From assembly GCA_017557625.1 (NCBI GenBank), contig JAFYYG010000001.1:1-64000 (forward strand): a stretch of DNA of 64,000 bases, written 5' to 3'. The notes beneath the pieces were generated by a model. It saw only the letters and a program-made list of their open reading frames with translations, was not told the origin of the DNA and made no database searches. This DNA is from Muribaculaceae bacterium (GTDB lineage: Bacteria; Bacteroidota; Bacteroidia; Bacteroidales; Muribaculaceae). A program made the translations under genes and the position numbers. Shown one piece after another: positions 1-64,000 of this stretch (its first letter is position 1; every line of letters starts with the position of its first letter).

Positions 1-142
1 CACTGATTGGCGATGAAGTTCGCCTTCGGCGCACCATTCATTTGATGATATGTGGACCAAGCTGCGAACCTCTGCGAGGTTCTTGCATGGTCTTACAGAC
101 AAATTGCATCTTCGATGCACTCTGCGTCTTCGACGCAATAGT
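1..142. repeat. Cluster of short hairpins with TTC loops
   Basis: Five small perfect stems lie head to tail: CGCC-TTC-GGCG, GAACCTC-TGC-GAGGTTC, TGCATC-TTC-GATGCA and TGCGTC-TTC-GACGCA, plus a weaker GCG stem near position 10. One frame stays open to position 142 but its product is made of the hairpins themselves (repeated CxFDAxCVFDA), so I do not call a gene. Similar TTC-loop stems recur inside the element at 58319-58492. The region looks like an intergenic hairpin cassette; its left boundary lies outside the window. Confidence 0.5.
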
Positions 143-412
143 ATAACAACCTGTTTAACAATTTATTAATATTTAAAGATGACCAATGATATAATTCGTT
201 TTTTCCACATAAAATACTCTAAATAACGGCATGGGACACGCCATTTTGCAAATCCAACGAGCTATTTCGCTGATTATCAATACACATTTTTTTAAATCAA
301 AGACCGCGGAAAACAGGAAACAACAAACTAACAACAAGCATAACAAAAAAATTTTGTTGTTCAAGTTGTTAAAATGTTGTGATAGTTGTTTGATATAAAC
401 CGAGGCAGTAGA
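143..412. other. AT-rich intergenic stretch, no gene seen
   Basis: No convincing coding region is visible. A 63-codon reverse frame would need a TTG start and gives a low-complexity product, so it is not called. Nothing else recognised apart from AACAACAA-type low-complexity sequence. Confidence 0.5.
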
Positions 413-454
413 ACAAAAGCGCCTCCACCTGATTGTGAGTGGAAGCGCTTTTGT
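413..454 (-). terminator. Hairpin terminator of the LRR/dockerin gene
   Basis: Arms 413-428 and 439-454 pair over 15 of 16 bases around a 10-base loop, with A/T runs on both sides. Read on the minus strand it ends in a T-rich tract about 65 bases after the stop of the LRR gene. It could work in both directions. Confidence 0.75.
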
Positions 455-479
455 TTATGAATTATTTCATGCACAGCTC

Positions 480-521
480 AACTATGAACTGTGAACTTTG
501 AACTGTGAACTATGAACTGTT
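480..521. repeat. Heptamer array, word AACTGTG
   Basis: Six tandem 7-base units (AACTATG, AACTGTG, AACTTTG, AACTGTG, AACTATG, AACTGTT). The array overlaps the stop codon of the neighbouring LRR gene by two bases. Confidence 0.85.
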
Positions 522-2784
522 AGTTGTTCCCTAACAGCACGTCATATACCGCTGTGATGTCGGCGCTGGTGATGTTGCCGTCGCCGTTTTGGTCGCCATT
601 GACAATGTTGCTGCTGTCGTTGGTGAGCAGGAAGTCGTAGAGCGCTGTCACGTCGGCACTGGTCACAGAGCCGTCACCGTTCACGTCGCCAGGAACAGCG
701 CTGACGGGAATCTCAACCCATGAGCTATTGACAAACTTCTTTGGCAACCAGCGCTTGTTGCGGGCAGTCCTTACCTGAGCATCGGTGATGACATTTGCCT
801 CAGTGTAACCATTATTAGTACGGCCTGGACAGATAGCTAATAATTCACCATAACTTGATGATATGGTACGCAGACTGTTGACGAGTGTGTTCATTCCAGA
901 CTCTTTTATTTGATTCATGCAGCAATTAACGGTTTGAAGCACAGAGCAACCCTGAACTGATAGGGAGGACAGTTTATTGTAAGCGACCGTCAAAGTCTGT
1001 AAATGCGATAAGCCCTGAACATTAATCGAGGTCAACTGGTTCACGGATGCATACAATTGTATGAGTTTTGATGTGTTTGACAAGTTAAGAGTTGTGAGTT
1101 TGTTGTTATTACATTTAAGGTCTACCAAGTTGCTTAGGTTGCTCACATCAAGCGAGGTGAGCTTATTGTTATGGCAATCGAGATAAGTAAGTGCCGTGCA
1201 GTTCCCCACATTGAGGCTTGTCAATGCGCTGTTGTTATAAACGTTCAATCTGGTGAGGTTAGGATTGCCGCTTATGTCAAAAGATGTCAATGCACTGCGA
1301 TCAACCAATTGGAACGTGTCACCGAACTTGTTGCTTGAGCAGTTGAGGGTTTTCACCGAAGTGGGGATATTGCTGAGCGATGTAAGTTCATTGTGGCTGA
1401 CGTTGAGTTCTTCCAGTGCCGAGCATCCCGTAAGATCAAGCGAAGTGAGCTTGTTGTACATACAACGTAGAACCTGCAATGCGCTGCAGTTAGTCACATT
1501 GAGAATTGTTAAGGCATTGCTATTGCAGTTGAGAGCGGCAAGGTTTGGATTGCTGCTGACGTTGAGGGTTCTCAGCGTACTTAGTCCTGATATAGCTAAT
1601 GAAGTGAACTTGTTGCCCGAGCAGTTTAAAGACTCCAGGTTTTGGCATGGCAGATTACCCAACGAAGATATCTGGTTGTTGCTGCAATTCAAAGTCTTCA
1701 GCGAGCTGCAGTTTTGCAGGTAATTAAACGATGTGAGCTTGTTGTTTGAGCAGTTGAGTGTCTGAATGGAGGTTGGCACACCATATAACGAGGTCAAATA
1801 ATTGTTGTTGCATCTGAGCTCTTTAAGGTTTGCAAATTGCGACAGACCTTGCAAACTTGATATATTCAAATCTGATATATTCAAGTAAGTGTAAGCATTC
1901 ATCGCAGTGGTTGTCAACCAACCTTCAGGCTCCAAATACCGCAGATGGTTCAATAAGTTCGCATCGGGGAACTCACTTGCATTAATTTTCACAGCTGGTA
2001 CATAGTCAGAAATCTGGACCTCCTTGCCCGATAGGTTGGTGTTTTTGAGAAGATCAATGTCGTTGCGATAATAATCTATAGGCAAGAAAATATGGGTATA
2101 GTAATCTTCCAAATAAGTGATATCTTTAGCATGCACAGTGTTGCTGCTACCAGGCTTTAATGTAATCAAGGTGCTTCTAGAGACGTAATCACCAGTATCA
2201 TAATTAGATGTGTATCTAAAATCCACTTCTTTCATATTATATAATCTAGGACCATTAGATTCTACAGTGCAATTCTTAATCTTAAATTCCAGATTCTCGT
2301 TGCGTGTTCCGCCTTTAATGGCATTGGCCGAAGAGCTGGAGTTGGAATTTTTTATGGTCAATGTGCCCGAACCTTGAAGATAAACATCGCAGTCCTGGAG
2401 TTTCAGTCCCGCATGGCCGCTACTTTTAGAGATGAAAGTGGAAGTGCCGCTTACAATGATATAGGTGTCATGTTTGTATTTGTCTTTGCACAGTACCGCA
2501 TCGGCATCACCAATGGTAAACTTAACGGTGCCTTTCAAATAGATGGTGAGATCACCATCCATCTCGTCCACACTGATTCCGTTGTTGCTGCTGCCACTTT
2601 TAGTGTAATCCACATTGTTGATAGTCAGTTCCCTTGTGTTGTTGTTATAACTCACCGTGCCGCCACCAGCCGAGAAGTTTGTGGTTCCCGTGATTTTTGT
2701 GCCGCACACATAAATTTTGGTTGCAGCGTTTGATGACAAAGCCACCACGGCGACCGCCATTATTAAGAGTAATACTTTTTTCAT
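520..2784 (-). CDS. Secreted leucine-rich repeat protein with C-terminal dockerin-like repeats
   Basis: Exported protein of 754 residues, probably surface or extracellular. I start at 2784 because MKKVLLLIMAVAVVALSSNA is a clear signal peptide; a longer in-frame start would add 19 residues before it. Residues about 20-230 are rich in Thr/Ser/Asn/Gly and beta-like (repeated LTIxxxx stretches), perhaps a beta-helix or carbohydrate-binding module. Residues about 310-650 hold some 15 internalin-like LRR units (L.xLxCxxNxLTSL). Residues about 697-754 hold two dockerin-type calcium loops, DVNGDGSVTSAD and DQNGDGNITSAD. The dockerin family normally binds cohesins; none is visible here, so its role is open (anchoring or maturation are guesses). 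A TAATTTTG promoter lies at 2854-2861 and a terminator at 413-454. Confidence 0.85.
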   Translation of the reverse strand: MKKVLLLIMAVAVVALSSNAATKIYVCGTKITGTTNFSAGGGTVSYNNNTRELTINNVDYTKSGSSNNGISVDEMDGDLTIYLKGTVKFTIGDADAVLCKDKYKHDTYIIVSGTSTFISKSSGHAGLKLQDCDVYLQGSGTLTIKNSNSSSSANAIKGGTRNENLEFKIKNCTVESNGPRLYNMKEVDFRYTSNYDTGDYVSRSTLITLKPGSSNTVHAKDITYLEDYYTHIFLPIDYYRNDIDLLKNTNLSGKEVQISDYVPAVKINASEFPDANLLNHLRYLEPEGWLTTTAMNAYTYLNISDLNISSLQGLSQFANLKELRCNNNYLTSLYGVPTSIQTLNCSNNKLTSFNYLQNCSSLKTLNCSNNQISSLGNLPCQNLESLNCSGNKFTSLAISGLSTLRTLNVSSNPNLAALNCNSNALTILNVTNCSALQVLRCMYNKLTSLDLTGCSALEELNVSHNELTSLSNIPTSVKTLNCSSNKFGDTFQLVDRSALTSFDISGNPNLTRLNVYNNSALTSLNVGNCTALTYLDCHNNKLTSLDVSNLSNLVDLKCNNNKLTTLNLSNTSKLIQLYASVNQLTSINVQGLSHLQTLTVAYNKLSSLSVQGCSVLQTVNCCMNQIKESGMNTLVNSLRTISSSYGELLAICPGRTNNGYTEANVITDAQVRTARNKRWLPKKFVNSSWVEIPVSAVPGDVNGDGSVTSADVTALYDFLLTNDSSNIVNGDQNGDGNITSADITAVYDVLLGNN

Positions 2785-2853
2785 ATTGTCTTGTTTTTGG
2801 GTTATTATTATGTTAATTTTTCGGTTTTTTGCTCTAAACAATATACCATGTTA

Positions 2854-2861
2854 CAAAATTA
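2854..2861 (-). promoter_or_regulatory. Bacteroidetes -7 promoter motif
   Basis: On the minus strand this reads TAATTTTG, matching TAnnTTTG. It sits 70 bases upstream of the start of the LRR/dockerin gene. Confidence 0.5.
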
Positions 2862-2909
2862 AACAAAATATTTCAAATCCATCACATTTAGCGTAAAAAA
2901 ATGAAAAAA

Positions 2910-2959
2910 AACCAAATCGGTCATTAGGCGACGAAAGGTTGTTTTTTAGGTCTATTTAT
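2910..2959. repeat. Dispersed 49-bp repeat, copy 1
   Basis: Near-identical to 48121-48168: shared CCAAATCGGTC, TTAGGCGAC, AAAGG, TGTTTTT and GGTCTATTTAT in the same order. Both copies lie upstream of a secreted dockerin-type gene transcribed on the minus strand. Confidence 0.7.
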
Positions 2960-3040
2960 CCTGTCTCTATTTCAAACAAAGACAACAAAGAAAAACAACC
3001 ACAACAAAAATGCGATTAAGCGAGAGAAAGCTGAGGTTTG

Positions 3041-3109
3041 ATAAATTAGGCGGCACCTCGGCAAAGCCCAAGCAAGCTTGTCTTTGCTCTCGGTTTGCAC
3101 TAATTTTGC
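3041..3109. repeat. Promoter-bearing dispersed repeat, copy 1
   Basis: The inverted copy of the repeat at 13294-13375 and 33308-33376. Diagnostic ends are ATAAATTAGG and TTTGCACTAATTTTG. The second end contains TAATTTTG, a -7 promoter match reading out on the plus strand. A 30-base hairpin module (TGCTCAATGC...GTGAGCA) follows at 3109-3136 and recurs inverted at 57678-57708. Confidence 0.6.
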
Positions 3110-3199
3110 TCAATGCCTTGCGAGCGTGAGCATTTTTTTAAATAATTTTTTTGTTCCGCTTTGTTGATTTTGTTTGATATACCCGAGACGATGTGCTGT

Positions 3200-3233
3200 C
3201 AAAAACAGCGTTCCCAGCAAACGTGAGAACGCT
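3200..3233 (-). terminator. Rho-independent terminator of the fumarase gene
   Basis: Minus strand: AGCGTTC stem (3233-3227) pairs with GAACGCT (3213-3207), followed by a G and five Ts. It lies about 20 bases past the fumarase stop. Confidence 0.7.
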
Positions 3234-3245
3234 TTAGTGATTTTA

Positions 3246-3280
3246 CATTGTGAATTATGCATTGTGCATTATGCATTGAT
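3246..3280. repeat. Heptamer array, word CATTGTG
   Basis: Five units (CATTGTG, AATTATG, CATTGTG, CATTATG, CATTGAT). It overlaps the 3' end of the fumarase gene and supplies its last codons (CIMHNA and the stop). Confidence 0.85.
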
Positions 3281-4916
3281 TGGAGCATCTGGGCTTGATT
3301 TGCTTGAAGAAATCGTTGCCCTTGTCGTCGACGAGGATGAAGGCGGGGAAGTCTTCCACCTCGATTTTCCAGATGGCCTCCATGCCGAGTTCGGGATACT
3401 CGACGCACTCGATGCTCTTGATATTGTTCTGCGCGAGGATGGCTGCTGGTCCGCCGATGCTGCCCAGATAAAAGCCGCCATGCTTCTTGCAGGCGTCGGT
3501 CACGGCCTGTGAGCGGTTGCCCTTGGCGAGCATGATAAGGCTGCCGCCGTGGTCTTGGAACTCATCAACGTAGGGGTCCATGCGTCCTGCTGTGGTGGGG
3601 CCCATCGAACCGCATGCCATGCCGGCAGGAGTCTTGGCAGGCCCTGCGTAGTATATGGGATGATCCTTGAGATACTGTGGCATACCCTCGCCAGCGTCGA
3701 GGCGCGCTTTGATTTTTGCGTGAGCGATGTCGCGGCCCACGATAATTGTGCCGTTAAGACTCAGACGAGTGCTAACGGGATATTGGCTCAATATCTTGCA
3801 CACCTCGCTCATGGGCTGGTTGAGGTCAATCTTCACGGCGTCGCCCTCGCCAGCTTGTCGCAATTCTTCAGGAATCAGCTCGGCGGGGTTGTCGTCGAGT
3901 TTCTCAATCCAGATGCCGTCGCGGTTGATTTTTGCCTTTATGTTGCGGTCGGCAGAGCAGCTCACGCCCAGACCGATGGGGCAGCTGGCACCGTGGCGTG
4001 GTAAGCGTACCACCCGGACGTCGTGAGCAAGGTACTTGCCGCCAAATTGTGCGCCCAATCCAATATTCTGAGCCTCCTCGAGAAGTTGCTTTTCGAGTTC
4101 TATGTCGCGGAAGGCGCGGCCTGTCTCGTCGCCGATGGTGGGGAGCTCGTCATAGTAATGGGTGGAGGCGAGTTTCACGGTGAGCAGGTTCTTCTCGGCA
4201 CTGGTGCCGCCAATCACGATAGCGATGTGATAGGGCGGACAAGCGGCAGTGCCCAGCGATTTCATCTTCTCTACGAGGAAGGGGATGAGGGTGCCGGGAT
4301 TCTGGATGCGTGCCTTAGTCTCTTGGTAGAGGTAGGTCTTGTTGGCGCTGCCGCCACCTTTGGTCACGCACAGGAACTTGTATTCCATGCCCTCAGTGGC
4401 CTCGAGATCGATTTGCGCGGGCAGGTTGCAACGGGTGTTCACCTCGTCAAACATGGTGAGGGGCGCGTTTTGCGAGTAGCGCAGGTTCTCCTCGGTGTAG
4501 GTCTTGAAAACGCCAAGCGACAGAGCCTCCTCGTCGCAGAAGCCTGTCCACACCTGCTGGCCCTTCTCGCCGTGGATGATGGCGGTGCCGGTGTCCTGGC
4601 ACAGAGGCAACTGGCCCTTCACCGAAGTCTCGGCATTGCGCAGGAAGGTGAGAGCCACATATTTGTCGTTCTCGCTTGCCTCGGGGTCGCTCAAAATCTT
4701 AGCCACCTGCTCGTTGTGGGCGCGGCGCAGCATGAACGACACGTCGCGGAAGCAGGCATTGGCAAGCATTGTCAATGCCTCGGGCTCGATTTTCAGGATT
4801 GGATTGCCTTCAAACTCGCCCACGCTCACGTGGTCCTTGGTGAGAAGGTAATACTCGGTCTTGTCTTCCCCAAGCTGGAACATGGGGGCATACTTAAACT
4901 CAGGAGTGTTAGCCAT
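3255..4916 (-). CDS. fumA: Fumarate hydratase, class I (iron-sulfur)
   Basis: Converts fumarate and malate in the cytoplasm, part of the fumarate-reducing branch used by Bacteroidales. The 553-residue protein has the class I N-terminal and C-terminal domains in one chain, the usual length. Likely [4Fe-4S] ligands are C106 (LPLCQDTG), C226 (TAACPPYH) and C312 or C320 ([12 protein letters not shown]). Also typical are [10 protein letters not shown] near residue 185 and [13 protein letters not shown] near 455. The start [11 protein letters not shown] fits the family. Odd point: the last six residues, CIMHNA, are encoded by the heptamer array at 3246-3280, so the natural C-terminus was probably extended or replaced by repeat DNA. 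The gene stands alone, with a terminator at 3200-3233. Confidence 0.95.
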
Positions 4917-4980
4917 AAGAAAAAACGGTTATGTTAGTTATTATTTTTTCAAGTTTCGCAAGTTGTTAACTTGTTCACAG

Positions 4981-5116
4981 TTTAGAGTTTAGTGCTTAGA
5001 GTCTAGAGGCTAATCAGTGTGAAATCTTGAAAATTTTGAAAAAATTTTTCTCTCTAAACACTAAACTCTAACCTCTAAACCTCAAGTTTATAAAGTTTTT
5101 GAACTTTAGAAACTTG
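4981..5116. repeat. Inverted pair of heptamer arrays plus a 15-bp hairpin
   Basis: Array 4981-5008 repeats TTTAGAG-type words. Array 5054-5081 repeats CTAAACT-type words, the reverse complement of the first, so the two can pair over about 28 bases. Next to them, CAAGTTTATAAAGTT (about 5083-5097) pairs with 5102-5116 at 14 of 15 positions. All of this lies in the 517-base gap between the divergent fumarase and AAA-CYTH genes; the rest of that gap shows only the promoter at 5366. Confidence 0.7.
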
Positions 5117-5365
5117 AATTATTTATTTCAACAATGCAAAGGTAGTGTTTTTTTAGATATAACGCAAATTTTTCGTGAGTAGGAATCGTGAGGCCTCACG
5201 ACCTGCTGACCGATTGCGCTCGCGCTTTCTCTCGCTGGCCTGGTTTTGCCACAATCGGTTATATATCGCAAAAGAAGTCTCGTATTAGCTACATTTTCGG
5301 TACATTTTAGGGACAAAAAACAAAATTTATGGCATCAAAATTAAGGTAATCTAAAAAAATATGAG

Positions 5366-5373
5366 TAAATTTG
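5366..5373 (+). promoter_or_regulatory. Bacteroidetes -7 promoter motif
   Basis: TAAATTTG, 60 bases upstream of the AAA-CYTH gene start. Confidence 0.55.
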
Positions 5374-5433
5374 CCTTTTCTTTAGTAGAGGTTTATTCTA
5401 AAACATTCATTAACGACTATAAATCACCGTCTT

Positions 5434-6519
5434 ATGAGTAAAATTACCAAAGTCGTACTAACAGGCGGACCTTGCGCCGGAAAGACTACCGCTCTCGCCA
5501 AAGTGGTAGAGCATTTCTCCAACCTGGGGTATCAAGTTTACACAGTGCCCGAAGTGCCCACCATGTTTGCCGTGGGAGGCGTGGACTATCTAACTAAAAA
5601 CCAATCACTATTTTACCAAGCCGAGAAAGCAACTCTGCAGATGCAGCTTGAGATAGAGGAGCGATTCGCCTCTATCGCCGCCGAGAGCGAGAAACCGGTG
5701 CTGCTGGTGTGCGACCGCGGCACGATGGACATTTCGGTATATCTCACCCCCGAGACCTGGCAGGCCATCACCCAAGAGGTGGACATCCCCATCGACAAAC
5801 TGCGTGACTCGCGCTACGACGCTGTGCTGCACCTCGTTACCGCTGCCGATGGTGCCGCCGAGTTCTACACCACCAGTAACAACGAGGCACGCACCGAGGG
5901 CGTGGAGCTCGCTTGCACTCTCGACAAGAAGCTGCGTGGCGCATGGACCGGTCACCCTCACCTGCGCGTGATAAGCAACAGCGAGAACTTCGAGAACAAG
6001 ATTCGCCGCGTGCTGCGTGAGATTTCTAAGGTATTAGGCATTCCCGAACCCATTGAGAACGAGCGCAAGTTCATGGTGGAAGTCATTGGCGAAATCCCCA
6101 ATGCCATCGAGACCGACATTGTACAGACCTACCTCTTGAGCGAGCCCGGAACAGTGGTGCGTCTGCGCAAACGTATGATGCAGGGCAAGTATGTCTATCT
6201 ACAGACTACAACCAAGACAATAAGCGAGACCGAGCGCATCGAGACCGAGCGCAACATCAGCTACAACCAGTATATGAGCATGATGGCTCTCGCCGACCCT
6301 ACACGCCAGTCTATCCACAAAATCCGCAAGAGCTTCATCTGGGAAGGCCAGTACTACGAGCTTGACCAGTTCATCGACCCCAACCCAGGCTTCAGCGTCC
6401 TCGAGATGGACAGCGAACAAGGCGAAGTGCCCAAATTCCCGCCTTTTGTCAAGGTCATAAAAGACGTGACAGGCCAGCAGGAGTACTACAACATCAACCT
6501 GGCGCTTAAGAGTGAGTAG
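5434..6519 (+). CDS. AAA/NadR-like ATPase fused to a CYTH domain (TTD14-like)
   Basis: A 361-residue cytoplasmic protein. The N-terminal half is a P-loop NTPase: Walker A GGPCAGKTTALAK at residues 10-22, and LLVCDRGTMD near 88 as the likely Walker B/lid region. The second half, from about residue 200, looks like a CYTH (triphosphate tunnel) domain: NERKFMVEV, then alternating charged strands with VVRLRKR and IRKSFIWEG and a FSVLEMD motif. This AAA-then-CYTH order is that of the TTD14 family. CYTH domains bind triphosphates or phosphoinositides, but the substrate here is unknown. The next gene overlaps its stop by one base, so the two are likely co-translated. Confidence 0.8.
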   Translation: MSKITKVVLTGGPCAGKTTALAKVVEHFSNLGYQVYTVPEVPTMFAVGGVDYLTKNQSLFYQAEKATLQMQLEIEERFASIAAESEKPVLLVCDRGTMDISVYLTPETWQAITQEVDIPIDKLRDSRYDAVLHLVTAADGAAEFYTTSNNEARTEGVELACTLDKKLRGAWTGHPHLRVISNSENFENKIRRVLREISKVLGIPEPIENERKFMVEVIGEIPNAIETDIVQTYLLSEPGTVVRLRKRMMQGKYVYLQTTTKTISETERIETERNISYNQYMSMMALADPTRQSIHKIRKSFIWEGQYYELDQFIDPNPGFSVLEMDSEQGEVPKFPPFVKVIKDVTGQQEYYNINLALKSE

Positions 6520-7760
6520 TGCGCCTTCGCTCCATTAATTTTTTGCTCAACAAGACGGCTTTTTTTTTGAAAAAAGTTTACATATTCAATCCCCAAAACG
6601 ATTTAGCGTTGGAAAAGGGCGGCATCAACTATGTGGCACCGCCCTTTGCCATGCAGATTGCCCACGACCTTGCCGTGCTGCCGGCCTTTATTGCCGAGCC
6701 TGGCTCGCTGCTGATTACCGACAGTGACGCCGATGCCGAGTGGCTGGAACATCTAAACGCCACCTTCGGCCTTGATGTCCATGCTGTTAGGCGCGCCGAG
6801 CTGCGACGATTCACCGACTACCGCATCATGCCGTGGGGGTGGTGCCTTGACTTGCGCAGGAGGCTCATCAAGTGGGGGGCAAACAGCGACAATCTTCCAT
6901 GCAAAGACGAGATTGACCACCTGCGTGGCCTCTCACATCGCCGTGTCTCAGCGCTGATTCACCTGCGTCTCAAGGAGTTGCTTGGCAAGCAGCTATGCCC
7001 CGCGCCAGTGGAACTGGCACTCGACGATGATGTTCTCGACTTTGTGCGGCAGCACCGCAACTGCTTCATAAAAACGCCGTGGTCGAGCAGCGGACGGGGC
7101 ATATATCACACTATTGACGGCGCGTCGCCCGAATTCGCGCAATGGTGCCGTGGCGCTCTTAAGAGGCAGGGGTCGCTGCTTTGCGAACAAGCTTTAGACA
7201 AGAAAATGGACCTCGCCGTGGAGTTCTATTGCGAGAAGGGCAAGACCTCAGTGCGGGGTTATTCTCTTTTTGAAACCGACAGCCACAGCCAATATGACCA
7301 TGGAGTGGTGACAGCAAAAAACGAATTAAAAAGCCGAATCACAGCATCATATCCCGAGTTTGATGAAGTGGTAGCTGCCTTAAATCAAGTTCTTGACGAA
7401 ATGGTAGCACCACATTATGAAGGCTGGTTAGGCATTGATATGCTTCTCTATAACACACAATGCACAAATTTTGAGACAAATGGGGTCAGACCCCAATCGT
7501 CTCATTTTTCCATAGGCATCAATCCTTGCGTGGAGCTGAACCTTCGTCCCACTATGGGAGCGATTACGAGCGTTATAGGCGAGAAGCTTATTTCTCCCGG
7601 CAAGACTGCCACGTTCCGCATTGAGCAGCGAAGCGGTGCCGAGTGGGCTCAAAAAAATGAGCCGGTGATTGAGAACCACCGGCTGTGCTCTGGCACCATG
7701 TGCCTCACCACACCTTCAGACACTGCCCTTTATAGAGCGACTTTATCAGTTGATGAGTAA
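6519..7760 (+). CDS. ATP-grasp-like protein, substrate unknown
   Basis: A 413-residue protein starting at a GTG inside the previous stop codon. A TTG at 6567, giving MKKVYIFNPQNDLALEKG, is an equally good and perhaps better start because the family-like sequence begins there. FIKTPWSSSGRGIY near residue 180 and CVELNLRPTMGAI near 348 look like the nucleotide-binding lysine/glycine loop and the metal-binding E/N pair of ATP-grasp ligases. This suggests ligation of a carboxylate to an amine or thiol; substrate and pathway are not apparent. Odd point: just before the metal motif, about 15 residues (ETNGVRPQSS region) are encoded by a REP-type palindrome at 7473-7503, which appears to have inserted in frame. 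Confidence 0.6.
   Translation: MRLRSINFLLNKTAFFLKKVYIFNPQNDLALEKGGINYVAPPFAMQIAHDLAVLPAFIAEPGSLLITDSDADAEWLEHLNATFGLDVHAVRRAELRRFTDYRIMPWGWCLDLRRRLIKWGANSDNLPCKDEIDHLRGLSHRRVSALIHLRLKELLGKQLCPAPVELALDDDVLDFVRQHRNCFIKTPWSSSGRGIYHTIDGASPEFAQWCRGALKRQGSLLCEQALDKKMDLAVEFYCEKGKTSVRGYSLFETDSHSQYDHGVVTAKNELKSRITASYPEFDEVVAALNQVLDEMVAPHYEGWLGIDMLLYNTQCTNFETNGVRPQSSHFSIGINPCVELNLRPTMGAITSVIGEKLISPGKTATFRIEQRSGAEWAQKNEPVIENHRLCSGTMCLTTPSDTALYRATLSVDE
7473..7503. repeat. REP-type palindrome inside a gene
   Basis: Core TGGGGTCAGACCCCA is a perfect 7+1+7 palindrome. With flanks (GAGAC...GTCTC) the arms 7473-7487 and 7489-7503 match at 13 of 15 positions. This GGGGTCAGACCCC core is, to my knowledge, a widespread bacterial REP motif. 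It lies in frame in the ATP-grasp-like gene. Confidence 0.75.
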
Positions 7761-7775
7761 AAGTGCAATAAAATC

Positions 7776-8648
7776 TTATTTGCGCTTCTTGGCTTTTTTG
7801 CCTTTATTGCCTGTGTTGTTTTTGAGAAACTTCTTTCCGTAGGTAGTGAGCAGACCTTTAGCATTCAGGGTTTTGAGAGGAACTTTCACCTCAATCTCGC
7901 CGTCGCAGAAAGGACCGACGGCGTAAGGCGCAAACGGGCACACCATATTGCCGTCCTTGATATAGAAATTGCCGAGGTCAACAGCATTGATATTATCCCA
8001 CCACTTGACATCCTTGTCGCGCTTGTCATATTTTGGCAGGATGCGCAGCAACTTACTACGGTCAGTGATGATGTCATCGAGACGTATGGGTCGGTCAAGC
8101 GCCGCATCAAAGGCATAGTAATTATACATATAATCAGGATGCACTCCACCATAGTAGATTTCACTGTATTCGACAAAGAACACAAGGTCACCAACCACAT
8201 GGCTCTGCTTCAAATCGGTCAATTCATACATGCATCTCATGGGATCCTCCTCGAAAGTTATATCCTTCACGCCCGGTGTGCCATAATCCTTGACTATATA
8301 TTCATTAGCCATTGCACTACTGTGCAGAATGTAGTCAATCCAGTTTTTCACGCAACCGGTGAGAGTATTGACATCATTGACGTTTCCAGGGAAACAATTG
8401 GGATTTTGGCATGCATAGAACACCTCTTCAAGCAAAAAGTCATTAAGAGCCAGTGATTTCTTGCCGTTGATAGTGATGGGCCAATCGGCTTTTACCATCT
8501 CTGAGAACTTGTAACCGTCGGACTGTGGATCATCGGGTTCATAAAACCGTACAGAATCGGCGAGTTCAAAATGCTGGGTCTCAACCTTGGTTGCGCCTTG
8601 AACACTTAAGGCAACAAACATCAATGCAAAAATAAAAATCTTTTTCAT
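7776..8648 (-). CDS. Exported DUF3298/RsiV-like protein
   Basis: A 290-residue protein with a signal peptide (MKKIFIFALMFVALSVQGA), so likely periplasmic. The motif YYGGVHPDYMYNYYAFD near residue 165, followed by IRLDDIITD, is the mark of DUF3298 domains as in the anti-sigma factor RsiV and related lysozyme-binding or envelope proteins. The C-terminus is strongly basic (GKKAKKRK), which is unusual and may contact membrane or nucleic acid. It stands alone, convergent with the ATP-grasp-like gene 15 bases away. Function beyond the domain is unknown. Confidence 0.7.
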   Translation of the reverse strand: MKKIFIFALMFVALSVQGATKVETQHFELADSVRFYEPDDPQSDGYKFSEMVKADWPITINGKKSLALNDFLLEEVFYACQNPNCFPGNVNDVNTLTGCVKNWIDYILHSSAMANEYIVKDYGTPGVKDITFEEDPMRCMYELTDLKQSHVVGDLVFFVEYSEIYYGGVHPDYMYNYYAFDAALDRPIRLDDIITDRSKLLRILPKYDKRDKDVKWWDNINAVDLGNFYIKDGNMVCPFAPYAVGPFCDGEIEVKVPLKTLNAKGLLTTYGKKFLKNNTGNKGKKAKKRK

Positions 8649-8805
8649 AGTTATAAATTTTAAAAACCATGCAAAATTACAACAAAAGGAAGATTAAAAG
8701 CAAAGAAATGACAAAGAAAAACCGAAAAATAATGGAAAAAACACCTCAAATACTAGTCAAAAACACTACAGTGGAGTTTTGGACTACTTTTTTGGTGTTT
8801 TTTAC

Positions 8806-8837
8806 CTTTTGCACCTCTGAAAACATGCCTAACTTTG
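8806..8837 (+). promoter_or_regulatory. Strong -33/-7 promoter of an sRNA candidate
   Basis: TTTTG at about 8806-8811, an 18-base spacer, then TAACTTTG at 8830-8837. No credible start codon with a long frame follows. Confidence 0.55.
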
Positions 8838-8843
8838 CATCGC

Positions 8844-8936
8844 ATAATAATTAGGACAGCAATATTATATTGCACTTTTCTATACAGATTCTATTCATAA
8901 ATTTAAAGTCCCACTCGTGAGAGCCGGGCTTTTTTT
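8844..8936 (+). ncRNA. Candidate small RNA, about 93 nt
   Basis: The promoter at 8806-8837 predicts a start near 8844. A hairpin (AAAGTCCC...GGGCTTTTTT, 8905-8936) with seven Ts ends the unit. No ORF of note lies between. I do not recognise a known RNA family. It could also be the leader or remnant of a lost gene. Confidence 0.4.
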
Positions 8937-9060
8937 ATTGCCAAGCAAGTTCTTTTTATCAAACAATTAAGTACAATTAAAACAATCATATAAAGCACTC
9001 GCTTGCGCTCGGACAAGAGAATGTATCACGAATCAGTCGCAAAAAGGTTGTGGCTTTAAA

Positions 9061-9200
9061 AGAGGGTGTTGCAAAACTCCCACTTTAATAAAAACAACTG
9101 AATTGTCGGAATATTCTGTCGCCTCAACATCCTAATTTAAAGGTTTATGAAAATTCGCAAACAATCAGAAAAATCAGTTGTTTTGCAATTTTGACATACA
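9061..9200. mobile_element. MITE-like element, copy 1 (diverged)
   Basis: Left end AGAGGGTGTTGCAAAA, internal AACAACTGA and TCAGTTGTT facing each other, right end TTGCAATTTTGACATACAC. The internal pair recurs in the copies at 33067 and 57635. No transposase is inside. Confidence 0.45.
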
Positions 9201-9262
9201 CTTTTTATTACTGATTAAAATGTGTATTATCTAACAAGTTTAGAAACCACTAAGATTATGAT

Positions 9263-9352
9263 GATTCGTTTGAAAAAATGTAACGAAAACCTGATTATTC
9301 GTTTGAAAAAATGTAACAAACACTTGATTATTCGTTGGAAAAAGTGTATCTT
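9263..9352 (+). repeat. 33-bp periodic array, 3 units (ATTCGTTTGAAAAAATGTAA type)
   Basis: Units begin at 9264, 9297 and 9330 (ATTCG), exactly 33 bases apart. They share the GAAAAAnTGTA core with the arrays at 13431, 57862 and 60453, but have ATTCGTTT in place of GTCCCTT. No DUF4143 gene is adjacent. Confidence 0.75.
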
Positions 9353-9400
9353 AAAGCAGTTAAACCACCAACCTTTAGCATTTTGCGCATTGGTGTGATA

Positions 9401-9469
9401 TGTTTAGGTGACGGATATGTCACCAGCAGCGACATTACGGTACTCTACAACCTCATTTTAGGAAACTAA
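9401..9469 (+). pseudogene. Remnant of a dockerin-type gene (3' end only)
   Basis: Encodes CLGDGYVTSSDITVLYNLIL then GN and a stop, i.e. the C-terminal half of a dockerin repeat. The frame is open back to about 9320 but without a start or recognisable upstream domain. A good terminator at 9529-9560 remains, as expected for the end of a lost secreted protein gene. Confidence 0.6.
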
Positions 9470-9528
9470 CGCGTGACAAACAACTAATTTACACGAATTT
9501 CCACTAACAAAGGAACATTCATAAAATT

Positions 9529-9560
9529 AGCCACTTGGATTTTCTCCAAGTGGCTTTTTT
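9529..9560 (+). terminator. Rho-independent terminator
   Basis: AGCCACTTGG, a 7-base loop, CCAAGTGGCT, then five or six Ts: a perfect 10-bp stem 60 bases after the dockerin remnant. Between here and 9738 there is only an inverted AAGAACATAAG pair around 9617-9676. Confidence 0.85.
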
Positions 9561-9738
9561 GCTTTCCTTATCTCATTATCTGCGCTGTGTTTCGCCAGCT
9601 GGTTTTATGGACAAAAGAACATAAGGACATATATACATCCCACACACAAGTGAAATTTTGTTCTTATGTTCTTATGTCTAAAAAACAGAGACCAAGTCGT
9701 TAGCTTTAGTGACAATTCGTGCAAATTAATGGGTTGTT

Positions 9739-12222
9739 TTACTCTCTGAAATAGACGCGTTTCACTCTTGGTGAGATGCTGGTGAGGATTTCGTAGCCTA
9801 TTGTGCCGCGAATTTCGGTGAGTTGGTCGATGGGGTTGTGCTTGCCGAAGATTTCCACTTTGTCGCCCACCTCGCATTGCGCGTCGGTGACATCAATCAT
9901 GCAGGCATCCATGCAGATATTGCCCACAGTGGGACACAACGTGCCGTTAACCCATACCTTGATTGCTCCGTTACCGAAGTGTCGGTCCATGCCGTCGGCA
10001 TAGCCTATCGACGCTGTTGCGATGCGTGAGTCGCGCTCTAGCACCCCTCGGCGGCCATAGCCTATCGTTGTGCCAGCCTCCCAATTCTTGATGGAAATCA
10101 CCACAGCCCTGAGTTCTGCCACCGGCAAGAGGGCGTCCTCGCTACCGTCGTTCATGGTCTTGATGCCATAAAGTCCCACACCAATGCGCACCATATCCAT
10201 CTGATATTCAAGAAAGCGCACGATGCCTGTTGTGTTGAGTATGTGCTTCATAATGTGATGAGAGAAGCTCGCCTGCAACTGTGTTGCACATTCTTCAAAG
10301 TATTCCACTTGCGCATGGGTGTAGTCGTCCTGCTCGGGCTCGTCGGCGACACTTAAATGAGAAAAGACGCTCATAGGTATGATTATTTCCTGGCTCAATA
10401 GCAGGTCAACAAGCTCGGGAATCTGCTCCAACGTGAAGCCCAATCGGTGCATGCCGCTGTCAATCTTGATGTGCACAGGGAAATTCTTAGCGCCATATTT
10501 TCGGCCCTCCTTGATGAGCTGACGTGCCTCCTGAATGCTGTAAACCTCAGGTTCGAGGTAACGGTCAAACATCGCCTTGTAGTTCACTGTAGATGGGTTG
10601 AGCACTATAATTGGCAATGTAATGCCCGCTTTGCGCAGTTCCACGCCCTCGTCTTGTACCGCCACTGCCAGATAGGTAGCGCCACAGTCTTGCAGCGTCT
10701 TGGCAATCTCGTAAGAGCCAGTGCCATAGCCCGATGCCTTAACCATAGCCACAGTCTTGGTGCTGAAGTTGAGTTTTGACTTGAAGAACTTGAAGTTGTG
10801 AGCCAATGCGTTAAGGTCAATCTCCTCAACGGTCTGGTGGCGACGCACCTCAAGCATCTCCACAATCTGGTAGAACTCGAAGTTTGAGGCACCTTTCACG
10901 AGTACGGTCTCGTTGTCAAAATCGCCCTGCGACATGGCGGCGAGGAAACTTGCTGTTGATTCGAAGAACAAGTCTTTCCCCGAATTGAAATACTTGCTGT
11001 AGCGGCACATATCGGGTCCTATGCCTATTAATCTCGTCACGCCCTTGCTGTTGAGCAGTTCGCTCACACGTATGTAGAGTTCATCATCGGTAAACGTCTC
11101 GGGCAACAAATCGCTCAATATCACCGTGGTGTGTTGCTGTGAATTGCAGCGGCGGAGCATAAAGTCGAGAGCGGGAGTCAAGGAGTTGTAGTCGCTAGTG
11201 TAGCCATCGGCGATGATGGTACACTCGTTCACGCCCTCTATCACATTGATGCGCGTGCCCACCGGTGCCAGACGCTTCACACGCTCTACTATCGTGCTGT
11301 GGCTCATGCCGAAATAGAGCAGTACCGCCACGCAGGTGGCCACGTTCTCAACATCACGGTCGCTGGAGAACGGCACATCGAGGACAAAGGTGTCGCCGTC
11401 GTGCACACACTCCATCTTAGCGCGATTATTGCGCTTCACGACCTTATTGATGAACAGCATTTTGCTGTCATCTTTTCTTGACCAAGCCACCTCTTGCGCC
11501 ACATAAAATATGGGTTCTATAGTGCTTGTTACCAACTCATCGTCGGCACAATAAACTATGCTTTCGCAACTGGTCAATATCTTCGCCTTCTCCTCTATTT
11601 TCTCCTGCATCGACGCAAAGCCGTCATTATGCTCGTCACCGATGTTAGTAATTACTCCCACCGTTGGCCGAATCATAGCCTGCAGCCTTGCCATCTCGCC
11701 AGTGGTGGAGATGCCTGCCTCGATGATGGCGAGGTCGGTATTATCGTCGATATCCCACAGCGACAGTGGCACACCAATCTGCGAGTTGAAGCTGCGTGGC
11801 GAGCGCACGATGTGATAGTCCTCGCTCATCAGCTGGTAAAGCCACTCCTTGACGGTGGTCTTGCCGCGGCTTCCCGTAATTCCTATGATGGGAATGCGAA
11901 AGCGCTTGCGATGATAGGTGGCAATAGCCTGCATAGCGTCGAGCGAACTCTCCACCCTGAGGAAGTTGGCCTCGCGCATGGCGTTGATGTCGATATTTCC
12001 GCTATATTCTATGACAAAATTCCTCACCCCTTTGTTGTAGAGATGCTTCACATATCGGTGGCCGTCATCGTTGTTAGTGGGCAAGGCAAAAAACAAAGTC
12101 TCGGCGGGATAAGTCAACGAGCGCGAGTCGGTAAGTAGCACGCTCACCTCAGCCTTCTTGTTGCGCAACTCGCTGGTCTCAATGCCCAGCACCTGAGCTA
12201 TTTCTTGAATGGAGTATTTCAT
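9739..12222 (-). CDS. murF-alr: Bifunctional MurF ligase / alanine racemase
   Basis: An 827-residue fusion typical of Bacteroidetes. It makes D-alanine and adds D-Ala-D-Ala to UDP-MurNAc-tripeptide in the cytoplasmic part of peptidoglycan synthesis. Residues 1-450 are MurF: substrate-binding DSRSLTYPAETLFFALP, ATP loop GSRGKTTVKEW near residue 115, and GDEHNDGFAS. Residues from about 455 are alanine racemase: PLP lysine in AMVKASGYGTG near 490, the IKIDSGMHRLGF strand, catalytic Tyr in ASIGYADGMDRHFGNG, and NICMDACMID. Both halves keep their key motifs. The start MKYSIQEIAQVL fits MurF; a heptamer array begins 5 bases upstream of it. The last coding bases lie about 180 bases from the terminator at 9560. 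Confidence 0.95.
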   Translation of the reverse strand: MKYSIQEIAQVLGIETSELRNKKAEVSVLLTDSRSLTYPAETLFFALPTNNDDGHRYVKHLYNKGVRNFVIEYSGNIDINAMREANFLRVESSLDAMQAIATYHRKRFRIPIIGITGSRGKTTVKEWLYQLMSEDYHIVRSPRSFNSQIGVPLSLWDIDDNTDLAIIEAGISTTGEMARLQAMIRPTVGVITNIGDEHNDGFASMQEKIEEKAKILTSCESIVYCADDELVTSTIEPIFYVAQEVAWSRKDDSKMLFINKVVKRNNRAKMECVHDGDTFVLDVPFSSDRDVENVATCVAVLLYFGMSHSTIVERVKRLAPVGTRINVIEGVNECTIIADGYTSDYNSLTPALDFMLRRCNSQQHTTVILSDLLPETFTDDELYIRVSELLNSKGVTRLIGIGPDMCRYSKYFNSGKDLFFESTASFLAAMSQGDFDNETVLVKGASNFEFYQIVEMLEVRRHQTVEEIDLNALAHNFKFFKSKLNFSTKTVAMVKASGYGTGSYEIAKTLQDCGATYLAVAVQDEGVELRKAGITLPIIVLNPSTVNYKAMFDRYLEPEVYSIQEARQLIKEGRKYGAKNFPVHIKIDSGMHRLGFTLEQIPELVDLLLSQEIIIPMSVFSHLSVADEPEQDDYTHAQVEYFEECATQLQASFSHHIMKHILNTTGIVRFLEYQMDMVRIGVGLYGIKTMNDGSEDALLPVAELRAVVISIKNWEAGTTIGYGRRGVLERDSRIATASIGYADGMDRHFGNGAIKVWVNGTLCPTVGNICMDACMIDVTDAQCEVGDKVEIFGKHNPIDQLTEIRGTIGYEILTSISPRVKRVYFRE

Positions 12223-12226
12223 ATTA

Positions 12227-12282
12227 GTTCATAGTTAAGAGTTCATAGTTAATAGTTGAGAGGGAAGAGGGAAGAGGATAGA
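12227..12282. repeat. Heptamer array, words GTTCATA and GGGAAGA
   Basis: Eight 7-base units (GTTCATA, GTTAAGA, GTTCATA, GTTAATA, GTTGAGA, GGGAAGA, GGGAAGA, GGATAGA) immediately upstream of the murF-alr start codon at 12222. Confidence 0.8.
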
Positions 12283-12301
12283 AGAAAGTGGGAGTGGTGT
12301 G

Positions 12302-12336
12302 CTTAACACTTGACACTTAAAACTTAACACTTAATA
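12302..12336. repeat. Heptamer array, word CTTAACA
   Basis: Five units (CTTAACA, CTTGACA, CTTAAAA, CTTAACA, CTTAATA). It contains the stop codon and the last few codons of the GSCFA gene that ends at 12324. Confidence 0.8.
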
Positions 12337-13274
12337 TAAGGGTATTCTTTCTTGAGGTTTGCGATTACTGCTTGTGTGTCGGCGTTGAAGCGTGCCACCA
12401 CATCGGGATTGTTGCTCATTGGGCGGTGCTTGAGACGCTTGCTCACGCGCTCGCAACGAGCTATCGCCTGAGTGGAGCGGTCATCAAAGTATGTGGCCTG
12501 AAACGTCTGCCAAATGTACTCTATCGCCGTGTCACTGGGATGCACCATATCAGCGGAGTAGAAACGGTAGTCGCGCAGGTCATCCATCACAATCTCAAAA
12601 GCGGGGAAATATTCCACAAAGTCCTTGAACTGACGCGTCACGTTGTTGATGGCAACCCTCAGCACAGCCTTGCTCAGCGAGTTCATCTCCAAGCCATCAG
12701 CGATGTGGCGGATGGGGCTCACGGTGAACAGAATCCTCAGCGATGGGTTAAACTCATGGAGCCGCTGCACGGCGTGTGTCAATGCCTCGGTAATCTCCTC
12801 AACGCTCGCCAGGCGGCGCGTGAACTCCTGCTGAGGCACCTTATGGCAATTGGTCACCACCTCGCCAGTGTCGCGACGACGATACACCACAGCAGTGCCA
12901 AGTGTGAGAATCAGCGTGTTGCACTCCTTGAGATGCTCATGTGCCTCGCTGATGCTGGCATTCATGCGCTGCAATGCGGCGTCCTTACTAGCCATCGAGA
13001 AACGCGAGTGGAAGTCATAGCTGTTCCATACTCCACCGCTCATAAACAGCTCAACGCCGGCAATCGTGGCATTGTCGATAATCTTGTCCACTCCTGCGGC
13101 TATACTCAATGGATTAAAGATAGTGCCGAAAGGATTGACCACCACGTTAATCATCGCGTCGCGAAGCTTTGCTCCGATGTTGTCGCTGAAACACGACCCA
13201 ATGAGCATCATCTTATCGCTGTGACGCATGAAATGCTCGCCCTCGCGAGGGTGTATCATTGTGCGGAATTCCAT
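12324..13274 (-). CDS. GSCFA domain protein
   Basis: A 316-residue protein without a signal peptide. The name-giving motif is present as LIGSCFSDNIG near residue 25, followed by NPFGTIFNPLSI; LGTAVVYRR near 125, FTVSPIRHIADG near 185 and DMVHPSDTAIEYIW near 245 complete the SGNH-hydrolase-like pattern (Ser, and an Asp-x-x-His pair). The family is presumed to act on acyl or acetyl esters, but no substrate is established that I know of. Promoter TAATTTTG lies at 13294-13301, inside a dispersed repeat. The last residues (IKC) come from the heptamer array at 12302-12336. It is about 100 bases upstream of murF-alr on the same strand and may be co-transcribed. Confidence 0.85.
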   Translation of the reverse strand: MEFRTMIHPREGEHFMRHSDKMMLIGSCFSDNIGAKLRDAMINVVVNPFGTIFNPLSIAAGVDKIIDNATIAGVELFMSGGVWNSYDFHSRFSMASKDAALQRMNASISEAHEHLKECNTLILTLGTAVVYRRRDTGEVVTNCHKVPQQEFTRRLASVEEITEALTHAVQRLHEFNPSLRILFTVSPIRHIADGLEMNSLSKAVLRVAINNVTRQFKDFVEYFPAFEIVMDDLRDYRFYSADMVHPSDTAIEYIWQTFQATYFDDRSTQAIARCERVSKRLKHRPMSNNPDVVARFNADTQAVIANLKKEYPYIKC

Positions 13275-13293
13275 ATCTCAAAACTTTAGATTG

Positions 13294-13392
13294 CAAAATT
13301 AGTGCAAGACGAGAGAAATACAAAATGAAAATCGAAGTTTTTCATTTTTATTGCCGAGGCGCAGCCTAATTTATCCAAAATTAGTGCAAACC
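13294..13392 (-). repeat. Promoter-bearing dispersed repeat, copy 2
   Basis: CAAAATTAGTGCAAG at 13294 and GCCGAGGCGCAGCCTAATTTAT ending near 13375, followed by a second CAAAATTAGTGCAAAC. Its edge gives TAATTTTG on the minus strand, which serves as the -7 motif of the GSCFA gene starting at 13274. Confidence 0.6.
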
Positions 13393-13430
13393 AAAGAAAA
13401 AACAAAATTTTTCTTTTCATCATTTAGAAG

Positions 13431-13519
13431 GTCGCCCTGAAAAGTGCGCACTTTAGGCAAAAACTCGCCCCAAAAGTGTATACTATCAACAAAAACTCGC
13501 CCTGAAAAGTGTAAACTAA
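13431..13519 (+). repeat. 33-bp periodic array, 3 units (CTCGCCCTGAAAAGTGTAAA type)
   Basis: TCGCCC occurs at 13432, 13465 and 13497, a spacing of 33 then 32 bases, each followed by TGAAAAGTGxxxAC. Same layout as the arrays at 9263, 57862 and 60453 with a different left half. The 32-base step breaks the codon phase, which argues against a repeated peptide. Confidence 0.8.
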
Positions 13520-13525
13520 CTATAA

Positions 13526-13566
13526 AAAAGACAGCGACATGGCGTTTTGTGAGGTGCCATGTCGCT
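13526..13566 (-). terminator. Terminator of the outer-membrane barrel gene
   Basis: AGCGACATGGC (13533-13543) pairs perfectly with GCCATGTCGCT (13556-13566). Minus-strand reading ends in GTCTTTTTT. Confidence 0.85.
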
Positions 13567-13616
13567 GAAAACAAATTATTACCGTATGAATGATTTTTTT
13601 ACTAATTGTACTTTAA

Positions 13617-13651
13617 GAATTGTGAATTGTGCATTGTGAATTGTGCATTAA
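13617..13651. repeat. Heptamer array, word GAATTGT
   Basis: Five units (GAATTGT, GAATTGT, GCATTGT, GAATTGT, GCATTAA). It ends at the base next to the stop codon of the barrel gene (13652). Confidence 0.85.
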
Positions 13652-16126
13652 TCAATTCCCCATTTGCTGGCCGCCTTGCTGACCTCCTTGGCCTTGGCCA
13701 CCTTGCTTGCTGCCACCCACAAGGTCGTTGTTCTCGATGGTCTTGTCAGTCTGCTTAACGCGGGCTTTGAGTGAGCCGAATCGGTAGCTTATGCTGATTT
13801 TGAAGCCACGAGAGAGGAAATTGACCTTATTGACTCCAGTGTATTCGCCCTGGGTGGTGTGGCTCTCGAAGCTGCTGAACTTGCCACTGAAGAAGCGGTC
13901 AGCACTCAGGCGCACCGTCAAACGGTCCTCCTTGAGGAACGAGCGTTGCAGTGATGCGTTATAGAACCAGGCGCCACCATTGTAACCATATAGTCCTTCC
14001 ACACCGCCGTTCCATTCGCCGCCACTCACGCTCATCCTGAGCTTCCAAGGCAACTGCTGGTTGAGCTGCGCATAGAAGAAAGAGCTCCAGCGCTGATTGG
14101 TGAGGCCCAGCTCGTCGCTGCGGTAGCGGTTGTGTGCCAAATTGCCGTTGAACACGAAACTAGTCTTAGGACCTATTGTCCACTGCAAGAATCCATTCAC
14201 TCCTATTGAGCGGCTCTTGAGGGTGTTGGCGTATGTCGATACAGTCTTATCATCTTCCACATATTGCACTCCAGTAATCTCGTTGCTACTGAAAGAGATG
14301 AACGGACTCACATTGAAGGTGAGCTTGGCACCAATCTGCATGTAGGTGAGCGTGATGGAGTGGTTGCGGGAACTGCTCAGGTGGGGATTACCAAATGAAC
14401 GGCTTGTAGGTTCCTCGGTGACGGCAGGATTGAGATAGCTGATACCGGGACGCATGATGCTGGTGCTGTAGTTGAGCTTGAGGCTGTGAGCCCAGTCAAA
14501 CTTATACTCAATGCTCAGGTCGGGTACCCAGTCGCTGAGGTTGCGGTGGTAGTTGTCCTGTGGGCTCTTGGGAAACTCGGCGTTGAGACGGCTGTATTCA
14601 TAGCGCAATCCCTCGCGGGTAGTCCAGTTGCCTTTGCTGAAGGTGTGGCTCACGTAGGCAGCTGCCACATGGGTGCGGTGGTTGAAGAACGTGATGTTGT
14701 CCATCTCGGGCGCACCGGTGTACTCAAATGTCGCCTCACTTTTGTTGAAGCGGTTGATATATTTCAAGCCTGTCTCAAACTTGTGATACTTAGCAAAGGG
14801 ACGCGTCCAGTCAAACTGGAAGGTGTGCTCGGTAAAGTTTTCCTTAGTGTCGTTGATTTGACCAGTATATGGGAACGGACAGTTAACCATGTCGCTGAAG
14901 GAGTTGATTGTGTTGCGGGCGTTATGATTGGTTGACAGCATATAGCTCAACGTGATAGCCTCATTGGGGTGACGTGTCTTGTGCTGGTAGTCGAGACGTC
15001 CGTGAAGGTCATAAAAATCACCTTTAGGCACATTACCGATAGTGGTAAATTTGTATATTATGTTACCGTCACGGTCGGTCATGCTGGTGTTGTTGAAACC
15101 ATCGCCACGATAGTCATAATAGAAACCGCCAAACGACAAAGACACAAGGTTGAGGGTATCGGGCTCCCAACTGGCACTCATATCGCCATAGTGCACATTG
15201 ACTTTTGCTCGCCCTTCGTTAAAGCTCGATTGTGTGTTGCCGCTGCTCAGGTAGTGAGTCTCGCCCTCCATGATGTTGTGGCTGCGGTGTCGATTCTGGT
15301 TCATGTAACCATAGTCTATTGAAGTCACCACTTTGCCTATCTGTGAGGTGATGTTGGCATTACCGTTAAGGCTTCCAGTATTGTCAACACCAACGCCGAC
15401 TGTTCCTGTCACGCCATTCATGCTTCCTCCATCGGCCATCACAATGTTGAGGATGGCGCTGGTGCCCTCGGCATCATATTTCGCGCCCGGGTCAGTAATC
15501 ACCTCAATCTTCTTTATCATGCTGGCAGGAATGGCCTTTAGTATCTCTTTCATGTTCTGGCCGCTCAAGCTGGGGTCGGGGTGACCGTTACGGAACACCT
15601 TGAACGACGATGAGCCTTTAACCTTTATCTCATCCTGTCCGTCAACGGTTACCATAGGCACCTTCTTGAGCATGTCGAGAACGCTGTTGGTCTTGCTGTC
15701 GGCATCGGCCTGCACATCGTAAGCGAGGCGGTCAATCTCGGTCTTGACGAGCTGGCGCTGTGTTGACACCACCACCTCTTTAAGCATTGTGGATGATGTG
15801 GAGAGAACCACTGTTCCCAGATCGGCTACAGGAGCCTTGGAACTCACCTCAAAGGTACGCGCCTCCTCGGTCATGCCCACAAAGCAAATCTTAATGAGAT
15901 AAGAACCAGCCTTTGAGATTTTGTGGTCCACCTTACCAAAGGCGTCACTCACATCGCTCGACACCACTGTAGCTGTGTCGTTGCTGTTATAGATGTAGAT
16001 TGTCGCGAAGGGAATTCCCTCTCCCTCGTTGTCATTGACTTGACATTGCACTGACATGGGCTGTTGTGCCAAAGCAATCAGCGCGCATAGTGCCATGAAT
16101 ACTGTTACAATAATTTTTTTCACCAT
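13652..16126 (-). CDS. TonB-type outer-membrane beta-barrel protein with carboxypeptidase-like N-domain
   Basis: An 824-residue outer-membrane protein. Signal peptide MVKKIIVTVFMALCALIALA. Residues about 24-110 form a carboxypeptidase-regulatory-like beta domain (VQCQVNDNEGEGIPFATIYI). Next comes a plug region (VLDMLKKVPMVTVDGQDEIKVKG ... PGAKYDAEGTSAILNIV) and a long barrel of the OMP_b-brl_3 type, with alternating aromatic strands (PTSRSFGNPHLSSSRNHSITLTY region). No canonical TonB box is obvious. The tail is Gln/Gly repeats (GGQGQGGQQGGQQ), an unusual ending for a barrel. It lies 88 bases after the GntR gene on the same strand and may be read from the ABC operon. The ligand is unknown. Confidence 0.85.
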   Translation of the reverse strand: MVKKIIVTVFMALCALIALAQQPMSVQCQVNDNEGEGIPFATIYIYNSNDTATVVSSDVSDAFGKVDHKISKAGSYLIKICFVGMTEEARTFEVSSKAPVADLGTVVLSTSSTMLKEVVVSTQRQLVKTEIDRLAYDVQADADSKTNSVLDMLKKVPMVTVDGQDEIKVKGSSSFKVFRNGHPDPSLSGQNMKEILKAIPASMIKKIEVITDPGAKYDAEGTSAILNIVMADGGSMNGVTGTVGVGVDNTGSLNGNANITSQIGKVVTSIDYGYMNQNRHRSHNIMEGETHYLSSGNTQSSFNEGRAKVNVHYGDMSASWEPDTLNLVSLSFGGFYYDYRGDGFNNTSMTDRDGNIIYKFTTIGNVPKGDFYDLHGRLDYQHKTRHPNEAITLSYMLSTNHNARNTINSFSDMVNCPFPYTGQINDTKENFTEHTFQFDWTRPFAKYHKFETGLKYINRFNKSEATFEYTGAPEMDNITFFNHRTHVAAAYVSHTFSKGNWTTREGLRYEYSRLNAEFPKSPQDNYHRNLSDWVPDLSIEYKFDWAHSLKLNYSTSIMRPGISYLNPAVTEEPTSRSFGNPHLSSSRNHSITLTYMQIGAKLTFNVSPFISFSSNEITGVQYVEDDKTVSTYANTLKSRSIGVNGFLQWTIGPKTSFVFNGNLAHNRYRSDELGLTNQRWSSFFYAQLNQQLPWKLRMSVSGGEWNGGVEGLYGYNGGAWFYNASLQRSFLKEDRLTVRLSADRFFSGKFSSFESHTTQGEYTGVNKVNFLSRGFKISISYRFGSLKARVKQTDKTIENNDLVGGSKQGGQGQGGQQGGQQMGN

Positions 16127-16214
16127 ACCAATTATTTTTATCTGTTTTTACCCATTAGACGCAGAAACAGTATATTTTATTTCATTGAATTTTCTAAAAA
16201 CATGTTAACAAACG

Positions 16215-16577
16215 TTATCGATGAAGGTATTCTTTGTAGAGTTCCTGTAGTTCGTCAGGACTAATACCCACTGCCTTAAGTTGTCCAAAGAAATAGTCCA
16301 TCTCCCCCTGCATAAGTTGCTTGCGGCGCATAGCGACAATTTTCTCATTGGCATCGGGGCTGACGAAGTAGCCCAGTCCGCGCTTGGTGTAGATCACACC
16401 GCTCTGCTGCAGGTATTCGTAGGTACGCGCCACAGTGTTGGCGTTGACCTCAATTTCCGCTGCCAACTCTCGCACGCTTGGCACCTTGCCCTCGGGGGCG
16501 AGTCCCCCCGAGAGAATGCGGTCGCCTATACGGTCGGCAATTTGCAGATATATTGCTTTGTTATCTTTGAAATTCAT
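16215..16577 (-). CDS. GntR-family regulator, YtrA type
   Basis: A 120-residue DNA-binding protein: winged helix at residues 10-75 (SVRELAAEIEVNANTVARTYEYLQQSGVIYTKRGLGYFV) and only a short C-terminal helix, which defines the YtrA subfamily. Such proteins usually repress the ABC transporter operon they sit in and respond to cell-wall-active drugs. Here the gene is last, 3 bases after the permease gene, in an ATPase-permease-regulator operon, and a good operator candidate lies upstream of the first gene (18313-18339). Confidence 0.9.
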   Translation of the reverse strand: MNFKDNKAIYLQIADRIGDRILSGGLAPEGKVPSVRELAAEIEVNANTVARTYEYLQQSGVIYTKRGLGYFVSPDANEKIVAMRRKQLMQGEMDYFFGQLKAVGISPDELQELYKEYLHR

Positions 16578-16580
16578 AGC

Positions 16581-17438
16581 TTATTTCCACCATTTTAATG
16601 AAACAACATCTTTACGCTTAAACAGATACCATGACAAAGAGCAAGCAAGAACAGTAACAATAGCCATAAATAAGCTCATTGCTCTAAACACATTTCCATT
16701 ATTAACGTTATCTTTTAGCCACATCTTAATATCTCCAGTGGCATCTACTTCAACCAAAACCACGACAAGAACTACCGTCACAATTTGAATGATAAAAATT
16801 GTGAGAAAAGTTTTGAGAAGTGAGAAGCGAGGCCAAAACACACTACCTAAGAAGTAGACTGCAATACTGGCTATAGTGGCGAGTAAGGTACTTATCCCTG
16901 TCCAGAATTGTAACTCTTGGATATTGCTTGGAAGTTCCTCATTTCCAAAACTAATAAGCTTCAAGAAATTGATTGGACCTGGCACAACAAAACCATTGTC
17001 TTCAAACGGTTTTAACACTGCCACACGAGTAAGATCGGCAAGTTGGGCGCCAGCAAAGAAAACCACAATCATTGCCACAATATATATGAGCACGTTCACG
17101 ATAAACTTCTCTAGATTTGAAGATGGCGACATGAACATGTTGGTGCGTCCAGCCTTTGTCCTCAAGCCATAGAAAGCCATTGATGCGACAGCGATAACAA
17201 AAAAGGAAAAAGTCATGAACACAAGACTTTGAGGAGTTTTTGTGAAAATTTGTCTATCCACATCCATTGGGGTATGATTAATCACATTACCCATAATCAT
17301 GATTACTGTGAGCAAGGCATAAATGCCAATTACTGTGAACAGAAGAATGCGGCGATTTTCTACTACTTCTTTTCGAAGAGTGGCAATAAAACGATTCCAG
17401 TTGAATGTTTGACTGACGGTATTCATAGTTTTATTCAT
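16581..17438 (-). CDS. ABC-2 type transporter membrane subunit
   Basis: A 285-residue integral membrane protein with about six hydrophobic segments (residues ~33-53, 77-97, 115-135, 190-215, 222-245 and 258-275). The N-terminus is cytoplasmic (NRFIATLRKEVVENRR), and the last residues KRKDVVSLKWW are basic. It overlaps the ATPase gene by 4 bases (ATGA) and precedes the GntR gene by 3, so it is the permease partner of that ATPase. ABC-2 exporters in YtrA-type operons are often linked to peptide or drug stress. The substrate here is not visible. Confidence 0.8.
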   Translation of the reverse strand: MNKTMNTVSQTFNWNRFIATLRKEVVENRRILLFTVIGIYALLTVIMIMGNVINHTPMDVDRQIFTKTPQSLVFMTFSFFVIAVASMAFYGLRTKAGRTNMFMSPSSNLEKFIVNVLIYIVAMIVVFFAGAQLADLTRVAVLKPFEDNGFVVPGPINFLKLISFGNEELPSNIQELQFWTGISTLLATIASIAVYFLGSVFWPRFSLLKTFLTIFIIQIVTVVLVVVLVEVDATGDIKMWLKDNVNNGNVFRAMSLFMAIVTVLACSLSWYLFKRKDVVSLKWWK

Positions 17439-18277
17439 TTTGAGGCGTTAAACAATTTATTGATAGCATCGGGATTTTGAAGGGTGACATTGAAGAGCAT
17501 CTCAAGGTCAACGTTAGTCTCTTCGTCGGGTTGTGCAGAAACTACCACGAGCGATCCCATAACACTAGGCTGAACATAAAGTGGCTGGTCGCCCTCACGC
17601 ATGGGACGGAACGCTAAGCGGCTAGTCACATCAGCGATAGAGGCGTTAAGCAAGATTTTGCTCTGCTCGATAATGGTCACATGGTCTAGAATCTCACTGA
17701 TGTCACGCACCTGGTGGGTAGAGATGAGCATCATCTTGTCGTCGGTCATGCTTGTGGTCACGAGTTTGCGGAACTGGCTCTTGCCGGGAATGTCAAGGCC
17801 GTTGGTTGGCTCGTCCATAATGAGCACGCGGGTGTTGGTGGCAAAAGCGAAAGCCAGCAGCACTTTTTTCTTTTGACCCATCGAAATCTCGTTCAGCTTA
17901 ACTTTCATGTCTCCTCCCATCTCAAAGATGTCGAGGTAGCGCTGCATGTCATCCATCGAGAAATTAGGATAGAACGGAGCGTTGATGCTAACATATTGAC
18001 TCAGGTTAAGTCGTGGCAACTCAAATTCCTCAGGCACCAAGAATATGTCACTTATTGTCTTGGGGAGGCGATCACGCACGTTAACTTCATCAAGAGTCAC
18101 CTCACCGCTCTTTGGGGTGAGCAGACCTGTCATTAAATTAATGAGGGTGGACTTACCAGCACCATTTTTTCCTAGCAGGCCATAGACGTTGCCGGCATTC
18201 AATTCAAGCGACAAATCGTGGAAAAGATCTCCTTTGCGCTTGTTGTAACTAAAACTTAAATTGTTGAGTGAAAACAT
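17435..18277 (-). CDS. ABC transporter ATP-binding subunit
   Basis: A 280-residue ATPase that powers the adjacent permease. Walker A GLLGKNGAGKSTLINLM at about 33-49, Q-loop near DIFLVPEEFELP, signature ISMGQKKKVLLAFA near 130, Walker B VLIMDEPTNGLD near 155, and switch His in LISTHQVRD. Residues from about 215 are a non-catalytic tail that resembles the C-terminal part of drug-resistance type ABC-2 ATPases. First gene of the operon; its promoter (TACCTTTG at 18342-18349) and likely operator lie upstream. Confidence 0.95.
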   Translation of the reverse strand: MFSLNNLSFSYNKRKGDLFHDLSLELNAGNVYGLLGKNGAGKSTLINLMTGLLTPKSGEVTLDEVNVRDRLPKTISDIFLVPEEFELPRLNLSQYVSINAPFYPNFSMDDMQRYLDIFEMGGDMKVKLNEISMGQKKKVLLAFAFATNTRVLIMDEPTNGLDIPGKSQFRKLVTTSMTDDKMMLISTHQVRDISEILDHVTIIEQSKILLNASIADVTSRLAFRPMREGDQPLYVQPSVMGSLVVVSAQPDEETNVDLEMLFNVTLQNPDAINKLFNASK

Positions 18278-18312
18278 AATAGAAATATTTTTTAATGATT
18301 GATTGATTACAC

Positions 18313-18349
18313 AACTAGTGTACTACTTAACTAGTGCACCGCAAAGGTA
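18313..18349 (-). promoter_or_regulatory. Promoter and likely YtrA-type operator of the ABC operon
   Basis: Minus-strand TACCTTTG at 18342-18349 is the -7 motif. Directly downstream of it, over the expected transcription start, two copies of ACTAGTGyAC (ACTAGTGTAC and ACTAGTGCAC) lie 17 bases apart, the first within TAGTGTACTA whose outer four bases are dyadic. YtrA-family regulators bind such TAGT/ACTA-type dyads; the assignment to the operon's own GntR is inference. Confidence 0.55.
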
Positions 18350-18549
18350 TAACAGCAATGCCTTAACCTCCAAATTAATTAACATTTTTTATATATTTTC
18401 TCAAAACACCTCCTAGGTAGCTTTCTAGAAAAACCAGTTGCCATAAAAAAATGAAAACTTGTAAGTTTTTTTATTTTTTTATATAATGTGTTGGTGGTTT
18501 ACACTAAAAGCATTAATTTCGCAGTTAATATATAAATAAAGCTATTGCA

Positions 18550-19263
18550 ATGAAACCAATAACCAACATACTACTTGTTCTTGCTCTAGTGTTCTATGTG
18601 TTTTTACCAATATTAGAGATCTCACACACTGGAAGCATAACTGGCCAAGACTTCTCATCAAGTCTTTTAACTTACAAACAGACAAGACTCACAGTATTTG
18701 CACTCACACCATTCATCACTATCTTCCTTGCCATAGGTTTTAATTGCCTTCGTAACAGGTGGTGGGGAATTATTGATGCCCTTCTCATTTTGATGGCATT
18801 TTTCTTCTTTGTTAATATGTTGACAAAATTCCAGGGTTTACCACTTGCCCACGATCCCAATGTCGTTGCCGACATCGAGTTGAGTGAAGGACTGCCAATC
18901 ATTGGACTAAAATCGGGGTACTATTTAAGTGTTAGCTCAACAATCCTCGCTTTTATCTCGACACTGATTTCGCTCATGCCGTTTGAGTTCAACAAGCGCA
19001 TCGAGGAACGCATTGACAAACGCTTTGAGTCTGGCAAGAAACAGATTGGAAAAATGGGCCATACCATTCATGACGAAATACACAAGATAGGCAGCAAGAA
19101 ATCCAAAGATAATGTGGGACAGTCTCAAGTAACAGCACCCACTCCCGTCCCTTCTACGCAAGAACAACACACAAGCGATTTTCAAACTTCAGATGACCAC
19201 TCTCGTTTCAAACCAAAAGAACTCAGCGATGACGAGAAATACAAAGACTATATGCCAAAATAG
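18550..19263 (+). CDS. Small integral membrane protein with charged cytoplasmic tail
   Basis: Not recognised as a known family. The 237-residue protein has four probable membrane helices (about residues 5-25, 48-68, 73-93 and 124-146), the first doubling as an uncleaved signal. From about residue 150 it has a long hydrophilic tail: basic helical part (KRIEERIDKRFESGKKQIGK), then a Ser/Thr/Gln-rich linker and an acidic end. A weak -7-like TAATTTCG lies about 25 bases upstream. Divergent from the ABC operon, and its stop codon is followed at once by a heptamer array. Confidence 0.65.
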   Translation: MKPITNILLVLALVFYVFLPILEISHTGSITGQDFSSSLLTYKQTRLTVFALTPFITIFLAIGFNCLRNRWWGIIDALLILMAFFFFVNMLTKFQGLPLAHDPNVVADIELSEGLPIIGLKSGYYLSVSSTILAFISTLISLMPFEFNKRIEERIDKRFESGKKQIGKMGHTIHDEIHKIGSKKSKDNVGQSQVTAPTPVPSTQEQHTSDFQTSDDHSRFKPKELSDDEKYKDYMPK

Positions 19264-19370
19264 TGGAGAGTGGAGAGTGCAAAGTGGAGAGTTGAGAGTG
19301 GAGAGTTGAGAGTGGAGAGTGCAAAGTGGAGAGTGAAGAGTAGAGAGAGTAGAGAGTGAATAGAGCATAG
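19264..19370. repeat. Heptamer array, word TGGAGAG
   Basis: At least twelve 7-base units (TGGAGAG, TGCAAAG, TTGAGAG, TGAAGAG, TAGAGAG), the longest in the window. It starts at the first base after the stop codon of the upstream membrane-protein gene. Confidence 0.9.
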
Positions 19371-19402
19371 TGTACAGTGTATTCTAGATATCTAGAAACA
19401 GC

Positions 19403-19444
19403 AATAACCTATAACCCATAACCTATAACCCATAACCAATAACC
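19403..19444. repeat. Heptamer array, word CATAACC
   Basis: Six units (AATAACC, TATAACC, CATAACC, TATAACC, CATAACC, AATAACC), ending 6 bases from the stop codon of the antiporter gene at 19451. Confidence 0.9.
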
Positions 19445-19450
19445 TTTAAT

Positions 19451-21697
19451 CTACTTCAACTTATCCATCAACTCTTTGTCGCCTACTATCCAGAGTATAT
19501 CGCCTTTGGCAAACTCTAGATCGGGGGTTACTGTGAGGAAGTTGTCCTCGCCACGTTCCAATGCTACTAGCAGCGACTTGTAGTCATCTCTCAAACGTGC
19601 CTCTGCAAGTTTCTTGCCTAACAAAGGTGATTTCTCTGTAAGTGCAAAATGCACAAATTCAACATCGGAGGCTGATTCAGTTTCGGCATTTTGTGATTTT
19701 GACTCAAGCAGCGGCAAAAGGGTCTGAATCTGCTCATCGGTACCAATTATACCTATCTGGTCACCAGGGAAGATGCGCATATCACCAGTAGGGATAGGAT
19801 ACCGCACAGAGTTGCGAAGTATTGCGACAACATTCACCCCATATTTACGCCTCAAGTCGGCATTTTTAAGCCTCTCTCCTACAAATGGGCAATTATATCC
19901 CACCGTCATGTAAGCCAAGTGCATATCGCTCACGAGGTTGTTGTCTTTGCCAGTGCGTCGGTTCTCGCGCTCATTTACATTGCTCATAAAATGCTTCTCG
20001 AGTACATCTAACTGCTTGTGCATGATAGGAGCGAATATGATAATCAATATCAACAAATAAACTATTGCAACAACTGCTGACACTCTAACTGAATAGAAGC
20101 CATAAAGCAGAGATGCGACATAGGCCATCGACAGAAAACCACCAACAAATGCCATCAGCAAACGTGGCAAAATCTCTATTATAGTGGTATTGGCCCCATT
20201 GAGCAGCAATTTTTCCTTGCGCGAGATTTTAGGGGTTACTATGGCATAGAAAAACGGCGACAGCAATAATAATGCGATTATCACACTGAGCATCAACGCC
20301 AAGTGCTCGCTCATAAAACCGCTAAGCAGATTTTGGACAAAAGGTATCAGATAGGTCCTCAGCACAAATATCGAGGCAACAATCACAACCGAGTAGAGCC
20401 CTAACCGCAGTAGGTTGCGCTTTATCAGTCCTGACCACAGATTACTGGAACTATTACTCACATCTTTATTTACAGTTTTACTGTAACCCTCAAGCAGCAC
20501 GCTCCACCTCTTGGGCAAATGCTTCTCAACAAAATTATAGCTTGGTTTCGCAGCCTTGATGAAAAATGGAGTAGTGAAAGTAGTAATTACTGACACAGTA
20601 ACTATAATGGGATAAATGCTCTCATCGAGCACACCAAGTGTGGTGCCTAGAGTTGCGATGATAAACGAGAATTCGCCTATCTGGGTAAGGCTGAAACCGC
20701 TCTCCATGGAACTCTTCAGCGATTGACCTGTGGCGAGCATGCCTGTAGTACCAAAAATTATCATGCCAACAATCACCACCACCGAGAGTAAAGCGATGAT
20801 GCCGGCATACTGCACTATCACTTGCGGATTGACCATCATGCCCACCGAAATGAAGAACACAGCGCCAAAGAGGTCTTTGACAGGATTGATGATGCGCTCA
20901 ATGCGCTCGGCCTCGCTCGTGCCCGCAAGGATAGAACCCATCACAAACGCTCCCAACGCCAGCGAGAAACCACTTGCCACCGAGAAGATTGCCATCAAGA
21001 AGCACAGCCCCATAGCAATGACAAGCATCATCTCGTCGCTTAACAGCAGGCGGAACTTACGGAATATTGATGGAATGACAAACACTCCCACCACAAACCA
21101 GATGATAAGGAAGAACGAGAGTTTGAGAATGCTCATCACCATCTCTCCGCCTTCAACAGTCTTGTTGATGGCGATAGACGAGAGTATCACCATCATCACC
21201 ACTGCAAATAGGTCTTCGACTATGAGCACTGCAAAGATGCCTGGCACAAACTTGCGGTGCTTCATATTTAGGTCGGTGAGAGCCTTGAGGATGATGGTCG
21301 TTGACGACATCGACAACATAGCACCCAGAAAGATGCTGTTGATCGACGTGAATCCCATGCATTTGCCTATGAGAAAACCCGTCGCCAACATGCCACCCAC
21401 AATAATAAGCGCCGTGACAATAGCCGAAACGCCAGCATTGATAAGTTTCTTGAAGCTGAATTCCAGTCCTAGAGAGAATAGCAGCACGACAATGCCAAGC
21501 TGCGCCCAGAACTCTATATTGGCCTCATTGCCCACCGATGGAGAATAGGCGAAATGCGGACTGGCGATAAAGCCAGCAACGATATATCCTAAGACCACAG
21601 GTTGCTTTAGAAGTTTGAAAATTATTGTAGCCACAGCTCCAAGTGTAAGTATCAGAGCCAAATCAGTAATAAGTGACTGAATTTGTAATTCTTCCAT
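19451..21697 (-). CDS. CPA2-family cation:proton antiporter with two TrkA-C domains
   Basis: A 748-residue inner-membrane transporter of the KefB/CPA2 family. Residues about 10-400 hold some 12 helices with the family features GYIVAGFIASPH, LFSLGLEFSFKKL and GAMLSMSSTTIILKAL. A second membrane part at about 430-600 (four helices) is an addition not found in the shortest members. Two TrkA-C type domains follow: one at about 612-690 (VNVVAILRN...FPGDQIGIIGT) and one at about 695-748 (LLVALERGEDNFL...KGDILWIVGD). These bind regulatory ligands such as nucleotides. There is no full RCK Rossmann domain. Likely exchanges K+ or Na+ for H+; ion specificity cannot be told. Confidence 0.85.
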   Translation of the reverse strand: MEELQIQSLITDLALILTLGAVATIIFKLLKQPVVLGYIVAGFIASPHFAYSPSVGNEANIEFWAQLGIVVLLFSLGLEFSFKKLINAGVSAIVTALIIVGGMLATGFLIGKCMGFTSINSIFLGAMLSMSSTTIILKALTDLNMKHRKFVPGIFAVLIVEDLFAVVMMVILSSIAINKTVEGGEMVMSILKLSFFLIIWFVVGVFVIPSIFRKFRLLLSDEMMLVIAMGLCFLMAIFSVASGFSLALGAFVMGSILAGTSEAERIERIINPVKDLFGAVFFISVGMMVNPQVIVQYAGIIALLSVVVIVGMIIFGTTGMLATGQSLKSSMESGFSLTQIGEFSFIIATLGTTLGVLDESIYPIIVTVSVITTFTTPFFIKAAKPSYNFVEKHLPKRWSVLLEGYSKTVNKDVSNSSSNLWSGLIKRNLLRLGLYSVVIVASIFVLRTYLIPFVQNLLSGFMSEHLALMLSVIIALLLLSPFFYAIVTPKISRKEKLLLNGANTTIIEILPRLLMAFVGGFLSMAYVASLLYGFYSVRVSAVVAIVYLLILIIIFAPIMHKQLDVLEKHFMSNVNERENRRTGKDNNLVSDMHLAYMTVGYNCPFVGERLKNADLRRKYGVNVVAILRNSVRYPIPTGDMRIFPGDQIGIIGTDEQIQTLLPLLESKSQNAETESASDVEFVHFALTEKSPLLGKKLAEARLRDDYKSLLVALERGEDNFLTVTPDLEFAKGDILWIVGDKELMDKLK

Positions 21698-21849
21698 TTA
21701 GTAGTTCCCCCATTGTTTATGCGACAAAAATAGTGCTTTTTTTTATTTTTTCCAATTTGTAATATTGATTTTATGTTTTGTCTCGGCTATTTAACTGCAA
21801 AAGTGCGTTAAAAGTGTAGGTAAGGAGTGGCTGATATATGAATTTTGAC

Positions 21850-21857
21850 TAATTTTG
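21850..21857 (+). promoter_or_regulatory. Bacteroidetes -7 promoter motif of folD
   Basis: TAATTTTG followed by C, 32 bases upstream of the folD start. Confidence 0.6.
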
Positions 21858-21889
21858 CAAGATAAATTATAAGAAATAATAATACTATA

Positions 21890-22768
21890 ATGCAGATAAT
21901 AGACGGAAAGAAGATATCGGCGCAAATCAAAGAAGAGATTGCGGCAAAAGTAGAAGAACATGTGGCAGCTGGCGGCCGTCGCCCTAACCTCGTGGGAGTG
22001 CTGGTGGGACATGATGGCGGCAGCGAGAGCTATATGGCATCGAAGACCAAAGCCTGCGAGCAGTGCGGCTTCGACTCATCGCTCATCCGCATGGAGGATA
22101 CTGTCACTCAAGAGGAACTGATTGCAAAGATTCAAGAGTTGAATGAAGATAAAGGCGTTGACGGCTTCATCGTGCAGCTGCCGTTGCCCAAGCACATCGA
22201 TGAAGAGGCAGTGATAGAGGCCATTGACTACCGCAAGGATGTTGACGGCTTCCACCCTGTGAACGTGGGCCGCATGATGATTGGCCTGCCATGCTTCAAG
22301 CCAGCGACTCCTTCGGGAATCATGATGCTGCTTGAGCGTTACGGCATTGAGACCCGCGGCAAGCACTGCGTGGTATTGGGACGCAGCAACATCGTGGGCA
22401 AGCCTATTGCCAACATGCTTATGCAGAAGGCCTCTCCTGGCAACTGCACCGTGACAGTATGCCACAGCGCAACACCCAACATCAAGGAGATGTGCCTGCA
22501 GGCCGATATCTTGATTGCCGCCTTAGGAAGTCCGCACTTCGTGAAAGAAGACATGGTGAAAGAGGGGGCCGTGGTTATCGATGTGGGCACTACTCGCGTT
22601 GAGGACAAGACCCGCGAGCGCGGCTGGAGACTGTGTGGCGACGTGGATTTCGAACACGTGGCTCCCAAGTGCAGCTACATTACCCCTGTTCCTGGCGGCG
22701 TAGGCCCTATGACCATCGTCTCACTCATGCACAACACCTTGCTGGCAGCCACAGGACAAGCCTATTAA
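21890..22768 (+). CDS. folD: Methylenetetrahydrofolate dehydrogenase / methenyl-THF cyclohydrolase
   Basis: A 292-residue cytoplasmic enzyme that interconverts 5,10-methylene-, 5,10-methenyl- and 10-formyl-THF. Seen motifs: catalytic [14 protein letters not shown] near residue 45-58 (Tyr and Lys), [20 protein letters not shown] near 117, NADP-binding [17 protein letters not shown] near 160, and [16 protein letters not shown] near the end. Length is normal. It stands just upstream of ftcD, whose cyclodeaminase domain makes 5,10-methenyl-THF, the substrate of FolD, so the order makes metabolic sense. A heptamer array follows its stop codon directly. Confidence 0.96.
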
Positions 22769-22860
22769 AATGCTGAATGCACAATGCACAATGCAGAATG
22801 TGAAATGCGGAATGCATAATCCTAGCTATTCCTAGTAATTCCTAGCTATTCCTAACCATT
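22769..22860. repeat. Heptamer array (AATGCAC) followed by a decamer array (CCTAGCTATT)
   Basis: Seven 7-base units from 22769 to 22817, starting at the base after the folD stop, then four 10-base units at 22821-22860 (CCTAGCTATT, CCTAGTAATT, CCTAGCTATT, CCTAACCATT). The rest of the gap to ftcD is 26 bases. Confidence 0.9.
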
Positions 22861-22886
22861 CATAAAATAACAATAAACTAAACAAC

Positions 22887-24578
22887 ATGAACCGACTTAT
22901 TGAATGTGTGCCCAACTTCAGCGAGGGCCGCAACATGGATGTTATTAACCAGATCACCGATGTTATTCGCCAGGCTAAAGGCGTGAAACTTCTTGACGTG
23001 GACCCAGGTGAGGCAACAAACCGCACTGTGGTGACCTTCGTGGGAAGTCCCGAGGCAGTGGTTGAAACGGCCTTCCACGCAGTGAAGCGCGCAGGCGAAC
23101 TCATCGACATGCGCCAGCATCATGGTGCTCACCCACGCATGGGTGCCACCGACGTGTGCCCACTTATTCCTATCGCTGGCATCACCCTTGAGGAGTGTGC
23201 CGAGCTGGCTCGCAAGCTTGCTGAGCGCATCGCCAATGAGGCAGGCATCCCCTGTTACTGCTATGAAGCAGCAGCATTCACTCCTGAGCGCCGCAACTTG
23301 GCTGTATGCCGCAAGGGCGAGTATGAGGCGCTTGCCGAGAAGCTGTCGAGCAAGGACGGCGCTCCCGACTTTGGCGCACGTCCACTTGATGAGCAAGTGG
23401 CCCGCACTGGTTGTACCGCAGTTGGTGCCCGCGACTTCCTTATCGCCACCAATTTCAACCTCAACACCACCAGCACACGCCGTGCCAACGCCATAGCTTT
23501 TGACGTGCGCGAAAAGGGCCGTCCAGTGCGTGAGGGCAACCCCATTACCGGCACTCCAAAGAAGGACGAAAACGGCAACGTGATAATGAAACCTGGCACC
23601 CTCAAGGGCACAAAGGCGATTGGTTGGTATATAGACGAATATAAGATTGCACAGGTGTCGATGAACATCACCGACATCAATACCACCCCATTGCATGTGG
23701 CATTCGACGAGGTGAGCCGCTGCGCGCAGAACCGCGGCATACGCGTCACTGGCACTGAGATTGTGGGTTTGCTGCCCAAGCGCTGCCTTATCGAGGCCGG
23801 CAAATACTTCCTTGAGAAGCAGCACCGCTCAACTGGTATTCCCGAGGGCGACATCATAGAGATTGCTATCCACTCGCTCGGTCTTGACGACCTCAAACCC
23901 TTCGACCCTAAGGAGAAGGTTATCGAATTTATGATACAGGACGACAGTGCCAAGAAACTCGTGGACCTTACCGTGACTGGCTTTGCCGAGGAGACTTCGC
24001 GCGAGTCACCAGCCCCTGGTGGTGGTACCATCTCGGCCTATATGGGAGCATTGGGCGCATCGCTTGGTACTATGGTTGCCAACCTCTCGAGTCACAAACC
24101 CGGTTGGGACGACCGCTGGCAGGAGTTCAGTGTGTGGGCCGACAAGGGACAAGTTATTGCAAAAGAGCTGCTCCACCTTGTTGACGAGGACACCGAGGCC
24201 TTCAACCGCATCATGGCAGCCTTCGGAATGCCCAAGAAGACCGATGAGGACAAAGCAGCCCGCAGCGCCGCAATCCAAGACGCAACGCTTTATGCCGCAC
24301 AAGTGCCTCTGCGCACCATGAAGGAGTCGATGAAGGTGTTTGAGCTGTGCCGCTACATGGTGAACGAAGGCAACCCCAACAGCGTGAGCGACGCTGGAGT
24401 GGGCGTTCTAGCAGCCCGTGCCGCCGTGCTCGGCGCAGGCATGAACGTGAAGATTAACGCCGGTTCCCTCAAAGACCGCGCCGTTGCCGAAGCCCTCATC
24501 ACCGAAGCCAACGAGCTCATCGCCAAAGCCAATGCCGAAGAAGCCGAAATCACCGCATTAGTAGAGACCAAGCTCTAA
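22887..24578 (+). CDS. ftcD: Glutamate formimidoyltransferase / formimidoyl-THF cyclodeaminase
   Basis: A 563-residue bifunctional enzyme of histidine breakdown. The N-terminal half (1-320) moves the formimino group from N-formiminoglutamate to THF: start MNRLIECVPNFSEGRN and active-site region RQHHGAHPRMGATDVCP near residue 76-92. The C-terminal half (about 345-563) is the cyclodeaminase: PAPGGGTISAYMGALGASLG, then DEDTEAFNRIMAAFGMPK and VGVLAARAAVLGAGMNVKIN. Both domains are complete, as in the mammalian enzyme. With hutU downstream it feeds histidine-derived one-carbon units to FolD. hutH and hutI are not in the window. Confidence 0.96.
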   Translation: MNRLIECVPNFSEGRNMDVINQITDVIRQAKGVKLLDVDPGEATNRTVVTFVGSPEAVVETAFHAVKRAGELIDMRQHHGAHPRMGATDVCPLIPIAGITLEECAELARKLAERIANEAGIPCYCYEAAAFTPERRNLAVCRKGEYEALAEKLSSKDGAPDFGARPLDEQVARTGCTAVGARDFLIATNFNLNTTSTRRANAIAFDVREKGRPVREGNPITGTPKKDENGNVIMKPGTLKGTKAIGWYIDEYKIAQVSMNITDINTTPLHVAFDEVSRCAQNRGIRVTGTEIVGLLPKRCLIEAGKYFLEKQHRSTGIPEGDIIEIAIHSLGLDDLKPFDPKEKVIEFMIQDDSAKKLVDLTVTGFAEETSRESPAPGGGTISAYMGALGASLGTMVANLSSHKPGWDDRWQEFSVWADKGQVIAKELLHLVDEDTEAFNRIMAAFGMPKKTDEDKAARSAAIQDATLYAAQVPLRTMKESMKVFELCRYMVNEGNPNSVSDAGVGVLAARAAVLGAGMNVKINAGSLKDRAVAEALITEANELIAKANAEEAEITALVETKL

Positions 24579-24586
24579 ATAGTTCC

Positions 24587-24613
24587 GTTTGTTGCGTTGT
24601 CAACGCAACAAAC
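24587..24613. repeat. REP palindrome, copy (a)
   Basis: GTTGCGTTGTCAACGCAAC at 24591-24609 is a perfect 9+1+9 palindrome, here extended to 13+1+13. The preceding AGTTCCGTTT is identical to the copy at 51171-51200 next to the transposase gene. Confidence 0.85.
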
Positions 24614-24623
24614 AAAAAAACAA

Positions 24624-24658
24624 AAAACTGATAACTCATAACTGAAAACTGATAACTA
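24624..24658. repeat. Heptamer array, word ATAACTG
   Basis: Five units (AAAACTG, ATAACTC, ATAACTG, AAAACTG, ATAACTA) ending 4 bases before the hutU start codon. Confidence 0.85.
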
Positions 24659-24662
24659 TAAA

Positions 24663-26663
24663 ATGACAAGAGAAGAATTTATCGCCGACATCAGGGCAGG
24701 AATACCAGATGTGTTGCCCGAACCGATGCCATACGACACCGAAATCAACCATGCGCCCAAGCGCAAGGACATTCTCAACCCCGAGCAGAAGAAGCTCGCG
24801 CTGCGCAACGCGCTGCGCTACTTCCCTGCCAAGCACCACGCCACTCTCCTACCCGAGTTCCGTGAGGAGCTTGAGAAATATGGCCGCATTTATATGTACC
24901 GCCTGCGTCCACGCTACGAGATGAAGGCTCGTCCCATCAACGACTATCCTCACAACAGCCGTCAGGCTGCCGCCATCATGATGATGATTCAGAACAACCT
25001 CGACAAGGCTGTGGCTCAGCATCCACATGAGCTAATCACCTACGGTGGCAACGGTGCCGTGTTCCAAAACTGGGCACAATACCGCCTCGTGATGAAATAC
25101 TTGAGCGAGATGACCGACGAGCAGACACTCGTCATGTATAGCGGCCATCCACTGGGACTATTCCCCTCACACAAAGATGCTCCTCGTGTGGTGGTGACTA
25201 ACGGTATGGTAATCCCCAACTACAGCAAACCTGACGACTGGGAGCGCATGAATGCCTTAGGCGTAAGCCAATATGGCCAGATGACAGCAGGCAGCTACAT
25301 GTATATCGGTCCGCAAGGTATCGTGCATGGCACAACCATCACCGTGCTCAACGCCGCACGCAAGGTGATGGGCGATGAGCGTGAGAAGCGCATTCCATTG
25401 TTCGTTACCGCTGGACTTGGCGGCATGAGTGGCGCACAGCCCAAGGCTGGCAATATCGCACAGGTAGTGAGCGTTACAGCCGAAATCAACCCCCTCGCAG
25501 CACGCAAGCGCTACGACCAGGGTTGGGTTGACGAGTTGCATGAGAACCTTGACGAGCTAATTCCATCAATCCGCAAGGCTGTGGAGGAGAAACGAGTGGT
25601 ATCAATGGCATACGTGGGCAACGTGGTTGACCTGTGGGAGCGTCTTGCCGATGAAGGCATTCACGTTGACTTAGGTAGCGATCAGACATCGCTGCACAAC
25701 CCATACGCCGGTGGCTATTATCCTGTAGGCTACAGCCTTGAGGAGTCGAAGCGCATGATGGCCGAAGAGCCCGATCGCTTCAAGGAGTGCGTCTTTGAGT
25801 CGCTGCGCCGCCAGGTGGCTGCCATCAACCGCTTGACTGCTAATGGTATGTACTTTTTTGACTATGGCAACGCCTTCATGCTCATGGCAAGCCGCGCCGG
25901 TGCCGACATTATGAAGGACGAGACCCACTTCCGCTATCCAAGTTATGTTCAGGATATCATGGGTCCAATGTTCTTTGACTACGGCTTCGGTCCCTTCCGC
26001 TGGGTTTGCACCTCATGCGACCCTCACGACCTGGAAGTTACCGACCGCCTCGCTGCCGAGGTACTCGACGAGATGATGGGACATGTGACCGACGATATCA
26101 AGGGACAACTTGCCGACAATCTGCACTGGATTCGTGAGGCGGGCAAGAACCACCTCGTGGTGGGTTCGCAAGCGCGCATACTCTATGCCGACTGCGAAGG
26201 CCGCACCAAGATTGCGCTGGCGTTCAATGACGCAATTCGCCGTGGCGAACTCAAAGCACCTGTAGTTCTTGGCCGTGACCACCACGACGTGAGTGGTACC
26301 GACTCGCCATTCCGCGAGACAAGCAACATCTACGATGGCAGCCAGTTCTGTGCCGACATGGCGGTTCACAACGTGATTGGCGACGCATTCCGCGGTGCCA
26401 CCTGGGTGAGTCTGCACAATGGTGGCGGCGTTGGATGGGGTGAGGTCATCAACGGTGGCTTCGGTATGGTGATCGACGGCAGCGAAGATGCCGACCGCCG
26501 CATCCGCCAGATGCTCCTGTGGGATGTGAACAACGGCATCGCCCGTCGCTCATGGGCACGCAACAATGGCTCAATGGATGCCATCCGCCGCGAGATGGAG
26601 CGCACCCCAGGCTTGCAAGTGACAATGCCCAACCTAGTTGACGATGCATTGCTCGAAGAGTAA
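24663..26663 (+). CDS. hutU: Urocanate hydratase
   Basis: Converts urocanate to imidazolone propionate with tightly bound NAD+, second step of histidine degradation, in the cytoplasm. The 666-residue length matches the long (eukaryote-like, about 670-residue) form rather than the 555-residue HutU of proteobacteria. Motifs seen: TYGGNGAVFQNWAQYRL near residue 120, VMYSGHPLGLFPS near 160, GLGGMSGAQPKAG near 255, DLGSDQTSLHNP near 338, HNGGGVGWGEVINGGFGMV near 585. The gene starts 84 bases after ftcD, separated by a REP palindrome and a heptamer array that reach almost to the start codon. Confidence 0.97.
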   Translation: MTREEFIADIRAGIPDVLPEPMPYDTEINHAPKRKDILNPEQKKLALRNALRYFPAKHHATLLPEFREELEKYGRIYMYRLRPRYEMKARPINDYPHNSRQAAAIMMMIQNNLDKAVAQHPHELITYGGNGAVFQNWAQYRLVMKYLSEMTDEQTLVMYSGHPLGLFPSHKDAPRVVVTNGMVIPNYSKPDDWERMNALGVSQYGQMTAGSYMYIGPQGIVHGTTITVLNAARKVMGDEREKRIPLFVTAGLGGMSGAQPKAGNIAQVVSVTAEINPLAARKRYDQGWVDELHENLDELIPSIRKAVEEKRVVSMAYVGNVVDLWERLADEGIHVDLGSDQTSLHNPYAGGYYPVGYSLEESKRMMAEEPDRFKECVFESLRRQVAAINRLTANGMYFFDYGNAFMLMASRAGADIMKDETHFRYPSYVQDIMGPMFFDYGFGPFRWVCTSCDPHDLEVTDRLAAEVLDEMMGHVTDDIKGQLADNLHWIREAGKNHLVVGSQARILYADCEGRTKIALAFNDAIRRGELKAPVVLGRDHHDVSGTDSPFRETSNIYDGSQFCADMAVHNVIGDAFRGATWVSLHNGGGVGWGEVINGGFGMVIDGSEDADRRIRQMLLWDVNNGIARRSWARNNGSMDAIRREMERTPGLQVTMPNLVDDALLEE

Positions 26664-26687
26664 ATATATCTTCACAATACCAATAAC

Positions 26688-26730
26688 AACCGCCATCAAG
26701 TTTATCTCCTGATGGCGGTTATTATTTTTG
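26688..26730. terminator. Bidirectional terminator between hutU and the LytTR gene
   Basis: AACCGCCATCA (26688-26698) pairs perfectly with TGATGGCGGTT (26710-26720), followed by ATTATTTTTG on the plus strand and an A/T-rich run on the minus strand. It sits between two convergent genes. Confidence 0.85.
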
Positions 26731-26742
26731 TTAAAAAACGAC

Positions 26743-27660
26743 TTACCTTTGGGCGATGGCGGCTTTCACGCCTGCCATGTTGCTGCGGGAGACGGGGATG
26801 GCATCGTTGCTATGCTTGATGAGCAGTTGCATGGCACCTGCTTTTGAGACAATTTGCTCCACTTGATGCAGGTTGACAAGGAAGGCGCGATGGCAGCGCA
26901 CTATCATGGGATAATCCTGCAATCGTTCTTCCACCTGTTTGGATGTGGCTCGCAGCATATCACTGATGACTTTGCCTTCATGCAATTGGATCACCTTCAC
27001 ATAGTTGCCCACCGACTCAATGTACAACAGATTTGGCACATAGACAGTCACCACATCGCTAGTCGAACCAGTAAGGTCGATAGTGGAAGAAGGTTGAGAC
27101 TCAACAGTTGGCGATGGCTGTTCCTCTTGGTAAGGCACAGCTGCAACCACCTCCTGAGGTCGAGTTTCTTGTTGTAATCGCTGCAGTTGCTCATTCATCT
27201 GCTTCGTTTCCTCAAGTTCGGCAGCCAAATATCGACTCCTGAATTTGAAACGCCAGTAAAGACCGATGAGGAACGAACAGAACGCAATAATCACCAATGT
27301 CTCGAAAAAATTGCCCCACGAGAGCCTATTGGCTTCTACGATGTCGCTGAGCACAAAATGTCGATATAGACATATCATAAGCGTGATGAGCGGTGTGTTG
27401 ATAAGTTGGAACCAGAGATTTCGGCGTATAATGTAATCCACACCACGATCAAGTGAACCTGGTTTCCTTAGAACATATCTCAATATCGCTTCGGTAACAA
27501 AACAGATAACCACTCCAAGCGCACCAATAGCGAGCAAGTGGGCATAGGCTTGCCACTGCCACGCCTCAAGCCCAAAAGGCTTAAAGATTGCCAGCACCAG
27601 CACCGTAAAACATACGCTGATGACACGAATTGTGACAGTTTGTTTTTTCTCTCCACTCAT
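26743..27660 (-). CDS. Membrane-bound LytTR-domain transcription regulator
   Basis: A 305-residue protein. I choose 27660 (MSGEKKQTVTIRV), because the promoter TAACTTTG lies at 27669-27676, inside the 14-codon longer frame. Four membrane helices are likely (about residues 10-30, 37-60, 80-100 and 113-135), then a coiled-coil stretch rich in Gln/Glu (ELEETKQMNEQLQRLQQET), then a LytTR DNA-binding domain at about 205-305 (VPNLLYIESVGNYVKVI, IVRCHRAFLVNLHQVEQI). It has no receiver domain, so it may sense through its membrane part directly or be driven by a partner. No histidine kinase lies nearby. Target genes unknown. Confidence 0.85.
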   Translation of the reverse strand: MSGEKKQTVTIRVISVCFTVLVLAIFKPFGLEAWQWQAYAHLLAIGALGVVICFVTEAILRYVLRKPGSLDRGVDYIIRRNLWFQLINTPLITLMICLYRHFVLSDIVEANRLSWGNFFETLVIIAFCSFLIGLYWRFKFRSRYLAAELEETKQMNEQLQRLQQETRPQEVVAAVPYQEEQPSPTVESQPSSTIDLTGSTSDVVTVYVPNLLYIESVGNYVKVIQLHEGKVISDMLRATSKQVEERLQDYPMIVRCHRAFLVNLHQVEQIVSKAGAMQLLIKHSNDAIPVSRSNMAGVKAAIAQR

Positions 27661-27668
27661 AACGTTGG

Positions 27669-27699
27669 CAAAGTTACAACAAAACTGCCTTACTACAAA
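27669..27699 (-). promoter_or_regulatory. Full Bacteroidetes promoter (-33 TTTG, -7 TAACTTTG)
   Basis: Minus strand: TTTG (27699-27696), 19-base spacer, TAACTTTG (27676-27669). It sets the start of the LytTR gene at 27660. Confidence 0.7.
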
Positions 27700-27722
27700 C
27701 ACATAGTTCTATAGATTTAGGA

Positions 27723-29222
27723 TTATCGGTCTCGTTGGTCAAGAATGTTACGCACTTGGTCCAAAGTTTTGCCGTCATCGGGAGAAACAACCAATTCCAT
27801 AGTTTCAGCAAAATATGCACCGAAGTTTGTGCCATCACCCACGATGAAATACATGCCCTTAGGTGTAAAGTAGGTGTTCACGTAGGAATAACTAGGCTGG
27901 ATAATCACGTCACCATCGTCGGTGTCCATGATGCCCATTCTTCCGTCAACTGTGATTTTTGCCAAGACACCGTAGTTCGACGGGCTGCGGTCAATCAACT
28001 CTATGCGGTCGCAAACGCAGGGTATGGTCTGATTATCGTCGTCGGCTATTGCACCATTGATAATGCCGTGACGCAACATTCCCAATCCATCACGCTGTGT
28101 TACGTCATAATACTCATACTTTTCGCCACCTTGTTGAGCGACAAGCACTTTAACACTTTCATATTCCGGCGCAACGATGGCGTAACCGGCAGCATTATAC
28201 ACGCCCCACTTGCCATTGAAGTCTCTCACCAAGAAAACGTCTAATCCGCTAGGCACCGATGCTGGTTCGACCTTTGAGAATTGTCCCACTTCTTGTCCGT
28301 CTGAGTCATAGAGTACCCATAGTTCCTCGCCGTTAGGAAATGTCTTGCCATAGGCAGTGGCCCAATCGCTGTAACCGAGTTTCTTGTCGTAGTTTCCCTT
28401 GATGTCAACGCTAGAGAGGTGCTGATAGCTTGCAGGGGCAGGAGAAGTGTTTTGCTGAGCTTGTTGTGCCTCTTCTTGTTTCTTTTTCATGTTCTGTTCA
28501 TAAGAGGCAAGTAGGTTGTCTTCGCAAACATGAAAATCGATTATCGCCTTTTCGCGTTCTTCTAGTGTTGTCGTTGCTTTTGCTTTGTCCTTAGCCTCAA
28601 CCGCCATCAACTGTAACAGAAAATAAGGGCACCCCCCATCATGAGCCATGCTACCGCAAACAGGACACTTTATATTAAAACCTCTCACTCCCACTCTGTA
28701 AAGCATTCCATATTCTTCACTACTTATATTAAGTCTGCTCTTCACCTCGGGAAGAGGTTTGGACTCCTCTAAAGTGTAATTGAGGTTAATAAATAATTTC
28801 AAATTGTCAACCATGCGTTTATAGTCCCACAAAGCTTGCTTGCGAGCGGCTTCGGTGCTTGCCGATTCGGCTTTAGCCCAATATTCCTTGGCCCATTTTT
28901 GCATATTTATAATCTCACACCATGGATGGTGAATCAGGCTTCTACAATGACTGCATGGCTTCTTTCCATTAACACCGACCTCGTAAATTAATGTGTACTC
29001 AACTGACGACATCCCGGGCATCGGTGTATAATCCTTCAAACTTGAAGAAGACGATTCTTCTTCCTTTGGCGCCTCATAATAGGGGCAAGTGCTCTTGTGA
29101 GCTTCGCCTTTTTTCAGGTTCACGCCGCAATAGGCACAAGAAGGGTCAGGCGGCGTAGGAATCTGAGCATTGGCTATTACTGCCACTAAGCCTAATAAAA
29201 GTATTAGATATATTCGTTTCAT
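27723..29222 (-). CDS. Exported WG-repeat protein with three cysteine-rich zinc-ribbon-like units
   Basis: A 499-residue exported protein; signal peptide MKRIYLILLLGLVAVIANA. Three CxxC...C units stand out: CAYCGVNLKKGEAHKSTC (residues ~29-46), PCSHCRSLIHHPWC (~90) and KCPVCGSMAHDGGCPYF (~188). They look like metal-binding knuckles, rare outside the reducing cytoplasm. A helical Lys/Glu/Gln-rich linker spans about 210-270. WG-type beta repeats follow from about 330: GKWGVYNAAGYAIVAPEY and GRMGIMDTDDGDVIIQPSY. WG repeats occur in secreted and surface proteins of unknown binding role. Promoter TACCTTTG at 29273-29280. Confidence 0.75.
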   Translation of the reverse strand: MKRIYLILLLGLVAVIANAQIPTPPDPSCAYCGVNLKKGEAHKSTCPYYEAPKEEESSSSSLKDYTPMPGMSSVEYTLIYEVGVNGKKPCSHCRSLIHHPWCEIINMQKWAKEYWAKAESASTEAARKQALWDYKRMVDNLKLFINLNYTLEESKPLPEVKSRLNISSEEYGMLYRVGVRGFNIKCPVCGSMAHDGGCPYFLLQLMAVEAKDKAKATTTLEEREKAIIDFHVCEDNLLASYEQNMKKKQEEAQQAQQNTSPAPASYQHLSSVDIKGNYDKKLGYSDWATAYGKTFPNGEELWVLYDSDGQEVGQFSKVEPASVPSGLDVFLVRDFNGKWGVYNAAGYAIVAPEYESVKVLVAQQGGEKYEYYDVTQRDGLGMLRHGIINGAIADDDNQTIPCVCDRIELIDRSPSNYGVLAKITVDGRMGIMDTDDGDVIIQPSYSYVNTYFTPKGMYFIVGDGTNFGAYFAETMELVVSPDDGKTLDQVRNILDQRDR

Positions 29223-29272
29223 AAGCTATAAATAGTTTATTATCTGAGAATAAAATTTATTTTATCATGCCG

Positions 29273-29280
29273 CAAAGGTA
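29273..29280 (-). promoter_or_regulatory. Bacteroidetes -7 promoter motif
   Basis: Minus-strand TACCTTTG, 51 bases upstream of the WG-repeat gene. Confidence 0.6.
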
Positions 29281-29312
29281 ATACAATTCTTGTAAAACGA
29301 CTAATTAAAATA

Positions 29313-30563
29313 CTAGTTTCCTAAAAGGACGTTGTAAACATCGGTGACATCTGCTGCTGTTATATTTCCATCGCCGTTTTGGTCGCCGTTCACAATATCA
29401 CTGGCATCATTATTGAGCATCCAATTGTAGAGAGCTGTAATGTCAGCACTTGTAACGTTTCCATCGCCATTAACATCACCAGGAATTTGATTATCATTGC
29501 CATTAAAAGCATCAAGTGCCGCAGTGGGCTTGCCATCGGTGGTGAAAGCACCCATGCCGTAGGCTCCCCACCCAACGGTATTGTAATATGCTGGTTTCCA
29601 AACACCGTCAACTTCGGGCTCCCAATAGAAGATTCCCGCGCATTGCGACAGGCTCCCTGTCTTCTCAAACAGGTCTTTCATCACCATCGACGCCTTGTCG
29701 GCATCATGGCAACTGAAGCCTGTCTCGACAATCATCACAGGGACGTTGAACTTCTCGCCCACCGCCTTGATGTTGCGGGCGGCATTGATGTTGCTCACCG
29801 CTCCGTCGGCATCGCTGTTCCAGTTGTTGTAGTCGGGATAATGCGACAGACCTATCATGTCGAACTTGCCGCCTGCCTCTTTGAAATCCTTGAAAAACCA
29901 GCAGTCGTAGTCGGCGACATTATGCGCATTAGCGAGATGAACTATCACCAATGCATTGGGTAGCACTTCTTTCACAGCGTCATACCCCACGTTGCTCATC
30001 TCGGCATAATCGGTGAAGCGGTCACTGCCGTAACTGTTCCAGTCAATCCTGCCGTAATCCCAAACCATCCCCGAATTGGTCTCGTTGCCCACCTGCACCC
30101 ATTTCGGCTCAATGCCTTCGGCTTTTAGTGCTTGAAGCACGTCCTTGGTGTGGGTGGCCATCGCAACATTGACTTGCTCGCGTGTAAAACCGTTCCAGTC
30201 AAGGGGCAAGGTTTGTGTGCCAGGGTCGGCAAAGAAATCGCTGTAATGAAAGTCGATCAGCAAATCCAATCCTTGCGCTTTTGCCCGGCGTGCCTTTGTC
30301 AGCACATCGGCTTTGTCGCACCATGCTCCATAGCCGAAGCGTTGCGGATTTACCCAAACACGCAAACGGATGGCGTTCATGCCTATCTCTTTCATCAAGG
30401 CGAAGATGTCGGTCTCCACTCCGTCGGCGTTATAAAATCTTCTGCCATCGGCTTCCATCTCGGTGCACCAACTCACATCAGCCCCACGAGCGAAAGCAGA
30501 GGTTTCCCCTCGCATAGAAAAGAATGCGAGAGAAAGCAATAATATGCTGTAAAATGTTCTCAT
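29313..30563 (-). CDS. GH53 endo-beta-1,4-galactanase with C-terminal dockerin-like repeats
   Basis: A 416-residue secreted enzyme that should cut beta-1,4-galactan side chains of pectin (arabinogalactan I). Signal peptide at residues 1-20 or so (MRTFYSILLLSLAFFSMRGE). GH53 features: FARGADVSWCTEME, AIRLRVWVNP, LLIDFHYSDFFADP, acid/base E161 in VQVGNETNSGMVW and nucleophile E280 in MIVETGFSC. Residues about 361-416 are two dockerin-type calcium loops (DVNGDGNVTSAD and DQNGDGNITAAD) very like those of the LRR gene at 520. No SusC/SusD pair is next to it. It lies 32 bases downstream of the DUF3089 hydrolase gene, likely in one operon. Confidence 0.93.
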   Translation of the reverse strand: MRTFYSILLLSLAFFSMRGETSAFARGADVSWCTEMEADGRRFYNADGVETDIFALMKEIGMNAIRLRVWVNPQRFGYGAWCDKADVLTKARRAKAQGLDLLIDFHYSDFFADPGTQTLPLDWNGFTREQVNVAMATHTKDVLQALKAEGIEPKWVQVGNETNSGMVWDYGRIDWNSYGSDRFTDYAEMSNVGYDAVKEVLPNALVIVHLANAHNVADYDCWFFKDFKEAGGKFDMIGLSHYPDYNNWNSDADGAVSNINAARNIKAVGEKFNVPVMIVETGFSCHDADKASMVMKDLFEKTGSLSQCAGIFYWEPEVDGVWKPAYYNTVGWGAYGMGAFTTDGKPTAALDAFNGNDNQIPGDVNGDGNVTSADITALYNWMLNNDASDIVNGDQNGDGNITAADVTDVYNVLLGN

Positions 30564-30595
30564 AAAATGTAATAATCACCGTTTAATCTAAAGAT

Positions 30596-31579
30596 TTAAC
30601 TATTTATGTACCCAAATAGATAGACCCAAGTTCGCAATGCTATGTTATCGCACAACTGTTTGCGATAGAGCCATATCTCTCGGGAATGGTAGTTTCCTTC
30701 CTTGCCGATGAGTGGCAGCACATAGTCGGTGCCGGTGTAGCCACTTACCAATAGCAGATGCGTTGCTGGGTCGAGACGCACGGTGAGAGTATCGGTCGGC
30801 TGCTCCACATCGTGCTTTCCAGGCGAGGGTACCGTGACCAGCGAGGCCGGCGTGTCGTCGGTGCACCAGTTCACGGGATTGATGGCCACCACATTGTCAT
30901 CGCCTATTAGATGCACCACGCAGCTGGGGTCACGCACCGAGTTATAGCAAATCGTCACTCCCGTATCGTCGGCACCACTGGCAGGCACAATATGCGGGCA
31001 GGAGTCAAGCAAAGACTGTGGTATGTTCGCCCCTATCACGTATGCGGCTATCAAGCGGTCAAATGTGGTGCTGTCCATCTCCTGCAAAAGTTGCAGAACT
31101 GCCATCGCGCCCTGACTGTAACCCGCAAGAACGAAGGGCCGCCCTTGATTCTGATGCTTCAAGTAGTGGTCAAAAGCCCTACTCACGTCTTCCATAGCCA
31201 GCGGCAGGCGCTCGGCTACGAGGCTATCAGAAGTGAATGACTGCAATGTGCACTGGCGGTAGTAAGGCGAATAATAGTTAAGCTCCCCGCTCAACAGGTG
31301 GTCCACACCCACCATCTCTCCAGTAAGAGCAGTGCGCACGCTGTCGTTATAAGTGTCGGCATAGTGGAACATCTGGCCATCGGGCGTCAGATAGTCTCTC
31401 GTTTCGGTCGATATCACATAAAAGATGTCGGCAGCAGCAAGGCGATCCTGCACATACCACTGCGTGGAATCGCCATAATCGGGCATTGCTGGCAAGACAT
31501 CACTCGCATGAAGGACTAATGCCAGCAGCAAAACAACTATCGATGCGAAACATCTTTTAAATATGTTCATAATCCTCAT
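30596..31579 (-). CDS. Exported DUF3089 alpha/beta hydrolase
   Basis: A 327-residue protein with an N-terminal signal (FASIVVLLLALVLHAS). DUF3089 pattern: DYGDSTQWY, DIFYVISTE, a middle ELNYYSPYYRQCTL and nucleophile elbow LAGYSQGAMAV with S155. A late Asp/His pair is likely in DPATHLLLVSGY and GNYHSREIWLYRKQL. Probably an esterase or lipase-like enzyme in the periplasm; the substrate is not known. Given its place before the GH53 galactanase, removal of acetyl or feruloyl groups from pectin is a possible but unproven role. The start could be 31579 or the Met three codons later. Promoter at 31627-31634. Confidence 0.8.
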   Translation of the reverse strand: MRIMNIFKRCFASIVVLLLALVLHASDVLPAMPDYGDSTQWYVQDRLAAADIFYVISTETRDYLTPDGQMFHYADTYNDSVRTALTGEMVGVDHLLSGELNYYSPYYRQCTLQSFTSDSLVAERLPLAMEDVSRAFDHYLKHQNQGRPFVLAGYSQGAMAVLQLLQEMDSTTFDRLIAAYVIGANIPQSLLDSCPHIVPASGADDTGVTICYNSVRDPSCVVHLIGDDNVVAINPVNWCTDDTPASLVTVPSPGKHDVEQPTDTLTVRLDPATHLLLVSGYTGTDYVLPLIGKEGNYHSREIWLYRKQLCDNIALRTWVYLFGYINS

Positions 31580-31626
31580 TGGTCTTTGTTAGCTAACTAA
31601 AAGAAGATTTCTTCAACACTCACCGA

Positions 31627-31634
31627 CAAAGGTA
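31627..31634 (-). promoter_or_regulatory. Bacteroidetes -7 promoter motif
   Basis: Minus-strand TACCTTTG, 48 bases upstream of the DUF3089-GH53 operon. Confidence 0.55.
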
Positions 31635-31695
31635 TAACAAATATACCATATCACAAAACCATCCATTACTTTTCTATTTATTCAAAATAATTGCT

Positions 31696-31703
31696 TACCT
31701 TTG
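31696..31703 (+). promoter_or_regulatory. Bacteroidetes -7 promoter motif
   Basis: TACCTTTG, 34 bases upstream of the dockerin/Fib_succ gene at 31738. Confidence 0.6.
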
Positions 31704-31737
31704 TAACATATTTCAGAACACATAAAACTTTACTATC

Positions 31738-32544
31738 ATGAAGAAAGTCTTTGCCTTATCTCTTGTGTTGCTTGTCTCACAGATGGCTTTCGCTCAAAAT
31801 GGCGATGTGGATGGTGACGGAGCGGTCACCTCAGCCGATGTCACTTGTCTCTACAACTACCTGCTTGATGGCGACGAAACCTATTTAGCCACCAGCGACG
31901 TTGACGGCGATGGTTTTATCACGGTAGGTGATATAACATTGGTCTATAACATCCTTCTAGGCAATGTGCATGAGTATGTTGATCTGGGCTTGCCAAGTGG
32001 CACACTGTGGGCGATGACTAACGTGGGCGCCAGCAACCCCGAGGACTACGGCGACTACTTCGCCTGGGGCGAGACCACCACCAAGGATGTTTATAACTGG
32101 AGCACCTACAAGTGGTGCAACGGTAGCGAAAATGCGATAACCAAGTATAGCAATAACATCGATAACAAGACAGAACTTGACCCTGAGGACGATGCCGCTA
32201 CCGCCAATTGGGGACCAGAGTGGCGCATGCCGTCAAAGGAGCAGATTAATGAGTTGATTGTTAACTGCACCGACGTGTGGACTAAAAGAAATGGTGTTTG
32301 GGGTCGCTTGGTGACCAGCAAAATCAATGGCGCGTCGATATTTTTCCCTGCCGCGGGCTACCGCTGGGATAGCGAGTTCGGCAATGTAGGTTCTTTTGGC
32401 TCCTATTGGTCACGCTCGCGTTATGTGAATTCGCAGCAAACCGCTTGCTACTTGATTGCATCTTATTATAATAATTTATGGTGTACCGAAAGCGTACGCA
32501 GTAGCGGTGAAAGCGTGCGAGCGGTGCGAGTTTCGCAGAAATAG
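31738..32544 (+). CDS. Secreted protein: N-terminal dockerin repeats plus Fibrobacter-type paralogous domain
   Basis: A 268-residue secreted protein; signal peptide MKKVFALSLVLLVSQMAFA. Two dockerin-type loops (DVDGDGAVTSAD, DVDGDGFITVGD) come first, at residues 22-78. The Fib_succ_major-type domain follows: EYVDLGLPSGTLWA, NPEDYGDYFAWGET, DAATANWGPEWRMPS, ending SVRAVRVSQK. It is a paralog of the gene at 46956-47720. The C-terminal 50 residues differ strongly between the two while both end in VxVSQK. These domains have a C-type-lectin-like fold and can be targets of diversity-generating retroelements; none is in the window. Ligand unknown. Confidence 0.8.
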   Translation: MKKVFALSLVLLVSQMAFAQNGDVDGDGAVTSADVTCLYNYLLDGDETYLATSDVDGDGFITVGDITLVYNILLGNVHEYVDLGLPSGTLWAMTNVGASNPEDYGDYFAWGETTTKDVYNWSTYKWCNGSENAITKYSNNIDNKTELDPEDDAATANWGPEWRMPSKEQINELIVNCTDVWTKRNGVWGRLVTSKINGASIFFPAAGYRWDSEFGNVGSFGSYWSRSRYVNSQQTACYLIASYYNNLWCTESVRSSGESVRAVRVSQK

Positions 32545-32589
32545 TGTGCTACTCTAGAAAAGACAAAAAAATGTATCTTTACATCTGTT

Positions 32590-32940
32590 ATGACACGTGA
32601 AGAGCTGATATTAGACTGTCACTATTATAATGGCGAGGAATACCCTCCCGAAGGAATAGATAGCCTTATGTGGGGGTATGAGGAAGCATGGGTGAGGATG
32701 GTCTTGGAGAATAACCCTATTCCGCAGAAATGTCTAGACTACTATACTGAGAGTTATAATTTGCCATCCATTTTACCTTATGAAGAAGATGGCACTCCAC
32801 TTGGTATGAAGGCTATTCTTTGGAATATATTAGACCATTGGAGTTACTATCCTGCCGATGCTGATCAGTTCAAGAAGTGGTATCTTGAGAAGTATGTCGC
32901 ACGTACCAAAACACATCGACAATTACTGAATAATCAGTGA
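32590..32940 (+). CDS. Small acidic protein of unknown function
   Basis: A 116-residue soluble protein that I do not recognise. It is rich in Tyr, Trp and Glu/Asp (LILDCHYYNGEEYPPEG, LMWGYEEAWVRMV, ILWNILDHWSYYPADADQF) with a basic end. It follows the Fib_succ gene by 45 bases on the same strand. A weak TATCTTTA motif lies just upstream. It may be a recently acquired or lineage-specific gene, possibly an immunity-type small protein, but nothing proves that. Confidence 0.5.
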   Translation: MTREELILDCHYYNGEEYPPEGIDSLMWGYEEAWVRMVLENNPIPQKCLDYYTESYNLPSILPYEEDGTPLGMKAILWNILDHWSYYPADADQFKKWYLEKYVARTKTHRQLLNNQ

Positions 32941-33066
32941 TTGCGCCCAAAACTTTCGATGACACAATCAGACCATAGAATTCTAAACCCAAATTTCCTT
33001 TATCCCGAATCGGTCATCAGGATTTATGTCAGAACAGAATTTTTGTTTTGCTCTTTTTCTTTAAAA

Positions 33067-33170
33067 TAGGGAGTATCAAAAACCGGACTTAATTTTTCAA
33101 CAACTGAAGCATCTGAATATTCTGATTTTCAGATAAATCATTTGTTCTTATTTTGACACACCCTCCCTGC
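33067..33170. mobile_element. MITE-like element, copy 2
   Basis: Left end AGGGAGTATCAAAAA, internal CAACAACTGA and a run ATATTCTGATTTTCAGATAA, right end TATTTTGACACACCCTCCC. The right end matches the copies at 57635 and 58319. About 100 bases long, no coding capacity. Confidence 0.55.
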
Positions 33171-33307
33171 GCAAAGGACATATCACACAACCTTATCCAT
33201 TCATCACATATTTCACAATTCATCCCAATTGTATGTCATTCGTCACAAAAGCGTGCAGAATATCCCAAAAACTTGCGGTGATGATAATTTTGCCGCAATT
33301 TTGCAGT

Positions 33308-33376
33308 CAAAATTAGTGCAAGCCGAGTGCAGTGCCATGCTTGCATGAGCATTACCGAGGCGCAGCCTGATTTATT
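33308..33376. repeat. Promoter-bearing dispersed repeat, copy 3
   Basis: CAAAATTAGTGCAAGCCGAG at 33308 and ACCGAGGCGCAGCCTGATTTAT to 33376; same ends as 13294-13375 and, inverted, 3041-3109. The gap 32941-33423 otherwise contains only the MITE-like element and a TAATTTTG at about 33285, which may drive the gene at 33424. Confidence 0.6.
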
Positions 33377-33423
33377 CATATTAGCGCAGGCAATTCAGTC
33401 TGGCAAACTAAAATTTCAGAATT

Positions 33424-33984
33424 ATGACACGCAGAACAATTGTAGGAATCGTTTTTATTTTTGCCGCTTTGATGAAGCTGGTAAGTATGTGGGGAATTTT
33501 CCACCTCGACTGGTTTGACTGGGTGTGGAATCATCCCTGGACCGAGTATTTGGCTCCAGTTTTACTTCTTATTATAGGCGTTAAGCTTATCGTGAGCAGC
33601 TATCAGCGTAATCCCGACCAGTGGCTGCAGCGGCCCGTGCCTCAGGGCGAGGACGGCAAGCGCATTCACTGCGCCGTGCGATTTGGTGGCGACGAGTACG
33701 TTTACCGTGGCGAGCAGTTCCATGGCGCACGCCTTGACGCATTCTTTGGCGGTCTGCGCCTTAACTTGCGCGACGCTGTCATCAATGAGGACGAGGAGAT
33801 TGACATCCACACCTTTATGGGTGGCGTGGAACTGCTTGTTCCTTCCAATGTAAATGTGGTAGTGAAAAGCCGCAGCTTCATTGGCGGCGTGGGCAACGAG
33901 ACCGTGGGCAGGACAATTCCCAACGCCCCAAGTCTTCACATCATCGCCAGCAACTTCCTGGGAGGAGTGAGTGTAAAGGATTGA
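33424..33984 (+). CDS. LiaF-like membrane protein
   Basis: A 186-residue protein: two membrane helices (about residues 5-24 and 40-57) of the DUF5668 type, then a soluble C-terminal part from about 85. That part matches the LiaF-type 'cell-wall-active antibiotics response' domain: repeated glycine turns FGGLRLNLRDAVI, FMGGVELLVPSNVNV, FIGGVGNE, FLGGVSV. In Firmicutes LiaF restrains an envelope-stress two-component system. In Bacteroidetes such proteins often sit beside LytTR or DUF2807 genes, but none is adjacent here. The stop codon is followed directly by a heptamer array. Confidence 0.75.
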   Translation: MTRRTIVGIVFIFAALMKLVSMWGIFHLDWFDWVWNHPWTEYLAPVLLLIIGVKLIVSSYQRNPDQWLQRPVPQGEDGKRIHCAVRFGGDEYVYRGEQFHGARLDAFFGGLRLNLRDAVINEDEEIDIHTFMGGVELLVPSNVNVVVKSRSFIGGVGNETVGRTIPNAPSLHIIASNFLGGVSVKD

Positions 33985-34026
33985 GTGGAGAGTGGAGAGT
34001 AGAAAGTAGAGAGGAAAGATTAGAGA
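33985..34026. repeat. Heptamer array, word GTGGAGA
   Basis: Six units (GTGGAGA, GTGGAGA, GTAGAAA, GTAGAGA, GGAAAGA, TTAGAGA), starting at the base after the stop codon of the LiaF-like gene. Confidence 0.85.
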
Positions 34027-34064
34027 AATCAAGGATTAGTGAGATTTTTTTTAAACTTACGGCA

Positions 34065-34388
34065 ATGAAAAACAGTATAATTATTTCAGTTACAGCTATT
34101 ATCATCACGTTAGTGATGGCCTTGAGCTTAAGTGGTTGCATTACAACCCGCGACACAGTGAAAATAAACAAAGTAGAAATGGGCATGACTAAGAGCGACA
34201 TCCAAGACCTCTTGGGTACGCCACTCTTCAAGAATGCCAACGAAACTGGCGAGGAATGGGGCTACCGCAAGATGGTGGGCGAAATAGCAGGCCCAGAACA
34301 GATGCTCTTCATCGTCACCTTCGATAACAACGGCAAGGTAATCGCCTACAATTCGGTCAAAGATTACACCTACTATCACCCTTATTGA
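34065..34388 (+). CDS. BamE/SmpA-like lipoprotein
   Basis: A 107-residue lipoprotein. I start at 34065 (MKNSIIISV), since the longer frame runs back through a heptamer array. Hydrophobic signal with lipobox LSLSGC at about residues 20-25. The mature part fits the small SmpA/OmlA (BamE-like) fold: KVEMGMTKSDIQDLLGTP, then EEWGYRK and VTFDNNGKVIAY. Canonical BamE supports the outer-membrane protein assembly complex; many Bacteroidetes members are stand-alone and of unclear role. The CAT-like gene starts 4 bases after its stop. Confidence 0.7.
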   Translation: MKNSIIISVTAIIITLVMALSLSGCITTRDTVKINKVEMGMTKSDIQDLLGTPLFKNANETGEEWGYRKMVGEIAGPEQMLFIVTFDNNGKVIAYNSVKDYTYYHPY

Positions 34389-34392
34389 AACG

Positions 34393-35010
34393 ATGAAAAC
34401 TGAAATCAATCCAAAAGACAGCAATCGCAAGGAAGCATTCAATCTATGGATGTCTTCACCTATGCCCATGGTGACTCTTGTAAAGACTATGGACGTGACA
34501 AGGATTCTGAGATATAGCAAAAAGCGCGAATTGAGCTTCAACATGCTGCTCTGCTGGTGTATCGGTAAGGCGGCAAGTCCAATTGAAGAGTTCTATGCGC
34601 TGCCCGAGCATGGCAAGTTATATAAATATGACTGCTTGGCTGTCAATGTGATTGTAAACAACAAAAAAGGCGGCATCAGTTCTTGCGATATCCCATACAA
34701 CGATGACTTGAGTCATTTCAACCACGATTACATGACCTTGACACAATCGGTAAGCCAGAACTGTGAAAGCAATTTCCTGGAGGAAGCTATGGTGATAGGC
34801 ACTTCAGCAATGATTGAAACCGAACTGGATTGTATTGTAAACCAATATGCCAAGGTATTCAACAACCCTATGGTCATGTGGGGAAAATACCGCAAAGGGT
34901 GGTTCAAAGCCACATTGCCCATCAGTTTTCAGTTCCATCATGTGCAGATGGATGGGGGACATGCAGGGCGATTTTTGGCTAACTTGCAAGACGAAATTGA
35001 TAAACTGTAA
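34393..35010 (+). CDS. CatA-type O-acetyltransferase (chloramphenicol acetyltransferase-like)
   Basis: A 205-residue cytoplasmic enzyme of the type A CAT family. It keeps the catalytic HHxxxDG (HHVQMDGGHAG, residues 182-192), the FNMLLCWCIGKA helix and SCDIPYNDDLSHFNHDY. These enzymes use acetyl-CoA; true CATs inactivate chloramphenicol, but many family members with this degree of divergence have no known drug substrate. I would not call resistance from sequence alone. It is packed between a BamE-like lipoprotein gene (4 bases) and a PNPOx-like gene (30 bases), in a run of small same-strand accessory genes. Confidence 0.75.
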   Translation: MKTEINPKDSNRKEAFNLWMSSPMPMVTLVKTMDVTRILRYSKKRELSFNMLLCWCIGKAASPIEEFYALPEHGKLYKYDCLAVNVIVNNKKGGISSCDIPYNDDLSHFNHDYMTLTQSVSQNCESNFLEEAMVIGTSAMIETELDCIVNQYAKVFNNPMVMWGKYRKGWFKATLPISFQFHHVQMDGGHAGRFLANLQDEIDKL

Positions 35011-35040
35011 AACTTATTACTGTTATATAATATAAGAAAT

Positions 35041-35772
35041 ATGAAAAAAATGAAATTCTGTCAGAGTTGCGGTATGCCACTCACCGACGATGTTCTCGGC
35101 ACAAACGCCGACGGTAGTAAAAATGAAGATTATTGCATGTACTGCTATAGGGACGGAAAATTCCTACAGGAGTGCACGATGGATGAGATGATTGAGCACT
35201 GTGCCCAGTTCGTTGGAGCTTTCAACGATGGGAACGGCACTAATATCTCGCGCGAAGAGTACATAGGACAGATGAAGATGTACTTCCCACAACTGAAGCG
35301 TTGGCGTAAGACACTTACTGTCAGCGATTATGAGGCTATGAAGGTCAATTCTGCTTTGGCTGTTGTAAAAGAACTTATCACCCAAATGGCCGACTCGTTG
35401 CCTATTACCTATATCTCATCGGTAGACAACGAGGGCTATCCCTGCACCAAGGCCATGTTGGCACCACGTAAGCGCGAAGGTATCAAGGTCTTTTATTTCA
35501 CCACAAACACATTCTCGCTGCGTGTAGCGCACTATAAGGCAAATCCCAAGGCCAGCATCTATTTCTGCGATGAAAAAGGTTTTAAAGGCATGATGTTGCG
35601 TGGCACAATGGAGGTGTTGACAGACGCCGAGAGCAAGGAGATGATTTGGCTTGAGGGAGACGAGCAATACTACCCTCGCGGTGTAACCGACCCCAACTAC
35701 TGCGTCTTGAAATTCACCGCCACCGATGGCCGTTTTTACAGCGACTTTTATCCACGTAGTTTTATCCTTTAA
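35041..35772 (+). CDS. Zinc-ribbon plus pyridoxamine-phosphate-oxidase-like flavoprotein
   Basis: A 243-residue protein of two parts. Residues 1-85 are a 'putative zinc ribbon' domain: FCQSCGMPLTDDVLG, then DYCMYCYRDGKF, giving two CxxC pairs, and TMDEMIEHCAQF. Residues from about 110 form a split-barrel FMN/F420-binding domain of the PNPOx-like general-stress family: ITYISSVDNEGYPCTKAML, FYFTTNTFSLRVAHYKANP, MMLRGTMEVL. These small flavoproteins reduce or bind flavin-linked substrates; the exact one is unknown. A second flavin split-barrel gene lies at 46198. Confidence 0.8.
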   Translation: MKKMKFCQSCGMPLTDDVLGTNADGSKNEDYCMYCYRDGKFLQECTMDEMIEHCAQFVGAFNDGNGTNISREEYIGQMKMYFPQLKRWRKTLTVSDYEAMKVNSALAVVKELITQMADSLPITYISSVDNEGYPCTKAMLAPRKREGIKVFYFTTNTFSLRVAHYKANPKASIYFCDEKGFKGMMLRGTMEVLTDAESKEMIWLEGDEQYYPRGVTDPNYCVLKFTATDGRFYSDFYPRSFIL

Positions 35773-35800
35773 AGTATTATGCCTATAACCATAAATAGAC

Positions 35801-36256
35801 TTGGACAGACAGCCAGTTGCCAGATTATCAATGTGGTATGATGATGCAGATAGAACAATGAAAAGATTACGCCTTGGAGCGGTGCTCCATTTCATTATTG
35901 CCATCGGGCACACCGTATGCCTATTTGCTTTAGATAAAGCATTCGACGCTTATGGTATCAAAGAATTTATGCATAACATGGTACGTGGCCACGTCTGGAT
36001 GCTTTATGCCCTAACCGTTGGAATTGCTATTGCTTTCACACTGGCAGGACTCTATGCCCTTTCGGCCTCTGGTGACATCCGACGGCTCCCATTGACTCGT
36101 ACTGCCATTATTGTCATTATCGTGCTCTATGGCCTTCGTGCTTTGATTGGAGGCTGGTCTTGTGTGGTGGATTTCCGTTGGCTGCAATTTATCTCATCTG
36201 TCATCCCTGCCTTTATCGCTTGGTGCTACTATCCAGGACTTAAAATAAAAGGTTAA
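35801..36256 (+). CDS. Four-helix membrane protein of unknown function
   Basis: A 151-residue membrane protein (132 if it starts at the Met at 35858, MKRLRLGAVLHF, which gives a better N-terminus). Four helices at about residues 25-45, 65-88, 98-118 and 128-146. Conserved-looking charged spots inside or near helices (HFIIAIGHT, RGHVWMLYALTVG) suggest an integral family of the LIC_13387 type, but I cannot be sure. It lies between the PNPOx-like and CDP-alcohol transferase genes with only 4 bases to the latter, so the group is likely one transcript. Confidence 0.6.
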   Translation: MDRQPVARLSMWYDDADRTMKRLRLGAVLHFIIAIGHTVCLFALDKAFDAYGIKEFMHNMVRGHVWMLYALTVGIAIAFTLAGLYALSASGDIRRLPLTRTAIIVIIVLYGLRALIGGWSCVVDFRWLQFISSVIPAFIAWCYYPGLKIKG

Positions 36257-36260
36257 AGAC

Positions 36261-36764
36261 ATGACAGCCAACATCATTACAGTAATCAGGGTCATGTGCA
36301 GCATTGTACTGCTTTTTTGTACAGCACTGTCACCAGCTTTTTATGCTTGGTATATCATAGCAGGAGTATCAGATATGCTTGATGGGTGGGTTGCCAGACG
36401 AACAAACACAACAAGTGATTTAGGAGCGAAATTAGACTCTGCTGCCGACTGCTTCTTTGTAGTGGTTTGCTTGATAAAACTGCTCCCAGTACTTGACATT
36501 CCCCTTTGGATTTATTTGTGGACAGGCGTCATTGCAGCAATCAAATTCATAAATATCCTCTCTGGATTTATCCTGCATAAACAATTTATGGCCGTTCATT
36601 CTTTAGCAAACAAACTCACTGGCGCTTTGCTATTTGCAATACCTCTCACTTTGCCATTGATAGAATTACAATATTCCGCCACCTTCGTTTGCCTCTTAGC
36701 AACTTATGCCGCTATCGAAGAGGGACACATAATTAGAACAAAGAAAAAACAACAGATAATATGA
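36261..36764 (+). CDS. CDP-alcohol phosphatidyltransferase family protein
   Basis: A 167-residue membrane enzyme with the complete CAPT signature D-x2-DG-x2-AR-x8-G-x3-D-x3-D, read as DMLDGWVARRTNTTSDLGAK and LDSAAD (residues about 38-63). About five to six membrane helices. The family joins a CDP-linked lipid or alcohol to an alcohol acceptor, making phospholipid headgroups. At 167 residues it is shorter than PgsA or PssA, so the product is open. A close paralog lies at 44450, again among small accessory genes. The DUF3795 gene overlaps its stop by 4 bases. Confidence 0.85.
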   Translation: MTANIITVIRVMCSIVLLFCTALSPAFYAWYIIAGVSDMLDGWVARRTNTTSDLGAKLDSAADCFFVVVCLIKLLPVLDIPLWIYLWTGVIAAIKFINILSGFILHKQFMAVHSLANKLTGALLFAIPLTLPLIELQYSATFVCLLATYAAIEEGHIIRTKKKQQII

Positions 36765-37102
36765 AAAATCTACTTATTGCCTATTGCGGGCTCGATTGTG
36801 AGAAATGTGACGCACGAATCGCAACTATCAACAACGATGATGCTTTGCGCGAGAAGACCGCAAAACTGTGGAACGAGCTGAATCATACTGATGTCATACG
36901 ACCCGAATGGATCAACTGTATGGGTTGCCGAACAGAGGGTTGTAAGACTCCCTATTGCAGTTCGATGTGCGAGATTCGCAAGTGTGTGATGAGCAAAGGC
37001 TATGATACCTGTGCCGACTGCCCAGAGAAAACCAAGTGCCAGCACCTTGCAAAAGAAATCTTCACCAACTATGAAGCCCGGATAAGATTAGGAATTGAAT
37101 AA
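36761..37102 (+). CDS. DUF3795 cysteine-rich protein
   Basis: A 113-residue soluble protein with eleven or so cysteines: CGLDCEKCDA at residues 8-17, CMGCRTEGC near 52, CSSMCEIRKC near 66 and CADCPEKTKC near 84. This is the DUF3795 pattern, probably binding zinc or an iron-sulfur cluster. Function unknown. It overlaps the CDP-alcohol transferase gene (ATGA), so both are likely translated together; a link to lipid chemistry is only positional. Confidence 0.85.
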   Translation: MKNLLIAYCGLDCEKCDARIATINNDDALREKTAKLWNELNHTDVIRPEWINCMGCRTEGCKTPYCSSMCEIRKCVMSKGYDTCADCPEKTKCQHLAKEIFTNYEARIRLGIE

Positions 37103-37201
37103 ATATGTCATGCCAATCGGGCATCAATAAAACTATTATGGTGATTAATTTGTGAGTATTGTCATAATATGGTAATTTTGCAATGGATAAAAAACAGATT
37201 A

Positions 37202-38704
37202 ATGGAAGTAATCAGTTTTCACGAAAGTGACAGACAAGACCACTGGCTTGAGGAAATCAAGAGAAGCGACTGGAAATCAGGCGCATTTCTCTATGAGTTG
37301 CTGAGCCAAGGAACTTTTTTCGACACCGTTGGAGAGAACTCAAAGGTCTTGCTGCTCATTGATGGTGACGAGTTGATATCTTATTGTACTTATGCCCAGA
37401 AGGATGACATCCAACCTACAGAACTCACCCCATGGATGGGATTTGTCTATACTTTCCCTGAGCATCGGGGACATCGTTATGTGGAACTTCTGTTTAAGGA
37501 AATCGAACGCCTTGCGAAAGAAGAACAGGTGTTGCAAGTGTATATATCAACTAATTATAGTGGGCTATACGAAAAATATGGATGTGAGTTCCTAACCGAG
37601 ATGAACGACTTGGACGGCAATCCTTCAAAAGTCTATGTGAAAAAGTTTGATTCTACCGAAAATGATATAAAAGAGACCGAGGAGCAAGAAGCCGAGGAGC
37701 AAGAAGCCGAGGTGGATAAGACCGAGGTGGATGAGAACTCGGAGAAAAAAGAAAATATCAAAAAAAGCGGAATAAAGAAGGTTCTCAGTTACTTGACCAC
37801 CAAAAAGAAGCGGGCTATCTTGAAGCGCGCCTTCCACATTTGGCAAATCACCCCTCCCAAGCTGGCTCCGCTCTCCGAGTCAACCCATGAGTGTGCCTCG
37901 TGCGGCACTGAATACCAAGGAAATTATTGCCCACGCTGCGGACAGTCGGCAACAGTGGGCCGCTTCTCATTTAAGAAGGCATTGCAGCATTTCCTCAACG
38001 TGTGGGGAATGGGCAACCGCAGCATGTTCCGCAGCCTTCGCGACCTGATGCTTCGCCCAGGCTATATGATTCGCGACTACCTGAGCGGCATGCAGTCGGC
38101 CTATTTCCCGCCATTCAAGATGTTCTTCATACTGTTGACTTTCTCATTAATAATAGAACAAGGCATCAAACTTGACGTAGATGCGACCGACCCCCAGCCA
38201 ACTGGCAAGCAAAGCGAGATGGTTAAACAAGGGAAAGAAGAGGTTAAGCAAGAGGCGAAACGTGTTATGGATGAACAGATTGAGCAAGAAGAGTCGCCCT
38301 TATATAAAAACGGCTTCAAGTTTGCCAAGATTATGATGGTTCTATGGAAAAAGAATCCAGCCATTTTCGCATTCTTGACACTTATGCTGTTCTCATGGCC
38401 ATTATACTTTTTCCTGCGCCACTCCCCAAATAATCCCGACCTGCGCTTCTCGGAATTCATAGTGGCAACAGTATATACTTCCAATTCGTTCAGTCTCTTC
38501 TCAATGATTGGAAATATATTAAATTTTGATATCTTATATCTCATTGCCGTGTTTATGATCTTCGTGACACTAAAACAATTCTCAGGATATACAAAGCGCC
38601 GCATTTTGGGATACATGATACTGACTTTTGCTATATCATTTACAGCAATAGCTATAGTTACCTTAAGTGGCATTGGAATATCATATTTATTAGTGTCGAA
38701 ATAA
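37202..38704 (+). CDS. GNAT acetyltransferase fused to a DUF3667 membrane protein
   Basis: A 500-residue protein. I start at 37202 (MEVISFHESDRQD) since TAATTTTG at 37173-37180 lies inside the longer frame and is the likely promoter. Residues 1-150 are a GNAT domain (GFVYTFPEHRGHRYVELLFKEI as the acetyl-CoA loop, YEKYGCEFL near the end). An acidic tandem linker (EEQEAEEQEAEVDKTEVDE) and a basic stretch follow. From about 225 comes DUF3667: a zinc knuckle CASCGTEYQGNYCPRCGQ, LRDLMLRPGYMIRDYLSGMQ, and four or five membrane helices to the end. The fusion suggests acetylation tied to a membrane site. I know of no characterised example. Confidence 0.75.
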   Translation: MEVISFHESDRQDHWLEEIKRSDWKSGAFLYELLSQGTFFDTVGENSKVLLLIDGDELISYCTYAQKDDIQPTELTPWMGFVYTFPEHRGHRYVELLFKEIERLAKEEQVLQVYISTNYSGLYEKYGCEFLTEMNDLDGNPSKVYVKKFDSTENDIKETEEQEAEEQEAEVDKTEVDENSEKKENIKKSGIKKVLSYLTTKKKRAILKRAFHIWQITPPKLAPLSESTHECASCGTEYQGNYCPRCGQSATVGRFSFKKALQHFLNVWGMGNRSMFRSLRDLMLRPGYMIRDYLSGMQSAYFPPFKMFFILLTFSLIIEQGIKLDVDATDPQPTGKQSEMVKQGKEEVKQEAKRVMDEQIEQEESPLYKNGFKFAKIMMVLWKKNPAIFAFLTLMLFSWPLYFFLRHSPNNPDLRFSEFIVATVYTSNSFSLFSMIGNILNFDILYLIAVFMIFVTLKQFSGYTKRRILGYMILTFAISFTAIAIVTLSGIGISYLLVSK

Positions 38705-38819
38705 AAAAATGCTGAAAACATGAAGTTTTTTGGAAACTTTTGCGTCAAAGTAATGAAGGCGCATAAGAACCGCTCCTAACAACACGATTATTCAGAAAAC
38801 AACCATAATTTTTACTACA

Positions 38820-40832
38820 ATGAAAAAACTATTCTTTGCCACAACACTTGCCATCGCTTTCGTGGCAGGCATGGCACAAATCAACAAGGCCAATTTGGAC
38901 CTTAGTGTGAAACCTGGTGATGACTTTTGGCAGTATGCCGTAGGCGGCTGGCTCAAAGCAAACCCTCTCGACAAGCAGCACACCGAGAATGGTGCGTTCA
39001 CCGACCTTTATGAGCAGAACAACGACCGCATCAACGACCTTATCATGGAATATGCAGGCAAGCACATGCCTCAAGGCACCGACGGCCAAAAGATAGGCAG
39101 CCTCTACCGCCTGTATATGGACACCGTGAGCCGCAACGAAATGGGTTATAAGCCCATCTTGCCATACCTTAACCAAGTGCGTGCAATCAAGACCCGCGAA
39201 GAGATGCTACAAGTGATGTATGAACTCGATGCCAAAGGCTTCGGCACAGCGCCTTTCGGCATTTATCTGTCAATGAATCCCTTCAACAGCGATGCGTATA
39301 TGATGGGTGCGGGTCATGGCGGCACATCTCTTTCACAAGAATACTATGCTAACCCCAGCGAGCAGCAGCAGTTGGTGGTAAACACCATAAAAGAGCTCAA
39401 CAAGGATCTCTTGAAGATGGTGGGACACAGCGATGAGGAAGCCCAACGCATGATGGAAGCCGAATGGGAGATTGAGTCTAAGATAGGTGTTACCGAACTC
39501 GACCAGGTTGCAGCGCGCGACCCTTACAAGCGCATCCACATCATGACTTGGAATCAGCTAAAGCAAGATTTCAAGGGCATCGACTGGGAGACCTATCGCG
39601 ACGTCATCAAATATCCACAGGATATCGACACAGTGAACGTGGGACAACTTGAACCACTCCATGTGGTGGAAGATCTGCTCGCTAACGCCAGCATCGACGA
39701 CTGGAAGGCATTTATGGAGCTTAGCATCGTCAAGGGCTTCGCTGGATTCCTCTCCGACGATTTCAGCGACCGCAGCTTTGAGGCAAGCAAGAAAATCACA
39801 GGCGTGCAGGAGCAGCAACCCCGATGGAAGCGCGCCGTGAGCCTCATAAGTGGCAGCCTGGGCGAGACTATTGGCAAACTCTATGTTCAGAAGTACTTCC
39901 CCGAGAGCAGCAAGCAGCGCGTGGTTAAACTCGTGAAAGACTTGCAGCAGGCATTTGAGGACCGCTTGAAAGACAACACTTGGATGAGCGAAGAGACCAA
40001 GGCAAAAGCTATCGAGAAACTGCACGCAATGCACATCAACGTGGGTTACCCCGACAAGTGGCAGGATATGGAGAAATATATCGACATACGTGAGAATGAA
40101 AACTTGGTTGAGAACTACATACGCATATCGCAAGAAACCACTCAGGCTAACCTGCGTAAGCATTGGCGCAAACCAGTTGACAAGACCGTTATGGCTTGCA
40201 CCCCGCAGACCGTGAATGCCTTCTACAATTCTCGCTTCAACAGCATCAACTTCCCCGCTGCAATCCTGCAACCTCCATTCTTTGACCCTGAGGCCGATTA
40301 TGCCAGCAACTATGGCGCCATAGGCATGGTTATCGGTCACGAGATGACTCATGGCTTTGACGACAAGGGATGTCTCTTCGACAAGGATGGAAACCTCGCC
40401 AATTGGTGGACCGAAGAGGATAAGTCCAACTATGACCAGCGCACAAAGGTTATTGCCGACTGGTTCAGCCAGCAAGAGATTCTTCCTGGTGTGAAAGTGA
40501 ATGGTGAGAAAACCCTCGGTGAGAACGTGAGCGACAACGGCGGTCTGAACATCGCATACCGCGCGTTTGAGAACCGCATGAAGGTAGAGCCACTGAAGAA
40601 AATCGACGGTTTCACACCAGCACAGCGTTTCTTCCTCGCCAACGCACGCGTGTGGGCAAGCAACAGCACTCCCGAATCGCTTGCCAACCTTGTGGACAGC
40701 GACTCTCACTCACCCAACATGCTTCGCGTCAACGCCGCTCTACCAATGATTGACCCATGGTACAAAGCGTTCAACATCAAGAAGACCGACAAGATGTACC
40801 TCCCCAAAGAGAAACGTGCTGTAGTGTGGTAA
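38820..40832 (+). CDS. M13-family zinc metallopeptidase (PepO/neprilysin-like)
   Basis: A 670-residue exported peptidase; signal peptide MKKLFFATTLAIAFVAGMA. Zinc site HEMTH at residues 507-511 with the third ligand E568 in GENVSDNGGLN, and the family mark NAFYNSRFNSINFPAAIL about 40 residues before the zinc site. It should cleave oligopeptides in the periplasm. The C-terminus RAVVW replaces the usual CxxW, common in bacterial members. The following barrel gene probably starts at a GTG inside its last codons (7-base overlap), so peptidase and barrel may be translationally coupled, hinting that the barrel handles peptides or protein. Confidence 0.95.
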   Translation: MKKLFFATTLAIAFVAGMAQINKANLDLSVKPGDDFWQYAVGGWLKANPLDKQHTENGAFTDLYEQNNDRINDLIMEYAGKHMPQGTDGQKIGSLYRLYMDTVSRNEMGYKPILPYLNQVRAIKTREEMLQVMYELDAKGFGTAPFGIYLSMNPFNSDAYMMGAGHGGTSLSQEYYANPSEQQQLVVNTIKELNKDLLKMVGHSDEEAQRMMEAEWEIESKIGVTELDQVAARDPYKRIHIMTWNQLKQDFKGIDWETYRDVIKYPQDIDTVNVGQLEPLHVVEDLLANASIDDWKAFMELSIVKGFAGFLSDDFSDRSFEASKKITGVQEQQPRWKRAVSLISGSLGETIGKLYVQKYFPESSKQRVVKLVKDLQQAFEDRLKDNTWMSEETKAKAIEKLHAMHINVGYPDKWQDMEKYIDIRENENLVENYIRISQETTQANLRKHWRKPVDKTVMACTPQTVNAFYNSRFNSINFPAAILQPPFFDPEADYASNYGAIGMVIGHEMTHGFDDKGCLFDKDGNLANWWTEEDKSNYDQRTKVIADWFSQQEILPGVKVNGEKTLGENVSDNGGLNIAYRAFENRMKVEPLKKIDGFTPAQRFFLANARVWASNSTPESLANLVDSDSHSPNMLRVNAALPMIDPWYKAFNIKKTDKMYLPKEKRAVVW

Positions 40833-42982
40833 AAAAGGTAACATATAAATTACTGACAATAGGGTTATTGTTTGGCTTGGGAATCCTTAGCTCACAAGCA
40901 CATGAGCTTTCCGTAGAACAAGACACCATCCCATACGACGACCAGATGATGGAGTTGATGGAAGTGGTCGTAAAAGGCTATTTCCCTAACACCCGTCTGA
41001 AGGGTAACGCCATAGTCACCCGTATTGAGGGAACGCCTCTCGCCAGCACAGGAACGGTTGGCGAGATGCTCATCAAGGTGCCAGGAATGACTGGCAGCGA
41101 GGACGCTCCCGAAGTGCTTGGAAAAGGTGCACCTCTTATCTACATCAATGGCCGCCTTATGCGTGACGACAGCGAGTTGAAACGCCTTCGCAGCGAGGAC
41201 ATCCGCGACGTGGAAGTCATCAACAACCCTGGTGCTCAATACGATGCAACTGTTCGAGCGGTGGTCCGCATCCGCACCAAGAAGCAGCAGGGCGAGGGTT
41301 TGGGTGTGGACCTCACGTTGACCAGCGAGCAGGACCTGCGCTATGGCTTCAACCGCCCGTCAGGCAAACTGGGCATGAATTATCGCATCAACAACGTGGA
41401 TATGTTTGGGTCGGTGTATTATTTCCATCAAGACTATCGCCAGTACAGCGATTTGGAAGAAATAACAAAAACCACTAAAATCTTTCGCCAGAACGGTCCT
41501 TACACCATGACGTGGAAAAACGACCAGTTGACCTATACAGCAGGTGTAAACTGGCAAATCTCTGACAATCATTCGGTGGGCTTGCGCGCCGACCTCACGC
41601 ACTACTTAGGTGGCACCAATATGGTAATCTATGACGAGGATGTGTTTGAGAATGTGACGCTCATCGACCATCTCTATTCGGAGCAGACCAGCAAGGAGAG
41701 CAAGCCTTTAGGTTGGCTCACCAACACCTATTATAGCGGCACAGTGGGAAAACTTGGCATTGACTTCAACTTCGATTTTATGAAGTCAGAAATCAACACC
41801 GACAGGGAAAACATTGAGAAAAGTCTTGTCGAAGATGATTACGTGCTCAGCAAGTCAGGCTCAAACAGTCACCTCTATGCCACCAAACTGGTACTCTCCT
41901 ACCCCGTGTGGAAAGGCAAGATTGAGGGCGGCACCGAGATGACTTTCGCCAAGCGCCACAACACCTACTGGATTGACAAGGCATCAATCGCAAATACCGA
42001 TGCTGACATCACCGAGAACAATATCGCCGCCTTTGCTGAGTTAAGCCAGAGCTTTGAGCGTTACGGCCAGGCGAGCGTAGGGTTGCGCTACGAGCACACT
42101 CTATATGACTATGACGACCAAACCAACAATGACTTCTTGCATCGCAACATGGACGAGTTTTTCCCTACCGCCGCCTATTCGGTAATGATAGGAAACGTGA
42201 ACGCTGGTTTGTCTTACAGCATCAAGACCAACCGCCCAACCTTCTTTGCTATGAACGATGCCGTCACCTACATCAGCCGCTACTCGATGCAGGCAGGTAA
42301 CTCGCAGTTGCTCAATGAACGATTGCGCGACCTCACGCTTAATGTTTCTTGGCGGTGGCTCGCATTCACAGCAACCTACGAACGTTGCAAGAACGCCATC
42401 ACCCAATGGTCATTTATCAGCGATGATGATGCCGCTCTCATCAAGCACATAAATCTCGACAAACCTATCAACACCTACAGCTTCTACATCTCGGCAACAC
42501 CAAGAGTGGGCGTCTGGTCGCTCAATGCCACTGCGGGAGTGGATAAGCAGGATTTCTTCCTCGATATAGAGGGTCCCGACGGCATGCGTCGCAACTATTA
42601 TAACAAGCCCGTGTTCACGTTGAACGCATTCAACACCTTCAGCTTCAAGCATAACTGGAGATTCGACATCAACTTCATGTTCCGCTCACGCGGCCACATG
42701 CAGAACTTCTACTGCGACTGTGACAACATAAAATTAGGATTTGTGGTGCAGAAAAGCTTCCTGAAAGACAACGCTCTCACCCTTAAAGCTTCGGTGCTCG
42801 ATGTGCTCCAGCGCAACCACTTCAACGAGTTCGCCGACATGGGCTACTACCAGATTCAGCAGAACAACCGCTACTCAACCCATAAATTCCAAATCTCACT
42901 CAACTACCGCTTCAACACCACTCGCAGCAAATACAAAGGCACAGGCGCCGGCAAGGACGCCCAACAGCGCATGAAAAATTAG
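40826..42982 (+). CDS. TonB-type outer-membrane beta-barrel protein
   Basis: About 718 residues if it starts at GTG 40826 (then VKKVTYKLLTIGLLFGLG, a good signal peptide); the longer frame from 40757 runs inside the M13 gene and has no signal. Plug domain: VGEMLIKVPGMTG, APLIYINGRLMRDDSELKRL, VINNPGAQYDATVRAVVRI, then an OMP_b-brl_3 barrel to the C-terminus. No carboxypeptidase-like domain is present. It closely resembles the barrel at 52629 (shared KYKGTGAGK / KYRGSGAGE endings), so the two are paralogs. Probable peptide-related outer-membrane import or adhesion, inferred only from coupling to the M13 peptidase. Confidence 0.85.
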   Translation: MVKKVTYKLLTIGLLFGLGILSSQAHELSVEQDTIPYDDQMMELMEVVVKGYFPNTRLKGNAIVTRIEGTPLASTGTVGEMLIKVPGMTGSEDAPEVLGKGAPLIYINGRLMRDDSELKRLRSEDIRDVEVINNPGAQYDATVRAVVRIRTKKQQGEGLGVDLTLTSEQDLRYGFNRPSGKLGMNYRINNVDMFGSVYYFHQDYRQYSDLEEITKTTKIFRQNGPYTMTWKNDQLTYTAGVNWQISDNHSVGLRADLTHYLGGTNMVIYDEDVFENVTLIDHLYSEQTSKESKPLGWLTNTYYSGTVGKLGIDFNFDFMKSEINTDRENIEKSLVEDDYVLSKSGSNSHLYATKLVLSYPVWKGKIEGGTEMTFAKRHNTYWIDKASIANTDADITENNIAAFAELSQSFERYGQASVGLRYEHTLYDYDDQTNNDFLHRNMDEFFPTAAYSVMIGNVNAGLSYSIKTNRPTFFAMNDAVTYISRYSMQAGNSQLLNERLRDLTLNVSWRWLAFTATYERCKNAITQWSFISDDDAALIKHINLDKPINTYSFYISATPRVGVWSLNATAGVDKQDFFLDIEGPDGMRRNYYNKPVFTLNAFNTFSFKHNWRFDINFMFRSRGHMQNFYCDCDNIKLGFVVQKSFLKDNALTLKASVLDVLQRNHFNEFADMGYYQIQQNNRYSTHKFQISLNYRFNTTRSKYKGTGAGKDAQQRMKN

Positions 42983-43044
42983 GCAGTTGTTAAACTTGTG
43001 TTAAATCCATTGTAGGTTCTTGACTCGTCCCTTAGGGCATACCA

Positions 43045-43052
43045 TAATTTTG
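43045..43052 (+). promoter_or_regulatory. Bacteroidetes -7 promoter motif
   Basis: TAATTTTG followed by C, 25 bases upstream of the MerR gene. Confidence 0.6.
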
Positions 43053-43077
43053 CAGTCGCTTAGCAAAACGTCGTACG

Positions 43078-43905
43078 ATGATGAGTAAGAAAACAAAATT
43101 AAAAATCGGAGAGTTCTCACGGTTGATGCAGGTTACTGTAAAGACTTTGCGTCACTATGAGCAGAAGGGACTGCTAACACCTGACGAGGTGGACGAGAGT
43201 ACGGGATACCGATACTATAGCATCGGCCAAATGCAGAAACTAAAGGACATCCGCGACCTGCAACGTCTCGGTTTCTCACTGGATGAAATCAAGGATTTGT
43301 ATGAAGATGACTCGCACACGCCCAGCATCCAGCAGATGACCGAGAAGATCAAGGAGACGGAGACGCAGCTACAGCAGCTGATTGCCCGCAGAAACCAACT
43401 GCTCGACTGGCGGAACTCTCGCAAAGAAATGAAGACAATGGAAAAATTCAGTATTCAATCACTGCCCGAAATCATCGTGGCAAGTCATCGTGAAGTAATC
43501 CCCGACTATGCGGCTCTCGGCCCAATGTGCTACGAAAAAATAGGGCCAGAGATGCAACGCTTGGGCTGTAAGTGCCCAACTCCTGAATACTGCTTCACTA
43601 TGGTGCACAACAAGGAATACACGCCGACGGATATTGACATCGAGTATTGTGAACAGGTAGAAGAGATGGGACAAGATAGCAGTATCATCCAGTTCAAGCG
43701 TTTGCCTGCTATCCACAAGGTGCTCTGTATGAAACACGTAGGTCCATACGAACGCTTCTACGAGTCGTTCATCGAAGCATTCCGCTACATCGAAGAGCAA
43801 GGCTACAAAGTTGCAGGGCAACCCCGCACCAGCTACATTGATGGTGCCTGGAACCAGGATGACCCAGAGAAATGGCTCTCGATTATCCAAATACCAATAG
43901 TGTAA
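43078..43905 (+). CDS. MerR-family regulator with GyrI-like effector domain
   Basis: A 275-residue regulator of the BmrR/BltR style. N-terminal winged HTH (IGEFSRLMQVTVKTLRHYEQKGLL, then STGYRYYSIGQMQKLKDI), a coiled coil at about 85-120 (MTEKIKETETQLQQLIARRN), and a GyrI-like (SOUL-type) ligand domain from about 125 (HREVIPDYAALGP, KVLCMKHVGPYERFYESF). Such proteins sense drugs or other small hydrophobic molecules and activate genes next to them. The start may be either of two adjacent ATGs. The HEAT-like gene begins 4 bases after its stop and is a likely co-transcribed partner. Confidence 0.88.
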   Translation: MMSKKTKLKIGEFSRLMQVTVKTLRHYEQKGLLTPDEVDESTGYRYYSIGQMQKLKDIRDLQRLGFSLDEIKDLYEDDSHTPSIQQMTEKIKETETQLQQLIARRNQLLDWRNSRKEMKTMEKFSIQSLPEIIVASHREVIPDYAALGPMCYEKIGPEMQRLGCKCPTPEYCFTMVHNKEYTPTDIDIEYCEQVEEMGQDSSIIQFKRLPAIHKVLCMKHVGPYERFYESFIEAFRYIEEQGYKVAGQPRTSYIDGAWNQDDPEKWLSIIQIPIV

Positions 43906-43909
43906 TAAC

Positions 43910-44434
43910 ATGGCGATAACAGTAGAGAGACTTAGACAGACGTTCAGTGAAGGAGGCGCCCAAGAGATTTATCAGGAGGTGAAATCGGAGGGTGATTTCC
44001 TTGGCTTCGCTCGGCGCTACGCATTCAATGATGATTATAGGGTGTCAAGGAGTGCCTTGTGGGGGTTGACCAAGGGCAGCAAGGACGAACTGTCACAACT
44101 ACAAGTGATACTCAATGATTTCATCAACTTGGCAATGCAGACCGACAACTCATCGGTCAGGCGATTGGCACTGAATGTCATCGAGCGATTGGAGCTGAAA
44201 GATGATGAATTAAGAACCGACTTCCTCGATTTCTGCTTTGAGCACATGATTAGCATTGAGGAGTTCCCAGGCATTCAGTCGGTTTGTATGAAGCTCGCCT
44301 TCCGTATGTGCAAATTCTATCCCGAATTGATGGATGAGTTGAAGCGCATCGTTAAAGCGATGGATATCGAATATTATAAGCCAGCCGTGAAAGGCGTACG
44401 AAGCAAGATTTTAAACGGCACGTTGAAGTATTAA
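43910..44434 (+). CDS. HEAT-repeat-like helical protein
   Basis: A 174-residue soluble, all-helical protein without a signal. Its pattern of paired helices (YRVSRSALWGLTKGSKDELSQL, SSVRRLALNVIERLEL, VCMKLAFRMCKFYPELMDELKR) resembles HEAT-type repeats of small Bacteroides proteins. No catalytic motif is visible. It is tightly linked to the MerR gene (4 bases) and followed by the frameshifted phosphatidyltransferase gene (15 bases), suggesting a small regulated cassette. Confidence 0.6.
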   Translation: MAITVERLRQTFSEGGAQEIYQEVKSEGDFLGFARRYAFNDDYRVSRSALWGLTKGSKDELSQLQVILNDFINLAMQTDNSSVRRLALNVIERLELKDDELRTDFLDFCFEHMISIEEFPGIQSVCMKLAFRMCKFYPELMDELKRIVKAMDIEYYKPAVKGVRSKILNGTLKY

Positions 44435-44449
44435 ATTGATGGACAAAAA

Positions 44450-44939
44450 ATGGCAAATTACATAACAGGCATCAGGGTTTTGTGCAGCATTGCGCTGCTG
44501 TTTTTTCCAGCACTTTCAACGGCTTTTTATATCCTGTACATCATTGCCGGACTGACCGACATTATAGACGGGTGGGTAGCAAGATTGACCAACACCGTGA
44601 ACGAATTTGGTGCCAAGTGGGACACGATAGCCGATTTTGTCTTTGTTGCTGCATGCCTCATCAAACTGACTCCCGTTATTGATATTCCCAGTTGGATTTG
44701 TTTTTGGATAGGGTTAATAGCGTGCCTCAAGTTCTTCTATATTGGATATGGCTATTTGGCCCACAAGAAATTTGTAGCTATTCATTCTGTCATTAATAAA
44801 GCCACAGGATTCCTGTTATTCCTCTTTCCACTCACATTGACAGTTATTAACTTGAAATATAGCATAGTAGTATTATGCATTGGCCACATGCGCAGCGATT
44901 CATGAATGTCTTCAACTAAGAACATTGCAAGAAGTATAA
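44450..44939 (+). pseudogene. CDP-alcohol phosphatidyltransferase paralog with a 3' frameshift
   Basis: The main frame gives 151 residues with the full CAPT signature (DIIDGWVARLTNTVNEFGAK, then WDTIAD), and stops at 44905 after GHMRSDS. In the next frame, from about 44876, the sequence continues as ALATCAAIHECLQLRTLQEV to a stop at 44939. This matches the end of the paralog at 36261 (CLLATYAAIEEGHI). So one base was gained or two lost in TTATGCATTGGCC. The active site is intact, and only the last helix is changed, so the protein may still work. Alternatively it is a sequencing error. Confidence 0.7.
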
Positions 44940-44971
44940 AACCCGAAGTAGCCATCTGGCCACTCCGGGTT
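44940..44971. terminator. Bidirectional terminator hairpin
   Basis: AACCCGAAGTAGCCA (44940-44954) pairs with TGGCCACTCCGGGTT (44957-44971) at 13 of 15 positions, between two convergent genes. Confidence 0.7.
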
Positions 44972-44991
44972 AAACTTATGTTACCTGGCAA

Positions 44992-46164
44992 TCACATGCT
45001 TTCTTGCAGTATCTCGGTGATGTCTTCGGGCTTGAGGTCGAGGTAGCCAGCTGGATAGCAGATTGTACCTTGGGTTATACCGGGAATCATGTCGGCGGTG
45101 GCTCCAAGTTCGCTAATCTTAAGAGGGAGACCAATCTCGAGCATCCAGTTCTTCAGGGCTTCAAGACCAGCTTCAGCTATCTGCTCGTCGGTCATGCCGT
45201 TGCCATCGATATTCCAGACATTCTTGGCGAATCTTACGAACTTGGGCAATCCTGCCTTCATGGCTCGTTTATAGTATGCCATCGACACTGCTGCGAGGCA
45301 ATAGCCGTGAGGAGCGTGGGTCCAAGCCCCCACCGAGTGGCCTATCATGTGCACCATCCAGTCCTCACGTTTGCCGCAGCCAATGAGCGTGTTCAGCGCC
45401 CATGTTGCCGTCCACATGATGTTGGAGCGAGCCTCATAGTCTTGTGGGTTCTTCACGGCTATTCGCGAAGCCACGATTAGGCCTCGCATCAGCCCTTCAG
45501 AAATATAGTCGCTTGTATTGTCATCGAAGTCAGAGAAATACTGTTCAAAGATGTGATTCATGATGTCGTAGATGCCCGCCTTCATCTGCTCGTCGGGAAC
45601 AGTCATCGTGAATCGTGGGTTGAGGATGGAAAACTTAGGCATGAGTCGGTCGTCAAACACGTGGCCCACCTTGAAAGTATTTGCAGCATCGGTAATCACC
45701 GTACCGGCGTTCATCTCCGAACCAGTGCCCGCCATTGTCAGGATGCATCCCACAGGCGGCAACTTCTGGTCTGCATCGGGCTGCTGCTGTTGCAGCCAAA
45801 ATTGGTCCCAATAGTCGCCGTCGTAGAACACTGAAGCAGCCACAGCCTTGGAATAATCGCAAACACTGCCACCTCCGAGGGCGAGAATCAGGTCCACATT
45901 GTTGTCGCGGGCAATCTGAATACCCTCGTTCAGCTTCTCCAAAGTAGGGTTGCTCATCACACCTGGGTTCTCCACAACAGTCTTGCCAGCTTCTTTCAAG
46001 ATGGCAATCACTTGGTCATAGATGCCATTGCGCTTCACGCTGCCACTGCCATAGTTCAGCAGCACAACGGGTCCATAGTTTTTCAACTCGTCTTTGAGAA
46101 AATTCAAAGACTCTTCACCAAAATACAGCTTGGTGGAATTGTGGTAAGAAAAGTTTCCTTGCAT
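44992..46164 (-). CDS. Iron-containing alcohol dehydrogenase (butanol dehydrogenase type)
   Basis: A 390-residue cytoplasmic oxidoreductase reducing aldehydes with NAD(P)H. I start at 46164 (MQGNFSYHNSTKLYFG), the usual family N-terminus, rather than nine codons earlier. Cofactor motif LALGGGSVCDYSKA near residue 92, metal-site region DIMNHIFEQYF near 190, GHSVGAWTHAPHGYCLA near 265. This fits the BDH/YqhD branch of the Fe-ADH superfamily. It is the second gene of a pair with the flavin reductase (33 bases apart). A paralog lies at 51219. Confidence 0.92.
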   Translation of the reverse strand: MQGNFSYHNSTKLYFGEESLNFLKDELKNYGPVVLLNYGSGSVKRNGIYDQVIAILKEAGKTVVENPGVMSNPTLEKLNEGIQIARDNNVDLILALGGGSVCDYSKAVAASVFYDGDYWDQFWLQQQQPDADQKLPPVGCILTMAGTGSEMNAGTVITDAANTFKVGHVFDDRLMPKFSILNPRFTMTVPDEQMKAGIYDIMNHIFEQYFSDFDDNTSDYISEGLMRGLIVASRIAVKNPQDYEARSNIMWTATWALNTLIGCGKREDWMVHMIGHSVGAWTHAPHGYCLAAVSMAYYKRAMKAGLPKFVRFAKNVWNIDGNGMTDEQIAEAGLEALKNWMLEIGLPLKISELGATADMIPGITQGTICYPAGYLDLKPEDITEILQESM

Positions 46165-46197
46165 AGCTAATATTTTTGTGTGGTTTGTCAAATTGAT

Positions 46198-46764
46198 TTA
46201 TTTATTCAGCTGAAAACCGTCGGCGAAAGCCTTTCCTACGGTTTTGCCCAACTGAATATAGGTGTGATGCACGGGATCAAAAGTGATAAGTTCCATTTTC
46301 TCGACATCAGGTTTACCATCATCGGCTAGACATTTCTCGTCACATAGTATGTTTACTATCTCCGCAACAAGATAATAACCCATTTTATCCTCATCTATCT
46401 TCTGCTTAACCCTACATTCAAGAGTCATAGGGAACTCCATGAACAAAGGAGCGTTCACGTTCGGAGCTTTTTCAATAGTCCAGCCTGTCTTTTCCATCTT
46501 GTCAGCGGCTTTTCTGCCACTCACAATGCCAACATAGTCTGAGGCGACCATCGTCTTAGCGGTGGCAAAAGCGACCGTGAACTCAGGATTCTCAGCAAGG
46601 TTGTCGGTTGTTTGATGAGAGCCGAGTGAGATGACGATTTCGTTCATATCCCACTGGCCGCCCCAAGCCGCATTCATGGCATTAGGCTTGCCATTCTTGT
46701 CGTAAGTGCCGATAATGAGCACTGGTTGTGGAAGAATCCACGCAGTTGATTTAAAACTTTTCAT
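46198..46764 (-). CDS. Flavin reductase-like FMN-binding protein
   Basis: A 188-residue split-barrel flavoprotein. I start at 46764 (MKSFKSTAWILPQPV): the longer frame reads through intergenic DNA that holds the promoter TATCTTTG at 46806-46813. Motifs: PVLIIGTYDKNGKPNAMNAAWGG near the N-terminus, ISLGSHQTTDNLAENPEF, and FDPVHHTYIQLGKTVGKAF at the end. The family transfers electrons from NAD(P)H to FMN or uses bound FMN with small substrates. It is transcribed before the Fe-alcohol dehydrogenase, so both may serve aldehyde or redox stress; that is inference from the order. Confidence 0.88.
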   Translation of the reverse strand: MKSFKSTAWILPQPVLIIGTYDKNGKPNAMNAAWGGQWDMNEIVISLGSHQTTDNLAENPEFTVAFATAKTMVASDYVGIVSGRKAADKMEKTGWTIEKAPNVNAPLFMEFPMTLECRVKQKIDEDKMGYYLVAEIVNILCDEKCLADDGKPDVEKMELITFDPVHHTYIQLGKTVGKAFADGFQLNK

Positions 46765-46805
46765 ATTATTCTTGTTTAATCTTACTTTGCCACATAATGT
46801 TTCTG

Positions 46806-46813
46806 CAAAGATA
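46806..46813 (-). promoter_or_regulatory. Bacteroidetes -7 promoter motif
   Basis: Minus-strand TATCTTTG followed by C, 41 bases upstream of the flavin reductase start. It decides the start codon choice. Confidence 0.65.
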
Positions 46814-46955
46814 AGCATTTTTCTCAAATTGAAAAACACAAAACCTTGTTTTCCCTGCGAGCGAAGCGAGCCGCCCGGGTTTCCCAGTGTAAAAAAGCGG
46901 TTGATTTGCATCAATGCAAACCAACCACATTTGTTTCGTGAAGAAAAGCACCACA

Positions 46956-47720
46956 CTATTTCTGTGATACACACACAGGTCGCACGCATTGACCGCGGCT
47001 GCGGCCTGCAAAGCTTATGTACACACTCGAATCGATGTGCAGGACGTGAACGTTGGCCGGGCCGTTGACGCGCAGCATGCGCGTCCAGTAGTAGCCGCGC
47101 GTGCCGGCGTCGGGGTCCCCAACATTCCAGCGGTAACCGACGGCCGGCAAAAACAACTGTGCGCCGTTGACGTTGCTGGTGAAAAGACGACCGTTCACGC
47201 CGTTCCTCGTGGTCCACACAGATGTGCAGTTGTCAATCAACTCTTGAATCTGGTCTAATGACGGCATACACCAATTAGGTCCCCAGTTGGCGGTGGCGGC
47301 ATCATCCTCGGGGTCTAGCTCACTTTTGCCGTCATAAAAGCCGTTGTAACCATAATTGGTCTGGGTGCAGTACTTGGTCAATGCGTAGTCACTGCCCTTG
47401 CACCACTTGTAGGTAGTCCAGTCATAGGACTCCTTAGGCTCGGTCTCGCCCCAGGCGAAGTAGTCGCCGTAGTCCTCGGGGTTGGTGGCGCCAATGTTGG
47501 TAGTCGCCCACAGCGTGCCACTGGGAAGCCCCAAGTCAACGTACTCATGACCATCGATTATGGGCACATTGCCCAAGAGATAGTCATAAAGGGCTGTAAC
47601 ATCGGCACTGGTCACATAGCCGTCACCATTCACATCAAAATGATAGTTCTGATAGTTCTGTGAATAACCTGCCACGCTAAAGGTGGCAACAATGGATAAT
47701 AAGATAAATAATTTCTTCAT
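46956..47720 (-). CDS. Secreted protein: dockerin repeat plus Fibrobacter-type paralogous domain
   Basis: A 254-residue secreted protein; signal peptide MKKLFILLSIVATFSVAGYS with start at 47720 (a GTG two codons earlier is less likely). One dockerin-type repeat (FDVNGDGYVTSADVTALYDY) at about 28-50, then EYVDLGLPSGTLWATTN, EDYGDYFAWGET, ATANWGPNWCMPS and an end VRPVCVSQK. It is a paralog of 31738. The last 45 codons are visibly richer in G and C than the rest of the gene and poor in A, and differ most from the paralog. Upstream are a leader hairpin (47769-47802) and a G9 tract (47842-47850). Ligand unknown. Confidence 0.8.
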   Translation of the reverse strand: MKKLFILLSIVATFSVAGYSQNYQNYHFDVNGDGYVTSADVTALYDYLLGNVPIIDGHEYVDLGLPSGTLWATTNIGATNPEDYGDYFAWGETEPKESYDWTTYKWCKGSDYALTKYCTQTNYGYNGFYDGKSELDPEDDAATANWGPNWCMPSLDQIQELIDNCTSVWTTRNGVNGRLFTSNVNGAQLFLPAVGYRWNVGDPDAGTRGYYWTRMLRVNGPANVHVLHIDSSVYISFAGRSRGQCVRPVCVSQK

Positions 47721-47768
47721 AAGCACTGAGAATTATAAGTTATTAAACAAGTGAATTACACAACAAAG

Positions 47769-47802
47769 CGGCACACTCCGCACCGTGTGGCGGAATGTGC
47801 CG
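47769..47802 (-). promoter_or_regulatory. Leader hairpin upstream of the dockerin/Fib_succ gene
   Basis: CGGCACACTCCGC (47769-47781) pairs with GCGGAATGTGCCG (47790-47802) at 12 of 13 positions, 49 bases before the start codon. On the minus strand it is followed by CTTTGTTGTG, a weak T tract, so it could act as an attenuator or mRNA-stabilising stem. Confidence 0.5.
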
Positions 47803-47841
47803 TGAGTAGGTTGATTTTGAGTAAATTATGCCAAAGTTTGA

Positions 47842-47850
47842 GGGGGGGGG
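47842..47850. promoter_or_regulatory. G9 homopolymer upstream of a surface-protein gene
   Basis: Nine Gs followed by TAATACACTG, 122 bases upstream of the start at 47720. A G8 tract in the same kind of setting lies at 60193-60200. Such tracts slip during replication. The remaining gap 47851-48225 holds the 49-bp repeat at 48121 and otherwise nothing recognised. Confidence 0.5.
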
Positions 47851-48120
47851 TAATACACTGTCGTTCAATGGATTATAAAATCCATTAATGTAAAAGGCGA
47901 ATATATTGCCGTTAAGTGCCATCTTTTACCATGATTTAGATGGCAAAATTAAATAAATTATGCAAAATAACAACTATTTTGTAAATATAAATGCAGATTT
48001 TTTAAATTTTCACCAAATTCAGTAGGAGAATCATTGAAAATTGCTATAAAATACAACTCACGGATCCCATTCGTATTTCCGCGAGTATAAGAAGCGGGCG
48101 CACTTCGATTTTTTTTTAAC

Positions 48121-48168
48121 CCAAATCGGTCTTTAGGCGACAAAAGGATGTTTTTGGGGTCTATTTAT
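48121..48168. repeat. Dispersed 49-bp repeat, copy 2
   Basis: CCAAATCGGTCTTTAGGCGA and GGTCTATTTAT, near-identical to 2910-2959. The following GACCGATTCGG can fold back on CCAAATCGGTC. It lies upstream of the dockerin/Fib_succ gene. Confidence 0.7.
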
Positions 48169-48225
48169 GACCGATTCGGTTTTTTTGCAAAATCATCGGG
48201 TCTATACCGATGTCTAAAAGACAAC

Positions 48226-48251
48226 AAAAAGAGTGCCGCTTAAGGCACTCT
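48226..48251 (-). terminator. Rho-independent terminator of the ferritin operon
   Basis: Minus strand: AGAGTGCC, 6-base loop, GGCACTCT, then TTTTTGTTG. It ends the ferritin-like and winged-helix gene pair. Confidence 0.85.
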
Positions 48252-48353
48252 CAGGCAAAAAATGGATATGCACCTTACGGTAGCCGTATCGCTTTTACGT
48301 TTATACTGAAACTTTTGGCTATGCCTTATTGAATTTCTCCTTGATGAATTGGT

Positions 48354-48533
48354 TTATTTTGCTGGTTCCCACTTGCAGCGGACGGGCGACACGATGGCAC
48401 CCTCTTTCTTCAACTCGGCAAATGCCTTGTCAACGACCTTGCGGTCAAGTCCCGACAATTCAGCCACTTTGCCTGCGTTCAAAGGCACACCAGCCTTGCG
48501 CATAGTTTCCAATACTTGTTCTTTTGCTTCCAT
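48354..48533 (-). CDS. Small winged-helix protein (59 residues)
   Basis: A short gene: ATG at 48533, TAA at 48354-48356. The product begins MEAKEQVLETMRKAGVPLNA, continues GKVAELSGLDRKVVDKAF with helix-turn-helix spacing, and ends in a wing-like segment GAIVSPVRCKWEPAK. This fits a minimal winged HTH, as seen in small Bacteroides 'transcriptional regulator' proteins. It starts 11 bases after the ferritin-like gene's stop and shares its terminator, so the two form an operon. It may regulate that operon or bind DNA together with the ferritin-like protein (inference). Confidence 0.8.
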   Translation of the reverse strand: MEAKEQVLETMRKAGVPLNAGKVAELSGLDRKVVDKAFAELKKEGAIVSPVRCKWEPAK

Positions 48534-48544
48534 AACTATGTGAT

Positions 48545-49000
48545 TTAGAGTTGCGTGAAAAACCAGTTCTGAGCACCAATCTTCTCGATGAGCTCAAGTT
48601 GTCCCTGTGACCAGTAGAGGTCTTCCTCCTCGTCGGCGAGGTAGGCCTTCATGATGTCATAGGTGGTGGGGTCGTCACGGAGTTCGGCCATGCACTTGTA
48701 GAGAAGCTCAACACCCTTCTCTTGAATGGCGAGGTCGGCCTTGATGTAGTCCACGGGGTCGGCAACGAGGTCACGTGCCTTTGCTCCTTCAAACTTCACA
48801 TCTCCGCCGAGGTCAAGAATGCGCTCAACGAATTTCTCAACCCATTCCATCTCCTCGGTAAAGTGGTTAACAAACTTGTCGCCCAGTTTGCCTAAACCTT
48901 GCGACTTGAAAAGTTGTCCTTGCATTTTGTGTACCAGTGCGCCTTCGGTGAGGACAGTCACGAAAAATTGTAATGTCTCAATTGTTTTTTTCTTATCCAT
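48545..49000 (-). CDS. Ferritin-like / bacterioferritin-type protein
   Basis: A 151-residue four-helix protein. I start at 49000 (MDKKKTIETLQFF): 19 extra upstream codons would cover the promoter TAAATTTG at 49036-49043. Helix motifs FTEEMEWVEKFVERILDLGG and ADEEEDLYWSQGQLELIEKIG hold acidic metal-ligand candidates (E-E...E, then DEEEDLYW). The canonical ExxH His is not plainly present in the first motif, so iron oxidation cannot be taken for granted. Likely iron storage or oxidative-stress protection. Divergent from the AraC gene and upstream of the small winged-helix gene. Confidence 0.75.
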   Translation of the reverse strand: MDKKKTIETLQFFVTVLTEGALVHKMQGQLFKSQGLGKLGDKFVNHFTEEMEWVEKFVERILDLGGDVKFEGAKARDLVADPVDYIKADLAIQEKGVELLYKCMAELRDDPTTYDIMKAYLADEEEDLYWSQGQLELIEKIGAQNWFFTQL

Positions 49001-49035
49001 TTTGATATGATTTATAATGGTTGTTATTTGCACCG

Positions 49036-49124
49036 CAAATTTACTGCAAAGTCGCATAGTGACAAAATTTCTAACAAACCAATAATTATCCCAAACGAAA
49101 CATTGATTTTTTTTTGTAACTTTG
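49036..49124. promoter_or_regulatory. Divergent promoters of the ferritin-like and AraC genes
   Basis: Minus-strand TAAATTTG at 49036-49043 serves the ferritin-like gene (start 49000). Plus-strand TAACTTTG at 49117-49124 serves the AraC gene (start 49148). Both fix the start choices. Confidence 0.65.
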
Positions 49125-49147
49125 CAACGTCAAAGTTTTTTATTGTC

Positions 49148-50029
49148 ATGTATAATCTCCAAGACTACTATAACAAGTTCGGCAAGGGATACTTGCATGA
49201 ATTGTGGAACGGCAAAATGGCGTGTGCCTTTTTCAACGGCGCGCGCACTATGACAACCAATGAGATGACCGAATCGCTCAACTGCTACACATTCACACTT
49301 ATTACACAAGGCGAAATGGTGCTCTTGAACGGAAATACCAAACTATCATTTTACAAGAATGACATCTACACCTACTATCCCGGCACTTTGTTGAGCATAG
49401 TTGATGTGAGCGACGACTTTGAAGCTATTAGTTTGATGGTTGACGAGCAGATAGCTCACAACGCACAGGCATTCCGAAATCTGTTGCGCGCTTCAATGGT
49501 TCCCATCTCACAGTTCGGCAACAGCAAATTGTCGCTCACAAGTGGCGACGCGAACAGGGTAAAGGCGGTTTTGATGCTCATAAGCGAGTATATCTCACGC
49601 CCAATGTCACTGAAAAATGAGATTTTGGAAATGCTCTATTCCGTCTTTATCAATGACCTGATAAGTATAGCAGCGTTTGAGAAAGCTCAACTTTCCATTT
49701 CAAGGCAAGCCGAGGAGATCTTCATCTCATTTTATGAATTGTTACAGAAAAACTACATAGAGCAACATAACATCAGGTTCTACGCCGACACATTGAACAT
49801 CACCACCACCTACCTCTCCCGCATCGTGAAAAGCATCTCGGGAAGAACCGTGATAGAGTGCATCAACGAGATGCTGGCCATTGAAGCAACTTGGCTCATC
49901 AAGTCAACCAACCTGACTGTTGCGCAGATTGCCGATCGCCTGAATTTTTCCACGTCGGCGGCATTCGACAAGTTCTACAAGCGCATGAGAGGCAGCACTC
50001 CCAGCGACTTCCGCAAGAGGCAGAAGTGA
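49148..50029 (+). CDS. AraC-family transcription regulator
   Basis: A 293-residue protein. Start at 49148 (MYNLQDYYNKFGKGYLHE) because the longer frame contains its own promoter. The N-terminal part (about 1-180) is a cupin-like sensing domain (CYTFTLITQGEMVLLNGNTKL). The C-terminal 100 residues hold two HTHs: FYADTLNITTTYLSRIVKSISG and the second, typical TVAQIADRLNFSTSAAFDKF, ending KRMRGSTPSDFRKRQK. Target unknown; the alcohol dehydrogenase 1.2 kb downstream may once have been the neighbour, now separated by the inserted transposase gene. Confidence 0.9.
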   Translation: MYNLQDYYNKFGKGYLHELWNGKMACAFFNGARTMTTNEMTESLNCYTFTLITQGEMVLLNGNTKLSFYKNDIYTYYPGTLLSIVDVSDDFEAISLMVDEQIAHNAQAFRNLLRASMVPISQFGNSKLSLTSGDANRVKAVLMLISEYISRPMSLKNEILEMLYSVFINDLISIAAFEKAQLSISRQAEEIFISFYELLQKNYIEQHNIRFYADTLNITTTYLSRIVKSISGRTVIECINEMLAIEATWLIKSTNLTVAQIADRLNFSTSAAFDKFYKRMRGSTPSDFRKRQK

Positions 50030-50043
50030 ATTTACAAGCTTTT

Positions 50044-50060
50044 TTGCGTTGACAACGCAA
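50044..50060. repeat. REP palindrome, copy (b)
   Basis: TTGCGTTG-A-CAACGCAA, 8+1+8, lying 66 bases beyond the stop of the RAYT gene and 15 bases after the AraC stop. Central base A instead of T. Confidence 0.8.
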
Positions 50061-50125
50061 TAGACGGGACATTGATGCCATCATCAATCGCAGATGCGGT
50101 GGGCGATTTCGTTGAGAGAGAGGCA

Positions 50126-51136
50126 CTAATCTCGCTTGATAGAGGTTTTCTCATTGTGATGCTCCCACGGGGCAAGGATGAGCAGCTGACCTCGGGCGCA
50201 GGCTTCCATTCGTGCGCCACTAGGCTTTGCGAGGTCAGTGAAGCCGTTTTCCTGCAAGAAAATTAAGGGAAAGCCAGCATCGAAAGCAGCGCGCATTACC
50301 GCCTTCTCACCAGGTGAGATACTGGGAGAGACAAGTACAGCACCTTGTCGGGCAGCAGCAAGGCATTTTGAGATCATGCCTTGGATTTCCACATCATTAA
50401 GACTGCGAGAGCACTGCACTTGCAACTTAAACGGGCGATTGAGCAGGAAACGGTTGCCTATGGCCGAGAATGTGGTACCAGCATCTTCCACATTACGCTG
50501 CACTTGAAACAAATCGGGATGCTCTCGCTTCATCAAGAGGCGGCGAGGATTTTCTTCTAGATACTGAAGCCAAGCATCAAGCTGGCCTGAGCGGAGCAAG
50601 AGTTTGTCGTTATAGCCACGAGCGAAGAGCATACCATGAGTACGATCCTCGCCACGACGGTTGCGCCGCTGTCCTGTTTGTCCTGTTTGTTGCGTTGTCA
50701 ACGCAACATACGGAACAGGCGGGATGCCAAGCACTAGCTCACGGTAGTGGCGGTTGCAACTTTGCTTGAAGCCTCGCAGTGCCATGCCAAGTGGCTTTTC
50801 CATCTTCTCCTTGACAAAGAGGATGCCGTGCAAGTGGTCGGGCATCATTTGGAGTGCTATGACCTCGATTTCAGGATGGTGCAACGATGCCGCCCACCAC
50901 TCATCAGAAACGCGTCGCCCCAATTCCGAAAGCACGATGTGAGGTGCCTCATCGCTGCCTCCAACCGCATCACTTCTTCCCAGCACCTCACCAAAGAGAG
51001 GTCGTCGTCCTTCAGTCACCATCGTAATCATGTAGATTTGGCGATCTGTATAGTCATGGCCCACACAACGGCGTAGCATGGAAGGCTTCTTCTCACCGGC
51101 AAAGGCTTTCTGGGCTTCGTAGGTTTCTTTATCCAT
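50126..51136 (-). CDS. REP-associated tyrosine transposase (Y1/RAYT) with a C-terminal DprA-like extension
   Basis: A 336-residue single-strand DNA nuclease of the HUH Y1 family. HUH motif in QMMPDHLHGILFV near residue 115, then PLGMALRGFKQSCNRHY, and catalytic Tyr in MLFARGYNDKLLLRSGQ near 185 with YLEENPRRLLMKREHP behind it. RAYTs are normally about 150-230 residues. Here about 120 more residues follow (AARQGAVLVSPSISPGEKAV, AGFPLIFLQENGF, ACARGQLLILAPW) that look like a DprA/SLOG-type Rossmann domain. The gene has matching palindromes 66 bases after its stop, 45 bases before its start and one inside its frame, as expected for a REPtron. Confidence 0.85.
   Translation of the reverse strand: MDKETYEAQKAFAGEKKPSMLRRCVGHDYTDRQIYMITMVTEGRRPLFGEVLGRSDAVGGSDEAPHIVLSELGRRVSDEWWAASLHHPEIEVIALQMMPDHLHGILFVKEKMEKPLGMALRGFKQSCNRHYRELVLGIPPVPYVALTTQQTGQTGQRRNRRGEDRTHGMLFARGYNDKLLLRSGQLDAWLQYLEENPRRLLMKREHPDLFQVQRNVEDAGTTFSAIGNRFLLNRPFKLQVQCSRSLNDVEIQGMISKCLAAARQGAVLVSPSISPGEKAVMRAAFDAGFPLIFLQENGFTDLAKPSGARMEACARGQLLILAPWEHHNEKTSIKRD
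50682..50718. repeat. REP palindrome, copy (c), inside the RAYT gene
   Basis: GTTGCGTTGTCAACGCAAC at 50689-50707, with outer pairing CCTGTT (50682) and AACAGG (50713). It is read in frame as ALTTQQTGQTGQ. TCCTGTTTG is doubled on its left side. Confidence 0.85.
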
Positions 51137-51170
51137 TACTGCTTTTTTGTCACGATTATCATTCTATTGC

Positions 51171-51200
51171 AGTTCCGTTTGTTGCGTTGTCAACGCAACA
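51171..51200. repeat. REP palindrome, copy (d)
   Basis: AGTTCCGTTT directly followed by GTTGCGTTGTCAACGCAAC (51181-51199), between the RAYT start and the stop of the alcohol dehydrogenase gene. Identical over 30 bases to copy (a) at 24581. Confidence 0.85.
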
Positions 51201-51218
51201 TACAGGACGGATGCGGGA

Positions 51219-52403
51219 CTACCTCGCCTTGAGGTAGATGTCGCGCATAGCTTGGGCGTCGAGCACTTCCATCGCACCTAGGGTGATGGTGCCGCCACGC
51301 GAGCACTTGTCGACCATTGTGTCAATCTCTTGGTCGGTAATATCGCGTCCCAGCAACTCATGGATATTGGTGGGCATGCCTATCTGGTGATAAAATTCCT
51401 CTATAGCACAGATTCCGCACTCGGCAGTCTCGTCGGGATGCGAAAAGTCGTTGGGGACTCCCATCACATTTACGGCAAACTGCACAAACCGACTCAGGTG
51501 CTTGTCCTTGACATAGCGAGCCCACGAGGGCCATATAGCTGCCAATCCTGCACCATGAGTAACACCGAAGAGCGCGCTAAGCTCATGTTCGAGGCGATGT
51601 GTGGCAAAGTCTTTCTCGGTGCCACACTCGGTCAGGTCGTTATGTGCCAGCGAACCCGCCCACATGATTTGCGCTCGGTGACGATAATCCTCGGGCTGGC
51701 GCATCACCACCAATGCCGACTCTTTGACGGTGCGCAACAAGGCCTCACTGATAGAGTCGGTGAGTGTCATGTCCTCATACTTCGAGAAATAGCGCTCCAT
51801 GGTGTGCATCATGATATCGGTAGCTCCGGCTGCAGTTTGATAGGGAGGAAGGGTGAATGTGCGCTCGGGGTTCATCACGGCAAATCGGCATCGGCACAAG
51901 TCGCTGTTGATGCCACGTTTGAGCAAACCTTCGTCGGCAGTGATGACGCAACTCGACGACATCTCGCTTCCGGCTGCAGGAATGGTCAGTACCACGCCAA
52001 TGGGCAGACATTGCTTGGGCACCGCTTTTCCAGCCCAGAAGTCCCACACATCGCCATCATAAGGCACGCCATAACCTATCGCCTTGGAAGAGTCTATTAC
52101 ACTGCCGCCACCCACAGCAAGAATAAAGTCCACACCCTCGCGACGGCACAGTTCAATGCCCTCGCGAACCTTCGACAGCAGCGGGTTTGGTACAACACCA
52201 CCCAATTCGCAGAATGCGATGCCAGCAGCACGCAACTGCTCTCGCACCACATCGAGCAGGCCCGAACGCTGCGCCGAACCGCCACCATAGTGTATTAATA
52301 CCTTCTTGGCACCACAGGATGCAACCAATTCACCAATCTTCTTCTCCGACTCACGACCAAACACCACTCGTGTAGGCGCGTAAAAATTGAAATCCTTAAT
52401 CAT
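51219..52403 (-). CDS. Iron-containing alcohol dehydrogenase, second paralog
   Basis: A 394-residue enzyme of the BDH/YqhD branch: MIKDFNFYAPTRVVFG start, cofactor loop AVGGGSVIDSSKAIGYG near residue 92, metal-site helix ATDIMMHTMERYF near 190, and HELSALFGVTHGAGLAAIWP near 265 with the His ligands. Reduces aldehydes or ketones with NAD(P)H in the cytoplasm. Related to, but clearly diverged from, the gene at 44992. Promoter TATCTTTG at 52431-52438 on the minus strand. A REP palindrome lies 19 bases after its stop. Confidence 0.92.
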   Translation of the reverse strand: MIKDFNFYAPTRVVFGRESEKKIGELVASCGAKKVLIHYGGGSAQRSGLLDVVREQLRAAGIAFCELGGVVPNPLLSKVREGIELCRREGVDFILAVGGGSVIDSSKAIGYGVPYDGDVWDFWAGKAVPKQCLPIGVVLTIPAAGSEMSSSCVITADEGLLKRGINSDLCRCRFAVMNPERTFTLPPYQTAAGATDIMMHTMERYFSKYEDMTLTDSISEALLRTVKESALVVMRQPEDYRHRAQIMWAGSLAHNDLTECGTEKDFATHRLEHELSALFGVTHGAGLAAIWPSWARYVKDKHLSRFVQFAVNVMGVPNDFSHPDETAECGICAIEEFYHQIGMPTNIHELLGRDITDQEIDTMVDKCSRGGTITLGAMEVLDAQAMRDIYLKAR

Positions 52404-52430
52404 AGTAATATCTTATTTGTAACGTTTTCG

Positions 52431-52438
52431 CAAAGATA
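52431..52438 (-). promoter_or_regulatory. Bacteroidetes -7 promoter motif
   Basis: Minus-strand TATCTTTG followed by C, 27 bases upstream of the alcohol dehydrogenase gene. Confidence 0.6.
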
Positions 52439-52628
52439 CAACATTTTTGAGAAATAATGAACTCTAACCTGCCATTCGTCACAAAAGCCATAATATTTTT
52501 AACCGCCAGCAATTGTTAAAAATCTTAAAAACTTGATGAAAACACCAAAATCGCTGAAACATTTTATCTCGTTGTTGCGTCAAAGACATGAACAACGCAA
52601 AAAAATCAAAAATTAAAAATAAAGTAAA

Positions 52629-55007
52629 ATGAAAGAGTTTATTCTAAAAACGACAGCACTTATAGCTGCTATGATGGTAGTCCTGACTGCCAGTGCTACA
52701 GGGTCAAAAGCTCCCGATGTAAGCGGGAAAGTAATTGATGAAAACGGCGCACCAATGCCGTTTGTGAACGTGGTGATGATGTCGATGCCCGACTCTACAT
52801 ACGTGCAAGGCGGCATTACCGACGAACAAGGAACATTCTACCTCACTGCCCTTAAAAATGGTGGACTGGTAAAGGTCTCTTATATAGGCTATCAGACGGC
52901 TTATATTATCCCCAACGGAGTGGACTTGGGCACAATCACTCTGCAACCCGAAGCAACATTGCTGGGCGAGGTGGTGGTCGTAAGCAATCTACCCAAGACA
53001 CGTGTCAAGGGCGATGCCATGCGCACCACTATTGAAGGCACTATCCTTGAGAAGGCAGGAACGGTAAGCGACGCTCTCGCCAGAGTGCCCTCGCTCCAAG
53101 CTGAGCGCGACGGAGCAGTAAAGGTGCTGGGACGTGGTGATGCCGAAGTGTATATCAACGGCCGCAAAGTTCAGGACATGAGCGAGCTCTCACGCCTACG
53201 CTCCGACCAAATCCAGCACGTTGATGTAATCCAGAACCCTGGCGCACGCTATGCCGCCTCGACCAAGGCTGTGGTACGAATCCAGCTCAAGAAAGCGCAA
53301 GGCGAGGGTTTCAGTTTCCAGGACAACTTGGAGGGCAGGTATCAGTATGGCTACACCCTGACCAACAACCTCGACATGAACTATCGCATTGGCGGACTCG
53401 ACCTCACCGCATCGTTCTGGGCAGGACGAATTGGCCACAGCAAATCGCTTCAAGAAAACACTATCACCTACTTTGTAGGCCCCGACCGTTATGAGAGTTT
53501 CATGTCGCAAGACTCAAAATACGTGATGAAGGGGTGGTCACCACAACTGCAGATTAACTACATGCTGAACAACAATCATAGCTTTGGAGCCTTTTACAAA
53601 TATGACCGCAGGCCTGGCATGAACTGGCATGGCACTATGTTGACCGACAGCTATGAGAACGGCAGCTTCATTGAACACTCCGATAGCAAGATTTGGAATG
53701 ATGAGGGTTTCAAAAAGCACATATTCAACGCTTATTATAATGGTAAAGTGGGCAACCTCGGCATAGACTTCAACATTGACGGACTCTTCGACAAAACCGA
53801 GACACCGGGAAGCACCGACGAGACCACAACAGCGCCCGACGGCACCGCAACAAATCGTTTCGTAGAAAGCAACACCAGCAGCAGCAACGATTTCTGGGCA
53901 ACAAAACTCATCTTCTCCTATCCAGTGTGGAACGGCAACCTGTCGCTCGGTGGCGAATACTCACACAACCACCGCACCGACGCCTACTCGTTCACCGCTA
54001 CCGACGCTGTGCCTGTGAAAACTACCGACACCGAAATCAACGAGTCTTCGACAGCGGCATTCTTAGAGTATGGTAGAGTTTTCGGAAGGGTGTTCACACA
54101 AGTGGGATTACGCTATGAGCACCTGAGCAACGATTATTACAACTTTGGTGTGCGTGAGGACGAAGTGTGCCGCAACTACGGTGACTGGTTCCCAACAGCT
54201 GTAATCTCGATGCCTATAGGAAACGTTCAGGTGTCGCTCTCCTACCGTCGTGACATCGAGCGCCCCAACTATAGCAGCCTCACCAGTTCGACAATTTATA
54301 TCAACCGTTACACATACCAGAGTGGCAACCCCTATCTCAAACCCACCTACACCCACAACCTAGTGCTCAACGCTGCCTACAAGTGGATGAATCTCAGTGT
54401 CATCTATGCCCGTATCAAGGACACCGAAACATTATCAACCGAGCCTTATCCTGGAGCCGAAGATCCACTGGTGAGCCTGTTACTCCCCATCAACACCAAG
54501 GAGAATTTCAACCGCTTTGTCATCAATCCCTCGCTGCGACCCGTGATAGGATGTTGGCACCCCATGTGGAACCTCATGATAGAATTCCAAAACTATAAGA
54601 CTCCATGTGCCGAAGGCACTATCATCACACTGAATCATCCTATCGTTGACTTTTTCTGGAACAACGATATTGAATTGCCTCATGACTGGAGACTGAATGC
54701 CTCGATGCACTTGCTGTCTAAAGGCGACCACGACAACTTCCGCGTCACTCACGCACCATTCGGCGTGACATTGGGCATACAGCGTGACTTCAATCTGCAC
54801 AAACTCGGAACGCTGACCATTGACGCGCGATGCGACGATATTTTCAACACCAACAGAACGGGAGCAACAGTCTATGGTCCTCGCGAGACCACCGCATTCA
54901 ATCCAGTCCGTCGCACCTTCACGGTCGGCCTTACCTGGAAATTTAACCCAGCACAGAGCAAATACCGCGGCTCAGGAGCAGGCGAAAAGCAGAAGGCAAG
55001 AATGTGA
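52629..55007 (+). CDS. TonB-type outer-membrane beta-barrel protein with carboxypeptidase-like N-domain
   Basis: A 792-residue outer-membrane protein. Signal peptide MKEFILKTTALIAAMMVVLTASA. Carboxypeptidase-regulatory-like domain at about 28-110 (VSGKVIDENGAPMPFVNVVM). Plug: TVSDALARVPSLQ, AEVYINGRKVQDMSELSRL, VIQNPGARYAASTKAVVRI. An OMP_b-brl_3 barrel runs to the C-terminus KYRGSGAGEKQKARM. It is a paralog of 40826-42982, which lacks the first domain. There is no SusD-like partner. Ligand unknown. A heptamer array starts two bases after the stop. Confidence 0.87.
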   Translation: MKEFILKTTALIAAMMVVLTASATGSKAPDVSGKVIDENGAPMPFVNVVMMSMPDSTYVQGGITDEQGTFYLTALKNGGLVKVSYIGYQTAYIIPNGVDLGTITLQPEATLLGEVVVVSNLPKTRVKGDAMRTTIEGTILEKAGTVSDALARVPSLQAERDGAVKVLGRGDAEVYINGRKVQDMSELSRLRSDQIQHVDVIQNPGARYAASTKAVVRIQLKKAQGEGFSFQDNLEGRYQYGYTLTNNLDMNYRIGGLDLTASFWAGRIGHSKSLQENTITYFVGPDRYESFMSQDSKYVMKGWSPQLQINYMLNNNHSFGAFYKYDRRPGMNWHGTMLTDSYENGSFIEHSDSKIWNDEGFKKHIFNAYYNGKVGNLGIDFNIDGLFDKTETPGSTDETTTAPDGTATNRFVESNTSSSNDFWATKLIFSYPVWNGNLSLGGEYSHNHRTDAYSFTATDAVPVKTTDTEINESSTAAFLEYGRVFGRVFTQVGLRYEHLSNDYYNFGVREDEVCRNYGDWFPTAVISMPIGNVQVSLSYRRDIERPNYSSLTSSTIYINRYTYQSGNPYLKPTYTHNLVLNAAYKWMNLSVIYARIKDTETLSTEPYPGAEDPLVSLLLPINTKENFNRFVINPSLRPVIGCWHPMWNLMIEFQNYKTPCAEGTIITLNHPIVDFFWNNDIELPHDWRLNASMHLLSKGDHDNFRVTHAPFGVTLGIQRDFNLHKLGTLTIDARCDDIFNTNRTGATVYGPRETTAFNPVRRTFTVGLTWKFNPAQSKYRGSGAGEKQKARM

Positions 55008-55009
55008 TT

Positions 55010-55051
55010 CAGTTGTCAGTTTTCAGTTGTGAGTTCTCAGTTGTGAGCGAG
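55010..55051. repeat. Heptamer array, word CAGTTGT
   Basis: Six units (CAGTTGT, CAGTTTT, CAGTTGT, GAGTTCT, CAGTTGT, GAGCGAG), starting two bases after the stop of the barrel gene. Confidence 0.85.
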
Positions 55052-55085
55052 AAATAATAAAAAATCTCAAAATACAGTAATGCAA

Positions 55086-55116
55086 GGCGGCACCTGTCTC
55101 GATGACACGTGCCGCC
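55086..55116 (+). terminator. Terminator-like hairpin after the barrel gene
   Basis: GGCGGCAC (55086-55093) and GTGCCGCC (55109-55116) pair perfectly, with an inner TGTC/GACA stem. T-rich TGTTCCGTTTGTT follows. It may itself be part of the REP structure beginning at 55117. Confidence 0.55.
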
Positions 55117-55172
55117 TGTTCCGTTTGTTGCGTTTGTTCCGCTTGTTCCGCTTGTTGCGTTGTCAACGCAAC
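55117..55172. repeat. REP palindrome, copy (e), with tandem TTCCGCTTG units
   Basis: GTTGCGTTGTCAACGCAAC at 55154-55172, preceded by repeated TGTTCCGTTTGTTGCG and TTCCGCTTG segments. It looks like several REP half-sites stacked head to tail, upstream of the Fic gene promoter. Confidence 0.8.
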
Positions 55173-55218
55173 TTATCCATCAAAGGACACACAGGGCACC
55201 ACAATTAATCAATTTATT

Positions 55219-55248
55219 TTTGAAAGAAAATCTTTTTTTGTACCTTTG
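55219..55248 (+). promoter_or_regulatory. Full Bacteroidetes promoter of the Fic gene
   Basis: TTTG near 55219, an 18-base spacer, and TACCTTTG at 55241-55248, followed by ATG at 55273. It shows that the longer upstream frame is not coding. Confidence 0.7.
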
Positions 55249-55272
55249 CGGCATATTAATCGTTTCAAAAGA

Positions 55273-56055
55273 ATGTTTCAGAAGGAGATAGAGCGTTATG
55301 AGAGGGTGCGTGCCGAATACGAGGAGCGCATTGTCAACAAGATGTCAACCAAGGATTATCTTGATTGGCACGAAGTGCTGTTCTCATGCCACTCCTGTGC
55401 CATTGAAGGCAACTCGTTCACACTTGATGACACTCGTGTGCTGCAAGAGAAAGGTTTAGGCATGATTCCTGTGGGAAGGTCATTGTTGGAATGTACCGAG
55501 ATTGCCGACCATTTCAGGGCATTCCGTTACATCACCCATCACACCGATGCTCCTTTTGACGAAACTTTACTTAAAGAGACCAACCGACTGGTGACCGAGA
55601 ACACGCTCGCCTACCGTGTGCCTGACGCTGTCCCTGGTGAATACACCACTTGCGACATGGCAGCTGGTGACACCGTGTTTGGCGACCACAAGAAACTGAT
55701 TTCACGAGTGCCACAATTGATGGAATCAACCGCCCAGGCATTGACGCGCAACATACATCCAGTGATTGTAGCAGCACGATTCCATGGTTTTTTTGAGTAC
55801 CTGCACCCCTTCCGTGACGGCAATGGACGCACTGGCCAACTTCTATCTAACTGGATTATGATGCATTGCGGTCATCCCCTCATCATCATCGACATAAAAG
55901 ACCGAGCGGCCTATATCGATGCCCTTCGCAAAATTCGCAGTGAAGGCACCGATGAATACCTTATCTCCTTCTTCTTCGCTGCCATAACCTCCCGCTTGGA
56001 AAGCGAATTGCAACAAAAAACAAAGAACACCCACCTGGAAGCGTTCCTGTTTTGA
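55273..56055 (+). CDS. Fic-domain protein
   Basis: A 260-residue cytoplasmic protein, started at 55273 (MFQKEIERYERVRAEYEERI) by promoter position. Fic core near residues 175-190: HPFRDGNGRTGQLLSNW. Fic enzymes transfer AMP (or another nucleotide) to hydroxyl side chains of target proteins. The His, the acid and GNGR are all present, but the last arginine of the HxFx(D/E)GNGRxxR signature is Gln, which may alter ATP placement or substrate. An inhibitory-helix-like motif ((S/T)xxxE(G/N)) may be CAIEGNSFTLDDT near residue 45. There is no toxin-antitoxin partner nearby apart from the unrelated DUF1905 gene. Confidence 0.88.
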   Translation: MFQKEIERYERVRAEYEERIVNKMSTKDYLDWHEVLFSCHSCAIEGNSFTLDDTRVLQEKGLGMIPVGRSLLECTEIADHFRAFRYITHHTDAPFDETLLKETNRLVTENTLAYRVPDAVPGEYTTCDMAAGDTVFGDHKKLISRVPQLMESTAQALTRNIHPVIVAARFHGFFEYLHPFRDGNGRTGQLLSNWIMMHCGHPLIIIDIKDRAAYIDALRKIRSEGTDEYLISFFFAAITSRLESELQQKTKNTHLEAFLF

Positions 56056-56089
56056 GATATGACATCAAACTATTTCAAAAGATAGAGTT

Positions 56090-56356
56090 TTATTCTCTTT
56101 CCTTTAACACAACTCGCACCATATCTCCAGGCTGTTTGCCGATTTTTGTTCGTATATCTTTGCGGACTCCCACTATGTGGCAAGGTGTGCCCATTCGGCA
56201 GAGCAAACCGTCATACGGCTCACCATTGAACGTCACATGAACCTTAACCCTACCCTTGCCAAACACTTGTCTGACATCGAAAGGGAACTCGATATACGCG
56301 GCATCCATTCCCTCAACAGGCTTAATCTCAGCATCGAAAACAAACTCTTTCGCCAT
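56090..56356 (-). CDS. DUF1905 domain protein
   Basis: An 88-residue small soluble protein, started at 56356 ([20 protein letters not shown]). Longer frames read over a TATTTTTG promoter (about 56375-56382, minus strand). It fits DUF1905, a small double-psi-like barrel: [47 protein letters not shown]. Function unknown; in some genomes it is fused to a C-terminal DUF (YdeI/OmpD-associated). Convergent with the Fic gene and divergent from the double-GNAT gene with back-to-back promoters. Confidence 0.85.
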
Positions 56357-56416
56357 TTTTCGTTTTTTTGATTCGGCAAAAATACAAAAAATCACCAATT
56401 ATTGTTGTTTTTTGTG

Positions 56417-56424
56417 TAACTTTG
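56417..56424 (+). promoter_or_regulatory. Bacteroidetes -7 promoter motif
   Basis: TAACTTTG, 26 bases upstream of the double-GNAT gene. Confidence 0.65.
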
Positions 56425-56450
56425 TGGTGAAAATATAAATCAGAGTTACA

Positions 56451-57611
56451 ATGAACATTCGATTAGAACAACCCAATGATTACCGTGAGGTGGAGGAACT
56501 CACGCGGGAATCGTTTTGGAACGTGTATCGGCCTGGATGCACTGAGCATTTTGTGCTTAATCAATATAGAAGCAATCCTGACTTCATCCCCGAACTTGAC
56601 TTTGTGATGGAGGAAGATGGCAAGATTATAGGCCACATCATGTTTTCAAAAGCCTTGCTTGTGCTTGACGACGGCACTAGTTGCCCATCTTGGACTTTCG
56701 GACCCATCAGCATCCATCCTGACTATAAGCGCAATGGCTATGGCCTGAAACTGCTCAATTTCGCTCTCGAAAAGGCCCGAGAGATGGGCATCGGTTTCTT
56801 GTGCATGGAGGGCAACATAGAGTTCTACAAGAATGCAGGTTTCGACCTTGCCAGCAAACTCGGCATCCACTATCATGCCGAGCCACGTGATGCCGAGGTG
56901 CCTTATTTCCTCGCTCAAGAACTCATCCCCAGTTGGCTGAGAAGCAATGGCATCATCGAGGCAACTTATTGCCCTCCTAAGGGATATTTTGTCACCGATG
57001 AGAATCCAGAGGCTTTTGCCGCCTACGAAGCCACTTTCCCAAAGAAGGAGAAACTTCGCCTGCCAGGACAATTGACCTATGAAGGAATAATGGAAAATGA
57101 GAGAATATTACTGCGGCCATGGTGCGAGAGTGATGCCGAGGCGCTGTTCACTCTTGCCAGCGATCCCGATGTTGGTTCGCGTGCAGGCTGGCCACCCCAC
57201 AAGAGCGTGGAGGAGAGCCGCGAGATTGTACGCACCATCTTCATGAACGATAGCACGTGGGCTATTGTGTTTAAAGAAACAGGTGAGGTTGTAGGCGCAA
57301 TAGGATACGGCCCCTCGTGCGACTGCAACCTGCCCGCCCGAGAGGACGAGCCACTAATCGGTTACTGGCTGGGCAAACCCTATTGGAATCAAGGCATCTG
57401 CACCGAAGCGCTGCGGCTTATAGTGGAACACATTGTCAAGACGACAAGCATCCCATCGCTCATCAGCGGCCACTTCATTGACAACCCCGCCTCAGGCCGC
57501 GTGATGGAGAAATGTGGCTTCATCTCAACAGGAGAGACTTGTATCGACCCAAATCAATATCAAGGCGACAACCGCCCAATCCGCGTACTGAGACTGGAAT
57601 TGAAACGATAG
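56451..57611 (+). CDS. Tandem GNAT acetyltransferase
   Basis: A 386-residue protein with two GNAT folds. The first (about 1-170) has the acetyl-CoA loop FGPISIHPDYKRNGYGLKLL and YKNAGFDLASKLG, like stand-alone N-acetyltransferases of this size. The second (about 212-386) begins MENERILLRPWCESDAEALF, the typical start of a RimJ/RimL-type enzyme, with GYWLGKPYWNQGICTEALRL and NPASGRVMEKCGFISTGE. The junction looks like two ORFs joined in frame. Each half seems intact. Substrates unknown: small amines, antibiotics or protein N-termini are all possible. Confidence 0.85.
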   Translation: MNIRLEQPNDYREVEELTRESFWNVYRPGCTEHFVLNQYRSNPDFIPELDFVMEEDGKIIGHIMFSKALLVLDDGTSCPSWTFGPISIHPDYKRNGYGLKLLNFALEKAREMGIGFLCMEGNIEFYKNAGFDLASKLGIHYHAEPRDAEVPYFLAQELIPSWLRSNGIIEATYCPPKGYFVTDENPEAFAAYEATFPKKEKLRLPGQLTYEGIMENERILLRPWCESDAEALFTLASDPDVGSRAGWPPHKSVEESREIVRTIFMNDSTWAIVFKETGEVVGAIGYGPSCDCNLPAREDEPLIGYWLGKPYWNQGICTEALRLIVEHIVKTTSIPSLISGHFIDNPASGRVMEKCGFISTGETCIDPNQYQGDNRPIRVLRLELKR

Positions 57612-57634
57612 AAAACGATTTTTTATTAAACCAA

Positions 57635-57856
57635 AGAGGCTGTGTCAAAAATAAAAAACAACTGATTTTTAAATAAAATGCTCACCCTCGCAATGCATTG
57701 AGCAATCTCATGCTTTGACTCGCTTAACCGCATTTTTCTGATTAATCTGATTATTTATAAATTCACAAAAACCTATAAACCAGGGTGTTGAGAAATTCAG
57801 AACATTCAGATAATTCAGTTGTTTATATCAAAATCTGAGTTTGACACACCCTCTTT
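57635..57856. mobile_element. MITE-like element, copy 3
   Basis: Left end AGAGGCTGTGTCAAAAAT, right end TTTGACACACCCTCTTT, giving imperfect terminal inverted repeats of about 16 bases. Internal AACAACTGATTTTTAA faces ATAATTCAGTTGTTTAT. It contains the 30-base hairpin module also found at 3109-3136. No coding capacity. Confidence 0.6.
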
Positions 57857-57861
57857 CTCAC

Positions 57862-57949
57862 TAAAGTCCCTTGAAAAAGTGTGGCACTCAACCAAAAGTC
57901 CCTTGAAAAAGTGTAAGATTTTACCCAAAAGTCCCTTGAAAAAGTGTAA
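57862..57949 (+). repeat. 33-bp periodic array, 3 units (GTCCCTTGAAAAAGTGTAA type)
   Basis: Units at 57862, 57894 and 57927 (32 then 33 bases apart), the same sequence as the array at 60453. It is followed by the remnant 3' end of a DUF4143 ATPase gene at 57964-58004. Confidence 0.85.
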
Positions 57950-57963
57950 AAATATTTGGAAAG

Positions 57964-58004
57964 TTGCCTGACTTTATATGACATTTATGCTCACAGAGTT
58001 CTGA
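57964..58004 (+). pseudogene. Remnant of the 3' end of a DUF4143 ATPase gene
   Basis: TTG CCT, two extra bases, then codons for LYMTFMLTEF and a stop. The intact gene at 60612 ends LPLYMAFMLTEY and a stop. Only about 13 codons are left directly after the repeat array, as if the body of the gene had been deleted. Confidence 0.65.
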
Positions 58005-58135
58005 TTTATGAGACATCGTAGCCAAAAGACAAATACACTAATCAAAATTTTCTACTGCAACTATGGCTTTGTGACACCATAGGTGCAACTTTGTGAGAGT
58101 CCCACCCATTCACTTTCCCCAACACTTATAATTAA
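58005..58135. other. Intergenic stretch, nothing recognised
   Basis: No coding region or clear repeat. It lies between the DUF4143 remnant and the composite inverted-repeat element. Confidence 0.4.
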
Positions 58136-58530
58136 CGTAAGTTCGACGAATTTATCTTTTGATAATCACTCTGTTAGTAGCTCCCCCTCTAAGGCTCCCA
58201 CCCCTCTGCCTTTCAGGCACCTCCCCTCAGGCAGGGGAGGAATTGGGGTTGTGGGGAGTATGATAGTCTCAAGGAATTACAATTTCGCTTTTATCATACC
58301 CCTCAGTCACTTCGTGACAGAGGGTGTGTCAAAATTCTGGTTTAGTGCGCTTCGCGCAGAAATCTAACAAATCATCACAAATCAAACATTTATTTAATTT
58401 GTTGGTTTCAAGCAAATTAATTATTTGTTAGATTTGGAAATATTTGAATGATTTCTCACGCGTAGCGTGACTCCTCTATTTTGACACACCTCCAACTGAA
58501 ACACAGCAAGTTATTTTCGTCGAACTCACG
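58136..58530. mobile_element. Composite element with CGTnAGTTCGACGAA inverted ends
   Basis: CGTAAGTTCGACGAA (58136) faces TTCGTCGAACTCACG (to 58530), an inverted pair matching at 14 of 15 bases. Inside are a GC-rich part with stems GCCTTTCAGGC and CCTCCCCT-CAGGC-AGGGGAGG, and the complete MITE-like copy 4 (58319-58492). No transposase gene. Probably a non-autonomous element with another nested in it. Confidence 0.5.
58319..58492. mobile_element. MITE-like element, copy 4
   Basis: Left end AGAGGGTGTGTCAAAATTC, right end CTATTTTGACACACCTCC. Contains stems TGCGC-TTC-GCGCA and CACGC-GTA-GCGTG and an inverted pair AATCTAACAAAT / TATTTGTTAGATT. No coding capacity. Confidence 0.6.
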
Positions 58531-58541
58531 AAAAATAAAAA

Positions 58542-58579
58542 ACAAGTACCGCGGTGTTTCAAAGGACCGCAGTACTTGT
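58542..58579 (-). terminator. Terminator of the BspA-like gene
   Basis: ACAAGTACCGCGGT (58542-58555) pairs with ACCGCAGTACTTGT (58566-58579) at 13 of 14 positions. The minus strand continues TTTTTTATTTTTCG. Confidence 0.85.
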
Positions 58580-58604
58580 TCTAGAGATATTATTGATTGT
58601 GTTT

Positions 58605-59975
58605 TTAATCTTTCCTATTCCCTAACAAGATGTCGTAGATTGCAGTGACGTCGGCTGCAGTGACTACTCCATCACCGTTGACATCTCCATAAACTGGAGT
58701 GGTGCCACCGCCACCACCTTCTTCGATTATATTCAGGAACTGATTCCAAGGATAAGTAAATTGATATGACTCAAGTGTGCCTTCTGGAACATAGAGTTTG
58801 CAGTAATTAAAGCTTACCCCTCCGAAAATTTTGGTATTTGCGTTAGTCGTTTCATTATAGGTCACATTCTCAGGATTTTGGATTTTTGAATATATTGATT
58901 TCAAGCCAGTACAACCGTAAAATGCTGCCTTTCCAAACGAATTCACCGAGTTGCCTATAGTTACAGATGCCAAGTCAGTGCAATTACGGAAGGCCCATTC
59001 CCCAATAGAAGTCACCGAGTTTGGGATTTCTACAGAGGTCAAACCGGTTAATCCATTGCAGATAAAACTAGGAATAACCTTAATTTCGTTTCCAAATGTA
59101 AAAGTAGTAATTCCTAGGCCACCAAATGCCGATGACGATTCGCATGATACCGCATTCCAATTCACTGTCTTTAGTCCTGTGCAATTTTGGAAAGCGCTAT
59201 TGTTGATTGAGGTTAAAGAGTCAGGAATAGTTATTGATATTAAGCCTGTACAACCGAGAAAAGCCTGGTGTCCAATATAGGTAACCGAATTAGGGATGTC
59301 TATTGATGTTAACTCTGGGTATAAAGAAAAAGCATGGTTCAATATCTTTTTCACAGAATTTGGAATAATAGTGTTTGTGCAACCAGTTATTAGAGAATTT
59401 GTCTCGGTTTCTATAATGGCATTACAATTATCACGAGAATCAAACTTTGTATTGCCTCCATCTACAATAATTGAGCTTAAACCAGTACACCCTCCAAAAG
59501 CATTCATGTTATATCCCTGGCCTAATGTTACCACTGAATTTGGAAGAGATACCGAAGTCAAGCCAGTGCATTCACCAAAAGCCATCCATCCAATCGATGT
59601 CACCGAGTTGGGGATTTCAACCGAGGTCAAGCCACTGCAACCATAGAAAGCTTCAATGCTAATCGATGTCACCGAGTTGGGGATGGTCACCGAAGTCACG
59701 CCTGTGCAATTACAGAAGGCTTCGTCGCCAATCAAAGTCACCGAGTAAGTCGTGCCATTATAAGTCACACTTGATGGAATGTTTAATTCGCCAGTAAGAT
59801 TTGAATAACCATATCCATTACTTCCTGTTCCTTCATATGTCACCGTCACGCTTGTGCCATCGCTGTTGTAGTTATAGCATAGTCCATCTACCATAAAGTC
59901 GTAGGCACTTACCAATTGCGGAAGCATTGCTGCTATTATAGCGAGCAAAAATGATTTAAGAAATTTAATTTTCAT
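58605..59975 (-). CDS. Secreted BspA-like leucine-rich repeat protein with a dockerin repeat
   Basis: A 456-residue secreted protein; signal peptide MKIKFLKSFLLAIIAAMLPQ. From about residue 70 to 400 it is built of LRR_5 (BspA/TpLRR) units of 23 residues: IPNSVTSIGxxAFxxCTGLT-type repeats, some 10-12 of them. After a Gly-rich hinge (IIEEGGGGGTTPVYG) comes one dockerin-type repeat (DVNGDGVVTAAD, AIYDILLGNRKD). BspA-type proteins bind host or bacterial surface ligands. Transcribed towards the terminator at 58542-58579; a G8 tract lies 218 bases upstream of the start. Confidence 0.88.
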   Translation of the reverse strand: MKIKFLKSFLLAIIAAMLPQLVSAYDFMVDGLCYNYNSDGTSVTVTYEGTGSNGYGYSNLTGELNIPSSVTYNGTTYSVTLIGDEAFCNCTGVTSVTIPNSVTSISIEAFYGCSGLTSVEIPNSVTSIGWMAFGECTGLTSVSLPNSVVTLGQGYNMNAFGGCTGLSSIIVDGGNTKFDSRDNCNAIIETETNSLITGCTNTIIPNSVKKILNHAFSLYPELTSIDIPNSVTYIGHQAFLGCTGLISITIPDSLTSINNSAFQNCTGLKTVNWNAVSCESSSAFGGLGITTFTFGNEIKVIPSFICNGLTGLTSVEIPNSVTSIGEWAFRNCTDLASVTIGNSVNSFGKAAFYGCTGLKSIYSKIQNPENVTYNETTNANTKIFGGVSFNYCKLYVPEGTLESYQFTYPWNQFLNIIEEGGGGGTTPVYGDVNGDGVVTAADVTAIYDILLGNRKD

Positions 59976-60452
59976 TTGTTTTATATATTAAATAATAAAG
60001 TTATTCATGCTTTATATAATAGACACTAAAGTTGATCTGATTACTTGCCATGTTAGTGGAATCTATATCATTTATGAATCTCTTAGTTTTTATGCATACA
60101 CATGACAAATCTTCACAATCCTTTATGGTGGACTGTGCTTGGAGATCAATAGTGATGTGGATGAGTAATATCTATTTCTACTTATCGCAAATGGGGGGGG
60201 TAACAAGTTAATGCTCAATAAATTATATAATAATATTGAGATTCTTTTTAATATTTTGCAGCAAGTAGTCACGGTTTTTATAGCCTAATTTGGTTTATGA
60301 TTTAGTGTAAATTAGTTTGCAAAAATAGTAAATATAAAGGAATTATGCAATAGTTATGACTTTTTTCAAGCAATAACTGAATGTTACTTGTGTGGCTCTG
60401 CCACAGGCACGAGAATTAGTTTGTAACTCATACGTCTTGTAATCTTCGCACC
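59976..60452. other. AT-rich intergenic stretch with a G8 tract
   Basis: It contains a run of eight Gs at 60193-60200 followed by TAACAAGTTA. It is otherwise AT-rich, with no coding region. A TTTGCAAAAATAG motif near 60315 may hold a minus-strand promoter (TATTTTTG) for the BspA-like gene. Confidence 0.45.
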
Positions 60453-60573
60453 AAAAGTCCCTTGAAAAAGTGTAACGAAAAACTAAAAGTCCCTCGAAAA
60501 AGTGTAAGAAACATTAGGAAAGTCCCTTGAAAAAGTGTAAATTTGCAGCGAAAAGTCACTTGAAAAAGTGTAA
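60453..60573 (+). repeat. 33-bp periodic array, 4 units, on the DUF4143 ATPase promoter
   Basis: Units at 60453, 60485, 60518 and 60551 (spacing 32, 33, 33), each GTCCCTTGAAAAAGTGTAA with one or two changes, and 9-10-base unlike spacers. The promoter-like TAAATTTG at 60538-60545 overlaps units 3 and its spacer. The last unit ends 38 bases before the ATPase start. Iteron-like. Confidence 0.9.
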
Positions 60574-60611
60574 AAAATTTAATTAATCAGCTAATTTACA
60601 ATTATATATCT

Positions 60612-61943
60612 ATGTATAGGCGAAAAATAGAAAAAACTCTGCATAAGTGGAAGTCTCGGAACGACCATAATCCACTCGTCATTAAAGGGTGCCGCCAGTG
60701 CGGAAAAACTAGCAGTGTTCTGGCTTTTGCAAAGACAAATTATAAGCATGTCATTTATCTCGATTTTCACGAGCATGAAGAGTATAAAGCATTCTTTGCT
60801 GGCGCATTAAATACCGACACTATAGTGCTCAATATCACCATCGGGATGCCAGATGTAAAATTTGTGCCAGGTCATACTTGTCTCATACTTGATGAGATCC
60901 AAGAATGTCCAAGAGCCAGAGCGTCGCTCAAATTTTTTGCCTTAGACGGTCGCTATGATGTAATTTGCACAGGATCGCTGCTTGGAGTGAGCGGCTACAA
61001 GCTACCCGATAAAACAGATAAACAAGCATCAATACCAGTTGGCTTCGAAGAAAGCATAAATATGTATCCCATGGACTTCGAGGAATGGCTTTGGGCAAAT
61101 GGAGTGCAGCCGCAGCACTTTGATTACCTGCGACAATGCTTTGAGCGACAAGAGCCAGTTAACGAGGCCATTCATCGACACATGAGAGAGTTGCTGCTGA
61201 AATATATGATTGTGGGAGGTATGCCTGCAGCAGTTAAGACTTTCTTCACGTTCAACGACATGAATCAAGTGCAAACGGTTCAGCGTTACATAATTGAAGC
61301 TTATAAGGACGACATGATAAAATATGCCTCCAATCATGACCAACCGCTCATCAAAGAGTGCTTTGAGTCAATACCGGCACAATTAGCTCGTGAGAACAAG
61401 AAATTTACTTATTCCATCATTCGCAACAATGCCCGCGCTAGTCTGTATCAAGGCAGCCTGCAATGGATTGAAGATGCCGGAATCATCAGGAGATGTTATA
61501 ATCTGAGCATTACCGAATTACCTCTTGATGGTAACGCTATTAAAAATTCATTTAAGGTATATATGGCAGATATTGGGCTTTTGGTCAGTATGCTTGAAGA
61601 GGGAACTGCTTGGAGTATCATGCAAGGCAATCTGCATGGCTACAAAGGAGCAATTTTTGAGAACCTTGTCGCCGACATTTTAGGAAAAATGGGACGAAAA
61701 CTCTACTATTTCAAGAAAAATAGCGGATTGGAAATTGATTTTGTCATCCGCTACAAGGGAGAATGCTGCCCCATAGAATGTAAAGCTAGCACTGGCAACA
61801 CAAAGTCACTGAAGACTATTCTCAAGCACCCAGAACATTATCACGTGACACACGCCATCAAACTAGGAGACTACAACATTGGTAAAAACAACTCAATATT
61901 GACCTTGCCACTTTACATGGCATTCATGCTCACGGAGTACTGA
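60612..61943 (+). CDS. AAA ATPase with C-terminal DUF4143 domain
   Basis: A 443-residue protein starting MYRRKIEKTLHKWKSRNDHN. AAA_14 domain: Walker A GCRQCGKTSSVLAFA near residue 24-38, Walker B CLILDEIQECPRARASLKFF near 95, sensor ICTGSLLGVSG near 120. DUF4143 from about 215 to the end, with a PD-(D/E)xK-like set LEIDFVIRYKGECCPIECKA near 375-395. Family members are common and often many per genome in Bacteroidetes and archaea; their role is not established, though nuclease or DNA-linked function is suspected from the fold. A four-unit array overlaps its promoter, and a deleted copy with the same array lies 2.6 kb upstream. Confidence 0.9.
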   Translation: MYRRKIEKTLHKWKSRNDHNPLVIKGCRQCGKTSSVLAFAKTNYKHVIYLDFHEHEEYKAFFAGALNTDTIVLNITIGMPDVKFVPGHTCLILDEIQECPRARASLKFFALDGRYDVICTGSLLGVSGYKLPDKTDKQASIPVGFEESINMYPMDFEEWLWANGVQPQHFDYLRQCFERQEPVNEAIHRHMRELLLKYMIVGGMPAAVKTFFTFNDMNQVQTVQRYIIEAYKDDMIKYASNHDQPLIKECFESIPAQLARENKKFTYSIIRNNARASLYQGSLQWIEDAGIIRRCYNLSITELPLDGNAIKNSFKVYMADIGLLVSMLEEGTAWSIMQGNLHGYKGAIFENLVADILGKMGRKLYYFKKNSGLEIDFVIRYKGECCPIECKASTGNTKSLKTILKHPEHYHVTHAIKLGDYNIGKNNSILTLPLYMAFMLTEY

Positions 61944-62097
61944 TCTTAAAACCGAAATGAACTATTGGATGTGACCTTGGTCATGAGTGACAAAAGCCCC
62001 ATCGCAAATGACTATGCTGCCAATCAAATTTTGAATTTAAATTACATAAATTTCCAAAATAATCACCACTAATAGTAGAGGTTTAAGAAAAAAGTTG

Positions 62098-62105
62098 TAC
62101 CTTTG
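62098..62105 (+). promoter_or_regulatory. Bacteroidetes -7 promoter motif
   Basis: TACCTTTG, 58 bases upstream of the acyl-CoA synthetase gene. The rest of the 220-base gap shows nothing else. Confidence 0.6.
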
Positions 62106-62163
62106 TGGTTTGTAAAATTGTATTGACCTCAATACCTACTATTTACTGTTAATAATCATTTCT

Positions 62164-63783
62164 ATGAAACACTATCTGAAGACATTAGAGAACACTATCC
62201 GCAATCATTGGAACTTGAAAGCACTCTGTGACTATGGAGGCGAGTCATTCACCTACGGCAATCTTGCCACTCACGTCGAGCAGATGCGCCTTTTCTTTGC
62301 CGCCACAGGCATCAAGAAAGGCGACAAAATCGCTATCTGCGCACGCAACTCCGCACGCTGGGCGATGACCTTTTGGGGCATCAACGTGAACGAGTGCGTG
62401 GTGGTGCCTATCCTTGCCGATTTCCACCCCGACAGCGTCTCTAACCTCACCAACCATTCAGATAGCGTGATGCTCTTCACCAACGATGACATTTGGGCAA
62501 AGATGAATCCCGATGACATGCCCAACCTCAAAGCAGCCATCAACGTGAAGGACAACAACTTGCTTTGGCATCGCGACAATGCCGTGGCCAAGGCGTGGGA
62601 GAAGCGCGAGGAGGAGTTTAACAAACAATATCCCAGTGGCATGATGCCTGGTGATGTGACTTATCCCGGCGACAACTTCTACGACCTGGCAATCATCAAC
62701 TACACATCTGGCACCACGGGCAATCCCAAGGGCGTGATGCTCACCTACGGCGCCATGAGCGACACCGACGAGTTTGCCAATGCCCATTTTCCCAACACTC
62801 CCGGCGAGACCATCGTCTCAATGCTCCCAATGGCGCACATGTATGGCCTGGCAATTGAGTTCATACACCCCAACGTGGATGGCGTTACAGTCTATTTCTT
62901 AGGCAAGACACCGTCACCCACCACCCTGCTCAAAGCCATGCAGGAAGTGAGGCCCTATATGGTTATCACTGTGCCGCTGGTGATGGAGAAAATCTATGCC
63001 AATTCCATCAAACCCGCCTTAGAGAAGAGGGAAAAGCTACTGCGCATCCCAGGCATGAAGCGTGTGATTTACAGCGCCGCACGCCGAACAATCATGAAGG
63101 TGTTTGGCGGACAAGTGCAATGCTTCATCATGGGTGGCGCGGCACTCAATCCCGAGGCCGAGAAGTGCTTCAAGAAGATGAAACTGCCTTTCACCGTGGG
63201 TTACGGAATGACCGAGGCATGTCCACTGCTGGGCTACGCATGGTGGAAAGAGTTTGTGCCAGGCTCATGCGGCAAGCCAGTGCATGAAGTGCGCATCGAC
63301 AGCGAAGACCCACAGCACAAAGCCGGCGAAATCCAGGCGCGAGGCGCTAACATCACCATCGGCTACTACAAGAACCCCGAGGCCACTGCGGCATCTTTCA
63401 CCGACGACGGATGGTTCCGCACTGGCGACCTCGGCATAATGGACAAGAACGGTAACATCTTCATCCGCGGACGCATCAAGTCAATGATTCTCAACTCATC
63501 AGGACAGAACATCTACCCCGAAGAGGTGGAAGCGGTACTTAACAACTGCCAGTATGTTGACGAGTGCGTTGTCGTGGACCGAAAAGGCAAGATTGTGGCG
63601 CTGGTATATACCGACTTGCCTAAAGACATGGACGACGAGACCAAAGCCGCACTGCCAGCACAAATCCGCGACGAGGCCAACCTTTCACTCCCAGGCTACA
63701 GCAAAATCTCACAAGTGGAAATGCTCGACACACCATTTGAAAAAACCCCTAAAATGAGTATAAAGAGGTTCTTGTACAAGTAA
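62164..63783 (+). CDS. AMP-forming acyl-CoA synthetase (long-chain fatty acid-CoA ligase type)
   Basis: A 539-residue cytoplasmic or membrane-associated enzyme that activates fatty acids via acyl-AMP. Motifs: YTSGTTGNPKGVMLTYGAM near residue 180 (P-loop), GYGMTEACPLLGYA near 345, WFRTGDLGIMDKNGNIFIRG near 420-440, and RIKSMILNSSGQNIYPEEVE, all in family order. The C-terminal end FEKTPKMSIKRFLYK includes the catalytic lysine region, as in short FadD-like enzymes. It stands alone behind its own promoter. Confidence 0.93.
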   Translation: MKHYLKTLENTIRNHWNLKALCDYGGESFTYGNLATHVEQMRLFFAATGIKKGDKIAICARNSARWAMTFWGINVNECVVVPILADFHPDSVSNLTNHSDSVMLFTNDDIWAKMNPDDMPNLKAAINVKDNNLLWHRDNAVAKAWEKREEEFNKQYPSGMMPGDVTYPGDNFYDLAIINYTSGTTGNPKGVMLTYGAMSDTDEFANAHFPNTPGETIVSMLPMAHMYGLAIEFIHPNVDGVTVYFLGKTPSPTTLLKAMQEVRPYMVITVPLVMEKIYANSIKPALEKREKLLRIPGMKRVIYSAARRTIMKVFGGQVQCFIMGGAALNPEAEKCFKKMKLPFTVGYGMTEACPLLGYAWWKEFVPGSCGKPVHEVRIDSEDPQHKAGEIQARGANITIGYYKNPEATAASFTDDGWFRTGDLGIMDKNGNIFIRGRIKSMILNSSGQNIYPEEVEAVLNNCQYVDECVVVDRKGKIVALVYTDLPKDMDDETKAALPAQIRDEANLSLPGYSKISQVEMLDTPFEKTPKMSIKRFLYK

Positions 63784-63908
63784 GCCAATTCTACTCATTC
63801 GCCGTCTGAAAAAAACTGCGAGAAATTTATAGCACATCCCTTAATAGTCCAAAACAATTCCCAATTCCTAGACTTTTGACTGGTTTATGACAAAAAATGC
63901 TCTTTTTC

Positions 63909-63939
63909 TTGCATATTAACATAATTATTAGTAACTTTG
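63909..63939 (+). promoter_or_regulatory. Promoter of a gene beyond the window
   Basis: TTG near 63909, a 20-base spacer and TAACTTTG at 63932-63939, about 60 bases from the right edge. The last bases, ATTTAATGAA, may hold the start codon at 63996. Confidence 0.55.
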
Positions 63940-64000
63940 TCAACTTTTTAGAAAATTGTAAAACAACTATATTAACTCTCTAAATTTTGAATTTAATGAA

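Follow-up and report, generated by a model that had tools for sequence, protein, structure and literature searches.

A 33-bp-phased repeat array with a member-specific code precedes AAA_14/DUF4143 ATPase genes

Direct repeats phased along the DNA helix are familiar as operators and, in plasmids of the RepA type, as iterons, and the genes of archaeal Orc1/Cdc6 proteins stand beside origin repeats. The locus described here resembles autoregulated direct-repeat operators and plasmid iterons in that its direct repeats recur about every three helical turns, lie beside a gene and overlap a predicted promoter. Unlike plasmid iterons, its array is found without a Rep protein, on a 120-kb chromosomal-looking contig, and unlike either class it combines a fixed spacing with a sequence code that differs between genes. 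With Orc1/Cdc6 (2qby) the locus has in common repeats beside the gene and may share an AAA+ plus winged-helix architecture; unlike Orc1/Cdc6, the ATPase family carries a PD-(D/E)xK domain, has many paralogues and is preceded by private arrays. The archaeal ATPases SSO1545 and PAB2304 (2fna and 2qen) and the STAND/NLR ATPases are also among the closest known systems.

The ATPase matches, over its full length, the PADLOC phage-defence candidate PDC-S01. One survey ranks PDC-S01 fourth by frequency among prokaryotic defences, counting 29,494 cases in bacteria and 9,986 in archaea, with experimental validation pending (PMC12988326); in a rumen survey it is the most frequent single defence locus, with 10,358 cases (PMC13356809). 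It has been defined through protein models and gene context, its function is unvalidated, and the passages of both surveys consulted here describe no upstream array. A further source presents arCOG03166 as an archaeal family in which an AAA+ ATPase is joined to an HTH and a RecB nuclease domain, with a likely role in defence (PMC4158269); we infer that this is the same family. Among the results listed by searches of an open-access library, no publication on arrays at AAA_14/DUF4143 genes appeared. What appears new is thus a family-wide array, of fixed 33-bp geometry and member-specific code, at an abundant and unexplained defence candidate. A cis array of constant geometry and changing code makes PDC-S01 function testable, as it points to the DNA expected to be bound by the protein, with paralogue arrays as free specificity controls; it also provides a sequence mark by which intact and decayed units can be recognised, and private arrays suggest how one genome can tolerate several paralogues that bear a nuclease.

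The window, i.e., the whole stretch of DNA analysed, comprises the first 64,000 nucleotides of contig JAFYYG010000001.1 from a Muribaculaceae bacterium (GCA_017557625.1); its features are collected in Table 1. The four 19-mer units (mismatches 0, 1, 0 and 1) confirm the steps that a first-pass annotation had read before the ATPase gene, as well as the 38 bases that it counted from the array end to the ATG and its overlap of a TAnnTTTG motif with the array. The same annotation put the spacers at 9-10 bases, a length that holds only if the AAAA shared by the units is counted into them, 13-14 bases being left between the 19-mers. Its proposal that each unit offers the same helix face is roughly right, since at 10.5 bp to the helical turn 33 bp amount to about 3.1 turns, and its statement that the steps break codon phase is correct for 32 and incorrect for 33, at which phase is kept.

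Table 1. Features of the window, with positions counted from its first nucleotide
Feature	Position	Strand	Description
Orphan array	9259..9348	+	Three units ATTATTCGTTTGAAAAAATGTA, of the L064 subfamily type; no adjacent ORF of at least 100 aa
Orphan array	about 13459..13528	+	Two units of the AAAACTCGCCC...AAAAGTGTA type (as at L122 and L133); no adjacent ORF of at least 100 aa
Orphan array	57863..57949	+	Three units of the live-array type (steps 32 and 33)
Scar	57964..58005	+	Alignment of 42 columns with the ATPase gene 3' end, at 83% identity
Live array	60453..60573	+	Four bipartite units (AAAAGTC...; steps 32, 33 and 33), 5' of the ATPase gene
19-mer units of live array	60457..60475, 60489..60507, 60522..60540, 60555..60573		
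Promoter box match	60538..60545	+	TAAATTTG, match to the Bacteroidota -7 box (box assignment presumed), directly 3' of the GTG of unit 3
ATPase gene	60612..61943	+	443 aa; AAA_14 + DUF4143; PADLOC PDC-S01
AAA_14 domain	60666..61088	+	Residues 19-159; Pfam; G26, R28, G31, K32, D94 and E95 invariant
Region read as winged helix-turn-helix	61341..61520	+	Residues 244-303; proposed array reader; AlphaFold2 secondary structure, suggestive covariation
PD-(D/E)xK-like nuclease core	61659..61784	+	E350, E374/D376, E389-x-K391; conserved columns

Allowing up to three mismatches, the 19-mer has 7 matches in the window, compared with 0.01 expected from 100 shuffles. The same search of the bacterium's own 3.05-Mb genome also returns 7 matches, confined to the live array and a second array 2.5 kb upstream, and a reversed control pattern returns 2. 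Since these two arrays stand 5' of the ATPase gene and 5' of the ATPase-gene scar, the unit is not spread at random through the genome, a distribution that would have told against a link to the gene. Two other identities were considered for the repeats and rejected: a regulon, given that own-genome matches are limited to the ATPase locus, and a CRISPR array, whose spacers are about 30 bp, the units here being 19-20 bp long and the spacers 12-14 bp and carrying a promoter-like box.

The identity of the gene product as an AAA/DUF4143 protein was borne out by Pfam, in which AAA_14 (E 8.9e-21; 74.7 bits, curated cut-off 27) and DUF4143 (E 1.1e-32; 113.4 bits, cut-off 28.1) place it in the AAA_14/DUF4143 (COG1373) family; the PADLOC model PDC-S01 was matched by residues 2-441 of 443 (E 8.5e-155), and an NCBIfam search gave no match. 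Across 52 sequences, the Walker A/B and PD-(D/E)xK residues G31, K32, D94, E95, E350, E374, E389 and K391 are invariant and D376 is nearly so. In the AlphaFold2 model (mean pLDDT 90.5), there is an AAA+ part, the helices and strands at about residues 244-300 may be read as a winged helix, and the C-terminus is nuclease-like. Foldseek matched this model to Cdc6/Orc1 on origin DNA (2qby, E 1.3e-5) and also gave MalT and Avs3; VIA-align gave neither of the latter, superposed the model poorly on Orc1/Cdc6 and likened it to STAND/NLR-like ATPases. By sequence, the only solved structure found was midasin, over about 50 residues. Replication-like control, raised in the first-pass annotation, gained no support beyond a distant likeness of fold to Orc1/Cdc6; Pfam detects no Rep domain in the ATPase, whereas an iteron replicon has an initiator of a Rep family beside its iterons. 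One might still picture the array as a loading platform, like the origin repeats of Orc1/Cdc6, on which the ATPase would be loaded or retained and from which the nuclease would act on nearby or invading DNA and control of the gene would be a by-product. The AAA+ plus putative winged-helix fold with its 2qby match, the conserved nuclease residues and the persistence of arrays without a gene (see below) would all agree with such a platform, which we consider unlikely.

Is the array a property of the family? The 220 bp 5' of each start codon were scanned for the best self-match at shifts of 18 to 45, with a score threshold of 11. The relatives comprised 90 loci from the window's genus, taken mostly from the top of a list of matches, plus 80 loci from named Bacteroidales-type MAG records (of 193 MAG relatives), so that close relatives are over-represented. 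This full set comprised 169 of 170 loci, some MAGs occurring twice and L093 being dropped for too little upstream DNA, and contained 154 distinct proteins whose upstream DNA reached 150 bp or more. An array scoring at least 11 precedes 148 of these 154, the best shift being 31-34 in every one of the 148, as against 13 of 770 dinucleotide shuffles at this score (best shift 31-34 in 93/770). The expectation that arrays precede DUF4143 genes more often than by chance was therefore upheld. Six of the 169 loci (L050, L065 and L095-L098) have no array reaching the threshold. Among control genes of the same records, 35 of 195 scored at least 11, and 10 of these did so at 31-34; of the nine inspected from these 10, six start like other P-loop ATPases and three do not.

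The pattern extends to paralogues and to distant records. In the same genome as the window, one paralogue (contig C58) has a 33-bp array scoring 61, and two on contig C69 have a 23-bp array scoring 20 (at 2297) and a 32-bp match scoring 14 (at 862). For distant Bacteroidota loci (28-36% identity), the best shift was 31-34 in 23/29, and 14/29 scored at least 11, 13 of them at 31-34. Loci from viral collections (26-62% identity; several near duplicates left unthinned, and a 29th locus, L269, dropped for too little upstream DNA) gave 25/28 at 31-34, 22 of these with scores of at least 11. Plasmid and phage collections, from which 12 of 52 and 6 of 59 listed rows were hand-picked for taxonomic spread, gave 14/18, all 14 scoring at least 11, in records spanning Bacteroidota, Bacillota, Actinomycetota, Fusobacteriota, Pseudomonadota and Chlamydiota; L229, L232 and L235 fail, and L231 has its best shift at 42, yet two of its unit pieces are exactly 33 apart. 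An array before AAA_14/DUF4143 ATPase genes, linked to the gene and spaced at 33 bp, is thus a rule of the family.

Within the closest group, at least two units of the form AAAA(G/C)TCG - 3 or 4 bases - (N)AAAAnGTG precede the genes of 97 of 102 distinct proteins, with intervals of exactly 33 in 169 of 184 cases (otherwise ten of 32, two of 31, one of 65 and two of 66). Were the repeats tandem-duplication noise devoid of function, units would be homogeneous within loci, as indeed they are (90% identity, 288 pairs); the spacers, in contrast, have diverged (58%, 107 pairs), and in distant relatives the period is constant while the sequences are not, making such noise exceedingly improbable. A random or slippage origin of the array was ruled out by the shuffles together with this contrast between units and spacers. 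By eye, the unit sequence tracks the protein tree, other subfamilies having units such as TTATGTGATTTT, TTGCAAAAAGTTGTAA, CTCATAAAAGTGTAAA and CCTCCGTTTGGTGTA. Unit likeness reaches 0.55 for proteins at least 60% identical in different genomes (552 pairs); for paralogues within one genome it is 0.26 (34 pairs), and the baseline for between-genome pairs with less than 45% protein identity is likewise 0.26 (2,371 pairs). The unit code is hence private, differing from gene to gene at a fixed spacing.

The array also has a regular relationship to TAnnTTTG, which we take to be the -7 promoter box of Bacteroidota and which in the window stands between units 3 and 4. Such a box accompanies 96 of the 98 close-group loci in which a unit was detected; 78 of 119 boxes begin 12-13 bp 5' of a unit and 59 of 119 directly follow the GTG, compared with 30 boxes in all on the reverse strands of these 102 stretches. 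Depending on the locus, the box precedes, falls within or follows the detected units, and at the window locus the repeats overlap the predicted promoter of the ATPase gene. Since the units are close to the ATG and the last contains a short perfect hairpin, the array could act as RNA in a 5' leader, as an attenuator or in translation control. The fold of the leader, however, is no better than that of shuffles (z -0.28; 78 of 200 shuffles at least as good), and at some loci the box lies 3' of one or more units, which would then not be transcribed from it; we regard an RNA role as very improbable. Of the functions suggested by the first-pass annotation, autoregulation fits best, with a -7-like box in register with the array.

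A sister subfamily of DUF4143 proteins of about 390 aa (L199-L228) offers a comparison. Four of its 30 loci were dropped, no start being found, and none of the 26 scored has a scoring array at 31-34. Close to the start codon, 14/26 instead have an inverted repeat, about 31-43 bp long, that scores at least 11 (shuffles, 0/260), and 22-bp direct repeats occur at two other loci. Two subfamilies with two forms of site at one place fit autoregulation well. Loci L214, L227 and L202 provide examples of the inverted repeats.

What binds the array? No conserved partner gene was found among 351 neighbour ORFs at 80 loci: the commonest neighbour family, at 9/80 loci, is itself a paralogous ATPase, and the next, at 6/80, is another P-loop ATPase. 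A conserved partner as part of the system was rejected on this count. Because the units of within-genome paralogues are unrelated and no conserved partner gene exists, the ATPase itself is the likeliest reader, and each array would be bound by the ATPase encoded behind it. A separate host regulator might bind the arrays in its place; the unrelated units of the 34 paralogue pairs would nevertheless require many regulators of one 33-bp geometry, and no conserved neighbour encodes one, so that we judge a host regulator distinctly unlikely.

For an ATPase that reads its own array, the putative winged helix is the likely point of contact with DNA. Unit similarity correlates with protein identity (rank correlation 0.55; 14,706 pairs, 172 loci). 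After removal of overall identity, covariation is highest at residues 261-290 (0.28) for pairs in the 45-75% identity band, with overlapping windows at 0.23 and 0.18 and the next other window at 0.13; free permutation of units, which ignores kinship, reached a maximum of 0.19 in 200 runs. With one protein per 80% cluster, residues 351-380 lead (0.18 versus 0.14 at the winged helix); they also lead in the 75-99% band (0.25; winged helix second at 0.16), and in the 25-45% band residues 121-150 do (0.30), the winged-helix peak being absent (about 0.06). The winged-helix covariation is therefore suggestive and not robust, no longer being the top signal after redundancy removal. The winged helix of STAND/NLR-like ATPases is usually not DNA-binding, and the STAND/NLR likeness of the model counts against it as the reader.

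Considering (i) the gene link, (ii) the fixed spacing, (iii) the greater conservation of units than of spacers, (iv) the promoter overlap, (v) the privacy of the code and (vi) the co-inheritance detailed below, we consider it probable that the array serves as a private operator, by means of which each ATPase would regulate the promoter of its own gene. The ATPase, with its AAA+, putative winged-helix and PD-(D/E)xK nuclease parts, would bind the bipartite units cooperatively, and units every 33 bp would allow copies of one protein to line up around the -7 box along nearly one face of the DNA. The stacked ATPases would thereby silence their own promoter, such that the nuclease-bearing protein is kept low; relief would come from loss of bound protein, e.g., upon infection or transfer to a naive cell, or from a change in ATP state. 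With a site code of its own, each copy would escape cross-regulation by paralogues in the same cell. In this reading the ATPase would also have a role in defence.

Array and gene also travel together. Flanking DNA is shared by 13 of 26 pairs with at least 95% protein identity and by 0 of 87 pairs at 80-85%. In 16 pairs picked because their flanks differ, the two copies have in common a block whose left edge is 89-281 bp 5' of the ATG and whose right edge falls anywhere from 4 bp short of the gene end to 154 bp beyond it. This block thus extends approximately from the array to the stop codon, which means joint inheritance of array and gene, in keeping with the earlier proposal of a self-contained unit. 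A search for empty sites yielded one locus (L292) with the left flank of another (L178) and no ATPase, but with other DNA in its place; neither a clean target site nor a transposition mechanism for the unit was found in this material. In the closest relative (G001, 91%), a GNAT gene, the array, the ATPase gene and an acyl-CoA synthetase-like gene stand in a row. The window has the same order plus 2.8 kb of extra DNA, comprising an orphan array, the 42-column likeness to the gene 3' end and a BspA-like gene; orphan array and scar may be read as a copy that lost its gene.

Of the three orphan arrays in the window, two have units unlike those of the live array. A looser two-unit pattern has 7 matches in the bacterium's own genome (control, 0), all in three of the window arrays; it misses the one at 13459. 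Four arrays in 64 kb, with none elsewhere in the 3.05-Mb genome by this pattern, possibly mark a hot spot. Genus-wide, a stricter pattern found 15 arrays, 10 before an intact ATPase gene and 5 not: one precedes a gene truncated at about 90 codons (L310), one a start remnant (L318), and three (L011, L315 and L327) have no ATPase match in the stretch examined. Arrays thus seem to outlive deleted ATPase genes. A phage-like contig recovered from two samples (L330 and L329, IMG/VR contigs 3300021400_000191 and 3300021399_000152) carries an orphan array of three 33-bp units (L330:3262-3320), also with no ATPase match in the stretch examined; it lies between two genes, one of which may be read as holin-like and the other as integrase-like, and the array could be a decoy, a regulator or a relic.

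A rather unlikely extension is that the whole would be a mobile immune or selfish unit, its array serving as both operator and identity tag on which the ATPase is parked. The nuclease would be released or titrated when the array is lost, diluted or mimicked, for instance by an orphan array in a prophage, and fast-diverging private codes would permit many such units to coexist in a genome without crosstalk.

Some smaller repeats accompany these loci. Just 3' of the ATPase stop codon at L159, L166, L168 and L170 lie remnants of one convergent small reading frame, found by eye in several unlinked copies. Words such as TTTGACACACC, possibly a dispersed intergenic repeat, recur by eye at 57840-58500 of the window, from the GNAT to the BspA-like gene. 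A dispersed repeat of about 75 bp (L178:1033-1112, 2667-2746 and 4408-4484, and many places in the genus) often occurs in several copies within a few kb, with one pair bracketing an array-ATPase unit; it looks like a tRNA 3' end plus terminator, and the array-ATPase units may possibly lie in tRNA-bounded cassettes.
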